DNA of 64,000 bases from Planctomycetaceae bacterium (lineage in GTDB: Bacteria > Planctomycetota > Planctomycetia > Pirellulales > Pirellulaceae), in the NCBI GenBank assembly GCA_018660825.1, contig JABJJO010000150.1, positions 1-64,000 of the forward strand, read 5' to 3'. Position 1 is the stretch's first letter. The number at the start of each line of letters is the position of its first letter. Both the position numbers and the translations under genes were made by a program. The notes below the pieces were generated by a model that was given only the letters and a program-made list of their open reading frames with translations, ran no database searches and had not been told where the DNA came from. Below, one piece after another: positions 1-64,000 of the stretch.

Positions 1-33
1 ACCGCATTTTAAATAAACCCTTCGCCCGTACAG

Positions 34-621
34 CTATTCGGGTGCTTTTACGGCCAACTGGTTATCAATTTGTTTTACACCCGGTTCTAGCAACACTAGC
101 TTTTCGACGAACCGCTTGTCACGATCCGATACGACGATCCCTTTGAGCGTCGCCGTTGTTTTGTTCATTGTCACCGATACTTGATTGAACTTGGACAGAC
201 CGGGTAATCTTTTTAACCGTGTTTCCGCTCGAACTTGTACTTGCATAGGAACAAACGGTGACGTCCTAAAAGCGACCACATACGGAAACCGTAAAGTGTT
301 TTGCGTTTGGTTTTGGTTTTGGTTTTGATTCCCGAAGCCACCGAAGCTACCGAAGCCGCCCATGCCACCCATGCCGCCCATTGAGAAACTCATGTTATTT
401 CCGAATCCCCCTCCCACCGAACTTTGACTGCGCGGATTCCCAGTATCTGAACCGCCGATGAATCCTGTGCTTTGAGTACCGCCTTCGATTTGTCCATCAT
501 TTTGGATCGTACCGGCCTGACCACCACCATTACCGTTGCCAGCTCCAAACTGAGCTTCGGCACTTACCGCAAAGACAAGGACGAAGTTTACTACTATGAT
601 CATTTTAAAAACATTAGTCAT
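34..621 (-). CDS. Secreted BON-like domain protein with Gly/Asn/Gln-rich middle
   Basis: 195 residues. Residues 1-23 form a signal peptide (hydrophobic run ending in AEA). Residues about 25-110 are low complexity, rich in Gly, Asn and Met, with repeated GGMGGM and NQNQNQ. Residues about 125-193 look like a BON domain: a predicted beta-alpha-beta pattern with LKGIVVSDRD and a pGV-x-x-I-D-N-x-L ending typical of BON. BON domains are known from periplasmic and outer-membrane proteins and are thought to bind phospholipid or mediate contacts; the exact job here is unknown. The gene is divergent from the gene at 1005 and its upstream region carries three 21-bp tandem repeats. The BON assignment is by motif pattern only. 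Confidence 0.7.
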   Translation of the reverse strand: MTNVFKMIIVVNFVLVFAVSAEAQFGAGNGNGGGQAGTIQNDGQIEGGTQSTGFIGGSDTGNPRSQSSVGGGFGNNMSFSMGGMGGMGGFGSFGGFGNQNQNQNQTQNTLRFPYVVAFRTSPFVPMQVQVRAETRLKRLPGLSKFNQVSVTMNKTTATLKGIVVSDRDKRFVEKLVLLEPGVKQIDNQLAVKAPE

Positions 622-1004
622 GAATCATCTCCACGCGTTTACCTGTTAGCTACCTATTCTATACATTACATGCGATCATAAGCAAACGTTCACTCTATGC
701 TAAACAACGTTCACTCTATGCTAAACAACGTTCACTCTATGCTAAACAACGGCACTCTAAGATATTTTTCGGCAAAACTGGGATTCAGCGACAATTCAAA
801 TCGAATTGGCAAAGAAAAGCCGAATATTTATCGTTGCTAACCGTAATATAACCAAAACACCTTACCAAGACTGCCAAATATCCTTATTTTGAACAATCCG
901 TGCTTTACTGCTTTATTTTCGGAACGTTCATTACGCCTTGGTGTTTAACAAACCTTATGCGGTAAATCTCTCCGTTCCCCTAACAACCGACAAAAAGGCA
1001 TATC
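622..1004. other. Divergent intergenic region with tandem repeats
   Basis: This 383-base spacer separates two divergently transcribed secreted-protein genes. It holds the 21-bp tandem repeats at 685-747 and is otherwise A/T-rich without a convincing open frame. An AAAGG element at about 993-997 precedes the ATG at 1005. It must contain promoters for both genes, but I cannot place -35 and -10 boxes with confidence. Confidence 0.5.
685..747. repeat. Three perfect 21-bp tandem repeats
   Basis: Three identical 21-bp units lie head to tail at 685-705, 706-726 and 727-747. Each begins AACGTTCACTC and ends ATGCTAAAC. A fourth, degraded unit starts at 748 (AACGGCACTCTAA). There is no spacer between units, so this is not a CRISPR. 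Twenty-one bases is two helical turns, so bound proteins would lie on one DNA face. An operator array for the flanking divergent genes or simple slippage repeats are both possible. Confidence 0.9.
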
Positions 1005-2864
1005 ATGACACGTTTCCGAGTAAGTGTTATTCTAGTTTTCTGTTCACTGGCCTTTACAACGCTGCTGTCCGTTTCCGCCGCGCGGCCAACAGCTCCACGG
1101 CTGTTTCCCTATAACACGGTAGTTTATTTACGCGTGGATGATTTTCCCGAATTAAAATCGGACTTCAATCGGACCTCACTAGGAGCTATTCGTAATGATG
1201 AAACGGTAGCGCCGTTAGTTGACCGTCTTTACGGAGAATTACTCACGGCGTTTCCACAAATCCAAGAGGAACTTGGGGTGACCATTGAGGATCTCCTTAA
1301 GCTTCCCACCGGTGAAGTTGCATTTTCACTGGCAGTGACCGACACTTCCCGCCCAATGTTTGCATTCATAGCTGACGTGGGCGCCAATACAGCGACCGCA
1401 AACAAGCTAATTGAACGCGCCGAATTCGAACATATTAGCAATGCGGGCGATTTACTAGAAGAGATGATTGGCGAAACCGAAGTCACAATTTTTCGCAACC
1501 CCGGTGCTGACGATGATCTTTATATCTTCATTAAAGATGAAACAGTTGTCCTGTGCAGTAGCGAATTGATGGCGACACATCTCATAAACGTGTGGGAAGG
1601 TACTGCCGAAGAAATCGACCGCACCCTATCCGACAACCGTAAATTCACGGACATCATGCGTAACAGCGTTGGCGCCGACAACTACCAGCCTCAAATTAGT
1701 TTTTTTGCCGATCCTCTCACTCTTATCAATGCGACAACTCGTGATAATTTCCAAGCACAAGCCGTGATGGCTTTACTGCCAACGCTTGGCGTTGACGGCT
1801 TCAAAGCTGTTGGCGGATCAATCATTTTAGCGCCACCAGGGTTTGACAGTGTTGCCCATTTCCACTTGGCGCTAGGAACACCACGACGGGGAGTACTCAA
1901 CCTACTCACCTTTGGGTCGGGTGACCTGACCCCAGAAACCTGGATTCCTGCAGATGTAGCTGACTACAGCACCGTCTACTGGGACCTAGAAAAGACATAT
2001 GGCGAAGTTGAAACACTCGTTGACCAGATTCTTGGTGCCGGATATTTTGAAAATCTCGTTGAAGACAACGTCAACACCCCAACAGGATGGAACTTGCGCG
2101 AAGATGTTATCGCCCAGATAGACGGTCGCCTCACAATGATTGGAAAGATCGTTGAACCAATTCGGATTAACAGCTTGTCCCGCCTCATTTCCGTGAAACT
2201 CAAAGATCCGGACGTTTTTGCTACGTTTCTGAAAGGAAATATCGAAAAGTTTGAAACTGCTATCGAAAAGAAAGAATACCGCGGATCAGCATATTATTTG
2301 ATATCGACTCCCAACCGTGGTGGGCAACCCGGCGCACCCGATGTTTCCTTCCAACAGCCAAACGGAGTTCAGGCACAACCCGATCCAGCACGTGAAAGAG
2401 CTCAAGATTTCCGCCAGAACTTGCGCCAACCACAACCAACCTTCGCAATCGTCGATGGCTACCTGGTTATTGCCGATTCGTTTGAAATTGTCGAGTCCGT
2501 AATAGACACAGCTGCTGGTGATGGTGAAAAGCTGGCTGACCAGAGTGATTTCCAGTTGATTGTCGCGCAAATCAAAGCGCAGACGGGTGAGATCCAACCG
2601 TCAGCTATTTCCTTTAGCCGCCCGGAGCATTCCCTGAAAATGTTTTATGACGTGTTGCTTGGTGATTCTGTTCAAGACACGATCAAGAGCCAAGCCTCTG
2701 ACAATCAGTTCTTCCGAGTGATTAACTCTGCTTTCCAAGATCATCCGTTACCGCAATTCTCGGAAATTTCAAAACACCTTGCTCCTACCGGCGGTGTTTT
2801 GTTCAATCGTCCTAGCGGATTACACTACATGAGTTTCTCACTCAAACCCGAATCTGCCAAATAG
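1005..2864 (+). CDS. Secreted 619-aa protein, DUF3352-like
   Basis: 619 residues with a clear signal peptide (residues 1-26, hydrophobic core then SVSAA). The mature part begins with a short segment (PYNTVVYLRVDDFPEL) and a following FAFIADVG-type strand, a pattern seen in DUF3352-like exported proteins that carry repeated alpha/beta modules. A Pro/Gln/Arg-rich stretch (about 455-495) separates two parts of the protein, and a third repeat-like segment follows (FAIVDGYLVIADS). No catalytic motif is recognisable. An AAAGG element just upstream supports the ATG. Family membership is an inference from the pattern and size; function is unknown. Confidence 0.6.
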   Translation: MTRFRVSVILVFCSLAFTTLLSVSAARPTAPRLFPYNTVVYLRVDDFPELKSDFNRTSLGAIRNDETVAPLVDRLYGELLTAFPQIQEELGVTIEDLLKLPTGEVAFSLAVTDTSRPMFAFIADVGANTATANKLIERAEFEHISNAGDLLEEMIGETEVTIFRNPGADDDLYIFIKDETVVLCSSELMATHLINVWEGTAEEIDRTLSDNRKFTDIMRNSVGADNYQPQISFFADPLTLINATTRDNFQAQAVMALLPTLGVDGFKAVGGSIILAPPGFDSVAHFHLALGTPRRGVLNLLTFGSGDLTPETWIPADVADYSTVYWDLEKTYGEVETLVDQILGAGYFENLVEDNVNTPTGWNLREDVIAQIDGRLTMIGKIVEPIRINSLSRLISVKLKDPDVFATFLKGNIEKFETAIEKKEYRGSAYYLISTPNRGGQPGAPDVSFQQPNGVQAQPDPARERAQDFRQNLRQPQPTFAIVDGYLVIADSFEIVESVIDTAAGDGEKLADQSDFQLIVAQIKAQTGEIQPSAISFSRPEHSLKMFYDVLLGDSVQDTIKSQASDNQFFRVINSAFQDHPLPQFSEISKHLAPTGGVLFNRPSGLHYMSFSLKPESAK

Positions 2865-3172
2865 GCCGTAAATGACGCTCTGTTTCAATGGCACCCACCA
2901 CTATTGCCTTGACCAACTTTAATTTTCGTGCCACTCGAATCGATGCTGGCAGTCAAAACGGAACCGGTCCACTGTACCGAAATACGTCTCAAGCAGTAGG
3001 CGCTAACTTCGAGGCAAGTCGTCGGAGTGGTTTCATCGAGCTATAAAATATTCCCATGTTTTGCAATCCATTGCTTGCATCACAACTCCCACGTGGTAAG
3101 TTTCACTAACACTTTTTCCCCCACCATTTGCCTACTCAAACCAGCAGTAGTCATTGCCAAGTTAGTTAAATC
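2865..3172. other. Intergenic, nothing recognised
   Basis: 308 bases between two plus-strand genes. I see no convincing frame, hairpin with a T-tract, tRNA or repeat. It presumably carries the promoter of the receiver gene at 3173. Confidence 0.4.
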
Positions 3173-3559
3173 ATGACCGCCTCAGACCAATCCACAACTG
3201 GGTCTTCAATCCTAGTCATTGACGACAATCCTGATATTCTCAACACGGTTGCCTTCGCGTTAAAACAGGCTGGTTATGACGTGTCCACCGCGAACAATGG
3301 AGAAGATGGGTTATCGCTGGCTTACGACACTAAGCCAGCCTTGATAGTTCTCGATATGATGATGCCAAAACGGAGTGGTTTTCTTGTCATTGAGTCCTTA
3401 CGCAAAGACTACGACAAACCAATCAAGATCATAATGATGACTGCAAACGAAGGCGAACGGCACGAGTCGTACGCCGAACTTCTCGGCGTCGACGAATATT
3501 TACACAAACCTTTCACGATGGAACTACTTGTTCAACGAGTCAAAGAACTCCTGTGTTGA
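3173..3559 (+). CDS. Stand-alone response-regulator receiver (CheY-like)
   Basis: 128 residues made of a single receiver domain with no output domain. The acidic pair is D17-D18, the phosphoacceptor is D61 in VLDMMMP, the switch Thr is T90 in MMTANEG and the conserved Lys is K112 in YLHKPF. All canonical residues are present, so it should accept phosphate from a histidine kinase or phosphotransfer protein. No kinase is nearby. It lies 36 bases upstream of the chdC gene on the same strand, so co-transcription is possible, but a functional link to heme synthesis is not supported by anything else. Like other single-domain regulators it probably acts by protein-protein contact. Confidence 0.92.
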   Translation: MTASDQSTTGSSILVIDDNPDILNTVAFALKQAGYDVSTANNGEDGLSLAYDTKPALIVLDMMMPKRSGFLVIESLRKDYDKPIKIIMMTANEGERHESYAELLGVDEYLHKPFTMELLVQRVKELLC

Positions 3560-3595
3560 ATCACCTGCTAATATTGAGGAATAATACGAACGACT

Positions 3596-4438
3596 ATGAA
3601 TCGACCACAACGACCCAGCGCCCAAGACCTCCCCGATCCATCTATCATTCCAACCGTAGGATGGCACTGCAGCCATTTCTATTATCGGTTTAATCGCGGC
3701 GCGGTAAACGCCATCGACGAGTCACAACGGGAGCGATCGCGTACGGAATTGGTAGCGGCCCTAGCCTTGTCTGAGAGCGGGCCGGCTAGAATGCAAACGA
3801 GTATCGTATCTGGCCACAAGGCCGATTTTGGTTTGATGATTATGGATCCCGATCCACTAGTGATTGAAAAGGCGAATCAAGACATCTTGAATACCTGCCT
3901 TGGTGCCACGCTCGAAGCAACATATAGCTACGTCTCCCTAACAGAAATCTCTGAATACGTTCCAACGTTAGAGCAATATGGCGATCGACTCGTAGAAGAC
4001 GGGGATGAACAAGGCACGCCCGCATATAACGCTAAACTCGAAGCCTATGAGCAACGGGAGCCCATTATGCGCAGACAGCGTTTAACGCCTGATTTCCCGG
4101 AGTGGCCCGCCATGTGTTTCTATCCGATGAATAAGAAACGAAAGGTCGGAGAGAATTGGTTTATGCTGGACTTCGGGGAACGAAATTTATTGATGTCCGA
4201 ACACGCACGCAGTGGCAGGCAGTTTGCCGGTAAAGTACAGCAACTTATAACCACCTCGGTAGGACTCGATGATTGGGAATGGGGAGTCACGCTCTGGGCA
4301 CGCAATCCAGAGTACCTTAAAGATATTGTGTACCGCATGCGTTTTGACGAAGCAAGTGCTCGCTATGCAGAATTTGGTCCATTCTACACTAGTTATATTT
4401 GTGATCCCGCAACAATGTTAGAGCACTGCGGAATTTAG
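3596..4438 (+). CDS. chdC: Coproheme decarboxylase (HemQ/ChdC, chlorite dismutase family)
   Basis: 280 residues with the chlorite dismutase-like fold pattern. Y176 lies in FYPMNKKR, matching the catalytic Tyr of the YP-x-K/N-K-R motif of coproheme decarboxylases, and H203 in MSEHARSGR matches the proximal heme His motif. In the coproporphyrin-dependent pathway the enzyme removes two propionate carboxyls from coproheme III to give heme b in the cytoplasm, using peroxide. The arginine of true chlorite dismutases was not specifically identified, and the Tyr motif favours ChdC. The N-terminal half (FYYRFNR, then the GHKADFGLM strand) is also typical. GAGGA upstream fits the start. The gene ends convergent with the YdjY-like gene, 58 bases away. 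Confidence 0.88.
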   Translation: MNRPQRPSAQDLPDPSIIPTVGWHCSHFYYRFNRGAVNAIDESQRERSRTELVAALALSESGPARMQTSIVSGHKADFGLMIMDPDPLVIEKANQDILNTCLGATLEATYSYVSLTEISEYVPTLEQYGDRLVEDGDEQGTPAYNAKLEAYEQREPIMRRQRLTPDFPEWPAMCFYPMNKKRKVGENWFMLDFGERNLLMSEHARSGRQFAGKVQQLITTSVGLDDWEWGVTLWARNPEYLKDIVYRMRFDEASARYAEFGPFYTSYICDPATMLEHCGI

Positions 4439-4496
4439 GTTCTGTATTCTGGACTTGTTCGGGAAAATTCACATTACTTACTGGACATTCACAAAT

Positions 4497-5324
4497 TCAA
4501 TTGTTTGTGCCAATTTCTTTTGCCCAATTGCGGACCGTTTCTAACAACACGCATCCAGCTCCCAGCACTTTTGGCGTTTTCATAGCGTCAACATTGGGGC
4601 GGTTGGCAAAAACCAATCGAACCGGTGTTTTTAGCGGGGCGATCTGAGGAGTATTCGCGTAGTACAAACGCGCTGCATTGCTATTACTACTTTCCACCGG
4701 TAAATCAATCGTCGCAGTAGGAAAGTTTGACAGGCATACCAAAGATCCATCGTTTCCGTAATAGATCCTCTCGTCAGTATTAGGATTTTTCCAATATCCA
4801 CTGCCGCCAAATACCCATGCGTACTGCATCGTCTTTCGCGTATTCCCCTTCTTAACCCAATCTTGTCCTAAATTCGCATTGATTTTTCCGTCTTCACCAA
4901 CCCATACCACCACAATGTCAATTACCGCCCCCGTTGCTCGTTTGTATTCCGGTTGAAACTGAACCGGACTTCCTGTTTTAGCGCCGATTGCCAAAAGACT
5001 GGTGTGCACCGTCTCTGCATCTACCGGCGTAGTGATTACCGATTCGTGTTCCTTCGTTTGAGCTGGACAAATGAACATTTCCAATGGTCCTTCACGTAAG
5101 CAAACCGATCCGTCAACTATCACCCACTTTCGTTTTAAGTCAATCCATAATCCGCCTTCTTTTTTTAGCGGCAAAACGAATTTACTAGTTACCAGAGGTT
5201 TCAGTATATTCTTATTAGCCGCTATCGGCGCAGCAGCCTCTTTTTTGTCCACCGGATCTTCGGCATTTGCTGTCGAAACCAATACTATCAGCAACATTAA
5301 TAATGTCTTCGTAGCCGGTGTCAT
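4497..5324 (-). CDS. Secreted YdjY-domain protein
   Basis: 275 residues. A signal peptide occupies residues 1-21 (LLMLLIVLVSTANA). The mature protein carries the pattern of the planctomycete YdjY-like family: DGSVCLREGPLEMF, then EHESV, LLAIGAKTGSPVQF, WVFGGSGYW, a stretch containing LSNFPTATIDLPV and a final PVRLVF strand. The function of the family is not established. It is probably exported to the periplasm. The gene is convergent with chdC and lies downstream of the 565-aa gene on the same strand (55 bases apart), so the two may share a transcript. No cofactor motif (CxxCH, metal cluster) is present, although paired Cys residues occur near residues 75 and 86. Confidence 0.75.
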   Translation of the reverse strand: MTPATKTLLMLLIVLVSTANAEDPVDKKEAAAPIAANKNILKPLVTSKFVLPLKKEGGLWIDLKRKWVIVDGSVCLREGPLEMFICPAQTKEHESVITTPVDAETVHTSLLAIGAKTGSPVQFQPEYKRATGAVIDIVVVWVGEDGKINANLGQDWVKKGNTRKTMQYAWVFGGSGYWKNPNTDERIYYGNDGSLVCLSNFPTATIDLPVESSNSNAARLYYANTPQIAPLKTPVRLVFANRPNVDAMKTPKVLGAGCVLLETVRNWAKEIGTNN

Positions 5325-5379
5325 AAATCAAGCCTTTGAGTGGTATTAAGATTTGCACGCATGTCCAACCGAATTTCAC

Positions 5380-7077
5380 TTACGATATTTCCACATACGC
5401 TTTGAGTTTACCATCTAACAGGAATTCCCCAAATAGAAATTCCGCGGTAGTGTTTTGCCCCATAAATGTACGGTTTGCTTGTTCGGCGAGACTCCGATAT
5501 AGAAGCCATTGTCTGCCACCAACTTGTATCCGTACTGCGGTGGCTTGGTCCGCGGCTTCGTGGATCATTTTTTTCACGACGACAAGTCGTCGCCAAGTGA
5601 ATTGTTTGTCGGCTGCCCTGGGTGTCAGGGCAAAAAAAAGTGGGCAATACAACGCTACAACTCCTTCACCGCTTGAGACCAATTCCAAACCATTTGTGGC
5701 AGTTAACTCGCTTTGGATGGACGCGTCAGGGTCCGACCGCCATTCCGACAAACCCACAGGTAATATCAAACCACGAATTTTGTCTGTGTCAACAAACAAT
5801 TCACGCCCTTCGCCGGCAATGCTAAATCTAGCGTCTGGCGTCGCCGCCTCAATATTCAACACGTGTCGAATATTTGAACCGGCGGTTCCCAAGACCACAT
5901 CTGCTATTAAAACCGCTCCGCTACGCCGACTTACACAAAACTGGCGTTGAATTCGCCAGCCCTGTTCCATTTCCAATTCCATCTCTAAATAGTCGGCGTC
6001 ATCATCACTCTGCCAACAGGTTTCAATCCACGTCCCCGCGGGTTCGAAACGTTTGTCATCGATTTCCAATGTAAATTCGACGGCACCCCGCAAAACGGTG
6101 TCGCCACAGGATTTTAACGCTACCACAACCTCCGTACCATGGGTTGAAACTGCTAGTTCACGCCGTTTTCGTCCCCATCCACTTCGCAAAATCGCTATCT
6201 GCGACCACTCGGAATGAAACGACGACCTGGGACGTTTGGTTTCCGCAGATGTTGATGCACCAAAGCCCGCTGCGGGATCGGAAAGTAGGCCCAGATGCCG
6301 GGCTAACCGAACATCGCTGGAATCACCGCCTAATTTTAACAAGGACGCCACAAATTCTTCGTTCAGTTGTTGGCATTTTCCACCAAAGTGTTGCCGGTCC
6401 CCCATACAAATCACCAACAACTGTCTAACGGCCCATTGAAACTGGTTTAAGATACATTCCGGTAAAGGCATGTCAACGAGCACAGTACTAGCGAGTCGTA
6501 TTATTCTGGCCATGGTTCCGAGTACTTCCGCAAAATCCCCTAAATCAGGGCTAGCCAACATTCCCTCCCCGTCGAAATCATCACGGCAGATTGATGCAAA
6601 ACTATCAACAATTATCTGCAAATCGCAAAGCCGACGGGAATCTCCTACTACCGACACAAACACCAATAACGGGATTTCACAAGATATTTGTAAACGCTGC
6701 AGTGTCGTCGTGGGAGTAACGGCATTACAAGTCCCTAGCAACGCATCCAACAAACGCTCATATTGCTGATTTGACAGACCTTCTCGTTTTTCCAGCAAAT
6801 ACCCAGCATGATACGCTAACCGCAACACACGCCTGACATCATCAGATCCTAGCTGGGCTTCATTCATCAAGCTGAACATCCAACTCATCTCCTCAGCAAT
6901 GCCAGACTCGCTCAATCGGATCTCGTATTCAGAGTAATACGGTTGGGTAGTTAGTAATAACTTCACCATATTTTCCGGCCGCGCAAACGTGTCCAAGACC
7001 TGCGTTACGGGTGACGCATCGATCATTTCACAATCATCGTGACCCGCAATTAATACGTGTGGTTTCTGGGTTGGCAT
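5380..7077 (-). CDS. 565-aa cytoplasmic protein, weakly heparinase II/III-like
   Basis: 565 residues without signal peptide or clear membrane span. The N-terminal half is alpha-helical (about 30-280, with LRLAYHAGYLLEKREG and LLDALLGTCN). The C-terminal half is beta-rich (about 290-565) and opens with SQIAILRSGWGRKRRELAV, which resembles the start of the beta-sandwich of heparinase II/III proteins, where a similar ILRSGW-type strand occurs. An alpha-toroid plus beta-sandwich order fits that superfamily, but I do not see a catalytic Tyr/His set I can defend, and polysaccharide lyases are usually exported. Treat as a conserved planctomycete protein of unknown function. It precedes the YdjY-like gene on the same strand. 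Confidence 0.55.
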   Translation of the reverse strand: MPTQKPHVLIAGHDDCEMIDASPVTQVLDTFARPENMVKLLLTTQPYYSEYEIRLSESGIAEEMSWMFSLMNEAQLGSDDVRRVLRLAYHAGYLLEKREGLSNQQYERLLDALLGTCNAVTPTTTLQRLQISCEIPLLVFVSVVGDSRRLCDLQIIVDSFASICRDDFDGEGMLASPDLGDFAEVLGTMARIIRLASTVLVDMPLPECILNQFQWAVRQLLVICMGDRQHFGGKCQQLNEEFVASLLKLGGDSSDVRLARHLGLLSDPAAGFGASTSAETKRPRSSFHSEWSQIAILRSGWGRKRRELAVSTHGTEVVVALKSCGDTVLRGAVEFTLEIDDKRFEPAGTWIETCWQSDDDADYLEMELEMEQGWRIQRQFCVSRRSGAVLIADVVLGTAGSNIRHVLNIEAATPDARFSIAGEGRELFVDTDKIRGLILPVGLSEWRSDPDASIQSELTATNGLELVSSGEGVVALYCPLFFALTPRAADKQFTWRRLVVVKKMIHEAADQATAVRIQVGGRQWLLYRSLAEQANRTFMGQNTTAEFLFGEFLLDGKLKAYVEIS

Positions 7078-7145
7078 TACTCGACGAGCCTATATTTGAC
7101 GACGCATGCTAGTGAAATTGAACCTCGGACTTACTCTCGTATAAA

Positions 7146-7856
7146 TTATACTCGTGGAATGCCTGCAAACAAACCAGTTCCGATGCGCACGATAGTAGCC
7201 CCTTCACGAACCGCTAATTCGTAATCTCGAGTCATACCCATCGACAAGTGTCTCAAGGACACATTGTCGGGACATCGAGAAAACAAACTTTCTCGCAATT
7301 CTCGTAATTCTGCAAACTCGCGTTGCGTTTTAGAGGGATCACTCTGCAAACCAGCCATTGTCATCATCCCTTGAATATCGATGTTTGGCATTACTGCAAC
7401 ATTCTCTAGAACTGACTCTACCTCATTCGGTTTAAAACCTTGTTTGTTTTGGTCGCCTGAAATATTTACTTGAATCAATATTTGGGTCACGATTCCCTGT
7501 TTCACCGATTCAGCAGAGATTGAATTGAGCAGGCGCAAACTGTCACCGGCGTGTAGCATATCGATACAGCCAATTGTCCGTCGCACCTTGTTTCTTTGTA
7601 AATGTCCTATTTGATGGAACCGAACGTCTAGAGAAGATAGCTCTAAGGCCTTCGACCACAACGCTTGGGGGCGATTCTCCCCAATCTCTCCGCATCCAGC
7701 CGCAACAACAGCCGCCGTGACATCACTACCAAAGTACTTGCAAACCGCTACCAACTTAACATCTGCAGCAGTTCGACCACTAGCCTCCGCGTTTGAGCCA
7801 ATTTTCATGCGGACTTCCGCCAGATTGGTCTCAATTATTTTCACCGTATCAATCAC
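7146..7856 (-). CDS. yggS: YggS/PLPBP family pyridoxal-phosphate homeostasis protein
   Basis: 236 residues, the normal size for the family. K40 in LVAVCKYFG is the PLP-binding Lys of the first strand. Also conserved are GENRPQ, FHQIGHLQRNK, the QVNISGDQNKQGF segment, GMMTMAG, HLSMGMTRDYE and the C-terminal VRIGTGLFG-like ending. YggS-family proteins have an alanine-racemase-like TIM barrel, hold PLP without known catalytic turnover and buffer PLP and amino-acid pools. Divergent from the PLP-dependent decarboxylase at 8145, about 290 bases away, which may be coincidence or a PLP-related pairing. Confidence 0.95.
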   Translation of the reverse strand: MIDTVKIIETNLAEVRMKIGSNAEASGRTAADVKLVAVCKYFGSDVTAAVVAAGCGEIGENRPQALWSKALELSSLDVRFHQIGHLQRNKVRRTIGCIDMLHAGDSLRLLNSISAESVKQGIVTQILIQVNISGDQNKQGFKPNEVESVLENVAVMPNIDIQGMMTMAGLQSDPSKTQREFAELRELRESLFSRCPDNVSLRHLSMGMTRDYELAVREGATIVRIGTGLFAGIPRV

Positions 7857-8144
7857 ATCACCCCCCTAGCAAACATAACTTTAGATTTTAACGTCGATTC
7901 GTTTAATTTGATATGGTGTTCTCAGCCCAAGGTACACGACCTGTTGCTTTGGTAGCTCTTTTTTGCAGGTTCGACTGGGAGGTCGTTGGTCAAAATAGAA
8001 TCACACGATCCCATTAAACGATTTCTTTTAAGTTATTTTATTGTAGAGTTTACCCTCCCTTGCGCCCTTTCGTTAATTTACATCGGAAGTGTAAAATTGA
8101 CAGGTAACCCCGCGCATCATTTACTATCCAAACCCGACTCGTCA

Positions 8145-9608
8145 ATGGCAAGATTACCAATTTCAACGACCAACTCTCCCTTGGAATTGACGGGTCGACA
8201 ATTACGGCATGAACTCTCACTCGTAATTGACCAACTTGCGCCCTATATCGACGGACTGCTCGACGATGAAGCTTGGACGCCACACGATTCGCCGAGTTCC
8301 AATATTACGCCCCGTGAGTGTAAACTGGGGCCGCCTTGTTCATTCCCGGAGATCCTAAACGACCTCTTCCAGCGGCGGATGCGTCCGAGTTTTAACCCCG
8401 CGTCAGGTGGATATTTAGCGTATATTCCCGGTGGTGGAATTCCTCATTCCGCCATCGCAGACTTAATTGCTGGCATCATCAACAAATATGTCACTGTATG
8501 GTCTGTCGCCCCTGGTTTGGCCAATCTTGAAGCAGATGTCATTGCATGGTTTTGTGAACTCGTCGGGTTTCCCGAGGGAAGTGGCGGATATCTGACGACC
8601 GGTGGATCGATGGCAAACTGGTCCGCCATCGTCACCGCTCGCCGTGTGCGGCTGGGCGACGACTTTAGCAAGGCCGTAATCTATACTTCCGATCAAGCCC
8701 ACCACAGTATCATCAAAGCCGCCGTCTTAGCGGGTTTTCCGGAAACAAGCGTTCGCTTGATACCGTGTGACGCCACACATCGACTTGACCTGCAGGCACT
8801 CAAGTCACAAATCCATTCTGATCGGCAATCAGCGCTCATTCCTTTTTTGGTAACTGGCCACGCCGGTACGACCAATACTGGGAGCGTCGACCCACTTGAA
8901 GATTTAGCCGCCATTGCTCAACAGGAACAACTTTGGTTGCATATCGACGCTGCCTATGGTGGTTTTTTTTGTTTAACCGACCGAGGTCGGCAAACTCTTT
9001 CAGGATTACACCACGCTGACTCGATAACCCTAGATCCACACAAAGGTCTATTTCTACCTTACGGTACTGGATGTCTCTTGGTTCGTAAGCAAGCAACACT
9101 GCGGTGGGCACACCAAGTGGACGCAGCCTACTTGCCTCCCTTTCAGGACGATGCCGCTCACGTTGATTTTTGTGAAATTTCCCCGGAGTTGTCGCGGGAT
9201 TTTCGCGCTCTGCGTATATGGTTACCTCTAAAACTATTCGGATGGGATACATTCACGCAATATCTCGACCAGAAAATCGACCTGTGTACGCAAGCCTATG
9301 ATGCTGTAAAGTCATTAGAGCACATTCAAATAATGTCGTCTTTACAACTTAGTACATTCGCGTTTCGCTTATCTCCCGCTGATTTCCCATCGGAAACCGC
9401 AGCGTTAAACGTACTGAATCACGATTTCCTGGAACGCATCAACGCCCAACGTAAAATTTTTTTGTCCGGTACGACAATTGATGGCGAGTTTTTGATAAGA
9501 ATCTGCGTGTTGTGTTTTCGGACACACCAAAAACACATCGAGCAATGCATTACAGCAATAAAAAACGCTATTACTCCAGCTATCGAGCACTACAAATCAG
9601 TCGATTAA
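8145..9608 (+). CDS. Group II PLP-dependent decarboxylase (aromatic amino acid type)
   Basis: 487 residues from the ATG at 8145. An in-frame TTG at 7986 would add 53 residues, but the homologous part begins after the ATG. The fold-type I motifs are in order: STTGGSMAN-like TGGSMANW (PLP phosphate), DQAHHSI (ring-stacking His), GTTNTGSVDP, HIDAAYGG (Asp to pyridine N) and LDPHKG with the Schiff-base Lys at residue 300, followed by GTGCLLVR. This is the AADC/GAD/HDC group that removes the alpha-carboxyl of aromatic or related amino acids. The substrate cannot be set from sequence; tyrosine, DOPA, tryptophan and similar substrates are possible. An Nramp-like transporter follows 93 bases downstream on the same strand. 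Confidence 0.9.
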   Translation: MARLPISTTNSPLELTGRQLRHELSLVIDQLAPYIDGLLDDEAWTPHDSPSSNITPRECKLGPPCSFPEILNDLFQRRMRPSFNPASGGYLAYIPGGGIPHSAIADLIAGIINKYVTVWSVAPGLANLEADVIAWFCELVGFPEGSGGYLTTGGSMANWSAIVTARRVRLGDDFSKAVIYTSDQAHHSIIKAAVLAGFPETSVRLIPCDATHRLDLQALKSQIHSDRQSALIPFLVTGHAGTTNTGSVDPLEDLAAIAQQEQLWLHIDAAYGGFFCLTDRGRQTLSGLHHADSITLDPHKGLFLPYGTGCLLVRKQATLRWAHQVDAAYLPPFQDDAAHVDFCEISPELSRDFRALRIWLPLKLFGWDTFTQYLDQKIDLCTQAYDAVKSLEHIQIMSSLQLSTFAFRLSPADFPSETAALNVLNHDFLERINAQRKIFLSGTTIDGEFLIRICVLCFRTHQKHIEQCITAIKNAITPAIEHYKSVD

Positions 9609-9701
9609 AGCCCACGCTTGTTGTAGAATAATGACTTGCTACAATATTCGAATCCAACGACATCGGAATAACTTCCAAACCGACCCTCTCGGAGTACTCA
9701 G

Positions 9702-11057
9702 ATGAATCCCCCGCATCACCCTCCCTTGAAACGGCGCTGGTATCAGGCCATCGGTCCGGGACTGATTACAGCCTGCGTTGTGATCGGTCCCGGTAGTATC
9801 CTCACAAGCAGCAAGGTTGGGGCTACCGGAGAGTATTCCATGCTGTGGGTCGTCATCGCCGCATGTATTTTTATGATGTTCTATATGCAAATGGGCGCGC
9901 GATTAGGTGTCGTTGCTAGTGAATCTCCGGGTGAGATTCTCACTCGCAAAGCTGGGCGATGGTTAGCAATCGTCGTTGGGATAGCCGTATTTTTCATTTC
10001 AACAGCCTTCCAATTTGGTAATAACCTCGGCGTTCAATCTGCTTTCGACGTCTTTCTTTCCTCGAATTGGTCCATCGCGTTAGTCGTCGGTTTCAACGCA
10101 CTCTCTATTTCATTCCTATTCTTCTTTAAAGATTTCTATCAAGCTCTTGAAAAACTGATGATGTGTTTTGTGGGTCTAATGCTGACCTGTTTTGCAATTA
10201 ACCTATTCTTTGCCGGACCCGAAATAGTAGCATTTTCCAGAGGCCTGCTACCAACCGCTGGCGCGTTTAATAACATTGAAGTCCTTGGACTAGTAGGCAC
10301 AACCTTCGTTGTCGCGGCAGCCTATTTTCAAGCTTACTTGGCAAAACAAAAAGGCTGGTCCCCCACCGAATTAAAAACCGTAATTATCGACGCCCGTGTT
10401 GGCTCGGCCATTATGGCCGTCATTACAATTATGCTGATGTCCACAGCCGCCGCTGTCCTCGCTGGGAAAGACCTGGCAGATGTTGAACAAGTGGCCGCTG
10501 CGCTGGAACCGGCATTTGGGAATAAAGGCAAGATTCTATTTTGTGTGGGATTGTTTTCCGCCGCATATTCATCATTTTTAGTCAATTCAATGATCGCGGG
10601 TTTTATCCTCTCTGATGGTTTGGGTTTGGGTTCTACTTCAAACAGCCTTGGTCCCAAGGTACTTACGACGGTTGTATTGCTTACCGGGATGATCGTCGCG
10701 TTACTCGTAAAGGGAACCGGCATGAGTGCGGTACCTGCAGTTGTTGCCGCCCAGGCGGTAACCGTCATCGCTGGTCCGCTTATCGCAGGTGTACTATTGT
10801 GGTTGACAAATTCACCCGATGTAATGGGCGAACGCACGAACGGTTTCTTAACTAACATATTTGGTGTAATTGGCTTCCTCATATTGCTTGCGATTGCTGC
10901 TTATGTTGCCACGGTAAAGATACCAGCGGGTCTAGAAAAAATGGGAAGAGACGAGACCGTCTCATTTCAACAAATTCCAAATGGAAACGCCACCGTGACT
11001 GTGACGCTTGAGAACTCGCCCCTATTACCTCGTCTATCACTTTCAGAAAATAGCTGA
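9702..11057 (+). CDS. Nramp-like membrane transporter lacking metal-binding motifs
   Basis: 451 residues, about 11 hydrophobic segments and a LeuT-fold Nramp pattern. The N-terminal IGPGLITACVVIGPGS matches the family's first helix (GPGLL...DPGN), but the metal-binding Asp and Asn of DPGN are Gly and Ser here. In helix 6 the usual MPHN-type or PYN-type segment is replaced by VVAAAYFQAYLAKQKGW after a family-like LVGTTF. The usual Mn2+/Fe2+ ligands are therefore absent, so a different substrate, such as a larger or non-metal solute, is likely. The family order is otherwise clear. The stop is followed after a single base by the ATG of the CaMKII-association-domain gene, so the two are translationally close. 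Confidence 0.85.
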   Translation: MNPPHHPPLKRRWYQAIGPGLITACVVIGPGSILTSSKVGATGEYSMLWVVIAACIFMMFYMQMGARLGVVASESPGEILTRKAGRWLAIVVGIAVFFISTAFQFGNNLGVQSAFDVFLSSNWSIALVVGFNALSISFLFFFKDFYQALEKLMMCFVGLMLTCFAINLFFAGPEIVAFSRGLLPTAGAFNNIEVLGLVGTTFVVAAAYFQAYLAKQKGWSPTELKTVIIDARVGSAIMAVITIMLMSTAAAVLAGKDLADVEQVAAALEPAFGNKGKILFCVGLFSAAYSSFLVNSMIAGFILSDGLGLGSTSNSLGPKVLTTVVLLTGMIVALLVKGTGMSAVPAVVAAQAVTVIAGPLIAGVLLWLTNSPDVMGERTNGFLTNIFGVIGFLILLAIAAYVATVKIPAGLEKMGRDETVSFQQIPNGNATVTVTLENSPLLPRLSLSENS

Positions 11058-11058
11058 C

Positions 11059-11463
11059 ATGACCGACTGTATCGAAGATGATCTATTATTGCTAAACGAA
11101 CGTTTGCTCCAGGCCATTGATTCCAAGGATTGGGAAACCTACACCCAACTTTGCGACGATTCGCTGACCGCCTACGAACCCGAAGCGTTAGGCCAACTCG
11201 TCGAAGGTTTACCATTCCACTACTTTTACCTCAATCGCGACTCTGATTCGGCTAGGCAATCGACAATTTGTTCGCCGCGTATTCGAATGCTGGGAGAAAA
11301 TGCCGCTTGCGTAACATACGCCCGGTTGTTACAAGCAATTGACGCCGAAGCCCATGAGTCGGTTGGGAGTTATGAAGAAACACGAATTTGGGAAAAACAG
11401 AATGGTCAATGGAAACATGTACATTTCCACCGATCATTTGCGGGTAGTGTCGAACTGGGCTAA
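11059..11463 (+). CDS. CaMKII association-domain-like protein (SnoaL/DUF4440 superfamily)
   Basis: 134 residues from the ATG at 11059, one base after the stop of the transporter gene. A longer in-frame start at 11008 would overlap the transporter and is less likely. The sequence follows the oligomerisation domain of metazoan Ca2+/calmodulin-dependent kinase II very closely in pattern: LLQAIDSKDWETYTQLCD, LTAYEPEALGQLVEG, FHYFYL, then a beta-strand with GENAACVTYARL, EETRIWEKQNGQWKHVHFHRS. There is no kinase domain. In CaMKII the domain assembles dodecameric hubs; bacterial members are known, are cone-shaped NTF2-like dimers and their functions are mostly unknown. Arg/His residues line the pocket in this family. 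Confidence 0.88.
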   Translation: MTDCIEDDLLLLNERLLQAIDSKDWETYTQLCDDSLTAYEPEALGQLVEGLPFHYFYLNRDSDSARQSTICSPRIRMLGENAACVTYARLLQAIDAEAHESVGSYEETRIWEKQNGQWKHVHFHRSFAGSVELG

Positions 11464-11535
11464 GATTTTATTATCCTTATTTTCGTTAAATCAGATCGCG
11501 ACTTCTCAACTTTTTTACTACGCACTGGTCTTTTT

Positions 11536-12474
11536 ATGACGTGTTATCTAATCTCTGGTGCAACCGGTTTCGTCGGAACCAATTTTCTACTTAACTTGAC
11601 GAGCGAGGATCAATATCGAGTTCTGTCTCGTGACCCTGCTAACGCAGCCAAAAGATGCAAATCACTCAACAGCCCAGCAGAATTCTTGGGTGGCGTTCAA
11701 TGGGAACCCACCGTTGGCGATCCGCCTCGGAATGCCTTTGACACCATTGACACACTTGTTAACTTTAGCGGTGAATCCGTCGCCACAGGTCGCTGGACAG
11801 AATCGAAAAAAAAGCGAATCTATGAAAGTCGCGTCGAGGGCACAAAAAACCTCACCCATTTTCTCTTGCGGGGGTCTCATAGCATCAAGACGTTTATGTC
11901 ATGTTCAGCGGTCGGTTATTATGGCTTTCCTGGCGACGCTGAATTAACGGAACTAAGCGCTGCCGGATCGGATTTTCTTTCGACCGTCGTACAGGACTGG
12001 GAAGCACCGTTAACGGAACTAGAACACACCGACATACGCGTGATCACCACCCGCCTAGGCGTGCCATTGGGGCTCGATGGTGGCGCTTTTCCCCAGATGG
12101 TCAAACCATTTAAGATGTTCGTGGGCGGACGTATTGGTTCCGGACAACAATGGGTTCCATGGATTCACATTAATGACTGTATCGCCGCGCTCACATTCCT
12201 GATCGCTGACACTAGATGTTCCGGGATATATAACGTGGTCGCACCACAATCTGCCACAAACATGCAACTGACAGCAGCCATCGCTAAATCGTTGAAGAGA
12301 CCTGCAATATTTCCCATGCCTGCTTTTATCTTGCGAATACTGCTAGGCGGTTTTGCAGAGGTGCTATTAGAATCTCAAAGGGTCGTACCGCAGCGTTTAA
12401 TCGAAGCATCTTTCAAGTTCACCCACTCCACTATAGATACCGCAGTTTCCAACCTATTATCACCAAACCAATGA
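11536..12474 (+). CDS. NAD(P)-dependent SDR39U1/YfcH (TIGR01777) epimerase
   Basis: 312 residues. The Rossmann motif is SGATGFVG (G8, G11, G14). Further family hallmarks are NFSGESVATGRWTESKKKRI, ESRVEGTKNL, SCSAVGYYG with the conserved GYYG segment, RLGVPLGLDGGAF, WVPWIHINDCI and the closing PMPAFILR...GFAEVLLESQRVVP. These match the SDR39U1-like nucleotide-sugar epimerase-like group whose physiological substrate is unsettled. The first residue is the ATG after about 70 bases of spacer from the preceding gene. The last four bases overlap the start of the uracil-DNA glycosylase gene (ATGA), so the two are translationally coupled. Confidence 0.9.
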   Translation: MTCYLISGATGFVGTNFLLNLTSEDQYRVLSRDPANAAKRCKSLNSPAEFLGGVQWEPTVGDPPRNAFDTIDTLVNFSGESVATGRWTESKKKRIYESRVEGTKNLTHFLLRGSHSIKTFMSCSAVGYYGFPGDAELTELSAAGSDFLSTVVQDWEAPLTELEHTDIRVITTRLGVPLGLDGGAFPQMVKPFKMFVGGRIGSGQQWVPWIHINDCIAALTFLIADTRCSGIYNVVAPQSATNMQLTAAIAKSLKRPAIFPMPAFILRILLGGFAEVLLESQRVVPQRLIEASFKFTHSTIDTAVSNLLSPNQ

Positions 12475-13169
12475 GTTCCAACCACGCCTCCAATACTAGA
12501 AACTGGAATAGACTCAATACTTCGGTCGTCAAATGCAAAGCTTGTCCTCGGCTTATCGAGCATTGCCAAGAAATCGCGAAAATTAAACGACGAGCATTTA
12601 TTGACGAACAATATTGGGGCAAACCGGTCGCCAATTTTGGAGATCCCCGTGCGGAGTTGTTGATAGTCGGTTTGGCCCCTGGCGCACACGGCGCCAATCG
12701 TACCGGTCGCATCTTTACTGGCGACCGCAGTGGAGAATGGCTCTACCGGGCCCTGCACTTAGCCGGATTCGCCAATCAGCGCGAATCAACACATACCAAC
12801 GATGGGCTTGAGTTGTTCAATTGTGCCATTACGAATGTTTGTCATTGTGCGCCGCCGCTGAACAGGCCTACCCACGAGGAAATTCAAAATTGCCAACCGT
12901 GGCTCACGCAGTTAGTGGCCATTCTTCCGGTGAAGGTGTTTTTAGCCTTTGGACAAATCGCTTGGCGCGCAACGGCAGAATATTTGCGCCATCATGATCT
13001 ATACGATGGCCCGCTACCAAAATTCAGTCACGGGGCTATGTTTCATTTGCCCGACGGTCGCATATTACTTGGAAGTTATCACCCAAGCCAACAGAACACG
13101 TTTACCGGGCGTCTAACGCGGCCGATGCTCAACCGCATTTTCAAGACGGCGAAACGCTTACTCTACTAG
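12471..13169 (+). CDS. Family-5 uracil-DNA glycosylase (UDGb type)
   Basis: 232 residues. The active-site segment GLAPGAHGANRTGR (residues 67-80) followed by IFTGDRSGEWL and the LGSYHPSQ segment (HPS 204-206) are typical of UDGb. Four cysteines suited to an iron-sulfur cluster are present: C22 and C25 in KCKACPRL, C126 in CHCAPP and C141 in IQNCQPW. UDGb enzymes remove uracil, and in several cases hypoxanthine or thymine, from DNA; the motif lacks the catalytic Asp of family 1. It starts four bases before the end of the epimerase gene. It is cytoplasmic and acts in base-excision repair. Confidence 0.92.
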   Translation: MSSNHASNTRNWNRLNTSVVKCKACPRLIEHCQEIAKIKRRAFIDEQYWGKPVANFGDPRAELLIVGLAPGAHGANRTGRIFTGDRSGEWLYRALHLAGFANQRESTHTNDGLELFNCAITNVCHCAPPLNRPTHEEIQNCQPWLTQLVAILPVKVFLAFGQIAWRATAEYLRHHDLYDGPLPKFSHGAMFHLPDGRILLGSYHPSQQNTFTGRLTRPMLNRIFKTAKRLLY

Positions 13170-13373
13170 CCTCATTCACCAAAGTCTTCGACGTTAGCCG
13201 CCACATTATAACGATAGCCATTGGCCCGATCTACGCTATCAAAGTGAGTAGGCAAGTCCACCACAAAATGGATTGCCAACGGACACGACTTCAGGCCACT
13301 AGAATCACGCTCTGTTGCTAAGCGGGCGACACCAAGCCTATTACAAATTGACAGGCCCGGATTTTCAAACGCC

Positions 13374-14411
13374 TCACCTGCTAATCGCAAAATCGCCACG
13401 GACATCCCGCCACATGCAATGGATATGACTTGCCGGATTTCCAGCTGCATCCGGTTGCGTGTTTACAAATTCAATCTCGAATGTTGGTCCCTGAATTCGG
13501 TAGTAGTGTCCGACACCTGGTTTCGTGGCGCCGGCCCAAGCAAAATGCACGTTGTTCCACTTGCCTTCAGCAATATCACTTAATCGTTCCTGCATAATAG
13601 TCGGCGCCATGGTCGCGGCGTAAACCCGTACAATTTTGCGTAACAACTTGCGTTGAACGTCATTCAAATCAGTCCACGCAATACCAATTGGTTTCCCGAG
13701 CGGGACCTGTGCTGCGCCAGCGCTACGCACTTCGCGGGGAGCCTTTTCGTCCACAATTGCAATCAAGGCTTGATCAGCGTCTAGCATATTTACGAGTTCA
13801 AAAGCGAACACTTCTTCGTTTTTCAATACGCGAGTACCGGCTTTAATTTTCCCCACATCGGCTTTCACGACAGTCGGGTTAGCACATAGAACTTGCGGTG
13901 TCGATGAAACAACTTTGCTGTCTTTGACGACAAAGTTCAATGACAAATGGTGGCCTTCAATACTTAGGCCCCACGTACCCTTTTCACCTGGATCGCCGAA
14001 AATAGTGTAATAATATCGCAGGGTATCCCTCGCAAACTTGCCAGGGTTATCTTTTTCTAAATCTTGAAGAACTGCCTCAAGGGCCATAATCTGCCGTACT
14101 TTACGATGGCCAAGTACACTTAAACCCGCTTTCAATACAGCACCGGCAGCTGTTTTTTGCGGTTTAGTCATACTGCGGACCATCAGGCCTTTGCGTTGAG
14201 CCTTGGGGATGAAGTGCCAATCAACCCGTCGTTCATCGTCGTAGGCCAGCACTGCAACCTTGACCTGCTCTGGTTTCAAAGTGTCTTTGAAGGCGATCGC
14301 CGCTGTCACCAACGCTTCCCCGGGAGGTGCCGCTGTCTCTTGCATCCCAAGCCCAGCAGTGATAGCGATCACAAAAATCAAACTGGTTACAATGTGTGGC
14401 ATTCTTGTCAT
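13374..14411 (-). CDS. Secreted DUF3500 protein
   Basis: 345 residues with an N-terminal signal-like segment (residues 1-26). Family hallmarks of DUF3500 are present: an early RRVDWHFIP segment, QRKGLMVRSMTKPQ, LGHRKVRQIMALEAVL, YYYTIFGDPG with GTWGLSIEGHHLSLNFV in the middle, and a C-terminal HFAWAG, HYYRIQGPTFEIEF, then HIHCMWRDVRGDF. The function of the family is unknown. The GHHLS and HIHCMWRD histidines are candidates for a metal site. The gene is convergent with the uracil-DNA glycosylase gene, leaving about 200 bases with no supported gene. Confidence 0.9.
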   Translation of the reverse strand: MTRMPHIVTSLIFVIAITAGLGMQETAAPPGEALVTAAIAFKDTLKPEQVKVAVLAYDDERRVDWHFIPKAQRKGLMVRSMTKPQKTAAGAVLKAGLSVLGHRKVRQIMALEAVLQDLEKDNPGKFARDTLRYYYTIFGDPGEKGTWGLSIEGHHLSLNFVVKDSKVVSSTPQVLCANPTVVKADVGKIKAGTRVLKNEEVFAFELVNMLDADQALIAIVDEKAPREVRSAGAAQVPLGKPIGIAWTDLNDVQRKLLRKIVRVYAATMAPTIMQERLSDIAEGKWNNVHFAWAGATKPGVGHYYRIQGPTFEIEFVNTQPDAAGNPASHIHCMWRDVRGDFAISR

Positions 14412-14527
14412 TTGGTCCCTGACCCTACTGTGTTGTTGGACATGCGATGTATAATAAACAAAACGGTTAACTCCCTATAACTATAGTGCACACAATCGTT
14501 TTATTCTACCTACCGTAAGTTCTTCTT

Positions 14528-15277
14528 GTGGCAATCCCAGTGTTCAAATACATCCATCGTTTTCACCGATTGATAATCACCGGTGTTCCGTTCTACGCTA
14601 TCGCACTACTCGCGGCCTGTGATGCTCCGTTGCCCGAACCGCAACAGTCCACATCCATAACGCCCCAAAAAACGACGCGTCAAATCATTACCGACACACT
14701 GTCCAATCCCGCTGCCACGACTCTACATCTGGACGGACTCAAAGTAACAGATGAGGATCTACTGTTACTCACCGACAGTAATAATATCACGAGTCTACTG
14801 ATTGACAGTAGCGTGGTATCTCATAAAGGACTGATCCCCCTGCAGTCCATGAAAAATCTTACTCAACTGCGCATCCGGTCTCGCTTAACCGACGCCGCTA
14901 TCCCCGTTATCCTAAATCTGAAGTCATTACAATTTTTGAATCTGCCGCAAGCCGACTTTACGGACACAGGAATACACATTTTATCGTCCCACCCAAACAT
15001 CCAGTTATTACGAATAGGCGGAAACCGTTTATCCAATAAGGCACTCGAATCCATTGCGACAATGTCGTCTCTATCATTTCTGCACTTGATTGCCGTCCCG
15101 ATTAATGACCAAGGACTACCATCACTCTACGGCATGCAGCACCTACAGTCACTTTACCTCGACGACACAGATACTACGGATGCGGGCCTGGCAAAACTAC
15201 TCGAAGCGCTCCCCCATCTCCACCTACACATAAATCAAAATCACATCGATCGCGATCCCAACAAACACGAGCACTGA
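14528..15277 (+). CDS. Leucine-rich-repeat lipoprotein
   Basis: 249 residues from a GTG start. The N-terminal segment (residues 1-31) ends in a lipobox LLAAC with Cys31 as the likely lipidated residue and Asp at +2. The mature part is a set of short leucine-rich repeats (about residues 60-225), for example LHLDGLKVTDEDLLLL, LPQADFTDTGIHIL and SLYLDDTDTTDAGLAKLL, of the type common in planctomycete surface proteins. Partner and ligand are unknown. It is convergent with the SirB1-like pseudogene, whose 3' end is 42 bases away. Confidence 0.82.
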   Translation: MAIPVFKYIHRFHRLIITGVPFYAIALLAACDAPLPEPQQSTSITPQKTTRQIITDTLSNPAATTLHLDGLKVTDEDLLLLTDSNNITSLLIDSSVVSHKGLIPLQSMKNLTQLRIRSRLTDAAIPVILNLKSLQFLNLPQADFTDTGIHILSSHPNIQLLRIGGNRLSNKALESIATMSSLSFLHLIAVPINDQGLPSLYGMQHLQSLYLDDTDTTDAGLAKLLEALPHLHLHINQNHIDRDPNKHEH

Positions 15278-15319
15278 AAAACATTCCACTTGGGCAGTTT
15301 CTTAATCAGCAAGCTACTT

Positions 15320-16009
15320 TCATCGCATCGTACAACTCATTACCGCAGCTATATCTTCCGGGCGATTTTGAATAGACAAAGCCTGAATAATGTTCGCGAG
15401 AAGCCGCGTCACCGATTGCCGGCGTGTAGCAACTTCAATAACCGCAGAATTTATCTCTGGTATTTTTTGCCGGCCCATCATTTTTCTAATCCGCGAGTAA
15501 ACCTCGGACTCACTCATTAATTTACCACTAAAAAAGCCACCAACAATCATCCGCTCGTTGTCGATAGTCAGCCGCGCCAAAAAATACCCCGCAGTATTGA
15601 GACCAATCACGTCCACCCCACAGCGACCCGCAACCAACTAGTATAACAAAGCCAACGTAATCGGGATGCCACGCTTGCACTCCAGCACGTTGGGTAACAA
15701 ACTGTTCTTTGGATTATAGAAGTTTCCGGTATCACCTCGAAACCCAAGCCCCTCAAAGAGTACCTGATGTAAATGTGCAATCAAGGCACGATCGCTGCCA
15801 CTAGTAACTCGCTTGGTAACTTGTTTTGCTATATCACCCAACTCCAAAGCGACAAGTTGCAGAGAAACTTGCCGGTCAAAACGCATTGCAATCGCAGTTA
15901 CAGCACTACAAATACCTATATTTGTTTCGCGACACCCTATTTGGGAAACAAACATGTCGAATGCAACCTGGTTGCAGTAAAGCGGTTTTTGCATGTATGT
16001 AGCCCTCAC
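15320..16009 (-). pseudogene. SirB1-like (transglutaminase-fold) gene with in-frame amber stop
   Basis: The first part (16009 to 15641) contains VLFEGLGFRGDTGNFYNP, then NSLLPNVLECKRGIPITLALLY, a full SirB1/Transglut_core2 signature. Then comes TAG at 15640-15638. Translation continues in the same frame as LVAGRCGVDVIGLNTAGYFLARL to a stop at 15320-15322, which matches the expected continuation levarRlGl-v-GvnfPGHFL. One stop codon therefore interrupts a single family domain, with no frameshift. The normally conserved His of PGHFL is Tyr, and later parts are divergent, which favours decay over recoding. Family function is poorly defined. The gene is upstream of dnaG on the opposite strand. 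Sequencing error cannot be excluded. Confidence 0.8.
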
Positions 16010-16266
16010 TAGCGGATAAAGCGTTCGTTGTGGTTTATCAAAACTAGCAATCTTCCAACAATTGATTGTGAAGCTACAATATTTTCCGTAGAAAAGTCAA
16101 ATATACTTACCCATAAAGCTTGCCCTTAAAATGAGACTCGCAGCGCGCTCATGAAAATACTATACTTACCAAACACAGCAGCATGTAATCTGCCACTGTC
16201 GTTATATATTTGCTTTACGCATCAACGTTCAATTAGTTATCTACTGCCCAAGAACCGGTTACCTCA

Positions 16267-18117
16267 ATGCCTGCTGAATTCAATGTTGATGCCAAGGAGC
16301 AAGTTCGACAACTAACGGACATTGTTGACTTAACCGGGCAAAGTATTCATTTGCAAAAGCGAGGGCGTATCTACGTGGGATTGTGCCCATGGCACGATGA
16401 TGAACGGCCTAGCATGCAGGTCGACCCCGAACGTCAAACTTGGAAATGCTGGGTCTGTGACATTGGCGGTGATATTTTTAGTTTTGTCATGCAACGCGAA
16501 GGTGTTGATTTCCGCGAAGCTCTTGAACTTCTTGCCGAGGCAGCGGGCATTCAGCTTTCCGGTCCCCGCCGTGACGACATCCAAGCAGGTTCTCCCAATG
16601 ACAAGAAAACCCTTTATGCCGCTGCCGCTTGGGCTAAGAATATTTTTCACCAATACCTTTTACATCATGCCGACGCGCAGATTGCTAGAGACTATTTCAC
16701 ACAACGTGGCATAAGTAATGAAAGTCTAACAACGTACCAAGTCGGTTTCGCGCCAAACCGCTGGGATTTTTTGGCAAACCAAATAGCCAACTCGCCCTAT
16801 TCCCATGAAGTCCTTAAGGCCGTGGCCCTACTGGGGCACAACGCAGATCGTAACAGCTACTACGATTTTTTCAGGGGGCGGGTGCTTTTCCCCATTCACG
16901 ATACACAAAATCGCACCGTCGCATTTGGCGGTCGAATACTACCCCAGTTCGCTGACGACCGCGCCGCAAAATACGTTAATTCCCCCGAGACCCTTATATT
17001 TTCCAAAAGCGAACAACTTTACGGTATCGACATTTCACTCGATGCTATACGCAAAGGAGGTAAGGCACTCGTGATGGAAGGGTACACCGACGTGATAGTC
17101 GCAAACCAATACGGCGTTACCAATGTTGTCGCGGTACTCGGAACCGCAATTAACGATATCCACGTGCAACACTTAAAACGAATCGCGCAGGAAGTAACAC
17201 TGGTCCTCGACGGAGATGACGCTGGTCGTCGGCGCGCCAACGAGGTACTAGAGCACTTTGTCAAGGGACATCTTGACCTCCGTATTCTGACGCTCCCAGA
17301 TGGCCTCGATCCATGTGATTATCTTCAGAACCATGGCACCAGTTCCTTCTTTGATCTAATCAACACATCAGTCGATGCCTTGCAACACAAAGTTAACATC
17401 GAGTTAGTGGGCATAAACCCCGCAGTTGACACTCACAAAAGTGCGTTGGCCATTCACAATATTTTATCCACGCTCGCCATGGTTCCCCGCGACCAAACAA
17501 TTTCCGATGTTGACTACAGACGCAGGGAACAACTAATTCTGGGACGATTAGGGCGGGCCTTTTCCCTGCCCGCAGATGACTTACGGCAGCAACTCAGCAC
17601 CATTCGCCGCAACGGTGGTTCGCAAACCGTGATACAAACAACCGAGAAAACTAATCCGTCATCTCCTCAACCGGATGTTTTAGATGCCACAGAAGCAGAA
17701 ATTCTTGAATTACTCGTTTCACACCCCGAACTAACCCCGGGGGCCATACGCAGTTTTGACCCCTATATGTTTCGCTCCGACAACTTGCGATATATTTTTG
17801 AGTTTTTATCTGAGTTTGTGAATCAGGGAGAAGAAATATCTTTTGACCAATTATTATTGAAAATTGATGACCCTATACTCAAATTCGTATTGGTTCAGGC
17901 AGAAGAAAACGCTAAAAACAAAGAATCGACCGTGCAACTTACGCCAACTGCTCGACTTGAATCCTTAATTGAAAAGTTTCAACGCGAAATACGTGACGGA
18001 GAAGAACGCGAGACAATCCGGAAGTTACGCAATAACGAAGTCAACGCCGACGAAGAGATGATACTTTTGCAAGAACTTCTAGAGCAACAACGACTTGATC
18101 GGGGTTTATCCGACTGA
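16267..18117 (+). CDS. dnaG: DNA primase DnaG
   Basis: 616 residues, normal for a bacterial primase. The N-terminal CHC2 zinc finger has ligands C40, H43, C61 and C64 (CPWHDDERPSM then CWVC). The catalytic core with the TOPRIM domain lies at about 160-345: VMEGYTDVIV carries the conserved Glu, and LVLDGDDAGRRR the Asp-x-Asp. The C-terminal domain about 440-616 should bind the replicative helicase DnaB. It makes RNA primers for the replication fork. The stop codon sits within an inverted repeat (18114-18139) and rpoD follows 89 bases later, so dnaG and rpoD form the usual macromolecular-synthesis pair, without rpsU here. Confidence 0.97.
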   Translation: MPAEFNVDAKEQVRQLTDIVDLTGQSIHLQKRGRIYVGLCPWHDDERPSMQVDPERQTWKCWVCDIGGDIFSFVMQREGVDFREALELLAEAAGIQLSGPRRDDIQAGSPNDKKTLYAAAAWAKNIFHQYLLHHADAQIARDYFTQRGISNESLTTYQVGFAPNRWDFLANQIANSPYSHEVLKAVALLGHNADRNSYYDFFRGRVLFPIHDTQNRTVAFGGRILPQFADDRAAKYVNSPETLIFSKSEQLYGIDISLDAIRKGGKALVMEGYTDVIVANQYGVTNVVAVLGTAINDIHVQHLKRIAQEVTLVLDGDDAGRRRANEVLEHFVKGHLDLRILTLPDGLDPCDYLQNHGTSSFFDLINTSVDALQHKVNIELVGINPAVDTHKSALAIHNILSTLAMVPRDQTISDVDYRRREQLILGRLGRAFSLPADDLRQQLSTIRRNGGSQTVIQTTEKTNPSSPQPDVLDATEAEILELLVSHPELTPGAIRSFDPYMFRSDNLRYIFEFLSEFVNQGEEISFDQLLLKIDDPILKFVLVQAEENAKNKESTVQLTPTARLESLIEKFQREIRDGEERETIRKLRNNEVNADEEMILLQELLEQQRLDRGLSD

Positions 18118-18139
18118 CGACAAATGGATTTATCGTCAG
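18114..18139 (+). other. Intercistronic hairpin at the dnaG stop codon
   Basis: A perfect 7-bp inverted repeat, CTGACGA at 18114-18120 and TCGTCAG at 18133-18139, spans the dnaG TGA. Inner bases AAAT and ATTT could extend the stem. No T-tract follows, so it is not a standard terminator. It could be a processing or stability element between dnaG and rpoD. Confidence 0.55.
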
Positions 18140-18206
18140 GCAGTGATAACAACAATTTTATATCGGGTGTCCAGGACGCGCATGAAGCGCAGGAGGGTTA
18201 CGACAC

Positions 18207-19844
18207 ATGGAGCTATTTGAAGAACAATTTGAAATACTTGCCGTCAAAGGAAAATCACAAGGTTACCTAACGCTCGACGAAATTAATGACTGTTTGCCTG
18301 ATGACGATTTTTCACCCGAAAGCGTCGACGAACTGCTGATCAAATTAGAATCGCAAGGGATTAAGGTCATTTCCAAGGCGCCGGAACCGTCTACCGACTC
18401 CCTCCGAACGCCGACGACCCCCACCCCAAAACAACCGGCCACGACCGGAATGCCCAAACTAAGCGACGACCCAATTCGACTCTATCTAACGCAAATGTCC
18501 GAAATCCCGCTCTTGACCCGAGACCAGGAAATATCATTGGCAAAACAAATCGAAAAGAACCGGCGCATGTTTCGGCGAAGTGTACTCGGTTGTGATTTTG
18601 CTATTCGCACCACATTTGAAGCCATCAAAAAAGTACACGCGGGGGAGTTGCCGTTCGACCGCACCATAAAAGTATCGTTGACTGAGCAACTCAGCAAAGA
18701 ACAAATTCTGGCTCGCATGCCGCAAAACATTCCAACGATTGAGCATATTCTAGAGCAGACCAAATTTCATTATCGCATTCTCATTAGCAAATCGCAAAGC
18801 ACGGAAGCTAAACGTGAAGCTCGGATTAAGTTTATTCGTGGGCGGCAAAAAGCAATCACTTTGGTAGAGGAAATGAGCCTCCGCACTCGGCGAATCTTAC
18901 CACTAATGAAACAACTGAAGGAGTTTTCTCAGCGGATGCAGTTGCTTGTTCAAGAATTAGCTGATCTCAAAGGCAAACGCTCTAAAGACGCACGGTATCG
19001 CCAAGCAAACCTGAAACGCGAATTACGGGACTTAATGCTGATCACGCAGGAAACTCCAGCTAGTTTGCTCAAACGATGCGAACTCTGTCAAAAACGTTTT
19101 GAGAAATATGACAATATTAAACGCGACCTATCTAGTGGCAACCTCCGACTGGTGGTTTCCATTGCAAAGAAATACCGCAATAGAGGCATGAGTTTTCTCG
19201 ACCTCATTCAAGAAGGAAATACGGGGTTGATGCGGGCCGTTGATAAATACGAATATCGCCGGGGCTTCAAATTCTCAACCTACGCAACTTGGTGGATCCG
19301 ACAAGCGATCACTCGCGCAATCGCTGACCAGGGTCGCACAATCCGGATCCCCGTTCATATGATTGACATACTATCAAAACTGCGAAATCTTCAAACCCAA
19401 ATGTTACAAGAATTGGGTCGTAAACCGACGATGCATGAAATGTCGAAACGGTGTGGTGTCGACGTCGACGAGGTACGCCGCATTCTTGATATTGGTCGCC
19501 ACCCGGTCTCCCTCGATAAACCCGTGGGAGACGGAGCCGACAACAGTTTTGGCGAGTTTGTTCAGGATTCTGGACAGGATAATCCAGTACAAAATGCCAA
19601 CAATACAATACTTCGCAAACAAATCGAAGGTATCCTCAAAACACTGACCTACCGTGAGCGTGAGATCATTCGCCTACGCTATGGACTTGGGGACGGATAC
19701 ACCTACACCCTCGAGGAAGTAGGTCGTATCTTTAAGGTCACTCGGGAACGCGTACGACAAATTGAGGCCAAAGCAGTGCGTAAACTTCAAAATCCCGTTC
19801 GTAGTCAGCAAATCGAAGGGTTCTTAGCAGAGAAGCAAGAATAA
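18207..19844 (+). CDS. rpoD: Primary sigma factor RpoD (sigma-70)
   Basis: 545 residues. Region 1.1 (about 1-55) and region 1.2 ([21 protein letters not shown], about 90-110) are present, followed by a non-conserved linker and then regions 2-4. Region 2 contains [45 protein letters not shown]; region 3 contains [10 protein letters not shown]; region 4 contains [13 protein letters not shown] and the helix-turn-helix [20 protein letters not shown]. All are primary-sigma features, so this is the housekeeping sigma factor. An AGGAGG at 18191-18196 precedes the ATG at 18207 by 10 bases. It is downstream of dnaG on the same strand, and a terminator follows at 19852-19887. Confidence 0.97.
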
Positions 19845-19851
19845 CCGCATC

Positions 19852-19887
19852 TTGGCCTGCCGCCGTTGGCAGCCAATTTGTCTTTTC
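19852..19887 (+). terminator. Rho-independent terminator after rpoD
   Basis: Left arm TTGGCCTGCC (19852-19861), loop GCCGTT (19862-19867), right arm GGCAGCCAA (19868-19876): a 9-bp GC-rich stem with one bulged C. The T-rich tail TTTGTCTTTTC follows at 19877-19887. It lies 8 bases after the rpoD stop, so it ends the dnaG-rpoD transcript. Read from sequence only. Confidence 0.75.
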
Positions 19888-20007
19888 AATCTAAGATCAG
19901 CGCTAAGAACACGACTGGGATAGTGCACAAGAGCCTTAATATTTGTTATCATCAAGCAATAATATTAGTGATATTTAAAATCTAACTGCTTGCTCGGATA
20001 CACAAAT

Positions 20008-20709
20008 ATGACCGCCACCGTTGACATCTTACGCGATCTACACCGAATTCACGCGCAGCTAACTGACTTGCGTGCTCGCCTCGAACGCTGTCCCAAGCAG
20101 CTCGACGCGGCACAAACTCGCCTCGTTCAAGCCGAGTCTGCACACGAGCTTCAAAAATCCGACATCCAACGATTGGTACTCGCCTCTAAAGAACAGGAAT
20201 TATTACTTGGCGAACGAGAGGCCCGCGTCGAAACATTGCGAGGCAAATTGAAGGAATGCTCAAGTAACAAGGAATACCAAACACTGAATGATGAAATCAC
20301 TGCTATCAACGAAATCGTCAGCAGCATTTCGGACGAGATTTTGCAGCAGTATGATAATCTAGAAATAGAACAATCGACACTTGACTCGTTACATAGCGAA
20401 ATCGATATTTCACAATCGTCATTGACCGAAACCGAATCTCGCATCGTCCTGGAAGAATCAACATTGACGACGGAAATCGCGCGAATTGAGTTGCAGCTTA
20501 AAAGCGCGGAAAATGACTTACCCCACGATTATCGCGGTGAATATGGACGCATGACCGAGGCCCGGGGAGCGGAAGGACTGGCCGAAGTGGCAGATAACTG
20601 TTGCGGTACCTGTTTTCAACAAATCACATTGCAAATGGAAAGTGAGTTACGTATTGGAAAAATGGTCCAATGCAAATCTTGCGCAGCAATTCTATACTCC
20701 GCCCAATAG
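20008..20709 (+). CDS. Coiled-coil protein with C-terminal C4 zinc ribbon (CT398/DUF164-like)
   Basis: 233 residues from the ATG at 20008 (a TTG at 19990 in frame is less likely). Residues 1-180 are a long charged coiled coil, with the family's KECSSNKEYQTLNDEI segment in the middle. The C-terminus has a zinc ribbon: NCCGTC, then about 20 residues, then CKSC. The order coiled coil plus zinc ribbon defines the CT398-like/DUF164 family, whose function is unsettled; members have been linked to secretion or transcription, but this is not proven. The gene lies upstream of greA on the same strand, 71 bases apart, so shared transcription is plausible. Confidence 0.88.
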   Translation: MTATVDILRDLHRIHAQLTDLRARLERCPKQLDAAQTRLVQAESAHELQKSDIQRLVLASKEQELLLGEREARVETLRGKLKECSSNKEYQTLNDEITAINEIVSSISDEILQQYDNLEIEQSTLDSLHSEIDISQSSLTETESRIVLEESTLTTEIARIELQLKSAENDLPHDYRGEYGRMTEARGAEGLAEVADNCCGTCFQQITLQMESELRIGKMVQCKSCAAILYSAQ

Positions 20710-20780
20710 TGTCAAGAAATGCGGCTACCGTTATCCCATATACTCAGGCACCATAAATACTCAGAAAATCGAGGACTTCT

Positions 20781-21254
20781 ATGAGCAGCGTACCAATGAC
20801 CCGTGAAGCGTATCAGCGCAAGCGAGCAGAAGTTGAACTTATGGAGGGCGATCAAATGTCAGCAATCACCGAAAAGATCGCTGAGGCCCGCGCAGAAGGT
20901 GACTTAAAGGAAAACGCTGAATACCACGCCCAACGCGAGGCGCAAGGCTTGTTGCAAGCAAAAATCAATCAAGTTAAGGGTGAATTATCGCGTGCGCAAA
21001 TCATCGACATGGCCAAAGTCCCCAGGGATGAAGTCGCCTTTGGCGCTACGGTAAAGGTTCTCGATCTTGATTTTGATGACGAAGAAGAAATGACACTCGT
21101 GGGTGCCGGCGACGAGAATTATGACGTCGGTAAATATCTAATCACCAGTCCAATTGGGCAAGGCCTTCTAGGGAGTAAAGTCGACGATCTCGTTGAAATC
21201 GAGGTTCCCGCCGGTACCATGCGCTTCAAAATCCTCGAAATCCGCTACGATTAG
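20781..21254 (+). CDS. greA: Transcription elongation factor GreA
   Basis: 157 residues. N-terminal coiled coil (about 1-75) carries the EARAEGDLKENAEYHAQREAQG motif, with the acidic tip residues that enter the RNA polymerase secondary channel. The C-terminal FKBP-like domain (about 80-157) contains GATVKVLDLD, SPIGQGLLGSKVDD and the closing strand. GreA stimulates cleavage of backtracked RNA and rescues stalled polymerase. GAGGA at 20771-20775 precedes the ATG. The neighbouring upstream gene is the coiled-coil zinc-ribbon protein. Confidence 0.96.
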   Translation: MSSVPMTREAYQRKRAEVELMEGDQMSAITEKIAEARAEGDLKENAEYHAQREAQGLLQAKINQVKGELSRAQIIDMAKVPRDEVAFGATVKVLDLDFDDEEEMTLVGAGDENYDVGKYLITSPIGQGLLGSKVDDLVEIEVPAGTMRFKILEIRYD

Positions 21255-21355
21255 TTGCCTGTAGCTTCGTAAACAAACCTTCACCAATTCGTGTCGATTC
21301 GTGGTTGCGTTTCTGCCGATACTAGCATCAGTTGACCTTTGGTGGTGAGTGTTTT

Positions 21356-21772
21356 ATGTGCGTTTCATTTCAAATTCGATCATCGCAGCCGCACGACCAG
21401 GATTTGATACTTAAACTTATCGAACCTTTTGTCGAACAGCGGTTGCTAATTCCTCGTTCCGCAGAAGAAATGTCCGATTTGTTAGGTCTCGGATTTGTCG
21501 CTGTAGCTGGCGACGAATTGGTCGGTTTTGCCGCTATCGAGATTTATTCGCGCAAACTTGCTGAGATACAGTGCTTAGCAGTTTCCTCACAGGCGCATGG
21601 GATGGGCATCGGCAGCGAGTTGGTTGCAGCCTGCCTCAACATAGCTAAGAAACGCCAAGTCTTAGAAGTAATGGCCATTTCCTCCTCTGGTAATTTTCTT
21701 GAGAAATGTGGCTTTGATTATTCTCTGCCGGGACATAAGCGGGCACTCTTCTATAACACTGGTGACAATTAG
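21356..21772 (+). CDS. GNAT N-acetyltransferase, ArgA-like short form
   Basis: 138 residues from the ATG at 21356 (TTG at 21332 would add eight residues). A single GNAT domain: IRSSQPHDQDLI, GFVAVAGDELVGFAAIEIYS, LAEIQCLAVSSQAHGMGIGSELV with the acetyl-CoA loop, then FLEKCGFDYSLPGHKRALF. The ending resembles that of stand-alone N-acetylglutamate synthases (LPGxKRALF), so glutamate could be the substrate and arginine synthesis the pathway, but this is only a resemblance. It is cytoplasmic. No arginine genes are nearby. Confidence 0.7.
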   Translation: MCVSFQIRSSQPHDQDLILKLIEPFVEQRLLIPRSAEEMSDLLGLGFVAVAGDELVGFAAIEIYSRKLAEIQCLAVSSQAHGMGIGSELVAACLNIAKKRQVLEVMAISSSGNFLEKCGFDYSLPGHKRALFYNTGDN

Positions 21773-21945
21773 CGACTCCCAAATCAGGATATTGTTCCCG
21801 CTAGCCACAATCCCAACTGAAGCAACAAATCTTTCGACCCGATCTGCTATAATTTATTTGTAGCGCCCACGCTGCGCCGCACCCGTGTTTCCTCGGCCGC
21901 TAAATTGAGTATCACTATCGAATCGTGAAACTGGAAAACAACATC

Positions 21946-23286
21946 ATGCAACGGCGAATACTGTTACAACACGCAACCGCAGCAACCGTCGTTGCCACCA
22001 CAGCGCCGCTTTCGACTAAACTGGCTCGAGCAGCTAACAGCGGCCCCAATGACAAAATTCGCATTGGAATGATCGGCACCCACGGTCGTGCAGGTTTCCT
22101 GATGCGTACGTTCGCCGCTCAAAACGACGTAGAGTTAGTTGGCTTAGCCGACGTCGACACTCGCAAACACGTGGCTGCAGTTGACGCAGTAAAATCTGTT
22201 GCCGGTAATTCACCCTATATTACGTCGGACTACCGCCATCTAATCGACGATAAGAGTATCGATGCTATCATCGTTGGCACACCGGACCATTGGCACGCCA
22301 TCCCAACCATTCAAGCCTGTCAGGCGGGAAAAGACGTGTATGTCGAAAAACCCGATGGGCACAATATGCTTGAAGGGCAACGTATGGTTCAAGCCGGAAC
22401 CAAGTACAAACGAATTATCCAAATGGGGACTCAATCCCGCACGAGTTCTCATTTCCAGAAAGCTATGCAATGGATATCACGGGGCGAGTTAGGCAAGGTA
22501 CTTGTAGCCAAAGCGTGGGAGAGCGCCAAACAATCAAATATTGGTAACCCAGCGGACACTCAACCACCAGCAGGCGTCGATTATGATATGTGGCTCGGCC
22601 CCGCACCATCACGCCCGTTTAACGTGCGGCGGTTTCACGGTAATTGGCGTTGGTTTTTAGACTACGGTTCCGGCGACTTGGGTAATGATGGGGTACACCG
22701 AATCGACGTCGCCAAATGGGCTCTTGATACGGCCGGTCGAGCTCAAGGCATGCCCCCGTTATACATGCCAAGTAAAATTTCAGCTCTTGGCGGTAAATGG
22801 TATTTTGATGACCTACAAGAGTGGCCGGACACGCTACAAGCAACCTATCAATTTGCGGGTACAGATACAATGCCCGGCCGTTTACTTAGCTATGAAATGA
22901 GGATCTGGACGCCTTATAAATACTATGATGAAACCGAGGGAGTGGTGCTTTATGGGGACAAGGGTTATATGATCATTGGCAATCGTCGATGGCGGGCGTT
23001 TGATCCCGCTAATAAAGTCATCGCCCAAGATAGTGGTCAGAACGACGGCGTATCACACATCCGCAATTTCCTCGACTCTATGAGATCTCGGAAAAAGCCC
23101 AATGCGGACCTAGCAACGGTCGGTCACCCATCAAGTGTACTTTGTCACGCCGCGAATGTGTCATGGCGGCTGGGCAGGCAACTTAATTTAGACGCTACCA
23201 CGGAAATGTTCATTAATGACGATCAGGCGAATCTTTTGCGTAGCAGGCCCGAATATCGCAAACCGTGGACTCTGCCCGAGGTTTAA
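21946..23286 (+). CDS. Gfo/Idh/MocA oxidoreductase with signal peptide
   Basis: 446 residues from the ATG at 21946, preceded by GGAAA; a GTG at 21925 is possible. The N-terminus MQRRILLQHATAATVVATTA is an RR-containing export signal, as is common in planctomycete members of this family. The NAD(P)-binding Rossmann motif is IRIGMIGTHGRAG, with IDAIIVGTPDHWHA and VEKPDGHN following (KP is the family catalytic pair). The C-terminal domain includes WRWFLDYGSGDLGNDGVHRIDVAKWAL. Its substrate is probably a sugar or sugar-like alcohol, but none can be named. The stop overlaps the end of the convergent arsC by 4 bases. Confidence 0.88.
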   Translation: MQRRILLQHATAATVVATTAPLSTKLARAANSGPNDKIRIGMIGTHGRAGFLMRTFAAQNDVELVGLADVDTRKHVAAVDAVKSVAGNSPYITSDYRHLIDDKSIDAIIVGTPDHWHAIPTIQACQAGKDVYVEKPDGHNMLEGQRMVQAGTKYKRIIQMGTQSRTSSHFQKAMQWISRGELGKVLVAKAWESAKQSNIGNPADTQPPAGVDYDMWLGPAPSRPFNVRRFHGNWRWFLDYGSGDLGNDGVHRIDVAKWALDTAGRAQGMPPLYMPSKISALGGKWYFDDLQEWPDTLQATYQFAGTDTMPGRLLSYEMRIWTPYKYYDETEGVVLYGDKGYMIIGNRRWRAFDPANKVIAQDSGQNDGVSHIRNFLDSMRSRKKPNADLATVGHPSSVLCHAANVSWRLGRQLNLDATTEMFINDDQANLLRSRPEYRKPWTLPEV

Positions 23287-23708
23287 TTACCATTAACTTT
23301 GCGGACAAATAATCCAACACGTTGTTTAATGGCATCACGCGCTTCTCGAAACGCTATCAGCTGTTCGTGTCTGCTGCCACAGGAATCAGCCGGATCCGGA
23401 AATGGCCAGTGCAGCACTAATTCAGCATTACTAAATGCGGGGCATTCTTCCGCCGCCCCGTCACAAACGGTAACCACAAAGTCCCATTTTTCTTTCGTAA
23501 ATGGCGCCAGTGACTTACTTGCCTGCGAAGTGATGTCAATTGCGTCTTCCCCCATAGTCGTAATTGCTAAAGGGTGGACGTATCCTATGGGTTTCGTACC
23601 AGCCGACTCACACCTCCACTGACCATCCGTAAATAGGCGGAAATATGCTTCCGCCATCTGGCTCCGACATGAATTCCCCGTGCAAAGAACGAGAACCGAA
23701 TGAGTCAT
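23283..23708 (-). CDS. arsC: Arsenate reductase, low-molecular-weight phosphatase (thioredoxin-coupled) type
   Basis: 141 residues. The P-loop CTGNSCRS begins at Cys9 with Arg15, and Cys82 and Cys89 (VCDGAAEEC) complete the triad of resolving cysteines known for thioredoxin-coupled ArsC. The DPAD segment gives the general acid. It reduces arsenate to arsenite in the cytoplasm and is related to protein tyrosine phosphatases. No arsB, arsR or acr3 lies in this window, so it is a solo arsC, and a phosphatase role is conceivable. The last four bases overlap the convergent oxidoreductase gene. Confidence 0.88.
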   Translation of the reverse strand: MTHSVLVLCTGNSCRSQMAEAYFRLFTDGQWRCESAGTKPIGYVHPLAITTMGEDAIDITSQASKSLAPFTKEKWDFVVTVCDGAAEECPAFSNAELVLHWPFPDPADSCGSRHEQLIAFREARDAIKQRVGLFVRKVNGN

Positions 23709-23755
23709 CGCAATCCCTGTCTCAAAAATATAATACTAACTGACATCTCAATGAA

Positions 23756-24481
23756 TTAAGATTTGTGTCTCAGATCAAACTGCTGCAACGTACGCTCTAA
23801 AGTATCGAGTAACCTGACCAGTTGAGGCGCCGACATAAAAACGCGACTGGTCACCACTGACTTTGGAAACATGTTTGCGACAAAATCCAGCTTAAACTCC
23901 GAATCTGTGTGGCCAATAATGAGTCCATTGGCATAAACGCCGACCTGCACGTCGTCAGGCACGGATATGTCGTCATATAACTCCGCTGGGCTCTGTTTAT
24001 TGGCTTTTGCCACTGGCGCTTCGCTGTCACCCTCGGCAACAAATTTGTCCGCCGACGATATCCGCTCGGTTGGGCCGTCAGGAACTGGGATTGCAACTCC
24101 AACAAACTGTTCCGTACCAATAGAATCGCGGAAATTTCCGTCCTCGGCGTGACATTCCGTACCGCCTGCGGTTGGGGTGGCGTCCGCCGACTCCTCTCGC
24201 TTCACCGAATCGCCTCGCGCGGCAAATGACGCGACGTTGCGGTGGATTGCCGCCACCATTCGTCGTAGCGCCTCATGCGTACAGATAACGCGCGCGACTA
24301 CTGTACTGGGAGCACCGATAACTAAGACGAAATCTAAAACAAATTCTGTGTTGCCGGTAACAACTATCACACCCGTGCTAAATACACCCCGGCTAACCTG
24401 CTCGGGAACTAAAGCCGACACTGGTCGCACGGTAACACTCGCATCGTTTTCAGGATTTTCTTCCTTTTTTTTCGAAGCCAT
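23756..24481 (-). CDS. Protein with two DUF3467 domains
   Basis: 241 residues. Two similar units lie at about 27-92 (RGVFSTGVIVVTGNTEFVLDFVLVIG, RVICTHEALRRMVAAIHRNV) and about 168-236 (VGVYANGLIIGHTDSEFKLDFVANMF, RVFMSAPQLVRLLDTLERTL), joined by an acidic linker of about 75 residues. Each matches DUF3467, a small family of unknown function. One domain is usual, so duplication makes this unusual. It lies 98 bases upstream of the DUF1552 gene on the opposite-facing side of a short spacer, and 48 bases from arsC. No signal peptide; likely cytoplasmic. Confidence 0.8.
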   Translation of the reverse strand: MASKKKEENPENDASVTVRPVSALVPEQVSRGVFSTGVIVVTGNTEFVLDFVLVIGAPSTVVARVICTHEALRRMVAAIHRNVASFAARGDSVKREESADATPTAGGTECHAEDGNFRDSIGTEQFVGVAIPVPDGPTERISSADKFVAEGDSEAPVAKANKQSPAELYDDISVPDDVQVGVYANGLIIGHTDSEFKLDFVANMFPKSVVTSRVFMSAPQLVRLLDTLERTLQQFDLRHKS

Positions 24482-24578
24482 CTCTATTTCGAGCTACCTA
24501 TTCTGAAGAAGTTCTACCTCAATAATTAGCGCGGATCAACCGAATCGAAGACCGCAACGATATAAAACGCCACAGAGA

Positions 24579-25913
24579 CTAAACTCGCAATTCCTTGAGA
24601 CGGCCACTGCTATCACCAATTGACGCGATACCGGCATCCATTCTATCGAGCATTGATAAAAACAGGTTGTTCAATGGCACTTCCTTACCAAGATCGATAT
24701 GACGACCAGTATCAATCGTACCATTTGCTCCGCCGGCTACAACGATCGGTAAATCATCATGCGAATGGCGATTGGCATCGCTGATTCCACTTCCATAGAC
24801 AATCATCGAATGATCGAGTAAATTTCCGTCACCCTCAGAAATCGATTTAAGTTTTTTAAGGAAGTAAGAGAATCCTTGGCAAAGGTATTCGTCTATTTTT
24901 CGGATTTTCTCCATCAAAGCGTCGTCATTGCGGTGATGGGAAAGTTGGTGATGTCCTTCGTTGACACCGACCATTTTATAGCTTCTATTGCTGCCAGCAT
25001 TTCCTAACATCAGCGTCGAGATCCGTGTCGCATCCGTTTGGAACGCCAGTGCCATGATGTCATACATCAAATGCATGTGTTGTTGAAAATCGCTTGGTAC
25101 ACTATCGGGCAATTTAAGATCGGGCCGTTCAATATTAGAAGCATCCTGTGCACGCAACACGCGTACCTCCAACTCCCGAACGCTCTGGAAATACTCATCC
25201 ATTTTCCGCTGATCCGTAACGCCAAGTTGTTTCTTTAACTGCAGAGCATCTTGTTTGACAAGGTCCAAAATACTGGCCTTGTAAAAATCCCGCTTCTTCT
25301 GACTCACACTATTTTCTTTGCCATCGCCAAATAACCGTTCAAATGCTAGTCGCGGATTTATCTCTTTTGCCATCGGGGTGTGACCCGTTTTCCAAGATAT
25401 GTTATTAGAGTAGGCGCAACTATATCCGGAATCGCAATTACCTGCGTTTCGACCCTGTCTCAATCCAAGTTCCAAAGATGGGATTCGTGTGCGGTCCCCC
25501 ACTCGTTTGGCTGCCGCTTGGTCAACTGAAACGCCAACTTTGATGTCCGCTCCGGATGTTTTATAGGGGTGGGCTCCAGTCAAATACGTCGACGCGCATC
25601 GCGCGTGGTCACCGGGACCGTCTCCATGAGCTCGCCCCCAATTCTGGGCTAGTCCTGTGACCACATTGATGTCGGATTTGTGCTCCTGTAGTTGCTCCAA
25701 GGTTCGGGGCAGTTCATACTGCGAACCCTGTGTTGTGGGTTTCCACGAGTCCATAATCGCGCCATTGGCAAAAAACACAAAGGCCATCCTTGTCGGATTT
25801 CCAGCAACCGCATCACTCGCTAAGGATTTTAAATGCATAATCTCCAACATCGGCAGGCCCATGCATAAACCAAATCCCCGCAGCAATGTCCGTCGTTTAA
25901 TGTCAGCCGTCAT
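24579..25913 (-). CDS. DUF1552 protein
   Basis: 444 residues. The N-terminus (residues 4-24) is the typical RRTLLRGFGLCMGLPMLE, an RR-type export signal. The middle carries WGRAHGDGPGDHARCASTYLTGAHP and SVDQAAAKRVG, and the C-terminal part has MIVYGSGISDANRHSHDDLPIVVAGGANG, all family hallmarks shared with the DUF1501/sulfatase-like phosphatase fold. Metal ligands (Asp/His) are likely from those segments. It starts at the last base of the DUF1592 gene (TAATG), so it is translationally coupled. The pair is characteristic of planctomycetes; function unknown. Confidence 0.93.
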   Translation of the reverse strand: MTADIKRRTLLRGFGLCMGLPMLEIMHLKSLASDAVAGNPTRMAFVFFANGAIMDSWKPTTQGSQYELPRTLEQLQEHKSDINVVTGLAQNWGRAHGDGPGDHARCASTYLTGAHPYKTSGADIKVGVSVDQAAAKRVGDRTRIPSLELGLRQGRNAGNCDSGYSCAYSNNISWKTGHTPMAKEINPRLAFERLFGDGKENSVSQKKRDFYKASILDLVKQDALQLKKQLGVTDQRKMDEYFQSVRELEVRVLRAQDASNIERPDLKLPDSVPSDFQQHMHLMYDIMALAFQTDATRISTLMLGNAGSNRSYKMVGVNEGHHQLSHHRNDDALMEKIRKIDEYLCQGFSYFLKKLKSISEGDGNLLDHSMIVYGSGISDANRHSHDDLPIVVAGGANGTIDTGRHIDLGKEVPLNNLFLSMLDRMDAGIASIGDSSGRLKELRV

Positions 25914-28234
25914 TATTTTTCCTCACCTCGTCGTTTTAAAAATGGATCACTCAGTACAATCTCCGAGATGATCGTTTGGAATCTATATTCGTCCTTTTTC
26001 AATTGTTTCATTATTTTGTCAACGGCGCATTCATCGTAGTAATTCAGTCCGCGACCCAACGCAAAAACCAACATCCGCTCGGTTAACGTCCGAGCGAACG
26101 CTGCACCTCTACTAGTAAGTATATCCACTAACTCCATGGGTCCGTCGAATTTTTCACCTGTTGGTAATATACCTGAGGAATCTACCGGGAATTCGCCATC
26201 TTTGATGCGGTATTTACCGATCCCATCGAAATTTTCAAATCCAAAACCAAGCGGATCCATTTGGTTATGACAACTAGCACAAACGGCATTCTCGCGATGC
26301 AAATTGAGTTGTTCTCGAAAACTAGAGTTTGGCAATGCCTTTCCTGCCACCTCAATTACGGGTACATCTGCGGGTGGATCGGGAGGACGAACGCCGAGTA
26401 TATTTTGCATAATCCATTTGCCTCGTTTAACGGGTGCCGTACGATTGGGATTGGATGTTAATGTTAGAATACTCGCATGTGTTAGAATCCCCGATCGTGG
26501 TATCCCCGCGAGAGAAACTCGCACATACTGATCACTGTCACTCGCGGGTACAACGACTTGCAATCCATAGTGCGCCGCCAGCGTCTGATTCACGAACGTA
26601 TACTTACCATTGATAAAGTCAAACACAGGCAGATTTTCTTGCAGGACGTGCTCAAAAAAGAGCTCCGTCTCTCGCTGCATCGAATCTCGTAGTTCATCGG
26701 TGAACTCGTAAACATTAGGATCTGGTACCACTTCGTTGAGATTGCGAAGATTTAGCCATTGCGTCGCAAACCCCGCGGTCAAACCTTGCACCCGAGGGTC
26801 ACTCAACATCCTAGACAATTGAGCACGTAATACCTTTTGATTCGATAACGTCCCCTCTCTCGCAAGGTTAAGTAACTCGTCATCAGGCGTACTACACCAA
26901 ATAAAATACGACAGACGACTGGCCAATTCAAAATCATCCAGATCACGAATGCCCTTTACTGAACCTGCCCCCTCGCCACCTTCCAAGCGAAATATAAATC
27001 GCGGTGACACTAATATTGCGTTAACCGCAACCTGAATGCCTCGTTGAAAACTCTCCCCCTTATTCACGACCAATTGCACCAGCGTTTTATAAGGCTCTAG
27101 TTCTTTCGGACTTAATTCACGACGGAATACTCGATGAATAATCATGTCCAGCACAGCCGCAGCTTCATTGCTGACGTTGCTAGATTCCAGAGGAAGGTTA
27201 TCGTGAATCAATTTATTAAAAGAAGATAATTCATCCACGGCCACGGATGTCGGGCCAACCAATGTCACGTTAGAAAAATAAATATTACGATCTCGCTGCG
27301 ATGGATCTGGGTGTTTCGGATTATAAAAGTCATTCACGAATGAGAGTGCAATTTTATGCTGCCCAACAGAAAGTTCCATTTTAACGGTATATTTTCGCGG
27401 ATCGTCTCGCCCAGCTGACACCGACTGTTTAAACACGTTTTTTCCGCCCAAGGCCAGTTCCATCTTCGCTAATTCCGGTCCGGCTTGTTGCGCGCCAACA
27501 TCCACTGAAAACTCATAGCTACCCGTAGTTTCAATACTCACGAGTAGAGTTACGGTACCGTTGCTGTGAAAATCTATCGAAGTACCAGAAAGTCGACCAC
27601 CACCCACAATCGAGATATCCTTTTTGTCTATCAGCACCTTGTTAGCGGTTTCCGATCCGGGAACATAAACAATCCGCTCGCTGACCTGTTCCGCTGCGGT
27701 AAGATATTTTTCCAATAGCAATGGTGGAAGTGATAGCACATCCCCAATATTATCGAATCCTTCTCCCACATCATCCGATGGAAAATCGTCTGCAGGCCTA
27801 AAATCTATACCAAACAAATCCCGGATAGTGTTGTTATATTCCAAACGATTTAGACGCCGAATAGTGACACGCCCTGGATCTGAAATTAGATCACAATCAA
27901 TCGAATTAATTCGGTTCGCTACCCACAATTGCGTCTGTTTTGTTTCATTAGCGGTTGGTTGTTCAGCGTCTTCTGGAGGCATCGCTCCAAACCGTAACAC
28001 CTCATTGACCCGCTTCCAATTCTTGCGAAACTCGAGAAAGGATCCGGTTTCCGAAACGTGGTCAACGCGAATGCCACTCATTGCCTCCTCTTGATTATGA
28101 CAATCCACGCAATAGTTTTGAAAAAACTCGGACGCTCGGGCGCTGGCGATGTCATTTTTGGATTGCGCTGTAACAATAGAACATGCCGCAAAAAACCAGC
28201 AACTAATGGCGAATTTCCATATTTGCACAAGCAT
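25913..28234 (-). CDS. Cytochrome-like DUF1587/DUF1592/DUF1588/DUF1585 protein with a CBM-like insert
   Basis: 773 residues. A signal peptide (1-23) precedes a PSCyt-like CVDCHNQ heme site. Then come DUF1587 (RRLNRLEYNNTIRDLFG...SLPPLLLEKYLTAAEQ), an inserted beta-sandwich (about 205-310, with GSYEFSVDVGAQQAGPELAKM, YTVKMELSVGQHKIALSF) that resembles Ca-dependent carbohydrate-binding modules, then DUF1592/1588/1595 (RFIFRLE, DDFELASRLSYFIWCSTPDDELL, RAPVKRGKWI-like) and DUF1585 with a second heme site ASCHNQMDPLGFGFENFDGIG. Two heme c and a sugar-binding module suggest electron transfer near polysaccharide. It is upstream of the DUF1552 partner by a TAATG overlap. Confidence 0.92.
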   Translation of the reverse strand: MLVQIWKFAISCWFFAACSIVTAQSKNDIASARASEFFQNYCVDCHNQEEAMSGIRVDHVSETGSFLEFRKNWKRVNEVLRFGAMPPEDAEQPTANETKQTQLWVANRINSIDCDLISDPGRVTIRRLNRLEYNNTIRDLFGIDFRPADDFPSDDVGEGFDNIGDVLSLPPLLLEKYLTAAEQVSERIVYVPGSETANKVLIDKKDISIVGGGRLSGTSIDFHSNGTVTLLVSIETTGSYEFSVDVGAQQAGPELAKMELALGGKNVFKQSVSAGRDDPRKYTVKMELSVGQHKIALSFVNDFYNPKHPDPSQRDRNIYFSNVTLVGPTSVAVDELSSFNKLIHDNLPLESSNVSNEAAAVLDMIIHRVFRRELSPKELEPYKTLVQLVVNKGESFQRGIQVAVNAILVSPRFIFRLEGGEGAGSVKGIRDLDDFELASRLSYFIWCSTPDDELLNLAREGTLSNQKVLRAQLSRMLSDPRVQGLTAGFATQWLNLRNLNEVVPDPNVYEFTDELRDSMQRETELFFEHVLQENLPVFDFINGKYTFVNQTLAAHYGLQVVVPASDSDQYVRVSLAGIPRSGILTHASILTLTSNPNRTAPVKRGKWIMQNILGVRPPDPPADVPVIEVAGKALPNSSFREQLNLHRENAVCASCHNQMDPLGFGFENFDGIGKYRIKDGEFPVDSSGILPTGEKFDGPMELVDILTSRGAAFARTLTERMLVFALGRGLNYYDECAVDKIMKQLKKDEYRFQTIISEIVLSDPFLKRRGEEK

Positions 28235-28373
28235 TAGCTATTCTCAGATAGATCGACGACGGTGGGATGGTGAAGGTGGGTACGAACAGTGTATTGTTGC
28301 CACTGCTGAATTATACACCTTTCCGCCGCGAGACGCAGGAGCAATAACTTACTTGCCCTCGTAACCCGAATAA

Positions 28374-29753
28374 TTAAAGGATGTAATTACTCAGATCTTC
28401 GTCATCGACCACGCTTTGCAATCGCTCCGCGACATACGCTTGATTTATTTCAACCCGCCCGAGATTAATTTCGGCTGCTTCGAAACTCAGTTCTTCTAAG
28501 ACACGCTCCAAAATAGTGTGCAGTCTCCGGGCGCCGATATTTTGAGCACGTTGATTTACCTCAAATGCATAATCCGCCAACGCCACAATAGCATCGTCAG
28601 TAAACACCAGTTCCACGCCCTCAGTGGCCAAAAGCGCGACGTACTGTTTGGCAAGGGAGTTTTTTGGTTCTGTTAGGATTCTCCGAAAATCATCACTAGT
28701 GAGATTGTCTAGTTCAACTCGGATTGGGAATCGCCCTTGTAACTCCGGCATCAAGTCGCTTGGTTTAGTCGCGTGAAACGCTCCGGCGGCGATGAAAAGC
28801 ACGTGGTCCGTTCGCACATACCCATATTTTGTCTGCACCGTCGTGCCCTCGACAATCGGTAATAAATCCCGCTGTACGCCTTGCCGCGAGACATCAGCAC
28901 TTTTCCCTTGAGTTCCGATAACTTTATCCATCTCATCGAGGAACACGATTCCCATATTTTCCGCGAGATCGATTGCCATCGCGTGAACTTTGTCGTCGTC
29001 TAGCAATTCATCACATTTCTGTTCAAGTAGCGTCACTCTCGCCTCGGCAACAGTCGCCTGCCGTTGCTGACTGTTCTTTGGCATCATCTTGTCCAGCATC
29101 CCCTGTAGGTCCATGTCTAAACCCTCCATGCCCATCCCACCAATCATCACCGGCGAGTTTTTTTGTTGAGTAGTGATTTCAATGGTTCGTTGGTCAAGTT
29201 CGCCAGCCAACAACATCGCTCGCATTTTTTCTCGTGTTCGCTGATATTGCGACTCAACATCCGATTGTTCACTTGCCTCGTCCGACCCCACTAACGGTGG
29301 TGGAGACACCAACATATCAAGCAATGTATTTTCAACAGCCGCTGCGGCGTGGTCCTCGATCTTAACTCGTTCTTGTTGGCGGACCAAAGCAATAGAATTA
29401 TCCAGCAACTCCCGCACCATGCTTTCCACGTCACGTCCGTAATAACCCACCTCCGTATACTTAGTGGCCTCCACCTTAATGAAAGGTGCGCCAGTGAGGC
29501 GCGCGAGTCTGCGAGCTATTTCAGTTTTCCCTACGCCCGTAGGCCCGCTCATCAAAATATTTTTCGGCGCTACCTCGTCTCGCATTGCTGGATCGATTTG
29601 TTGACGCCTCCATCGATTGCGGATAGCTACTGCGACGAATCGCTTGGCTAAGTCTTGTCCCACGATGAATGCATCAAGTTTTTCAACAATCTCCCGAGGT
29701 GTCAGATCACATCGAGGGCCGGCCGTTTTGGTTGAATTTGATAATTGCATCAT
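28374..29753 (-). CDS. hslU: ATP-dependent protease ATPase subunit HslU
   Basis: 459 residues. AAA+ motifs are Walker A GPTGVGKT and Walker [10 protein letters not shown]. Other family parts are [22 protein letters not shown] at the N-terminus, an inserted domain about 130-260, the sensor [11 protein letters not shown], and a C-terminal EDLSNYIL tail that docks into HslV (typical SRYIL). The pore loop reads EVGYYGRD, where GYVG is usual. HslU unfolds substrates and feeds them to the HslV peptidase. The start overlaps the end of hslV by 4 bases (ATGA), giving the order hslV-hslU, the usual operon. Confidence 0.96.
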
Positions 29754-30310
29754 GTCGTTGTCGATTCTAAAGTTTGGATAATTATGTTGTGATTTGTGTA
29801 AATATCTATATCGGCAGCGATGCCAAGTGCAGTTTCAACAATTTCCTGAGCCGTTAATTCTGAATGCCTGCACAACGCCGTCGCCGCCGCCATCGCATAA
29901 TTCCCACCCGATCCAATAGCCACAATTCCATCGGTCGGGCTGATCACATCACCAGTTCCGCTGACGAGCAGCGTGCTGCTGGGGTCCACTACAATCAACA
30001 TCGCCTCCAGTCGGCGTAACGCTCGGTCTGTTCGCCAGTCTTTGGCCAGTTCTGTTGCCGCGCGAGGCATATTCGCTGGGTGGTCCAACAACTTCGCCTC
30101 AAAGCGTTCCAACAAAGCAAATGCATCAGCACTAGATCCAGCGAAACCACAAAGTACCTTACCGTCAAGCAACGGTCGGATTTTACGGGCGTCGGATTTC
30201 ATGATAGCCGACCCTAAGGTGACTTGCCCATCGCCCCCCATCGCCACAATCCCCTGGTGACGAACCGCAAGGATCGTCGTCGCATGAAACGTTTCCGGCT
30301 TTTCACTCAT
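29750..30310 (-). CDS. hslV: ATP-dependent protease proteolytic subunit HslV
   Basis: 186 residues from the ATG at 30310 (a GTG at 30325 would add five residues). The sequence [20 protein letters not shown] shows a short propeptide before the catalytic Thr-Thr: cleavage would expose T in [33 protein letters not shown] and [11 protein letters not shown] are family hallmarks. A GGGGAG stretch precedes the ATG. The propeptide with HA before TT resembles the Bacillus ClpQ N-terminus more than the one-Met form of E. coli. It pairs with HslU through a 4-base overlap. Confidence 0.96.
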
Positions 30311-30541
30311 TAGCGAACTCCCCACCTACATAATATATTTAACATTAACGAGGGTTAATTTTACTTCCCAAACGGTAGCTGTTAGCAACAACACCGCTCC
30401 GGCCCTAGTTACTCTTATTGTGCAACGATAACAAATTGTCGTAAATAGGCGGCTTGGAAAAACCATGCATCTCGTAGTAAACTATTGGTACACGCAATAC
30501 ATCCGTCAAACGCCACTAAGCCTTGGATTTACGAACACATA

Positions 30542-31120
30542 ATGTCCCCATTGCCCACCAGTCCCCGACTCATGAATCGACAAAACACGGCGATGCTAAT
30601 CGTCGACGTACAAACAGCCTTTCGTGAAGTCGTTCTCGACTTTGACCAAATGGTTTGGAATATTGACCGACTAGCACAGGCGGCAACTCTATTCGAGATA
30701 CCCGTTGCTGCCACTCAACAATATTCTAAAGGGCTGGGAACAACCGTTGACCAACTAGCGAAATACTCAGACCCGCAACTCGAGAAGCTAAGCTTTAGTT
30801 GTCGAGAATTCGACACGCTCTTTGAAGAATGGAAGCGTAATGGCATCTCAATTATCGTCGTCACTGGCATTGAACTCCATGTCTGTATCCAACAAACGGT
30901 CATGGACCTATTGTCGTACGGATTCGAGATTTACTTACCCATCGATGCTGTCAGCGGGCGACTAGAACTGGATGCTAAAATTGCTATCGACCGAATGCGG
31001 GACGCTGGCACCATCGTGACAACATGTGAGTCGGCCATGTTCGAATGGTGCGATTCCGCGGTCGACCCTTGCTTTAAACAAATCAGCGAATTGGCCAAAC
31101 AAACTTATTCCAAAACCTAA
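30542..31120 (+). CDS. Isochorismatase-like hydrolase (YcaC-type)
   Basis: 192 residues from the ATG at 30542; a longer upstream start at 30485 has no homologous counterpart in the family. The catalytic triad of the cysteine hydrolase family is D in [11 protein letters not shown] in LEKLSFS and C in ELHVCIQQT, as in the isochorismatase-like proteins. The segment [10 protein letters not shown] and the fold are typical. The substrate is unknown; related enzymes hydrolyse amides or nicotinamide. It is 55 bases upstream of the class V aminotransferase on the same strand, so it may belong to that unit. No isochorismate pathway genes are nearby. Confidence 0.85.
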
Positions 31121-31175
31121 CTTTTGCCCCCGACCATTTCAACTAGACAATTTAATAAACCCGCTGGTATATCCC

Positions 31176-32366
31176 ATGACCAAAACCGCCACGCCCTACC
31201 CACCACTACATTCCCCCCGTCGAATCCTTATGGGCCCCGGGCCGAGTGATGTCCCACAAACCATTTTGGCCGCACTTGCCCAACCGACAGTGGGGCATCT
31301 TGACCCATTCTACCTACAAGCAATGGATGGACTGCAATCGATGTTGCGCCACGTTTTCAAAACGGACAATGAACTTACCTTTGCAGTTAGCGGTACGGGC
31401 TCCGCTGGCATGGAGACCGCGGTAGTCAATCTCGTCGAGCCTGGCGATTCCGTACTCATTTGTGTCAACGGTGTGTTTGGCAGTCGCATGGCTGACGTAG
31501 CGGAACGCGCGGGAGCGGTCGTTAATACGATCACCAAGCCTTGGGGCCAAATATTTACTACCACCGAACTCAAAAATGCGATTGTAAAATTTAAACCAAA
31601 GATCGTTGGTATTGTCATGGCAGAAACATCAACAGGGGCTTCCCAGCCAATTTCTGCCATCGCTGACGTCGTACACAACGCTGGTGGATTACTAATTGTT
31701 GATGCCGTCACATCCTTAGGCGGAATGAATGTTGAGGTAGACCAATGGGGAATCGATGTTGTATTTTCAGGCACTCAGAAATGCCTGAGTTGTCCTCCGG
31801 GATTGGCTCCAATTTCTTTTAGCCCGGCGGCTGTCGCATCTATCGAACGTCGCGCTACCAAGGTTTCCAGTTGGTATTTCGATGTTTCGATGATCGCTAA
31901 TTACTGGGGCGAAAATCGCGCCTATCACCATACCGCTCCTATCAACATGACCTTTGCCCTTTATGAAGCACTTCGTCTGCTGCTTGCGGAAGGGCTCGAA
32001 GCGTGCTATGCCCGCCATGCACTGAATCATCGTGCATTAAAGAGAGGGCTGGAAATTCTCGGGTTCACGTACGCCGCAGATCCCGAACATCAACTGCCAA
32101 TGCTTAACGCAGTCAATCTTCCCGCTGCTGTCGACGACGCCCAGATGCGGCTGGCACTATTAGAGCAATATAAGATAGAAATAGGCGGAGGCTTGGGGGA
32201 ATTGAAGGGTAAAGTCTGGAGAATCGGCATCATGGGGCATTCCGCGAAATCTGAAAATGTACTCAGTTTACTTGAAGCGCTCGAAAATCTTTTCGTAGAA
32301 AACCGTATTGTTTGCGAATCTGGCGTTGCCTGCCGGGCAGCGAATGCTGTTTATCTAAACGGCTAG
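31176..32366 (+). CDS. Class V aminotransferase (alanine-glyoxylate / serine-pyruvate type)
   Basis: 396 residues from the ATG at 31176. The N-terminus [17 protein letters not shown] and the next [13 protein letters not shown] are typical of serine-glyoxylate/alanine-glyoxylate aminotransferases. The PLP features are [20 protein letters not shown], the Asp-containing [10 protein letters not shown] and [13 protein letters not shown] with the Schiff-base Lys. It should move amino groups between Ala or Ser and glyoxylate, linking to glycolate and glycine metabolism. It is peroxisome-independent, cytoplasmic here. The isochorismatase-like gene precedes it. It is convergent with the FtsQ-like gene. 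Confidence 0.92.
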
Positions 32367-32473
32367 CGCGACTAATCTACGGCTAACATGTTAACATTTT
32401 TCGTTGGCAAGGTTGGGGACCTGCGGGTTGACATAACACTCACCCGAAATACACCAAAGTAATGGCTTCCGTA

Positions 32474-33295
32474 TCAATCTTCTTTCAACGGTATCACTTT
32501 TACACCGTCACGACTGCGCAAATCTATTTCCGTCGGCTCACTACTAATCTGCAACGTTTTATTCGCGTGATAGAACGCAGTTAGCTCCGCCAGCTTTTCT
32601 GGAGCTATTTGCTCGTCAATGGTTTCCTTTCCTGGTTCACTCCCCCATAATACGCGAATTTCCGGACGCTCCTTCAAAATAACATAGTAAACGACCGTTG
32701 AATCGCGAGGGTTCATTGTCACCTCAATTCGATAAAGTCCCATTTCTTTCCAAGGAATGCCGTCAAATAAACCGGCCAATTTCGCCGCACCAACAACTTT
32801 CGAATCCCCCCAAGGATCCCCTACAAGACCACTTGGCCGCAAATGGTCGGCGGCGATTCGCAGGTAATTTGATATGTCATCTGCGGTGAAATCAGCAGGA
32901 GGCAAGACGGTACCTTCAGCGTCAATTGGTAAAACGTGGGGGCGATCGTCATATTTAACTTCGACCATTGCCACAGGTTTTCGAAAGTTGACGACAACAG
33001 CGACACCACTGGGGTTTTTCTCAACTAATTCAACGGAATTGATCCATGAATGTAACGTGAATGCATCCGCTAACTGTTTGGTTAAATTACTATCGTCCAA
33101 AAACAACTCTTCCAAATTGTGCTGTTTGATGACATCTCGTAGTACGTCTCCTCGGATCCAACTCGGTTGTTCGGGCGACAATTGTATGCGCTCAGTTCGC
33201 AACGCAAACTTGTCGCTATGCCGCAGACGCGATTGTCCAATTCCCCATATCGCCAACGCCCCAATCACAACAACGGCAATAAGGACGATGTCCAT
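32474..33295 (-). CDS. FtsQ/DivIB-like membrane protein
   Basis: 273 residues from the ATG at 33295, preceded by AGGGACGG; an ATG at 33328 is also possible. A single N-terminal helix (about 1-18) is followed by a POTRA-like segment: TKQLADAFTLHSWINSVELVEKNPSGVAVVVNFRKPVAMVEV, matching the pattern of the FtsQ POTRA domain (V-x-a-l-p-x-h-p-W-V-x-x-a-x-V-x-r-x-x-P-x-x-l). The bulk of the protein is beta-rich and periplasmic. It lies downstream of murB on the same strand, a dcw-like context. FtsQ recruits FtsB/FtsL in other phyla. Planctomycetes lack FtsZ, so its role would differ. Identification is by motif and context. Confidence 0.62.
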   Translation of the reverse strand: MDIVLIAVVVIGALAIWGIGQSRLRHSDKFALRTERIQLSPEQPSWIRGDVLRDVIKQHNLEELFLDDSNLTKQLADAFTLHSWINSVELVEKNPSGVAVVVNFRKPVAMVEVKYDDRPHVLPIDAEGTVLPPADFTADDISNYLRIAADHLRPSGLVGDPWGDSKVVGAAKLAGLFDGIPWKEMGLYRIEVTMNPRDSTVVYYVILKERPEIRVLWGSEPGKETIDEQIAPEKLAELTAFYHANKTLQISSEPTEIDLRSRDGVKVIPLKED

Positions 33296-33393
33296 TGTCC
33301 GTCCCTGACGACATACACGGATTCCCATAGTTATTGCGATCCCTCATTTAGCATGGTCGCACCTTCGCGACTTGAACTAGCCTGCTAACATGC

Positions 33394-34272
33394 CTACCAA
33401 ACTTCAATTTGTTTTTGAATGGACACACCCAACTGCGAATCCACTTCCGCTTGAATATGTGTCAGAAGTGCTACGGCATCGGCGCAAGTCGCGCCTTCGC
33501 CGACAATCATGTAATTTGCGTGTGAGTCACTGATCATAACACCGCCTTGTTTGAACCCTTTTAGACCGGCTTGCTCAATCAAACTTGCCGCTTTAATCCC
33601 ACCGTGATCCTGGAACATACATAAACTACGTTCCCGTCCCTGAGGTTGTTGCCCTTTATTTACGATCCACAACGTTTGCATTTTCCTCGTGATTTCGTTG
33701 GCGTCGGCTGGCTGCAAGTCAAACTCTGCCTCAAGGACTACCAAATCATTGAGCGATGACTTTCTATAGGAGAACCGCAATTCATCTCTACCGCGCGTTT
33801 GCAAGTCTCCCCCGCGGGTCAAAACCGTGACACTTGTCGTTCGCTGGCCTATGTCACCGCTATTTGTACCCGCATTAGTGCGGACAGCTCCACCAACCGT
33901 ACCAGGGATTCCCGCCAGTTGCTCCAAGCCCTCAAGTCCCTCGCGTGCTGCGGTCGATACCAATTGCACCAAAGCAGCGCCCCCTCCGGCCTTTAACGTA
34001 TTGCCCGCAACTTCGATATTAGAAAATGCTGCTGCGGACAAGTGGATAACAATTCCGGGAACAACGTCCGAACAAACAATCAGGTTAGAACCGCCGCCTA
34101 GAACGCGAATGGAAACTTCCTGCGCACTGCAAACCTTGACCAGTTCAATCAATTCCGCCTGAGATGTAGGTTCCGCAAAATATTCACAAGTACCACCAAA
34201 TCGCAGGCCTGTGAACGTGCTTAACGATTCCCCCGACCTGACGATATGTTCAAATCCACTAAAATCTACCAT
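33394..34272 (-). CDS. murB: UDP-N-acetylmuramate dehydrogenase MurB (type II)
   Basis: 292 residues. The FAD-binding segments are TGLRFGGTCEYFAEPTS, VLGGGSNLIVCSD, GLEGLEQLAGIPGTVGGAVRTNAG and RFSYRKSSL; the substrate region is LIEQAGLKG with SDSHANYMIV. At the position of the catalytic Ser of GS-x-F-x-N-P the sequence reads LCMFQD (Cys218). E290 in QIEVW could be the conserved Glu. It makes UDP-MurNAc for peptidoglycan. The Ser-to-Cys change is seen directly; whether it lowers activity is unknown. The neighbour downstream is FtsQ-like, upstream the kinase-Hsp70 fusion. Confidence 0.93.
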   Translation of the reverse strand: MVDFSGFEHIVRSGESLSTFTGLRFGGTCEYFAEPTSQAELIELVKVCSAQEVSIRVLGGGSNLIVCSDVVPGIVIHLSAAAFSNIEVAGNTLKAGGGAALVQLVSTAAREGLEGLEQLAGIPGTVGGAVRTNAGTNSGDIGQRTTSVTVLTRGGDLQTRGRDELRFSYRKSSLNDLVVLEAEFDLQPADANEITRKMQTLWIVNKGQQPQGRERSLCMFQDHGGIKAASLIEQAGLKGFKQGGVMISDSHANYMIVGEGATCADAVALLTHIQAEVDSQLGVSIQKQIEVW

Positions 34273-34394
34273 GCTAATACAATCAATCCTAAAACAATTA
34301 ATTTATCACTCGATGAAAATAAATACTCTTTTGAACTACGCTTTATCCAAATAATAGAATACCCGCCCATTGTCTGTCAACTTAAACTAGTACA

Positions 34395-36935
34395 TTACAT
34401 CCCGCTACACAACATGACCGTTTCCACCCACTCCCGCCAGCGAAATAAGTCGACATTTTCCAAGCTCCCGGTTCTCGCGATGGGCACAGGGATACGTTGC
34501 TGGGATTCCCCAATTTGTGCTTCGACGGATAAACGACCGCTAACATCATAATAAAAAACAAGACCGATGGGAGTTTTCGCTGGCAAATTGGGGGGCAAAT
34601 TGTCGACGACGCATTTACCCAAATCAACACACTCATCTGGGTTGGCGCTTTCACCCTCGATTAGCGGTATTAGCAAATTTTGCTGATTGTCCTGATGCGT
34701 CTTCAAGATTTTTCTAATTTTAACCGGCCGCCTTGTGTCCTTAGGTAACACGATCGCATTGACGCGATCCCCAGTATTAACATTTGTTCCGAGCATCCCC
34801 AACGCTCGTGCGGTCACTGCCTCTACCTTTACACTTGGCGTCTCACCCGCGAGTATCGATTGCCGAATGCCCGCGAAAATCGCTGCGCCGTTCGCCACCG
34901 CTGATTCAGGCATTGACGCGATCGTCGCTTCAGGAAAACAACTCTCTACAATTTGTTTTACCATCGGCATCGAACTCGCGCCACCCGCTAACAACACTTT
35001 AGCTACATCTGATACTTGCAAATCCGCTGAGGCAACAACTCCGTCAATTATATCGCGTATTCTCTCTAGTAAGTCAACTGCCAATTCCTCGAGTTTCGCG
35101 CGGGTCAAAGTGACTGTCGTCGCCTTCGCCTTACCAGGAATCGTCACCAGAAGTTTAATTGTCTCAACTTCACCCAAACGTTCGCGAGCCCCTTTACAGC
35201 CTCGCATCAATTGCCGCGATTGTAACTCGTGATCGCGGGGGTCATATCCATAGGTCGCAACGAGCCCTTCACCTATCAAGTCCAATAGCAACTCATCGAA
35301 ATTGACACCGCCCAAATGCGCGTCGCCTTCACTCGATAACACGGTTAACACCCCATCGCCACACACCATCGCCGCGACATCTAACTTGCCAGCGCCAAGA
35401 TCCACGACAACTATTGTTTCGGCCTCCGCAGGCACAACACCGTCATAGAACGCCAAGGCACTCGCCACCGACTCATCGACTAGTTCCACGAGATCTAACC
35501 CAGCGATTTCAACGGCGTGTTGCATCGTTTCTCGACACACGGCGTCGAAGGTTGTTGGCACCGCCAATACTAGCTGCTTACACTGACCAACCACTCGTTG
35601 TACATCACTCGCCAACTTCGCTACCAACAAAGCAGCCAGTACAGAGGGTGGGTAGGACTGGCCTCCGATAGGGCCTGGGTACTTGGCTCGGCCCACATAC
35701 CGTTTTATCTCCTCACCAATACAATCTAAATTTTCACTACATCGTTCTACCGCCTTTTTGCCAATCGCGGTATCCATCGGGTCCACGATCAATACTGTGC
35801 TCGGTGTAAATGCGTCGCCGTCTGCATCAAGTACCGATTGACACATACCGCTCGTATTAACCCACGACACCCGGCATTTTTCGGTGCCGAAATCAACACC
35901 GACGGGGTAAGACTGCGTCAAATTTGCGCGGTATAGTTCTTCGCTAAAACTAGCGACATCATCGTCGTCGTTAGCCGCGAGTTCCTGTAATTCATTGCGA
36001 AACTCTAAAAGCGATGAATAACGATGAGCAGGATTTTTCGCGAGCATTTTTGCCAGTATGGTATCAACCCATGTGGGAATCTCCGGATTGGCCGCAGATA
36101 CTGACGGGATAGGCTTATTCGCATGTGCCATTAACGTCTGAATCATATCCCCTTGGTACAACGACTTACCGGTCAACAAATAGTAAAACGTGCAGCCCAG
36201 GCTATAGATATCACACCGGTGATCGACTGTATGGGGATCCTTCGCCTGCTCCGGCGACATATAATTGACCGTCCCCATGATCACGCCACTTTTTGTCAAC
36301 TCTTCTTCCGGCTGGTTACCGATCCGAGCCGTTCCCATGTCAAGCAATTTCACTTCACCGTCTACGTCAAGCATTAGATTGCTCGGTTTGATGTCACGGT
36401 GCACCATCCCACGATCGTGAGCATACTGTAACCCCACAGACGCTTGTTGAATGTACTCCATTCCCTTTTCCAGGTTAAACGGGCCGTGTTCCTTGACGAT
36501 CGCCGAAAGAGCCTGGCCGTCGACAAACTCCATTACCAGAAAATGTACGCCAGATTGCTCTCCCGCATCAAAGGCCGTAACTATATTTGGATGAAATAAC
36601 TGCGCGGCGGCCTTAACTTCTTGTCGAAACCGTTGAACCGCTTCAGGGTGCTTCATCATATTTGGTGGCAACACCTTCAGTGCCACTACGCGATCCATCC
36701 GGCTATGTCGTGCTTTAAACACCGTGCCCATTCCGCCGGCACCGATTTTTTTAAGTAGTACATAGTCCCCCAAAACCGGCAGCCTAGGCGACGCCTCATC
36801 GTCCCGCTCGGCCGTCGTGCCCACAGACGTTTCATCATCGTCGGTGTTATCACTTAGCGTTTCTGGCGCAGGAGCATGAAACCGAGTCTGATCCGGGTCT
36901 TCTAAGGCGTCGTCCTCAATTGGCTCGTCAGTCAC
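34395..36935 (-). CDS. Ser/Thr protein kinase fused to a lidless Hsp70 module
   Basis: 846 residues. Residues 1-54 are acidic. The kinase (about 55-320) has GAGGMG (65-70), Lys87, HRDIKPSN (179-186), DMG (199-201) and MSPEQ, all needed for activity. Residues 343-690 form an Hsp70 nucleotide-binding domain: phosphate-1 GVDFGTEK (346-353), LVELVDESVASALAF (481-), phosphate-2 DLGAGKLD (512-519), adenosine GGASSMPMV (651-). Residues about 710-805 match the beta substrate-binding domain (DNQ at 749-751, IEGES, LGK). There is no helical lid. The catalytic Lys70 and Thr199 of DnaK align with Val396 and Lys517, so ATP hydrolysis is doubtful. Most likely a peptide-sensing or client-regulated kinase; function untested. 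Confidence 0.93.
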   Translation of the reverse strand: MTDEPIEDDALEDPDQTRFHAPAPETLSDNTDDDETSVGTTAERDDEASPRLPVLGDYVLLKKIGAGGMGTVFKARHSRMDRVVALKVLPPNMMKHPEAVQRFRQEVKAAAQLFHPNIVTAFDAGEQSGVHFLVMEFVDGQALSAIVKEHGPFNLEKGMEYIQQASVGLQYAHDRGMVHRDIKPSNLMLDVDGEVKLLDMGTARIGNQPEEELTKSGVIMGTVNYMSPEQAKDPHTVDHRCDIYSLGCTFYYLLTGKSLYQGDMIQTLMAHANKPIPSVSAANPEIPTWVDTILAKMLAKNPAHRYSSLLEFRNELQELAANDDDDVASFSEELYRANLTQSYPVGVDFGTEKCRVSWVNTSGMCQSVLDADGDAFTPSTVLIVDPMDTAIGKKAVERCSENLDCIGEEIKRYVGRAKYPGPIGGQSYPPSVLAALLVAKLASDVQRVVGQCKQLVLAVPTTFDAVCRETMQHAVEIAGLDLVELVDESVASALAFYDGVVPAEAETIVVVDLGAGKLDVAAMVCGDGVLTVLSSEGDAHLGGVNFDELLLDLIGEGLVATYGYDPRDHELQSRQLMRGCKGARERLGEVETIKLLVTIPGKAKATTVTLTRAKLEELAVDLLERIRDIIDGVVASADLQVSDVAKVLLAGGASSMPMVKQIVESCFPEATIASMPESAVANGAAIFAGIRQSILAGETPSVKVEAVTARALGMLGTNVNTGDRVNAIVLPKDTRRPVKIRKILKTHQDNQQNLLIPLIEGESANPDECVDLGKCVVDNLPPNLPAKTPIGLVFYYDVSGRLSVEAQIGESQQRIPVPIARTGSLENVDLFRWREWVETVMLCSGM

Positions 36936-36976
36936 TGATTGATGCCTCCAATAGGTTGCGGCAGGTGAAAACTCGT

Positions 36977-39445
36977 CTACGCGATCGCGATGACACGCAA
37001 CCGCAAACTGTTAAATACAACTATTAGGCTTGAACAGGCCATCGCGCCAGCCGCCATCCTAGGTTGGATTTCAATTCCTACCGACACAAAACACCCAGCT
37101 GCAATGGGTATCAATGTAACATTATACAAAAAAGCCCAAAAGATGTTTTGTAGTATTATATTCCTTGTCCGATTGGATAAACGAATCGCTCGAGAAATCC
37201 CCCTCAATCCCGGTTTTAGCAGCACAATATCCGCTACCTCTGTCGCCAAATTTGCCCCTCTTGCTACTGCAATGCCCACATCCGCCGCAACGAGTGCAAT
37301 CGCGTCATTCACACCGTCACCGACCATCACAACAACGTTTCCCGTTGACTGTTTCTCCCGCACCAGTTTAACCTTATCCTCTGGTGCTAATCCAGCATGA
37401 ACATATTCAATTCCCACCCTGAACGCAACGTCATCTGCAATCCGTTGATTATCTCCAGTGGCCAGCATAACTTCTAACGACCCGCTCGTATCAACTTTGA
37501 CTCTGTCTATGTCCGCCTTTACACCAGGCAACAATTTCGCATCAAATTCAAAAATACCGGCAAATTCTCCATCTATTCCAACATAAGTGGAACCATTACT
37601 TTTTTGGGTAATCGTGCAAGACTCGAACGACTCACCAACTTGCGCCTCTACAAAATGCTTGGTGCCAATGGCAATTTGGTGGCCTTGTACCAAGCCAGAA
37701 ATCCCACCTCCTAAAACATGCTTAACGTCGCTTGCTGATTTCGCTGCCACATCCGCTCGGTTTCCATACGCCACAATGGCTAACGCCAAGGGATGATTAC
37801 ATTGTTTTTCAACGGCGACGATCATAGCAAGCACTTCGCCGTGCGCGTAAGTTTTTCTAGTGTCAATTAAGTCAAATGCCTTAACAGATATATCGCTAGC
37901 GGTAATCGTCCCAGTTTTGTCCAAAATCAAAGTCGTAACAGCGCCTAATTTCTCCATTACCAACGGGTTTGCGAACAATATCCCTTCGCGCACACTGCGA
38001 ACTGACATTACTAACAATGCCACCGGTGTGGCTAAACCAAGCGCGCATGGACAAGCGACCACTAATACCGATACGGCGTATTTCCATGCATTCTGCGCGT
38101 AACCCTCGGGTGCACCATGTCCAATGACCATCCATGCCACTAGGGTAACCAACGCTATGGCCAACAATCCTGGGACAAACCGTTGCACAATGCTGTCCGC
38201 TAGGGTTTGCAAGGGGATCTGGCTTTCCAGACCCTTCTCAAGAACTTGCGTCATTTTATGTAAGCGGTTGTCCGCTGGAGCCACGTCAACTTCGAGCGTA
38301 AGTAAATCAGTTCCGTTTACCGACCCTCCAAATACACGATCACCTCCACTCACGGCCCTTGGCGTGGACTCGCCTGTTAACCAAGATTGATTGACGGCTG
38401 ATTCACCACTGACAATTTTTCCGTCGGTTGGGACAACTTCACCTGGCCGTACAATGATTCGGTCGTTCACAACCAATTCGGAGGTAGGTACATCCTGCGT
38501 CTCATCACCGACAAGTAAGTGTGAGGTCTCGCAATTCATCACGTCAACCTTCGCGAATTCCTCCACGGTCGTTTGACGAGCTCGCACTTCAATCCATTTT
38601 CCAAAACTAACGAATGCCAAGATCATGGGCGCATCCATCAGCAAATGCGTTCCCGCCTCTTGAAAAACGAGTCCGCCTAAATACGCCGCCGTTGTCCCTA
38701 TGGCAATTAGCGTATCCATGTTTGATGCTCCCACTAGCGCCAACTTGAACGCATTTTTTAAGTAAATACCGCCGACCAGAACTTGCACACTAGTCGCAAT
38801 GAACACCGCGAACCACCAATGCTCTGCTGGACTTAATTGCAGTTGCTTTAAAGCAAACAACAGGCCAACGCCGACACCTGAAACCAACCACCGCTGTAGC
38901 CACATACTCTGATTCGAAGCATTTTCCGCGCGCAGCCGACGCAACACATCGTGCGGAGAAGAAATCAATTCAGCAGCATAACCTCGCTGAGTCAGCGCAT
39001 TCAGAATCGACGACGACCTAACATTGCTGTGCGAGATGACCGCTTGCCCCGTTATTAGACTTACGGATACGGAATTGACACCTGAGATACCCCGTATCGC
39101 ATCCCTGACAATAGTTACGCAACTACCACAGTGCATACCGGTAACGGTTACCCGAGTTATTCCCTCTAGTATTGTCGATTCCCCTTCCACTCCAGTAAAT
39201 ACGCCCTCTATTTCAACTGGACCGTCTGGGATTGCGTCTTTGGTCACGCATTCTGTTAACGCGTCATCGAAACAAGCAACCAGCGTTGCAGTATCAATCG
39301 AATCATCATCGCAATATACGAACACCTGCGCTGTCGACTCGATGAACGAAATCTCGACGACACCGCGCAAATCCCGTAGTGCCTTTTCAATGGCGACTGC
39401 GTTATAATAGTCAACGATTTGCTTATCTAATTCGATTACTTTCAT
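36977..39445 (-). CDS. copA: Copper-transporting P1B-type ATPase
   Basis: 822 residues from the ATG at 39445. The N-terminal segment (residues 1-80) is a degenerate heavy-metal-associated fold without CxxC. The second HMA domain has GMHCGSC (C106, C109). Eight membrane helices surround the CPCALG motif in helix 6. P-type motifs are TGES, DKTGTIT, the CNHPLA (HP locus), GDGVNDAIAL. The final helices carry NVTLIPIAAG and MACSSLIVVFNSLRL, which fit the YN and M-x-SS signatures of Cu+ ATPases. It should export Cu+ across the inner membrane. The kinase-Hsp70 gene starts 41 bases downstream, so they probably form one transcript. Confidence 0.95.
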   Translation of the reverse strand: MKVIELDKQIVDYYNAVAIEKALRDLRGVVEISFIESTAQVFVYCDDDSIDTATLVACFDDALTECVTKDAIPDGPVEIEGVFTGVEGESTILEGITRVTVTGMHCGSCVTIVRDAIRGISGVNSVSVSLITGQAVISHSNVRSSSILNALTQRGYAAELISSPHDVLRRLRAENASNQSMWLQRWLVSGVGVGLLFALKQLQLSPAEHWWFAVFIATSVQVLVGGIYLKNAFKLALVGASNMDTLIAIGTTAAYLGGLVFQEAGTHLLMDAPMILAFVSFGKWIEVRARQTTVEEFAKVDVMNCETSHLLVGDETQDVPTSELVVNDRIIVRPGEVVPTDGKIVSGESAVNQSWLTGESTPRAVSGGDRVFGGSVNGTDLLTLEVDVAPADNRLHKMTQVLEKGLESQIPLQTLADSIVQRFVPGLLAIALVTLVAWMVIGHGAPEGYAQNAWKYAVSVLVVACPCALGLATPVALLVMSVRSVREGILFANPLVMEKLGAVTTLILDKTGTITASDISVKAFDLIDTRKTYAHGEVLAMIVAVEKQCNHPLALAIVAYGNRADVAAKSASDVKHVLGGGISGLVQGHQIAIGTKHFVEAQVGESFESCTITQKSNGSTYVGIDGEFAGIFEFDAKLLPGVKADIDRVKVDTSGSLEVMLATGDNQRIADDVAFRVGIEYVHAGLAPEDKVKLVREKQSTGNVVVMVGDGVNDAIALVAADVGIAVARGANLATEVADIVLLKPGLRGISRAIRLSNRTRNIILQNIFWAFLYNVTLIPIAAGCFVSVGIEIQPRMAAGAMACSSLIVVFNSLRLRVIAIA

Positions 39446-39483
39446 GACTTGATCTATCAACAATAAGACAAAACCAACCAGCT

Positions 39484-40707
39484 ATGCGGAAACAAACTAC
39501 AGAAGTCATCGCCATCGGTGACGAATTAAGCACCGGACAACGACTTGATACCAACAGCCATTGGCTCAGTAACCAATTGACCAATATGGGCCTATCTGTG
39601 CAATACCATAGCACAGTTGCCGACGACGTAAATGCAATCACTGACGTCATTCGCACGGCAAAAAATCGCTCTAATTTCATCCTAATTACCGGTGGCTTAG
39701 GTCCAACCGCGGATGATCTAACACGCGAAGCACTCGCGGCGGCCGTTGACCAACCGCTCATCGAAAATCCAGAAGCATTGCAACACATTATCAACTTGTT
39801 TAAGCGGCGTAGTCGCGAGATGGCGCCCAACAACCGCAGACAAGCGTTGCTCCCTCAAAACGCCACACTTATTCACAACGACGAAGGAACCGCACCTGGC
39901 GTCGATATCATAATCGCTTCGAGCGAACACAGAGCCCGAGTGTTTTGCCTGCCAGGAGTTCCAGCAGAAATGAAGTTGATGTTCAATTCGCATATAATTC
40001 CAGCAATTCGCCAAGACATGCCGGGTACGCCTCAAATCACTCGTCAGTACGTTGTAAAGACCTTTGGTATGGGTGAAAGCAATCTCGAACACAAACTGCC
40101 GCAGGTTTTCCAACGCGCCCGCTCGCCGATCGTTGGAATTACCGCCAGTCATGCCACCATTACCCTACGGTTCCAAATCACCGCTGCCACCGACGAACAA
40201 TGCCAAGAATTAGCACAACCGACACTGGATGAGATCGTCAACACTCTCGGGGATGTCGTATTCGCAAATCACGAGGTCGAACTAGGAACCAAGGTATGTC
40301 AATTGCTCGTCCAAAACGAGGAAACAGTGGCGACTTGGGAATGTGGTACCCAAGGTCAGGTCGCAACCATGCTACACGCTCCTCTTTACCCAGCACTTGT
40401 CGTCTCCCGCTTCAACTTGGCCACCGACGGATTCCCATTCACCCACGACGCAACCGCTGTAAAGCTAACGAACTTAGCAACAAGTTTTCAAAGGGAAACG
40501 GGCGCCACCTATGCCATGCTTGTAGGGCCTGTGCGGCGGTCAGATCAATCAGCAGCGGTGGTACCGCGGTTTGATGTTGCCATCGCCGACAGAAAGGGAA
40601 GTAGTGTGCAGACGCATGATTTCACTGGGCACCCGGATATTTTATTAACCAAAGCCGCAAAACAAGCGATAAACCAATTGCGCCTTTACATGAAGATTGC
40701 ACAATAA
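39484..40707 (+). CDS. cinA: CinA-like protein with a degenerate second domain
   Basis: 407 residues. The N-terminal MoCF domain has GDELSTGQRLDTNSHWLS, ITGGLGPTADDLTREA, and CLPGVPAEMKLMF, standard for CinA. The C-terminal domain (about 265-407) should be the PncC-like nicotinamide-nucleotide deamidase, whose motif is AESCTGG. Here it reads VATWECGTQGQVATML, so the catalytic Ser and the Thr-Gly-Gly order are lost. It could thus have only ADP-ribose pyrophosphatase-like activity. Bases between it and copA (39446-39483) are a 38-base divergent spacer. It is cytoplasmic. Confidence 0.88.
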   Translation: MRKQTTEVIAIGDELSTGQRLDTNSHWLSNQLTNMGLSVQYHSTVADDVNAITDVIRTAKNRSNFILITGGLGPTADDLTREALAAAVDQPLIENPEALQHIINLFKRRSREMAPNNRRQALLPQNATLIHNDEGTAPGVDIIIASSEHRARVFCLPGVPAEMKLMFNSHIIPAIRQDMPGTPQITRQYVVKTFGMGESNLEHKLPQVFQRARSPIVGITASHATITLRFQITAATDEQCQELAQPTLDEIVNTLGDVVFANHEVELGTKVCQLLVQNEETVATWECGTQGQVATMLHAPLYPALVVSRFNLATDGFPFTHDATAVKLTNLATSFQRETGATYAMLVGPVRRSDQSAAVVPRFDVAIADRKGSSVQTHDFTGHPDILLTKAAKQAINQLRLYMKIAQ

Positions 40708-40785
40708 ACGTCGATATCCCGCACCCGTTGCGACGATTGCGGCACGGCCACATGTTGTGGAGCGTTGTTGGCGAAAACGACCGTT

Positions 40786-43700
40786 CTATTTTTCTGTTGC
40801 GTCAACTGCCACGTCAGCAACCACGGGTGCTAGGAAAGTTACGATTGACTTTCCATCATCCGACCAGATCCGCACAACGCTGTCTTGACCGCCAGCAACG
40901 ATTGTCTTTCCATCAGCACTCACGCCAACGTTGTAGACGTAATCTGTCGCACCGGACAACGCTCGTACGTTGCCACCGTTGTCGGCCCGCTTGATATGTA
41001 CGTTTTTATCACCGCAAGACGCGACAACATTAACTGACAGTCCAGCAAATTGAATTGACGTAACCTCCTTAGCAAAACCACTAATCGTCCGTTGTTGATC
41101 GCCCGTACGGAAATCCCATAGTTTAATCACCTTGTCCGCACCTGCACTCGCCAATTGCCGCCCATCGGCACTCCAACCTACGCCAAGTACGTGATGTGTG
41201 TGCCCTTCAAATGCCCGCACAAATTCGCCATCAGACACTTGAAACACCTTAACAAAACGATCCGCACCACAAGTCGCAATATGCAGTCCATCAACTGAAA
41301 AACGAGCCGAAAAAATCGTGTCGGAGTGCGGGTCTTTAAACGACCGGATAAGTTTTCCATCCGCGACGCTGAAAATACTTAATTCTCCATTACGCGACGG
41401 TTCACCGCCTCCTGCTGCTAACAACTTACCATCACCACTAAAGTCAATCGCGGTCACTCTGTCCGTAAACACGCTTGCCCCGGTTTCTGAATCAATCGCC
41501 CTTGCCAATTTCCATTCGGAAATCGTTGACCACACCACGGCTGTCTTGTCTTGATGCAAAATCGCAACATTATCGCCTAGTGAAACTATCGCCTGTGACG
41601 CTGATTTCCCCTGGTATACTGAAATCGCGGCACCGTTCGTTGCATCAAAACTGGCTACAAAATGGTCCAACCCTCCGACAATCACTTGGGTCCCGTCCGT
41701 CGTGAAACTGACACTCGTATACCCTTGGTCGCCCTTCCCTAACTCTGCGGTTGCTTTCTCAGATTCATCCTTCGCTAACTTCGCGGCCGCCTCCTCCGAT
41801 TTATGCGCGGCGTCGTAACCCACAATCGAATCGGCTGCGTTAGTCACGGCCTTCTCTGCTCGCATGACACTACGCTTAGACGCCGCTAGAGTTCTATCTG
41901 CTGCAGCCTTCTCATCCTTTGCTTTTTGTGCAATTGGTACAGCCTTCTTTTGAGCAGCCTCAGCAGCTTTATGATCTGCGATCGCTTTGACTGCCGCTGC
42001 GTCGGCCGTCTTTTTATTTTCAACTGCCGCTTTAGAGGCTTCTGTCTTGCTCGCGATTTCAGCTGTCACTTTATCAACGTCCGCTTGTGCTACTTTTTTC
42101 TTTTCCTCATCCTCGCCCGCCGCCTTCAGGGCTGTTTGCGCTTTGATCAATGATTCCTGCGCGATTTTGACCGCCGCTGCCGTGTCGGTGACGCCTGTCT
42201 CCGCCGTCTTTTTAGCCGCGTCGCCATTAGTCTTAGTTTCAACTGCTTTTGCCAACGCTTCGTCTGCAGCCTTAAGGTCTGCGACGGGTTTAACTTCTGC
42301 TTCAGATTTAGCCTTGAGCGCCTCTTCTGCTTTTGTAAGTGCCTCTTTGACTTTCGTAAGATTGTCATCTTCCGACTTCTTGCGAGCATTGGCGGCGTCC
42401 AAGTCTTTCTTCGCCAACGCGCTGCGTGCAGCGGCCAAAGTACTAGCCCGACCGACCTTCGCTACATCTGTTTTAGCACGGTAATCACCACTCATTGAAG
42501 CAATCGCCTTACCGTCGGCGACGTTCCACAACTTAGCGGTTTTATCACTGCTCACAGAAGCGAGCTTGTCGCCGGTGGCGTTAACAGCAATGGCCGAGAT
42601 TGCGCCACCATGGGTAATCGCACGAATTTGTGCTCCTGTGGTGACATTCCAAATACGTACTGTCTTGTCAACGCTACCCGAAGCCAATTTCTCTGGCGCG
42701 TTAGAAAAACCGGCAAGCGAAGTAATTCGACCCGCGTGGCCTTTGAGTTCTTTGAGCGGCGGTTCAATTTCCGCGGTCGCCTCACCCTCTTTAGCTTCCA
42801 CCACCGCAGGACTTTTTACGTTCCACAGGCGCACAATATTATCCTCGCCGGCACTCGCGACTACCGTACCACCTGACACAAGTGCTACGGCATTGACGAC
42901 TGCTGGCGTTGTAATTGCGCGCACTTCCGTTAGCCCCGCGACATCCCAGACTTTGACCGTCTTATCCGCCCCCCCACTGACTATTTGATTACCGTCCGCA
43001 GCGAACGCCAACCCACGCACACCTCCTGCATGGGCAGCCGTGTTAGCGACAAACTTATTTTCCGCGACGTTCAGAATCTGTAACGAACCATCCTCAAACC
43101 CGATGCCCAATAATTTGCCGTCTGCAGTTTTGGCAACGGATGTAGGAACAGCAGATAACGCTGGAAGCGTAAATGCAATCCGATTATCATGGCGTTGCCA
43201 TATTTTCAAGGTGCGGTAGCCACCAGCTGCCACCATTGTACCGTCTGGACTGAAAGCAATCGATTGAACGATGTCCATGAAGGCAACGCCGGGGGAATCA
43301 TACACCCCAGATTCCATGATGGCGGGATCCGACAGTCGCCCTATTTCTGTGCGTGAAGGTATGTGATAAATAAATACCTGATTTGCTCGACCAGCAGCGG
43401 CATATTGTCCATCCGCACTAATCGCTACGGAATAAATTGGATTAACGCCCGCTGGCAGTGGCTGCCATTTTACTGGACCACGTGTTCCCAGAACTTCACC
43501 CTTCGCTCCCTGGTCAATCCAAAGTTTAATAAGACCGAGTTCCTTAGGCGTGAGACTTTTCGCGCCGACGTCGTTGTCATCTGGTGGCATATATGATTCT
43601 TGTGCACGCGAGGCAAGCTTAATGAGAAGACTCTCGGAACCCTTCCCTGCGACGATCGCAGGACCGTCAATCCCACCCACACGAAGTGTCGCAGGGGTTT

Positions 43701-43923
43701 CCATAATAAGACCGCTCTCCGCTTCAGCGGCGTTATGGCAGGCCAGACAGTTACGCCGTAAAATAGGTAAGATTTCTTTTTCGAAATCCACATCATCTTT
43801 TCTATTAATCTCAGTTATTTCAATTGCTTCGTCTTCTGCAGTTGAGAAACCACCCGAACTCAAATAGCACCCCATAAAAAGGGAAACAAATACGTAGCGG
43901 CGTGTTGCAACAATTAGGTTCAT
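40786..43923 (-). CDS. PSCyt1 + WD40 protein with central coiled-coil insert
   Basis: 1045 residues. A signal peptide or anchor (1-29) is followed by a PSCyt1 heme c domain with CLACH (C59-C62-H63) and GPAIVAGKGSESLLIKL, MPP and a KLWIDQGA ending. WD40 repeats follow in two blocks: about 145-480 (VAISADGQYAAAG, IVSGGADKTVKVWDV, LASGSVDKTVRIWNV) and about 735-1035 (ISFTTDG, IATCGADRFVKVF, LASAGADKVIKLWDF). Between them, residues about 482-728 are Ala/Lys/Glu-rich coiled coil. A split propeller joined by a long coil is unusual. The PPC protein gene 83 bases upstream on the same strand is probably its partner. Confidence 0.9.
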   Translation of the reverse strand: MNLIVATRRYVFVSLFMGCYLSSGGFSTAEDEAIEITEINRKDDVDFEKEILPILRRNCLACHNAAEAESGLIMETPATLRVGGIDGPAIVAGKGSESLLIKLASRAQESYMPPDDNDVGAKSLTPKELGLIKLWIDQGAKGEVLGTRGPVKWQPLPAGVNPIYSVAISADGQYAAAGRANQVFIYHIPSRTEIGRLSDPAIMESGVYDSPGVAFMDIVQSIAFSPDGTMVAAGGYRTLKIWQRHDNRIAFTLPALSAVPTSVAKTADGKLLGIGFEDGSLQILNVAENKFVANTAAHAGGVRGLAFAADGNQIVSGGADKTVKVWDVAGLTEVRAITTPAVVNAVALVSGGTVVASAGEDNIVRLWNVKSPAVVEAKEGEATAEIEPPLKELKGHAGRITSLAGFSNAPEKLASGSVDKTVRIWNVTTGAQIRAITHGGAISAIAVNATGDKLASVSSDKTAKLWNVADGKAIASMSGDYRAKTDVAKVGRASTLAAARSALAKKDLDAANARKKSEDDNLTKVKEALTKAEEALKAKSEAEVKPVADLKAADEALAKAVETKTNGDAAKKTAETGVTDTAAAVKIAQESLIKAQTALKAAGEDEEKKKVAQADVDKVTAEIASKTEASKAAVENKKTADAAAVKAIADHKAAEAAQKKAVPIAQKAKDEKAAADRTLAASKRSVMRAEKAVTNAADSIVGYDAAHKSEEAAAKLAKDESEKATAELGKGDQGYTSVSFTTDGTQVIVGGLDHFVASFDATNGAAISVYQGKSASQAIVSLGDNVAILHQDKTAVVWSTISEWKLARAIDSETGASVFTDRVTAIDFSGDGKLLAAGGGEPSRNGELSIFSVADGKLIRSFKDPHSDTIFSARFSVDGLHIATCGADRFVKVFQVSDGEFVRAFEGHTHHVLGVGWSADGRQLASAGADKVIKLWDFRTGDQQRTISGFAKEVTSIQFAGLSVNVVASCGDKNVHIKRADNGGNVRALSGATDYVYNVGVSADGKTIVAGGQDSVVRIWSDDGKSIVTFLAPVVADVAVDATEK

Positions 43924-44006
43924 GGTTTTTATTTCCTTGGATGGCGTTTGTTTGTATGCCTCGGTTATTCGAGATAATTCAATTGAACAATAGTTATGGA
44001 TGACGA

Positions 44007-46760
44007 CTATTCGGTTTCGGCTGTTTTTGGCGCTGCAACAACTTCCAAATTGAACGTGGCCTTTGCCGTAACCGGTACAGCATTGAATTTGGCCGCTCCG
44101 GCAACCGCAATCACGTGTTTCCCCGCCGTCGCGTCGGCCGCCGCAGTCAGTTTTACCATCGCTTCAGTCGTGTCTTTCGCGATCTGAACCTTTGCCACCG
44201 CGACGCCTTTAAGCGCGCCGGGAATCACAAAGGTCAAATCAACAGGATCAACGAACCCATATTTACGATCAACCGTAAACTTGATTTCCATTTCGCCTCC
44301 TGCAGTTATTTGGGTTGAAACCTCGTTAATCACGAAAGGCGAGTCCACCACATTGACACGAATCGGCGTCGACACAACAGCGACGGCGTAATCCTTGGCC
44401 GCATCGGCCTTCTTCACAGCTGCTAGCGACTTATCCGCAGCGGCTTTGGCTGCCGCCGTTCGCTTTTGGGTTTCCGTTGCTGTCTTAAGTTCAGCCGTAG
44501 CCTTGGCTTTCGCTTCGTCGCCTTCCGCGGTCTTACTTGTTTCCGTCGCAGTCGCTAGTGCAGCATCCGCGGATTCAAGCATTTTAACTATGTGAGCTAC
44601 CTTTGCCTCGGCCCGTAAAATCGCGTCCGCATTACGAGCTCTCTTAACTTTTCCATCGCCCCGCAGATAATAGGTGTACAAACCCGCCTTAGCCTTGGCA
44701 TTTTTTAGATCGATGAGCAAGTTTTGTTCATTACTATCCGCCTTGAACGTGAGGTCCGTCGGCTTAACTTCGGCTGCAACATTTGCGGCCACCAACTTCA
44801 AATCACCCTCAAACCCTGCGCCCCTCGCGACTTTCACGGGGACTTCGAGCTTACCCCCGCGAGATGTCTCGAGCACCGCACCATCCCCGACAGAGACAAT
44901 AACCGCCCCAACTTCAACGTCAATCACAGATAACCAACAACTATCTAGACTTTGGAAATAGGCGGGTATCTGAGTTTTGTTCGCGGTGCCCCATGTCACC
45001 CCGGCATATTTCGCTTGGACTTTCATCTGTTCCTCACCCGCTTTGGCCGAACCAAAGATTTGGATATTTCCCTGCCATGCTTTCACATCAGCGGTTGTAT
45101 TTAAAACTAAACTGGCAACAGACTGGCTCGCACTAAGTTCAACCGCCGCACAGGTTACCCCTGCTGGCAAACCTTCAACAGACACAGTAACCGGTCCGGT
45201 GAATCCTTCGTTCCGTTGCACTCGTACGTTAATTAATAACGCGTCGGCCTTTCGCAAAACCGGCGAAAAGATTTTAACTTCATTCGCGTTGGCCGTTTTT
45301 ATTTGCTTCAAGTCTGCAGTTAAAATCAAATGCGGATTCTCCGGCCGGATTCGAAGTTCATATTGCAGGCGGGGATCACTCCGAGAACGACTGAATTGAT
45401 CCGTGATACGAATACGATAAGTTGCATCCTCTGGAGCGGTAAGACGATAAACCGGATCATCCGTAGTTGCGTCAAACTCTTGCCCGATGCCGGCATTGCG
45501 ATTACTTGGGTCATCCACCGACGCAACCGCGCTAACCGTGACTTTACCGTCCTCTGCAGTGACAACTTTTTGAACAAGCATGATCGCATCGACAGACAAT
45601 CCTAGTCGGTGACTGAGAACTTCGATGATGTAAACCTGTCCTTTGGTTGCTGTAAATTCAAACCAGTCCACATCATTTGCCGGATAAAATTGTCCCGAGA
45701 CGACACAGGGTGCAACCACCCGCGTGGCCGTCTGACCACTATCATTGTCGACCGACTCTGTGACAACTGGCAGGTCGCTGACGCTGAAGGTAAAGTTATC
45801 ACCCGATACTGAAATGTCGCTACTAGTGATACTGCCCTCCGCAAGACCGCGTTGAACCTTGGTTGCCGATACGCCAACTGCTGGGAATTGTATGTTTTGC
45901 GTGAGGTATTCTAGTTGAATTCCGTCCACGACGACGCCCGTGAGAGGTTTTCCGCCGGGCAAGTTACGACCGACAACAGTATATTCCGACGTTGTTCCAA
46001 GTTTACCAACAGAAGGCAGCACGTAGTCCACGTGACTACCGGTTTTTATTTGTAAGCGGTATAAATATTCGGCACCGCCTCGGTACACAAAATCTCTAAC
46101 AGTAATTATGTAACTCCCCGCGTTAGTTGCGGTAAAATCAACGAGCGAATCCTTACCAATGCCATCGTTATTTTGCGCGAGTTCACCGCCTTGTTCATCT
46201 AATATTGCCAGCACTGAATTGGCGCGAGAGCCGATACGTTGCGCGAGACAATCTACGATGATACGTTGTCCGGCTATCAGATCTATTTTGAAGTAATCGC
46301 GTTTGCTCGCATCAGTAATTCCCACGACATCAGTATCACCTTGAACTTCTTGAGCCGTTTCCAATGTATGGTTGTTTCCGACCGCAACAATCTGTTCGCG
46401 AGCAACGACGACAAACGCACGGGGACTCGACACGCCAAACCGACCAGCAGCGCGAACCTGATAGATTCCGGCAGGTACGTCGCCGGCTATAGCCACTTGG
46501 AATTTGTTATTTACGAGGACTGGACTCGCGTCAAATTCACCCGGAGCGGTTGACACTTGGGTTGCCACGACACCAGGGTGTGAAAACACGAGCGCCATCA
46601 GGTCATCCTGATCGGCACCGGCAACTATAACCTCCACGGTAGTGCCCCTTGTACCCCCTGCTGGAGTAATGGTCGATAGTTGCGTGCTTGGCAACTGCGC
46701 AAATAACGTATCAGCAAAGACGATTACTAACAATGCGATGATGAGACTGCGGAAGGTCAT
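44007..46760 (-). CDS. Secreted PPC-domain protein with an Ala/Lys coil
   Basis: 917 residues from the ATG at 46760, which follows AAAGGAAAG and opens with a clear signal peptide (MTFRSLIIALLVIVFADTL). Longer in-frame starts upstream lack one. An early IPT-like domain (TPAGGTRGTTVEVIV) is followed by two pre-peptidase C-terminal domains: HTLETAQEVQG...RDYFKIDLIAGQRIIVDCLAQRIGS and DNDSGQTATR...NDVDWFEFTATKGQVYIIEV. Later beta domains lie near 520-700. Residues about 712-790 are an Ala/Thr/Lys-rich coil (AAAKAAADKSLAAVKKADAA) like that of the downstream WD40 protein. It is probably periplasmic or outer-membrane. The two genes are 83 bases apart. A role in binding or in complex with the heme protein is inferred. 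Confidence 0.85.
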   Translation of the reverse strand: MTFRSLIIALLVIVFADTLFAQLPSTQLSTITPAGGTRGTTVEVIVAGADQDDLMALVFSHPGVVATQVSTAPGEFDASPVLVNNKFQVAIAGDVPAGIYQVRAAGRFGVSSPRAFVVVAREQIVAVGNNHTLETAQEVQGDTDVVGITDASKRDYFKIDLIAGQRIIVDCLAQRIGSRANSVLAILDEQGGELAQNNDGIGKDSLVDFTATNAGSYIITVRDFVYRGGAEYLYRLQIKTGSHVDYVLPSVGKLGTTSEYTVVGRNLPGGKPLTGVVVDGIQLEYLTQNIQFPAVGVSATKVQRGLAEGSITSSDISVSGDNFTFSVSDLPVVTESVDNDSGQTATRVVAPCVVSGQFYPANDVDWFEFTATKGQVYIIEVLSHRLGLSVDAIMLVQKVVTAEDGKVTVSAVASVDDPSNRNAGIGQEFDATTDDPVYRLTAPEDATYRIRITDQFSRSRSDPRLQYELRIRPENPHLILTADLKQIKTANANEVKIFSPVLRKADALLINVRVQRNEGFTGPVTVSVEGLPAGVTCAAVELSASQSVASLVLNTTADVKAWQGNIQIFGSAKAGEEQMKVQAKYAGVTWGTANKTQIPAYFQSLDSCWLSVIDVEVGAVIVSVGDGAVLETSRGGKLEVPVKVARGAGFEGDLKLVAANVAAEVKPTDLTFKADSNEQNLLIDLKNAKAKAGLYTYYLRGDGKVKRARNADAILRAEAKVAHIVKMLESADAALATATETSKTAEGDEAKAKATAELKTATETQKRTAAAKAAADKSLAAVKKADAAKDYAVAVVSTPIRVNVVDSPFVINEVSTQITAGGEMEIKFTVDRKYGFVDPVDLTFVIPGALKGVAVAKVQIAKDTTEAMVKLTAAADATAGKHVIAVAGAAKFNAVPVTAKATFNLEVVAAPKTAETE

Positions 46761-47320
46761 GACGCTTTCCTTTAAGTGGTCTGAATTTGTACTTCTATTT
46801 AGGGACAGTGATTCATTAACTCGCTCGTTAAAAATCAATCGTCGATACTCGCTGGTCGCATCACATTGGCGGGGGTTCACAAAGGGAAGGCTCTCCATGC
46901 AAATGAACAAAAATGTGGATGTCCAACGAGAATATTGTATCTCAATTAACGTAAAATATCAAACATAAGCTATAGGATTTTCACATACCCTACCCGCCCT
47001 TGTTGGATGAACCGCACGATTTTGATAACCATCAAACATCACGGCCAGGAGTTGGACCTGCTAATTGGCCTTTGAGGTTTAAGACGGTCGCCTATCATAT
47101 ATCTTCGCTAAGAAGGATTGTCGTATCCAGGCCTAGTTGTTCTCCGGATATCGAGGGCAAACGGAAGTGGAATTCCCCAGTATTTAGTGACGAGAATGGC
47201 GGTTTTTGGTATCAATAGTTATAGCGGCTAGTAAACATTGCCCAAGTTGTAGTGATCCCAAACCTAACATTATCCCGCAGGTTATCAATTACTTTGAATT
47301 CAAACAAACAGAAAGGCACA
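46761..47320. other. Divergent intergenic region
   Basis: 560 bases between the PPC gene and the GIDE-LemA-TerB gene. I see no supported gene, tRNA or hairpin with a T-tract. It has an A/T-rich stretch around 46900-46975 and should hold both promoters. Confidence 0.4.
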
Positions 47321-49942
47321 TTGCCTAATAAAGATTCCCTAATATCCAAATTAGCGCAGTTACTGATTATATTTGTTTTGCTGATTACCGCCATCTTTTC
47401 ACGCGGGTGCAGCATGGACGGGATGCGTGGTGTACTGGAAGTGCAAAGCCTTCCCATTTCTTATGCGGCCGGGTTGGTAAACGGGCCTTCGATGATCAAA
47501 GCTAAAGTGCGCCGCGAAGATGCCGTTTTGAGTAGCCGGCTCGGCGCCGGCCCAGTCGTCTATTACAGCTGGACAAAAGAACGGGAGGAGCGTGATAGTG
47601 AGGGTGATACAACATGGGTTACAGTCGACTCTGCGTCAGGCACCGTCAATTTTTCCGTGGATGACCCAACCGGAAGCGTGTTAGTAGAAGCAGACTCAAA
47701 TAAACCTGAAATCTACCCGACCAGCCTTCCAACCAAATACTACGGCAATTACCGCGAAAGTGAGACCGTCATCAAGGCTGGTACCGAAGTGCTAGTGCTC
47801 GGTGAATATGATCTTGCACGGGGTACTATCGGAAGACGGTCTACGCGACAGGGAGTTCAATTTACCATCTCCACACATGGGGAGGATGTAATCTTGGCGT
47901 CAAGAGGATGGACCAGCGTTGGCACGATGGCGTTGGCCGTATTCTCGTTCGTATTTTCAATCGTCTTTATGCTAAATTTGCTTCGTGTTCATCACATTAT
48001 GGTTTCGTCCATAGTGTTTTTGGTAACGTTACCAATAATTCTATTTCTGCAATGGACATTCGTCACGGCCGAACAGTTCACTCTGTCCAGCGAGCGCGTC
48101 GAGCAATTTCAGCGTTTGGTTGACAACCAACCACCGTCGCGTAATCTTAATACCCAACTCCGTCACGCACTTATCAAACGTGACGCAATTCGAGTACAGC
48201 AACTGTATAGGCAATATCGAAACCGATATACCAACATAGCGCATTCTGCGTTAATGGGGCTTGCCGACATCCAAATGCATGAACTCACTGTCGCCGAAAT
48301 CGACCTTCTGCAACCTTATCCGATACGCGCGCGAAGCAGCACCGTTCTAAATCTTGGTGTCGTAGGAGTCGTGGGTTTTTCCGGTCTAGTCGCCATGGCA
48401 ATTCTCGGGTTTATCGGCTACCGCAAAATGGGGATGAAAAGAATGATTGAAAACATTCCCACGTCAAAGGTCAAAGGAATCGTCCCAGGAATCACGGAAA
48501 TCGTCGGTCAAATTCAAGCGCACAGCACCGTAATATCAGCACGCTACAGTGGTGAAGCGGTGGTCTATTGTAAATACCTTATGGAGAGGTATCAAAAAGA
48601 CGGTAAGAAATCGCGTTGGGTCGTCGTCGAAAGTGGAGTCCAACAGAATGTGTTCCAGGTTAAGGATGAGTCGGGGGCGATTGCCGTAAATGCGATTGGC
48701 GCTGAAGTTCATGCGATGAGAACCTACTTTTCCCGTTCTGGCAACCTAAAATACCACGAATGGACCTTGCGACCCGATCAAGAAATCTACGTCTTGGGCC
48801 CGGCCGTCTTAGATAACCCGCTTGACCAAAACCTCACAATAGAAGCCAGTCGAGAAGAACGCCATTTTGTGATTAGTGATCAAGGTGAAACCTCAATCAT
48901 GCTTAAATATGCTCGGGTTGGAATAATCATCTTGGGCGCCGCACTGTCATGTTGTATTGTCGCGGTAATGACTCTTTATGGCGGCGCTTCGTTTGATGCA
49001 TTCGGCTATTTCGCCGGAGCTTTGTTTGCCATATTTTTCTTGATTGTCTTGAACATCGCGTTTCTTTTTAACGATCTAGTGTTTGTCAGAAACTGGCAGA
49101 AACGCGGAAGGTCTAATCTCAACGTCTCGCTGAAGCGACGGGCCGATTTGGTACCAAATCTAGTAAAGGTCGTTGCGGAAGCACTCGATCACGAGCGGGA
49201 TCTACAAGTAACACTTTCGGAATTGAGAAGTAGCGGAGGGGAGCAACCTGTAGGCGCTATGCACCAGCGGTTCATGGCTTTACTCGAACAATATCCTGCG
49301 CTTAACGGCATTGATGTCATCCTTGACTTGAACAACAGAATTATCAGTGTTGAAAACCAATTGGAGTATGCCCGAACGGGCTATAACGCGGTGACACAAC
49401 GGTTCAATTCGCGAATTCGGCACTTTCCGGAAGTTTTTTTGGCGAAACTCATGCGTCTAAATGCACAACAATATTTTCAATTGTCACATGCTAATCAAGG
49501 GCATGCCGTAGATGTCGGCAAACTCCTAAAAACACCCCAAGAAAAGACGGCCGACCGAGATCAGCAAGCCAAGATAGCAAAGTCCGCACTTGTTACGGAT
49601 GTTGAATTAATCGTTGCCACGCTCGTTTGTTTGATGGCGGTCGATGGAGACATCGGAAAGGAAGAATACCAATACATGCTACGCGTTGTTTCTACTTTCC
49701 AACCTGATCTTGACAAGCCTGAACTGCGACAAATATCGCAAGCCGTCCTAGAGCAAATCAAAAAGGAAGGTGTGAATTCCGTGCTGCAGATAACCGTCGA
49801 ACAAGTACAACGCTTCGCAGGTACTGAAATAGGAAAAACTTTAATCCAGGCAATGAATGGTCTGGCGGAAGAAGGCAGCGGCGTCGACGCAGCAGAACAA
49901 GCACTGGTTGATCGGTTTAGAGATGTTCTCGGGGGCCAATAG
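47321..49942 (+). CDS. Multidomain membrane protein: two GIDE-like, LemA and TerB-like parts
   Basis: 873 residues from the TTG at 47321, which follows GAAAGG at 47311-47316; a GTG at 47252 would add 23 residues and is poorly placed. A transmembrane segment lies near 47350-47400. A GIDE-like domain (about 47440-47880; RREDAVLSSRLGAGPVVYYSW) and a second one (about 48470-48890; VYCKYLMERYQK...SRWVVVESG...F-x-V-x-D-x-SG) are separated by two or three helices. Two more helices precede a LemA domain (about 49085-49470: NVSLKRRADLVPNLVKVVAEALDHE, then ARTGYNAVTQRFNS). The end (about 49590-49930) is TerB-like: LVCLMAVDGDIGKEEYQYM. Function unknown; a membrane stress or envelope role is inferred from the parts. 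Confidence 0.8.
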   Translation: MPNKDSLISKLAQLLIIFVLLITAIFSRGCSMDGMRGVLEVQSLPISYAAGLVNGPSMIKAKVRREDAVLSSRLGAGPVVYYSWTKEREERDSEGDTTWVTVDSASGTVNFSVDDPTGSVLVEADSNKPEIYPTSLPTKYYGNYRESETVIKAGTEVLVLGEYDLARGTIGRRSTRQGVQFTISTHGEDVILASRGWTSVGTMALAVFSFVFSIVFMLNLLRVHHIMVSSIVFLVTLPIILFLQWTFVTAEQFTLSSERVEQFQRLVDNQPPSRNLNTQLRHALIKRDAIRVQQLYRQYRNRYTNIAHSALMGLADIQMHELTVAEIDLLQPYPIRARSSTVLNLGVVGVVGFSGLVAMAILGFIGYRKMGMKRMIENIPTSKVKGIVPGITEIVGQIQAHSTVISARYSGEAVVYCKYLMERYQKDGKKSRWVVVESGVQQNVFQVKDESGAIAVNAIGAEVHAMRTYFSRSGNLKYHEWTLRPDQEIYVLGPAVLDNPLDQNLTIEASREERHFVISDQGETSIMLKYARVGIIILGAALSCCIVAVMTLYGGASFDAFGYFAGALFAIFFLIVLNIAFLFNDLVFVRNWQKRGRSNLNVSLKRRADLVPNLVKVVAEALDHERDLQVTLSELRSSGGEQPVGAMHQRFMALLEQYPALNGIDVILDLNNRIISVENQLEYARTGYNAVTQRFNSRIRHFPEVFLAKLMRLNAQQYFQLSHANQGHAVDVGKLLKTPQEKTADRDQQAKIAKSALVTDVELIVATLVCLMAVDGDIGKEEYQYMLRVVSTFQPDLDKPELRQISQAVLEQIKKEGVNSVLQITVEQVQRFAGTEIGKTLIQAMNGLAEEGSGVDAAEQALVDRFRDVLGGQ

Positions 49943-50075
49943 CCCAGCGTTTGCTTTGCGTACCCCCCAGGTAGAACGGTCGGCACAAGCCGGTTGCCCC
50001 GGAGATACTCCACGCTGCAACCACAGTATGCGACGACAGCGGGTTTGCTTATAACTGTCAAACTGCATCGCTCAG

Positions 50076-51332
50076 TTACGCCTCGCTCACCACGACGGTA
50101 GCACGCGCGATACTACTATTGCCCGATTTTTTGAACGGCCTGGGCAAAGGTTGCGCTATATTATTATCATCAATCGTACGGCATCGAATCGTGTATTGAC
50201 CCGGTGGAACAGGGGGTAACAGGGTCGCCCAGTGTGCGATTGTGTAGGGAATTGGCCAACTTGCAGGCTTGCCGGATTGCTTGTCAAACCCATAGGTGGT
50301 CTGCATATCGGTTAAACCTGCATTACCGTTAATGCCCCAGTTTGTTGGCGGGGGTAGGATCGTTGCATCCTGCCAATCACCATAGGCAAAGCGTGTCTCT
50401 CCACGTGGCTGTGCTGGGCTAGAGGGAGTAATCCAGACCTGTACTTTTTTCAAACCGGATATGCCCACTTGGGCCAGACCGGTTATGGGGATGGGCGATC
50501 CCTTGGGTACCTCACCGTTAAAACTTCCAAAACGGGCAATTGTCTTTAGCCAACTATCAAGATCATTGTTACCACGATGGTACGTGTCGTTGGCATGATG
50601 GAGATTCGTAAGGGTGACCCGCGTCAACCACTTTATCGATTTGAAGCCATATGTTTCCGGGACAATCAATCGCACCGGACCACCCCGACGGCCGGATATT
50701 GGCTTGCCGTTGAGCCTATATGCGAGGGTTACGGGCGGCATGCCGGGCGGATCTTCTAAAATCCTACCAATCGGTAACGAACTCTGAAACATCTGTTTCG
50801 GGTCCAAATTGTGATATCCGTGATAAAAAACTCGGCGAACGTTCGCTTCAGGTTCAGTCAACCAGATAATATCTCTCAGGGGAACCCCTTCCCAAATTCC
50901 TGTTCCCAACGGCGATTCCATGTTGTTGCAGGTCATGGTCTTGATAAAGCGTATGCTCCGTTTTTTGGCAAGTTCCATTAATCTTGCGTACGTAAAAGCA
51001 GTATCGTCCGCATGTTGGAACTGCTTTCCCATAGTAGCTGGATAGTCCGCGTCACTAACGACTTCCAGTTTCCAGGAAGCGGTGGTCAGCCCGGCCTCCT
51101 TTAAATCTGCCGGTGGTAATTTGTACGGGAGCGGATTACCGCGTTCGACCGTACCAAATTGGTCCGCCGGAGTTAAGTAATGGAGTTTGTCGATTAAACG
51201 GCGCAACGCCGGATTGGCGAGTTCCTGAGCGGAAATAACTCCGGTCCCCAGAACCGACGTCGATCCAGCGGCTAACACCCCCAAAAAGAATCGTCGCGTG
51301 GTTACCTCGTGATCGTCATTTAGGTGGGGCAT
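50076..51332 (-). CDS. Tat-exported sulfite oxidase-like molybdopterin enzyme
   Basis: 418 residues. The N-terminus TTRRFFLGVLAAG is a Tat signal. The molybdopterin-binding fold is seen from about residue 85: KTMTCNNMESPLGTGIWEGVPLRDII with Cys135 as the molybdenum ligand. Other conserved segments are YRLNGKPISGRRGGPVRLIVPETYGFKSIKWL and the C-terminal dimerisation part (PITGLAQVG...KVQVWI, HWATLLPPVPPGQYTIRCR), which resembles the sulfite oxidase Mo-co dimer domain. No heme domain is present. It probably acts in the periplasm on a sulfur or oxidised substrate; substrate unknown. The gene is convergent with the GIDE-LemA-TerB gene, 133 bases apart. Confidence 0.9.
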   Translation of the reverse strand: MPHLNDDHEVTTRRFFLGVLAAGSTSVLGTGVISAQELANPALRRLIDKLHYLTPADQFGTVERGNPLPYKLPPADLKEAGLTTASWKLEVVSDADYPATMGKQFQHADDTAFTYARLMELAKKRSIRFIKTMTCNNMESPLGTGIWEGVPLRDIIWLTEPEANVRRVFYHGYHNLDPKQMFQSSLPIGRILEDPPGMPPVTLAYRLNGKPISGRRGGPVRLIVPETYGFKSIKWLTRVTLTNLHHANDTYHRGNNDLDSWLKTIARFGSFNGEVPKGSPIPITGLAQVGISGLKKVQVWITPSSPAQPRGETRFAYGDWQDATILPPPTNWGINGNAGLTDMQTTYGFDKQSGKPASWPIPYTIAHWATLLPPVPPGQYTIRCRTIDDNNIAQPLPRPFKKSGNSSIARATVVVSEA

Positions 51333-51565
51333 TCAAAAACCGAAAAAAAATGTAGTACGCTTTTAATATAGACAATTGTCTTGCTCTTAGGCAAATCTTT
51401 TTGCAACTCGCGAACTTTCGCTTGATCCCCCAGCCCGTGCATTTTTGAAAAAAGATAAAAATCACCTTATTTATTTGCGTATATATTCCCTAATTGGTAC
51501 ACTTAAAATCAACAGCGAAACGGGACGTCCTATTTTGCTTCACTTAATAATGTAGATTTGGAGAT

Positions 51566-51841
51566 ATGAAAATGGAATTTATTGTATTAGCTTTGATGCT
51601 CTTATTAGGATTAGTTTCGACGATCTGCAGTATCCTCATTCTCATAGCTGCTTTTCAGGACGAGGTTTGGAAGGGTCTTTTGTGCTTTTTCTGTGGGATC
51701 TATTGGCTGTATTACGCGCTCCTGGAATTTCAACACCCGAAGAAAGGGCTGATTTTGCTCGGAGTCTTTGCCCCCGGTTTAATCGCCGTCTTGCTAAGCG
51801 CTGCCGCTTCTGCGTTAGTGGTCGGCACCAACGCTCTTTAG
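51566..51841 (+). CDS. Small membrane protein (paralogue 1)
   Basis: 91 residues with three hydrophobic segments (about 4-30, 36-53, 61-88). A GGAG sits just upstream of the ATG at 51566. The middle IAAFQDEVWKGLLCFFCGIYWLYYAL and the Gly-rich GLILLGVF pattern recur in the next gene (AFREYELWIGMLSLL...FIYVGF, GVLLGLS), so the two are paralogues in tandem. No function is known. No charged catalytic motif. Confidence 0.6.
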   Translation: MKMEFIVLALMLLLGLVSTICSILILIAAFQDEVWKGLLCFFCGIYWLYYALLEFQHPKKGLILLGVFAPGLIAVLLSAAASALVVGTNAL

Positions 51842-51913
51842 TCGTGTTTGGGGGAGAAAAACCGGTGTGTGAGAAACGCTGTGGGAGTCTATCCGTGGCT
51901 AGGAACAAAATAA

Positions 51914-52186
51914 ATGGCCACTGTTTTCGGAATCTTACTATGTGCGACTGCCGTGCTTACTGAAATTGCGGCCTTCGTGGCTTGGATCTATATTCTTATT
52001 CGTGCATTCCGTGAATATGAACTATGGATCGGAATGCTTTCCCTCCTCACCCCATTTTTTATCTACGTCGGTTTTGATGCTTTTGAGGGAACCGAGCGAG
52101 GAGTCTTATTGGGGCTATCCGTTGCATCACATGCTTTAACACTGCCACTGTTCCTCGGCGGCGTAGCTTTAATCGCAGGTGCCTGA
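51914..52186 (+). CDS. Small membrane protein (paralogue 2)
   Basis: 90 residues with three hydrophobic segments (about 4-27, 36-54, 64-88). It shares the layout and the ILI-x-AF, W-x-G and G-(L/V)-(I/L)-LLG positions with the gene at 51566. It starts 72 bases after that gene. The 3' end overlaps the convergent hydrolase gene by 18 bases. No function is known. Confidence 0.6.
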   Translation: MATVFGILLCATAVLTEIAAFVAWIYILIRAFREYELWIGMLSLLTPFFIYVGFDAFEGTERGVLLGLSVASHALTLPLFLGGVALIAGA

Positions 52187-53035
52187 CTTTGCTGGAGGAA
52201 TATAGTCGAGCGACGCGAGAAACGCATCCATCTTGCCAACCGTATCGATGTAATACTTCTGGTTACCGTAGTTAAAGAAACCGTGTGACTGGCCATCATA
52301 GAGATGCAAGTCACAGCGGCAATCAACTTTTTCCATGCGCTTCTTATATTCTTTCGCTGTAGCAACAGGAATTAACGAATCCTTAGTTCCCAGAAACACG
52401 ATCGTCGGCGGTGTGGTCTTTTTAATGTTATGCATCGGCGAGATTTGCGGATACACATCTTTAACTCGGGAATGCCCGTATCCGGCAGGGCTATTATCAA
52501 AAACTGGATTAAACAACAACAAGGCGTTGGGCCGGCTACTAACACGAATATCTTCGCCGAGTTGTTCCATTCCCACCACGGTACCGGTTGCGGCGGCAAC
52601 ATGCCCTCCAGCGGAACCACCACCCGCCGCGATCCGACTTGGGTCGACTCCGAGTTTATCAGCATTCGAGCGGATCCAACGAATGGCAGATTTGCCGTCC
52701 ATAACACACTCCTTAGGCGTTGTACCCTGGCGGCTCTTAACACGATAATCCGCTACCATCGCGACCATTCCCTTATCAGCAAGGTGCCTACAGTGGTGCT
52801 CAAATTGCGTAGGCGTTCCACCGTTCCATCCCCCGCCAAAGAAGAATACCGCGGTCGGTCGTTTATCCGATTTTTGATGACCTTTGGGGTTGATGATATA
52901 AAGAAACAAATTTGTTTGATCCACTCTTTTGTAGATAACGGCACTAGCGCCGGCAATTTCAAGGGGCTCTTCCGCCGCACCGAATGTCATGTGAGGAAAA
53001 GAAACCAACAGAAGTATTAAGACAAAAGTTCGCAT
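52169..53035 (-). CDS. Secreted alpha/beta-hydrolase, BD-FAE/acetyl-esterase type
   Basis: 288 residues with a signal peptide (1-20). The oxyanion segment is FFGGGWNGG where HGGG is usual. The nucleophile is Ser141 in GGGSAGGH, with Asp219 in GTKDSLIP and His251 in GQSHGFF. This fits the esterase/deacetylase group, often acting on acetylated polysaccharides. It is exported, so it should work in the periplasm or outside. It stands at the start of the sulfatase region but faces away from it. It is convergent with the small membrane gene (18-base overlap). Confidence 0.9.
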   Translation of the reverse strand: MRTFVLILLLVSFPHMTFGAAEEPLEIAGASAVIYKRVDQTNLFLYIINPKGHQKSDKRPTAVFFFGGGWNGGTPTQFEHHCRHLADKGMVAMVADYRVKSRQGTTPKECVMDGKSAIRWIRSNADKLGVDPSRIAAGGGSAGGHVAAATGTVVGMEQLGEDIRVSSRPNALLLFNPVFDNSPAGYGHSRVKDVYPQISPMHNIKKTTPPTIVFLGTKDSLIPVATAKEYKKRMEKVDCRCDLHLYDGQSHGFFNYGNQKYYIDTVGKMDAFLASLDYIPPAKSGTCD

Positions 53036-53471
53036 CGTAAGTCTTTCTAAAAAACAAAGGTAAAAGGCTAGTCCTCGTCAGTGTTGTTAGTGGCATGAGC
53101 ACAACCGTTCTAGCGGCGGTCCAGAACTTTTCAAGAACCCTATTAGCACTCGGCAGTACACGCAATGTACAGCACCTCCCATATTTTTCACAGCGGTGAC
53201 GGAGGAAAGGACAAAAGCACAAACTGCGAAACCAAACAGCGGCCGATACATTAATACATTCTCTGGAGCAAAGATATCGCCAATTCTCACATTCGCGGTT
53301 TGGCTCATACCTATACCCCGACCGCATTTTATTGTCCAATTGAGGCTAAGGGACGGAAGGTCCAAAGTCCGTCTACACAAAATCCGGAAACGTTGCAGAA
53401 CGTACGTTACCAACATCTAGTAAACCGTGGCAACAACGCGGAACAGTCTTATTTCAGTGAAGAGGAAGTCA
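53036..53471. other. Divergent intergenic region
   Basis: 436 bases between the esterase and PQQ-propeller genes. No supported gene, hairpin-T terminator or repeat is seen. It should contain promoters for both. Confidence 0.4.
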
Positions 53472-55049
53472 ATGATTCACAGAGGCTTACGAAATTTGTG
53501 CGGCATCGGATTATTGATGACTATTACCCTGTCGACAGGCACTGCACGATGTGCTGACCCCACTGTGGACTGGCATCAAGCCGCTGGCCCGAATGGAACT
53601 TTCTCGTCGCCTCATTCCGCGCCACTGGATTGGAGTGTTGTGCAAAACAGGAATATTCGCTGGCGATTGCAACTTCCGGAAACCGGACAAAGTATTCCGA
53701 TAGTGTCGCAGGGACGGGTCTATTTCACGACTTACGCTACTGTAACTAAAAATTCATTATTAGGAAGCGATATTGTGGCATGGTGTTGTTCGGCAAGGAC
53801 CGGCAGGGTGCTTTGGCGGCGCACAATAGAGGGCAAACATCCTTTGCGACTTTCGGGGTGTTTTGGTGACAGCAGTTCTCCCCCTGCAGTTTGCGCTGAC
53901 GGACGTATAGTATTTCTCAATGCCTCCGGCCGAATCGTCTGTTTTGATCAAAAAGGTCGCGAAATCTGGCAGCGCGACTTACTAAGCGTTGGCCGCACGT
54001 TGCCCTTTGAAATGGATGGGAACTATGTGTTCACAAATCAACTATACCCGCCGGATCCTAACGGAACCTTCCCGCATAAATACGCTGATTTGCCCCAGTC
54101 CAGATGGACTCAGTTGCGGGCTTTGGATATCAGCACCGGGCAAGATGTGTGGAACTCAACGTGTGGGGTTAACATGGGGAACGCTGTGTTGCCTCAAACC
54201 CTGAACGATGGTCGTCGAGTTGCAGTGGTCGGACGGGGCGGCGGTCACGGCCCCCCGGAAAAACCTGAGGGCATCTCGTTGATTGATCTTAAAACCGGTC
54301 GTGCACTCTGGTCCCTACCTTTGCCCGGATTCATGAGCACGATGAGTTATCGCATCCGAGACGATGAAGTCCACATCTTCCACCGAGATGAACACTTATC
54401 GGTCAACGCGATTACGGGGGAGGTGTTACAACGACTGTCAATTGTAGGTGACGTAAACTTGCGAAAATGGGACGGTGTAAGATATGTGTCTAGCGTAGAC
54501 ACGCTGAATTCGGGCAACAAAAATCGCATGATCACTCAGACATCAAACTTACTGGTGGGGGAGTACCATTATTTTCGTTGCTATACCCGACCATGGTTGG
54601 GACGTATCAATATTAACAATGGCACGCTGGAGTATCTAGAACTCCCTCTGCAAATAAAAACCACAACTGCGGTTGGAACGGATCTGCTTTGGTATCATCC
54701 ACCCCTGCCCGGGAAAGCACAGGGTTTAACTCAGCAGTCATTCATCTCTAATTCGATGACGAATTCATCTGGATTCGTCGTCAGTGGTGATAAGCGTTCG
54801 CGCGGAAATGGTTGGGGGCACATTGCCTCCCCAGTGCCCTCCGTTGCTGGGGATCATCTTTATATACCCGTGATGAACGGTACCGTTTATGTCGTGCGTT
54901 GGGCCGCCGACAAATTGGATGAACACGCGTTGGAGAGTATCAATGACTTGGGAACCGCGGGCGAGTCTTGGACACGGGCGAGCCTGTCCTTTTCGGATGG
55001 GCGTATTTACGCACATACCATCAAGGAGTTAATCTGTATCGAACGATAA
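53472..55049 (+). CDS. Secreted PQQ-like beta-propeller protein (1)
   Basis: 525 residues from the ATG at 53472, preceded by GAGGAAG; an ATG at 53427 lies upstream in frame. A signal peptide (1-27) is followed by repeated blades with the hallmark W/AW and G-x-x-x-W motifs: WHQAAGPNG, NIRWRLQLPETGQSIPIV, ARTGRVLWRRTIEG, CFDQKGREIWQRDL, ISTGQDVWNSTCG, and LKTGRALWSLPLPG. No quinoprotein dehydrogenase active-site motif is clear, so it is probably a propeller of the binding or scaffold type. It is first in a plus-strand run with a sulfatase and a second propeller protein. Confidence 0.83.
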   Translation: MIHRGLRNLCGIGLLMTITLSTGTARCADPTVDWHQAAGPNGTFSSPHSAPLDWSVVQNRNIRWRLQLPETGQSIPIVSQGRVYFTTYATVTKNSLLGSDIVAWCCSARTGRVLWRRTIEGKHPLRLSGCFGDSSSPPAVCADGRIVFLNASGRIVCFDQKGREIWQRDLLSVGRTLPFEMDGNYVFTNQLYPPDPNGTFPHKYADLPQSRWTQLRALDISTGQDVWNSTCGVNMGNAVLPQTLNDGRRVAVVGRGGGHGPPEKPEGISLIDLKTGRALWSLPLPGFMSTMSYRIRDDEVHIFHRDEHLSVNAITGEVLQRLSIVGDVNLRKWDGVRYVSSVDTLNSGNKNRMITQTSNLLVGEYHYFRCYTRPWLGRININNGTLEYLELPLQIKTTTAVGTDLLWYHPPLPGKAQGLTQQSFISNSMTNSSGFVVSGDKRSRGNGWGHIASPVPSVAGDHLYIPVMNGTVYVVRWAADKLDEHALESINDLGTAGESWTRASLSFSDGRIYAHTIKELICIER

Positions 55050-55361
55050 ACTATTCGAAAAACACTCGGAGGATGTATCTTTCTTTGAGCTTGTGCAACG
55101 CGGGCTGTCATTCGATTATTGAAATCCCAACTAGCGACATTTTCGACGCTCAATAAAAACCGCCACGCCAAGTTCGATCTCCTAATTGCTCATGCCTAAT
55201 CGACAACCTAAACCCTTTACATAAGTTATATTGCTTGGTAACGTATCGTAGCGCATAGCAAGCTTGATCGCCGTTGCGCACTAAATGATGCGGGGCACCA
55301 ACACCAAGCTAGGCAATTTCCTAATCCGCTGAGAATCCCAAAAAAGCCGAAAGATCTAATT
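55050..55361. other. Intergenic spacer
   Basis: 312 bases between the propeller gene and the sulfatase. No gene, repeat or T-tailed hairpin is seen. An AAGCCGAAAGA element at about 55344-55354 may serve as the ribosome-binding region of the next gene. Confidence 0.4.
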
Positions 55362-56912
55362 ATGAAATACCTGCTGTCTGTAATCATCTGTTGTATGGCA
55401 TTCGCTAAGCCCGGTTGTACTGCCGAAGATACTTCCAATCCACCCAATATTTTGTTTATCTACTCTGATGATCAATCATATCGTACAGTCGGCTGTTATC
55501 CGGATAGCTATGATTTTGTGCGAACTCCACATATTGATCAGTTAGCCAGACAAGGCATGCGATTCGACGCCGCTTATATTGGAACATGGTGTATGCCTAG
55601 TCGAGCAGCCATGCTTACTGGGCATCACCAATACGGTATCCAGTCCATGAGAATGGAAGGCGAATATCCTGGCAGTAAATATGACCCTCAACAGTGTCCA
55701 TTTTGGCCGAGCGTGTTTCGTCAAAACGGTTACGTCACCGCGCAGATTGGTAAATGGCATACTGGAACGGATAATGGATTTGGCCGCGACTGGGACCATC
55801 AAAAGGTTTGGAATCGCCCAGCATTTCCGGCCAACGCAGGGAACTACTATGACAATCAATTAATCCAGATCGATGGTGAAGAAGGCAAGCTAGTGACTGG
55901 CTATTCAACCGACAACTACACTGACTGGGCCATTGACTTTATTGACGGCGGTCATCGCGACCCAGACAAACCATGGTATTTATGGGTTTGTTACGGAGCA
56001 GTGCATGGACCCTTTACACCCGCTGATCGCCACCAGCAGGACTATCCCAATGTTCAAATTCCCATACCTGAAGACATCTATCCTCCACGTGCCGGAAAAC
56101 CCAATTGGATGCAAAAAATTGATCAGTGGGAAAAAGGAGAAGATGGTCAGCCCGTAATGGCCGGGAACGGGTTTCAGGCACGAACCGTTGACACAAAAGG
56201 CATCCATGGCAATGCGCTCAACGATTGGGTCCGCCAATACCATCAGGGTGTGAGTGCGATTGATGAAGGGGTTGGTCGCATCATGGAAGCACTTGATGCT
56301 TCCGGTCAGAGGGAAAATACTCTTGTCGTGTTTACGTCGGATCAGGGTTTTGGATGGGGGCAACACGGATTTCGTATGAAACTGGCTCCCTATGATGCAA
56401 CGATTCGCTCGCCGATGATCGTCAGCATGCCCGGCAGAATACCAAAACGATCCGTCTGCAAAACACCGGTTGCAGGGGTAGACATCGCCCCGACCTTTTT
56501 TAGTTTTGCCGGGATTAATCTGCCGTGGAAAATGCACGGTCATGATATTTCACCGCTCCTAAACAATCCAAAAACAAAATGGGAGCATCCCGTATTGCAA
56601 ACCCTTACCGGGCGCAGTTATGGAAAAGATACCGATACCATTCCTTCCGATCCGGAAATCCGAGATCTTAATGGGGTTCCTTGGTGGGTCTCACTGCGCG
56701 AAGGTAATTACAAATACATCCGTACATTGGTAGTGAATGAACCGGAGGAATTGTACGACCTCAAGCATGACCCAGACGAATTACACAACCTAGCGTTCGA
56801 CAAAAAATATCGTTCTTTAACCCGGCGTTTGCGCGCCGCAACGATCGACGAACTCCGCCGTACGGATGCTAAAATGGTAGAACATCTGCCCGCCGTCGGC
56901 ACTGGATATTGA
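55362..56912 (+). CDS. Secreted sulfatase (CMPSR type)
   Basis: 516 residues with a signal peptide (1-21). The formylglycine site is Cys77 in CMPSRAAMLTG. Metal and substrate residues are in IYSDDQS near the N-terminus, KWHTG, and VFTSDQGFGWGQHG. The layout is that of type I sulfatases that act on sulfated sugars. The cysteine must be oxidised by a sulfatase-modifying enzyme, which is not in this window. It lies 18 bases upstream of the next propeller gene, so they are probably co-transcribed. Confidence 0.93.
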   Translation: MKYLLSVIICCMAFAKPGCTAEDTSNPPNILFIYSDDQSYRTVGCYPDSYDFVRTPHIDQLARQGMRFDAAYIGTWCMPSRAAMLTGHHQYGIQSMRMEGEYPGSKYDPQQCPFWPSVFRQNGYVTAQIGKWHTGTDNGFGRDWDHQKVWNRPAFPANAGNYYDNQLIQIDGEEGKLVTGYSTDNYTDWAIDFIDGGHRDPDKPWYLWVCYGAVHGPFTPADRHQQDYPNVQIPIPEDIYPPRAGKPNWMQKIDQWEKGEDGQPVMAGNGFQARTVDTKGIHGNALNDWVRQYHQGVSAIDEGVGRIMEALDASGQRENTLVVFTSDQGFGWGQHGFRMKLAPYDATIRSPMIVSMPGRIPKRSVCKTPVAGVDIAPTFFSFAGINLPWKMHGHDISPLLNNPKTKWEHPVLQTLTGRSYGKDTDTIPSDPEIRDLNGVPWWVSLREGNYKYIRTLVVNEPEELYDLKHDPDELHNLAFDKKYRSLTRRLRAATIDELRRTDAKMVEHLPAVGTGY

Positions 56913-56930
56913 TAACGAGGATAGGCAAAA

Positions 56931-58280
56931 ATGAGGAATGTTTTTTCTACCATCGTACTTAGCTTTTTGTTAGTGCCACTGGTAACATCGCCGTTAGGCG
57001 CCCAAGATCATTGGACGCGATTTCGTGGAAAAAATGGTAACGGGGTTGTTCCGGATGATCCTCGATTACCTGTGCGCTGGAATGCCAAGGAAAACGTCCA
57101 GTGGAAAACGAAAATTCTAGGGTGGGGTTGGGGCAGCCCAGTCGTCTGGGGTGATCGTGTGTTTGTTACCGCTGTACATAGTGATCTCGACTATGAAAAA
57201 CCCAAAGGAGGACTCTATTTGGGACAAGGGCGGCCAGCACCACCTGATGCAGTGCATCACTGGATGATCTATTGCCTGAACTTGGAAGACGGAACGATTA
57301 TCTGGAAACATGAAGCACATCAGGGAAAACCGAAGGTTCCCCGCCATCCCAAAAGTACCTATGCGGCAGAGACACCGACCATCGATGGTGACCGTATCTA
57401 TGTGTTGTTTGGTGACCTCGGTTTATATTGCCTTGATCTAGACGGACAGCCACTCTGGAAGCATTCGCTGATACCTCGTAAAACCGCGGCTGGTTACGGC
57501 GCCGCCGCCTCACCGGTTGTCCATGAAAATCAGGTCATTATGGTTTATGACAATGAAGAAGAATCGTTTATAGCTGCTCACGACGCCGTGACTGGAGAGA
57601 TCCGCTGGAAAATTCCTCGCAATGAAAAGAGCACGTGGGCGACGCCTTTTGTGTGGAAACATACAGGCGGCGTAGAAATTGTAGTCTGTGGTCGGAAGGA
57701 AAATCGTGGCTACTCAACTTCGGGTGAATTACTTTGGCACTTTGACGGAAAGATGTCCGTCCTGACAATTCCGTCACCCTTTATCTTCAAAGATTTACTT
57801 TATATCACTTCCGGATATTTTCAGGACAACAAACGTCCCGTATACGCAATTCGGCCAGGTGCCCGCGGTGACATTTCCCTGAAGGCGGACGAGACGGCGA
57901 ATGAGTTTATTTCATGGTCATTGCAACGCATGGGTCCATATAATACTTCCCCGATTGTCTACCGCGGAAATTACTATACACTTCTCGATCGTGGCATGCT
58001 GACTTGCCACAATGCCTTGACAGGCGAATTGGTGTTTAATAGAACGCGATTCCCCCAAGGCGCCAGTTTTACCGCATCGCCGTGGGCTTACAACGGTAAG
58101 TTGTTTTTTCTCGACGAGAACGGTACGACACACGTGATGCCAGCCGGCAACGAGTTTAAAATAGAATCGACCAATGCATTGGACGAATTGTCCATTGCTA
58201 CGCCAGCAATTAGTCAGGGAAAGCTGCTATTGCGTACTGCGTCAAGCGTGTATTGCATAAGTCGCGGTACCAAACCGTAA
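56931..58280 (+). CDS. Secreted PQQ-like beta-propeller protein (2)
   Basis: 449 residues with a signal peptide (1-25). Repeated blades: WTRFRGKNGNGVV, NVQWKTKILGWGWGSPVVWGDRVFVTA, LEDGTIIWKHEAHQG, LDLDGQPLWKHSLI, AVTGEIRWKIPRNEK, and ALTGELVFNRTR. It resembles the gene at 53472 in architecture, and typical planctomycete PQQ-repeat proteins located beside sulfatases. Function is unknown. It closely follows the sulfatase gene and precedes a convergent hydrolase gene by 29 bases. Confidence 0.87.
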   Translation: MRNVFSTIVLSFLLVPLVTSPLGAQDHWTRFRGKNGNGVVPDDPRLPVRWNAKENVQWKTKILGWGWGSPVVWGDRVFVTAVHSDLDYEKPKGGLYLGQGRPAPPDAVHHWMIYCLNLEDGTIIWKHEAHQGKPKVPRHPKSTYAAETPTIDGDRIYVLFGDLGLYCLDLDGQPLWKHSLIPRKTAAGYGAAASPVVHENQVIMVYDNEEESFIAAHDAVTGEIRWKIPRNEKSTWATPFVWKHTGGVEIVVCGRKENRGYSTSGELLWHFDGKMSVLTIPSPFIFKDLLYITSGYFQDNKRPVYAIRPGARGDISLKADETANEFISWSLQRMGPYNTSPIVYRGNYYTLLDRGMLTCHNALTGELVFNRTRFPQGASFTASPWAYNGKLFFLDENGTTHVMPAGNEFKIESTNALDELSIATPAISQGKLLLRTASSVYCISRGTKP

Positions 58281-58309
58281 CTGCCTTTGCAGATAAAAAC
58301 ATGCGGTTG

Positions 58310-59176
58310 TTAATCGTAAACCTGCGTGATCAACGCATCAACAAGCGAGTAATATTGGCCGCTCTGCGGACTATTGTGTGTACCATTAGATATGACCCTA
58401 AACTCCTTGTAACAAGTCGCGGCATCATAAAGTTCTTGAGCCATGGAGAGTGGAACCAACTCATCTTGACTACCGTGGGATTGCAACAGACGGCCACGAT
58501 ATCGGCTGATACGGCTTAGGCTCGGAAACTGATTTTTCATCAGTAACCTCACTGGAAACCAAGGATAATGACGGGCCGCCACGTCGGGCAACGAGGTAAA
58601 CGTGCTTTCAATACATAGGGCGGGGACGGAATAGTCGATCGCCAATTTTAATCCCACCGCCGCGCCCATGCTGCGACTGACGATTAAGATCCGATCTACA
58701 TCTACTCGTTCCTTTTCAAGCAGGTATTCCAACGCAGCCTCCGCATCTAGAGACAACCCGTTTTCCGTCGGCTGGCCCTCGCTTTTGCCATAGCCACGGT
58801 ATGAGACTCCTAGCACAGACGCATCGTACTGAGACGACAAGAAACGTAATAGTCCCGCACGATGTCCAATATTGCCACCGTTTCCATGTAAGTAAAGAAT
58901 CACAACTCGCGGATGATCTCGCTGTCCGTATAACGCATGAAGCTTCGTGCCGTCCGACGCGGAAAAATGAACTTCCTGCAGTGATGAACCCTCTCCGAAC
59001 CGAACCTGCGGATCCCATAATTCCAGCGGATAGACCAACTGTTTTTCAAATACGAGCAATAGCGCTAAAACGACTACATAGGCGATAATCAGGCAGCGGC
59101 TAGTTTTCCATGAAATAGTCCACACTGTAGCCCACGGAATTCGATGCTGGTTAGAGTTTGTTTTGGTTGCGGTCAT
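58310..59176 (-). CDS. Membrane-anchored alpha/beta-hydrolase
   Basis: 288 residues. A transmembrane segment near 27-43 anchors it. The oxyanion region is LHGNGGNIGHR, the nucleophile is Ser169 in SRSMG (the usual first Gly of GxSxG is Ser), Asp238 is in GSQDELVP and His267 in GTHNSP. This is the ABHD13/BEM46 group, with an unknown natural substrate. It is divergent from the sulfatase at 59296 (119 bases) and convergent with the propeller gene at 56931. Confidence 0.88.
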   Translation of the reverse strand: MTATKTNSNQHRIPWATVWTISWKTSRCLIIAYVVVLALLLVFEKQLVYPLELWDPQVRFGEGSSLQEVHFSASDGTKLHALYGQRDHPRVVILYLHGNGGNIGHRAGLLRFLSSQYDASVLGVSYRGYGKSEGQPTENGLSLDAEAALEYLLEKERVDVDRILIVSRSMGAAVGLKLAIDYSVPALCIESTFTSLPDVAARHYPWFPVRLLMKNQFPSLSRISRYRGRLLQSHGSQDELVPLSMAQELYDAATCYKEFRVISNGTHNSPQSGQYYSLVDALITQVYD

Positions 59177-59295
59177 GGATTTTTCTTCGTAGAATCAGAC
59201 GTTCACAGTGATAACACCCATCACACCGGCGGGTCAAACTGTGCCCCGTCGGTGATCTACCCCACGTAACAACTTTGAACTTGGCGATAGAATAG

Positions 59296-60744
59296 ATGAT
59301 ACTCCGTTTTATACCCTTTTGTTGCCTACTGCTATCTACCTTGGCAACTACTTTGTGCAGTGCGGCAAAATCTAACGTATTATTCATCGCGATTGATGAT
59401 CTCCGTGCTGACCTTGCCTGTTACGGCAACCCTCAAATAATTTCTCCAAATATCGATGCTTTAGCAACCTCCGGCACCCTGTTTAACCGTGCATACTGTC
59501 AACAGGCGGTTTGCAATCCTTCCCGCAGTTCGATGCTCACCGGACTAAGGCTCGACGATCTCAAAATCTGGGATCTACCAACCCACTTCCGGCAACGACG
59601 ACCAAATGCGATCACGCTTCCCCAGATGTTCTTGAACAACGGTTATCACACACAGTGTATTGGTAAAATTTTCCACAACTGGCGACAAGACGTATATAAA
59701 GGAGATCGTGTTTCCTGGTCAGTACCAGAAATGATGCATTATAATTCTCACGGTAATGACAAGGCGATTGTCGCCGGCGAGTTGCCACCTGATCTGTCTG
59801 ACGTTCCAAAATGCGAGATTCGAGACGTACCCGACAACGCGTATTTTGATGGGCGGGTGGCGGAACATGCCGTCCAGGCCCTGCAAGCAATTCAAAATAG
59901 ACCTTTTTTTCTGGCCGTTGGATTCTGGAAACCCCATTCGCATTTCAACGCACCTAAGAAATATTGGGACCTGTATGATCCAGCTAGCATCCAGCTTCCA
60001 GCCAATCAAAAGCCTCCCACCGATGTACCTGTAATCGCCTTACATGACAGCCGAGAAATACTCCGCTCCTACACCAATTCGCCCAATCAGTATCCAACAG
60101 ACCAGCAAAGCCGTGAAATGCGGCGGGGCTATTACGCCAATATCTCGTATATGGACGCGCAAGTTGGGAAAGTCCTCTCCGAGTTGGATCGACTTGATCT
60201 GCGCAGTAATACGATTATAGTACTCTGGTCGGACCACGGATTCCATCTTGGCGAAAAAGGGCTCTGGGCGAAAACATCTAATTTTGAACTAGATGCGCGT
60301 GTACCGTTGATCATTTCCACTCCCCAACACAATAAATTCCAGCGAACGAATTCACTGGTGGAATTGCTGGATATCTATCCGACTCTCGCGGATTTGTGTA
60401 ACTTACAGCCGCCGCCTGATCTCGCTGGCGAAAGCTTGGTTTCCATTCTGAAAGATCCCCGTCGTACCGTGAAAGATCTTGCCTTAACTCAACATTGCCG
60501 ACCCGCCTACCCAGCCAATGGTGTAGACCCAAAGGCAATTGGCTATTCCATTCGTACCGACCGCTATCGCTATACCGAATGGCGTGATTTTCAGTCCGGG
60601 AAGGTCCTTGCTCATGAACTATACGATCACAAAAGAGATCCACATGAAACCGCCAATGTGATCAGTAAAGCCAGCCTGCACCTCCGAAATAAGCTAGCTG
60701 AGGCATTACAAACGTTGGTCCACTCACCACAGTTACCGAAATGA
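59296..60744 (+). CDS. Secreted sulfatase (iduronate-2-sulfatase-like)
   Basis: 482 residues with a signal peptide (1-22). The formylglycine site is Cys73 in [11 protein letters not shown], and the metal region is [53 protein letters not shown] and a C-terminal [13 protein letters not shown] follow the iduronate-2-sulfatase/choline-sulfatase-like pattern. The substrate is a sulfated sugar or uronate, but cannot be set. Activity needs formylglycine formation elsewhere in the genome. It is 163 bases upstream of the double sulfatase. Confidence 0.93.
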
Positions 60745-60906
60745 CGTTTTCCAAACCCACAAGTCCTCGTGACTTTGCAATCGGCCATATCGTCACAATA
60801 AGCAACTCATCATAGAAAATTGAGTAGCTCCAAATCACGAACGAAACGACGCCACTGGCGTATAATGCAGGCTTAAACTTTCCACTCATAAAATAATTGG
60901 CCACTT

Positions 60907-63900
60907 ATGCGAATCCTAGTGTCACTATATCTTTCGTTGATCTCCCTTCTATGCTCAGGTACGTTACAATCTGCCGACAAACCCAATTTTCTCGTCATCA
61001 TGGTCGACGATATGGGTTATTCCGATCCCCAGTGCTTTGGTGGCGAAATTGACACGCCCCATCTGAATGACCTGGCCGACGGCGGACTGCGTTTCACCCA
61101 GTTCTACAACTGCGCCCGCTGCTGCCCCACGCGAGCCAGTCTGCTAACCGGTTCCTACCCACACCGAGTTGGTCTGGCACGTAACGGTAAAACGCTCGCC
61201 GCGACCGCGCCCACCCTAGCCGAACTTCTAAAGCCCGCAGGATACCAAACGGGGATGACCGGTAAGTGGCACCTCTCCGAATTGGCACCCACCACTGACA
61301 GCCAACAACGCATTCGCTGGATGGATCACCAACACAATCTGGGAATCCCCTTCGCAGATCCAGCCTCCTATCCCCGCAAACGCGGGTTTGACCATTACTA
61401 CGGAGTGATCTGGGGCGTCGTCGACTATTTTGATCCCTTCAGTCTGGTTCACGGACAAAACGAAGTTAAAGACGTCCCGGACGATTTTTATCTGACCGAT
61501 TCCATCACCGACTATTCGATTGATTACATCCATGCTTTCAATAAAAACAACGAGAAACCCTTTTTTCTTTACGTTGCTTATACCGCGCCACACTGGCCAT
61601 TGCATGCTAAACCCGACGTCATAGAAAAATACAAGGGAAAATACGATGCGGGATGGAATGCGTTAAAAGCCGACCGCTTTCAGCGGCAAAAAGATATGAA
61701 ACTGTTCCCGCAGAACACCCCTATCGATCCGGTAATTGATCGAGGTAATTCATGGGATGATCTCACCGCGGCAGAAAAGTCGTATCAGTCCAGAAAGATG
61801 GAAGTACACGCAGCAATGATCGATAGTGTCGACCAGGGAATTGGGCGTATTATCGATACGTTGAAGGCGACGGGGGAGCTAGAAAACACGGTTATTTTCT
61901 TCCTCTCGGACAACGGGGCATCACCAGAAATCCCCGGATATGCCGGCTATGATCGAAACGGGCAAACCCGTGATGGTAAAATTGCCCATCGCGAGCGTGA
62001 GCTGAAACTACCGGAGCATCTCAGTAAACTCGGATCTGCTGAAAGCTATACTGGCCTCGGACCGGCTTGGGCCAATGCAGCCAACAGTCCCCTTCGATAT
62101 TGGAAAAAAGAAAGTTTTGAGGGTGGCTGTCGAACTCCCTTGATCGTGCACTGGCCCGCTGGACTCGGCGGCAAGGCGGGTAAAATCACCTCTAACATCG
62201 GTCACGTTATGGATATTGCGCCGACCTGCCTGGAGTTAGCCGAAGCGAAACAGGATGCTTCGTTCAGCATGGATGGGGAGAGTCTGGTTGGGTTACTACA
62301 ACGAAGCGAAGTCAATCAAGATCGTATGCTTTACTTTGAACATATGGGGGGACGAGCCGCTCGATATCGACAGTGGAAGATCTCTGCCCTCTCCGGCCAA
62401 CCTTGGGAGTTGTTTAATATTCAACAGGACCCAGCAGAGACGACCAATCTGGCGATCCAGCAACCAATCCGCCTAGAGGAGCTTTCCTATCGCTGGCATG
62501 ATTGGTTTAAGACGATGCCCTCCGCACCTAAAACTTCATCCAAGTCAGCAACCGCACCAATCGCCAACCGCGCGCTTTCTCTATCGTGCACCGCTTCATC
62601 AGGACAACGGGATGGGGTGCTGTTTGCCTTGGGAGGTAGCCAACATGGAGTTGCGCTGCACATCAAACAAGCCCGGCTTACCTTCAGCGTCCGCAGCAAC
62701 GGCGAATTGAAGTCGATCTCTTCCCCGACCGTCGCAAAACAGGGACCCCTTGTTATCGAAGCAACTCTTGCCAAAGACGCAAAGATGACACTTGAAATCA
62801 ACGGAATGATCGTAGCTACAGGGCAGGCGGATGGTCTGATACCAGTTCAGCCACAGGATGGCCTAAGTGTTAACGACGACGATCAAAGTAATGTTGGCAA
62901 CTACGGCGACCCGTTCCGCTATGCAGGAAAGGTGACCCAGGTCCGGATTGGCCCTCTTAAACGATCGACAAAAGAGGCCCATCGATCCAACAACGAACAA
63001 AAACACGCTCCAAACTTTATAGTTATCCTGTCAGACGATCAAGGTTGGGGAACCACATCGATCCCGTATGATCCTCGAATCAAGCAATCCAAAAGTGACT
63101 TTTTTCAGACCCCCAATATGGAACGACTGGCCGCTGTTGGCATGCGATTTACTCAGGCCTACTCAGCCCATACTAACTGTTCGCCATCCCGCGCGGCACT
63201 GCTTACTGGTATCAGCCCAGCGGCGTTGCACTTCAGCGACATTGTCGATCGTAATACTGGAAAATACTACATCGGTAACCGCTTAACCCCACCTGTCCAT
63301 GTCAATCATCTGGACTCAGGCACGGTAACAATTCCTGAGCGGCTCAAAGCATATAACTCCGCTTACATGACTGCACATTTTGGTAAATGGCATCTCAACG
63401 GCGGAGGCCCGCAAGCACACGGTTTCGACACGGGCGACGGTGCCACCGGAAATCGTGAGGGTGGCTTAAAGACAAACCTGCCGGACGACCCGAAAAGGGC
63501 TTACAGCATAACTCGCTCGTCGATTGACTGGATGAACAAGCAGGTTTCCCGAGGTAGTCCTTTCTATTTACAGGTTTCGCATTATGCAACCCATTTGGGT
63601 TATCAATCAAAACCGGAAACAACCGCTCAACTCAAATCTCGCAAACCGGGAAAACGCCATGATAACGTCAAGTTCGGTGCCATGATCGAAGACCTAGACA
63701 CATCGTTGGGTCAGCTGTTAGATGCCGCTGATCAGTTGGGAATTCTGGACAATACCTATATTATTTATACCGCTGACAATGGTACTTACCCCACGACTGA
63801 CCCCGAAAATATCAATGGCCCCCTACGCGGCAGTAAGGCCACTTTATGGGAGGCGGGTGTGCGGGTGCCCATGATGATTTCCGGTCCTGGGATTAAAGCA

Positions 63901-64000
63901 GGCAGCCTTTCACGTCAGAAAGCCGTTGGCTATGACATTCTCCCAACCATCTGTGACATTGTGGGCATCCACGATCTTGATGAGAGAGTCGAGGGCGGAA
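60907..64000 (+). CDS. Double sulfatase, runs off the window end
   Basis: At least 1031 codons with no stop to the window end. I checked the frame from the ATG to 64000 for stops. Residues 1-24 are a signal peptide. Domain 1 (about 27-530) has the formylglycine site C72-C-P-T-R (CCPTRASLLTG), metal region MVDDMGYSD and FLSDNGASPE. A beta-rich linker (about 555-695) contains FALGGSQHGVALHI and resembles a lectin-like domain. Domain 2 starts near residue 700 (APNFIVILSDDQGWG), with the second site C758-SPSR (CSPSRAALLTG), HFGKWHL and YTADNGTYP. Two active-site cysteines in one chain suggest two sulfate removals by one enzyme. 3' end lies outside the window. Confidence 0.9.
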   Translation, partial: MRILVSLYLSLISLLCSGTLQSADKPNFLVIMVDDMGYSDPQCFGGEIDTPHLNDLADGGLRFTQFYNCARCCPTRASLLTGSYPHRVGLARNGKTLAATAPTLAELLKPAGYQTGMTGKWHLSELAPTTDSQQRIRWMDHQHNLGIPFADPASYPRKRGFDHYYGVIWGVVDYFDPFSLVHGQNEVKDVPDDFYLTDSITDYSIDYIHAFNKNNEKPFFLYVAYTAPHWPLHAKPDVIEKYKGKYDAGWNALKADRFQRQKDMKLFPQNTPIDPVIDRGNSWDDLTAAEKSYQSRKMEVHAAMIDSVDQGIGRIIDTLKATGELENTVIFFLSDNGASPEIPGYAGYDRNGQTRDGKIAHRERELKLPEHLSKLGSAESYTGLGPAWANAANSPLRYWKKESFEGGCRTPLIVHWPAGLGGKAGKITSNIGHVMDIAPTCLELAEAKQDASFSMDGESLVGLLQRSEVNQDRMLYFEHMGGRAARYRQWKISALSGQPWELFNIQQDPAETTNLAIQQPIRLEELSYRWHDWFKTMPSAPKTSSKSATAPIANRALSLSCTASSGQRDGVLFALGGSQHGVALHIKQARLTFSVRSNGELKSISSPTVAKQGPLVIEATLAKDAKMTLEINGMIVATGQADGLIPVQPQDGLSVNDDDQSNVGNYGDPFRYAGKVTQVRIGPLKRSTKEAHRSNNEQKHAPNFIVILSDDQGWGTTSIPYDPRIKQSKSDFFQTPNMERLAAVGMRFTQAYSAHTNCSPSRAALLTGISPAALHFSDIVDRNTGKYYIGNRLTPPVHVNHLDSGTVTIPERLKAYNSAYMTAHFGKWHLNGGGPQAHGFDTGDGATGNREGGLKTNLPDDPKRAYSITRSSIDWMNKQVSRGSPFYLQVSHYATHLGYQSKPETTAQLKSRKPGKRHDNVKFGAMIEDLDTSLGQLLDAADQLGILDNTYIIYTADNGTYPTTDPENINGPLRGSKATLWEAGVRVPMMISGPGIKAGSLSRQKAVGYDILPTICDIVGIHDLDERVEGG

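Follow-up and report, generated by a model that had tools for sequence, protein, structure and literature searches.

A Ser/Thr kinase fused to an Hsp70 module with an altered ATPase site in Pirellulaceae-like planctomycetes

A gene in a 64,000-nucleotide stretch of Planctomycetaceae bacterium DNA (contig JABJJO010000150.1, positions 1 to 64,000; hereafter the window) joins a Ser/Thr kinase to an Hsp70 module, which raises the question of what an Hsp70 with changed catalytic residues does on a kinase. An initial annotation, made from the sequence alone, had proposed that the Hsp70 part holds nucleotide and peptide without hydrolysing ATP and so controls the kinase, and had suggested that the structure be predicted and that such fusions be counted across genomes; both were done.

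Domain layout and predicted structure

The region 34395..36935 was read as one 846-residue ORF on the minus strand (36935-34395), the plus strand being stop-rich, and the ORF call, Pfam and full-length orthologues define it as a whole kinase-Hsp70 fusion with a GTG start. By direct reading, a GGAGG at 36945..36949 on the same strand, about 10 bases 5' of the GTG, is the likely ribosome-binding site. All features of the protein given below are likewise on the minus strand. Pfam matched Pkinase to residues 58-307 (36015..36764, E 4.5e-52) and HSP70 to the second part (E 1.4e-66), and a PDB sequence search paired the first part with StkP/PknB, its closest solved chains, and the second with DnaK. 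The Gly-rich loop, the VAxK Lys (Lys87), the alpha-C Glu, HRD (179-181), DMG as DxG (199-201) and the PE of APE were all present, in agreement with the intact Lys87, HRD and DMG described at first. The kinase domain thus belongs to the Hanks-type family of PknB and StkP, while the window protein lacks a transmembrane or PASTA part and has the Hsp70 module instead.

The kinase is preceded by an N-terminal tail (residues 1-50, 36786..36935), disordered in the model (pLDDT below 50 for residues 1-47), with two acidic Thr motifs, DPDQTRF and DDDETSVG, found in the alignments. These motifs are conserved in the genus as D(Q/E)TR(F/L) and D(D/P)DET, and by their sequence they resemble phospho-acceptor or FHA-binding sites. 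A flexible linker (residues 321-341, 35913..35975; pLDDT below 50 for 323-340) leads to the Hsp70 nucleotide-binding domain (NBD, residues ~342-700, 34836..35912; Pfam HSP70 and structural match to DnaK), which is followed by SBDbeta (residues ~701-825, 34461..34835; Pfam and alignments) and by a C-terminal helix (residues 826-846, 34398..34460) that ends ...WREWVETVMLCSGM.

The AF2 model of the fusion (mean pLDDT 82, pTM 0.71) consisted of two folded parts with the flexible segment 323-340 between them. Residues 341-846 superposed on ATP-state DnaK 2-528 (4b9q_D) at 1.8 A over 484 residues with Z 48.6, so the kinase, NBD and SBDbeta that had been proposed in a single frame were confirmed by the ORF, Pfam and the superposition. 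Past SBDbeta the model held one helix (827-845, about 19 residues), which corresponds to the first lid helix, the DnaK match running to residue 528, and the rest of the SBDalpha helical lid was missing. The annotated absence of the lid is therefore right beyond helix A, which itself remains and closes the DnaK-like module. Lid loss was rejected as a trait specific to the fusion, as stand-alone Hsp70s of the same planctomycete subfamily, with their canonical ATPase site, stop at that point too. The inter-domain linker reads VKVEA in the window protein as against the canonical VLLLD, and it is altered in the stand-alone relatives too. AF2 placed the NBD and SBD in a docked, ATP-like arrangement; a canonical stand-alone Hsp70 from the same genome, modelled as a control, also came out nearer to the docked than to the ADP state, at lower confidence, and the model was accordingly rejected as evidence for an ATP-locked conformation.

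Hsp110 (Sse1) also has a divergent Hsp70-like fold and superposed on the module with a Z of about 45, but with 20% identity and a larger rmsd than DnaK. Membership of Hsp110 was rejected, since that group has an extended SBD with a large helical region and the window protein has a single helix of ~19 residues after SBDbeta.

SBDbeta carries a Cys-x5-Cys pair (Cys769/Cys775) that is kept in most fusions with a canonical ATPase site and in the clade of the window protein, where a tail Cys, Cys843, is present in 10/10 proteins; the three cysteines lie within about 34407-34631. The first Cys of the pair is a Trp in all 49 fusions that have lost the ATPase site. A redox or metal site is possible from the sequence, a heavy-metal ATPase gene being adjacent.

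The ATPase site and its three states

Residues were mapped with HMMER against DnaK chains, a MAFFT alignment of the orthologues and a MAFFT alignment of 97 Hsp70 sequences including the genome's own DnaK, and all three agreed on the assignments of Lys411, Lys517 and Glu352. The catalytic Lys70 of DnaK is retained as Lys411 (35703..35705) and does not fall on Val396, as had been annotated, because the query IKRYVGR aligns with DnaK IKR(F)IGR. DnaK Glu171 and Asp201 are kept as Glu488 (35472..35474) and Asp519, and in the segment DLGAGK (residues 512-517, 35385..35402) Asp512 occupies the position of Asp194, also kept, while Lys517 occupies that of Thr199. Compared with DnaK-type Hsp70s, the window protein has K70, E171 and D194 and lacks the Thr199 of the GGGT loop. 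The other two annotated changes, Thr199 to Lys517 and Thr12 to Glu352 (35880..35882), were both upheld by HMMER and MAFFT. The first was found in 10/10 proteins of the window clade, down to 31% Hsp70 identity, and the second is private to the window protein, the orthologues having T, S, A or G at that variable position. Adenine-contact positions were changed as well, in the ExxKRxxxS helix and at the Arg of GGxTR.

T199 has been described as universally conserved and essential (PMC13012618, PMC9691929), simulations place it in contact with the gamma-phosphate (PMC13012618), and DnaK T199A and BiP T229G still bind ATP while losing at least 95% of hydrolysis (PMC9691929). Since substitutions at this position have that effect, T199K should cripple ATP hydrolysis in the window module; slow hydrolysis is possible, K70, E171 and D194 being kept. 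Nucleotide binding is uncertain because the adenine-contact residues are eroded, and the module may bind no nucleotide whatever, which makes the first half of the original proposal doubtful. Its second half, that ATP is not hydrolysed, gains at the sequence level from T199K and from relatives that have lost the whole site, and loses from the retention of Lys70.

The Hsp70 parts of 82 fusions were aligned and 80 were classified, two truncated ones being omitted. Three states were observed: canonical, with K70, E171, D194 and T199 (21 fusions); T199K, with K70, E171, D194 and D201 all retained (10, the window clade); and dead, in which K70, E171, D194 and T199 are all lost (49), for example E171 to Arg or Lys, D194 to Ser, His, Met or Gly, and K70 to Pro or Gln. 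The kinase motifs were intact across all 80 in every state, truncated rows excepted, and the 12 stand-alone relatives readable in the alignment were all canonical.

In a quick Hsp70 tree, built without bootstraps, the dead proteins formed one clade (SH-aLRT 100) and the T199K proteins another (88), the two being sisters (91; 92-93 in a thinned set). Their grouping is supported by a Trp-x-x-Trp in the last helix, W833 and W836, which was present in 59/59 T199K and dead proteins and whose second Trp does not characterise the canonical fusions. An order in which T199K arose first and the dead state later was not supported, as the two clades are sisters and not ancestor and descendant. A single clade for all fusions of the family was not rejected (p-AU 0.373). 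The T199K and dead kinases did not group together in the kinase tree, with its long branches and sparse sampling of non-fused kinases, and two fusions from other families (L011, L029) stood apart in both trees.

The substrate groove also differed between the clades. T199K proteins keep Q433 and are hydrophobic at the positions of V436, I438 and F426, so that their groove could take peptide, while the dead clade has partly lost the canonical residues, for instance Q433 and V436. Because of this loss, docking through other surfaces seems more likely in the dead clade, and peptide binding may not be a function common to all fusions.

Distribution and gene neighbourhood

The fusion was present in six further genomes of the window's genus and in sister genera, and was not found in two genus members with genomes 69% and 89% complete. 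Named records of the relatives come from marine or environmental MAGs and bear the labels Pirellulaceae, Planctomycetaceae, Pirellulales or Rhodopirellula sp. The count across genomes, made with a profile built from twelve fusions and run over 241 genomes of the same, Pirellulaceae-like family, showed the fusion to be common there: roughly 125 of the 241 gave a single match across both domains, among the matches listed. A phylum-wide sample of 392 genomes gave full-length matches only in two other family members and one outsider, which suggests that the architecture is concentrated in this family. No relative was found in viral contigs. Three dead-clade fusions, L103, L117 and L118 (G521, G522, G511), have two tandem kinase domains before the pseudo-Hsp70; in L115 and L137 (G021, G612) the catalytic residues are canonical, the Hsp70 match is split into NBD and SBD, and the branch lies apart from the family's other fusions.

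On the minus strand, the fusion gene follows a heavy-metal P-type ATPase (E1-E2 ATPase, HMA; 36977..39463) after 41 bases and precedes murB (33394..34272) and a conserved gene without a Pfam match (32474..33328), as assigned by Pfam and synteny. The genus and G628 share this order, inside a larger block with HslV and an aminotransferase; in the window this block includes an HslV-like protease subunit (29750-30325, minus strand) and its neighbour at 28374-29753 (minus strand). The fusion is found again, intact, in separately assembled genomes of the genus and its sister genera, and synteny is kept in the genus; it is therefore not a product of chance or of faulty assembly. Among the other fusions examined, no conserved operon partner was found beyond the genus and sister genera, and the neighbourhood therefore gives no general clue to function. 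Elsewhere on the minus strand (40786-43923), the window encodes a protein with a haem-type CLACH motif and two sets of WD40 repeats separated by a long Ala/Lys-rich helical stretch.

Besides the fusion, the genome of the window encodes DnaK and two further Hsp70s. L023 (G000:C76) is a second short Hsp70 in this genome, of divergent sequence, with 523 residues, a canonical site and a different C-terminus.

A 'Kinase + HSP70' protein of Pirellula sp. (Rhodopirellula baltica), gi|32474490, was reported by Krupa & Srinivasan in 2005 in one sentence and a table line (PMC1262709). It has the same domain order and comes from the same bacterial group, and it is prior art for the architecture; the account contains no residue analysis, distribution or mechanism. 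The initial annotation had allowed that the fusion and its activity might already be described: the bare architecture has been known since 2005, while stepwise loss of the ATPase in such fusions was found in none of the open-access papers searched, and the main text of a recent census of planctomycete kinases has no mention of Hsp70 (PMC11032199). An intact kinase joined to an Hsp70 whose ATPase is altered, and in many relatives lost outright, appears to be a new form of this known architecture.

The role of the Hsp70 module on an intact kinase

On balance, and with modest confidence, we lean towards an active kinase with a pseudo-Hsp70 that serves as a regulatory or docking module without an ATPase cycle and works somewhat in the manner of Ssz1. 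A cytosolic Hanks-type kinase, predicted to be active, would carry a lidless Hsp70 where an ordinary sensor domain would sit. Judging from known families, the module would not run a DnaK-like ATPase cycle and would act as a static docking domain for proteins or peptides, whose likely contacts are the groove of SBDbeta and the conserved WxxW helix of the tail; it might restrain the kinase until a partner or an unfolded segment binds, or it might deliver substrates to it. The main argument for such a role is that the kinase is intact and the Hsp70 conserved yet non-catalytic, and it fits with relatives in which nothing of the ATPase site is left and the kinase is still intact. The same genome has DnaK and two other Hsp70s to do the work of chaperones, which was counted as further support.

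Ssz1, of the ribosome-associated complex, is lidless, lacks the canonical linker, binds ATP without hydrolysing it and serves as a docking and regulatory partner (PMC10191838). The window protein, known from sequence and model, likewise lacks the lid and the canonical linker, and the likeness is one of working only; Ssz1 is eukaryotic, has a J-protein partner and no fused kinase, and binds ATP, which is uncertain for the window protein. With DnaK and BiP the window module shares the fold, the docked NBD-SBD arrangement and K70, E171, D194 and D201, and it differs from them at T199, at the adenine site and in linker and lid. The stand-alone lidless planctomycete Hsp70s (L015-L019, L022, L032) belong to the same subfamily and share the truncation after helix A, the non-canonical linker and mostly the Cys pair, but have a canonical ATPase site, no kinase and no WxxW tail. 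This lidless subfamily as a whole (stand-alone relatives L015-L019, L022) lacks DnaK Arg167 and the VLLLD linker, both of which serve in J-protein coupling, though its ATPase site is canonical.

A more ambitious reading, which we put forward tentatively and rather doubt, is that in Pirellulaceae-like planctomycetes a whole family of active kinases uses a pseudo-Hsp70, which lost its ATPase step by step, as an inbuilt sensor for peptides that are unfolded or belong to a partner; these kinases would then be bacterial, single-chain equivalents of the stress kinases that an Hsp70 restrains. Unfolded-protein sensing by BiP-IRE1 and PERK has been described (PMC5756023, PMC6996924). The likeness lies in the idea of an Hsp70 that restrains a kinase until unfolded protein appears, and is an analogy only, since in those systems the Hsp70 is active and the parts are split between two proteins across the ER membrane, and in the window protein a single chain holds both and the ATPase is altered.

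One alternative gives the Hsp70 part no task beyond that of a scaffold or dimerisation platform: NBD-SBD contacts from one copy to another would pair the kinases for trans-autophosphorylation, without sensing of peptide or nucleotide. It is favoured by the activation of PknB-like kinases through dimers, and by a module that has kept its fold, surface and tail although the active site and, in the dead clade, groove residues such as Q433 and V436 are gone. We regard it as unlikely, since the T199K clade keeps Q433, a hydrophobic groove and much of the ATPase site, beyond what a bare scaffold needs. It is quite improbable, in our judgement, that the module is a slow yet working ATPase chaperone that phosphorylates its clients, with Lys517 merely tuning the rate: K70, E171, D194 and D201 are kept throughout the T199K clade and fusions with a fully canonical site exist, but the residue replaced is the one held to be universal and essential, the adenine-contact residues and linker are altered too, and the closest Hsp70 relatives have lost the site entirely.

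Selection on the module was estimated from dN/dS. Between the window protein and L002 the ratios were 0.030 for the kinase, 0.134 for the NBD and 0.058 for the SBD, with zero changes in the tail, all rough as dS was near 1; the NBD gave 0.053 between L003 and L007 and 0.036-0.115 in close pairs of dead proteins. The tail helix was identical within the genus pairs compared, where the NBD drifts to 69-75%. Because these ratios are far below 1 in both the T199K and the dead clades, the altered NBDs are under purifying selection and not in decay: the Hsp70 modules are kept by selection, and it is the ATPase site that was released. That the module is a functionless, decaying passenger on an ordinary kinase is thus highly improbable. 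In favour of it, the rate of change of the NBD in the window's genus is several times that of the kinase; against it, the reading frames are unbroken and NBD, SBD and tail all have dN/dS values far under 1.

Pseudo-enzymes turned regulators are well known among kinases, while Hsp70s without ATPase are rare, Ssz1 being the standard case. The fusions provide a large bacterial set, from many sequenced species, in which the same intact kinase bears an Hsp70 module that is canonical, T199K or dead. With this set it can be tested directly what an Hsp70 fold is capable of once ATP hydrolysis is gone, and whether or not bacteria wire the state of protein folding straight into Ser/Thr phosphorylation.
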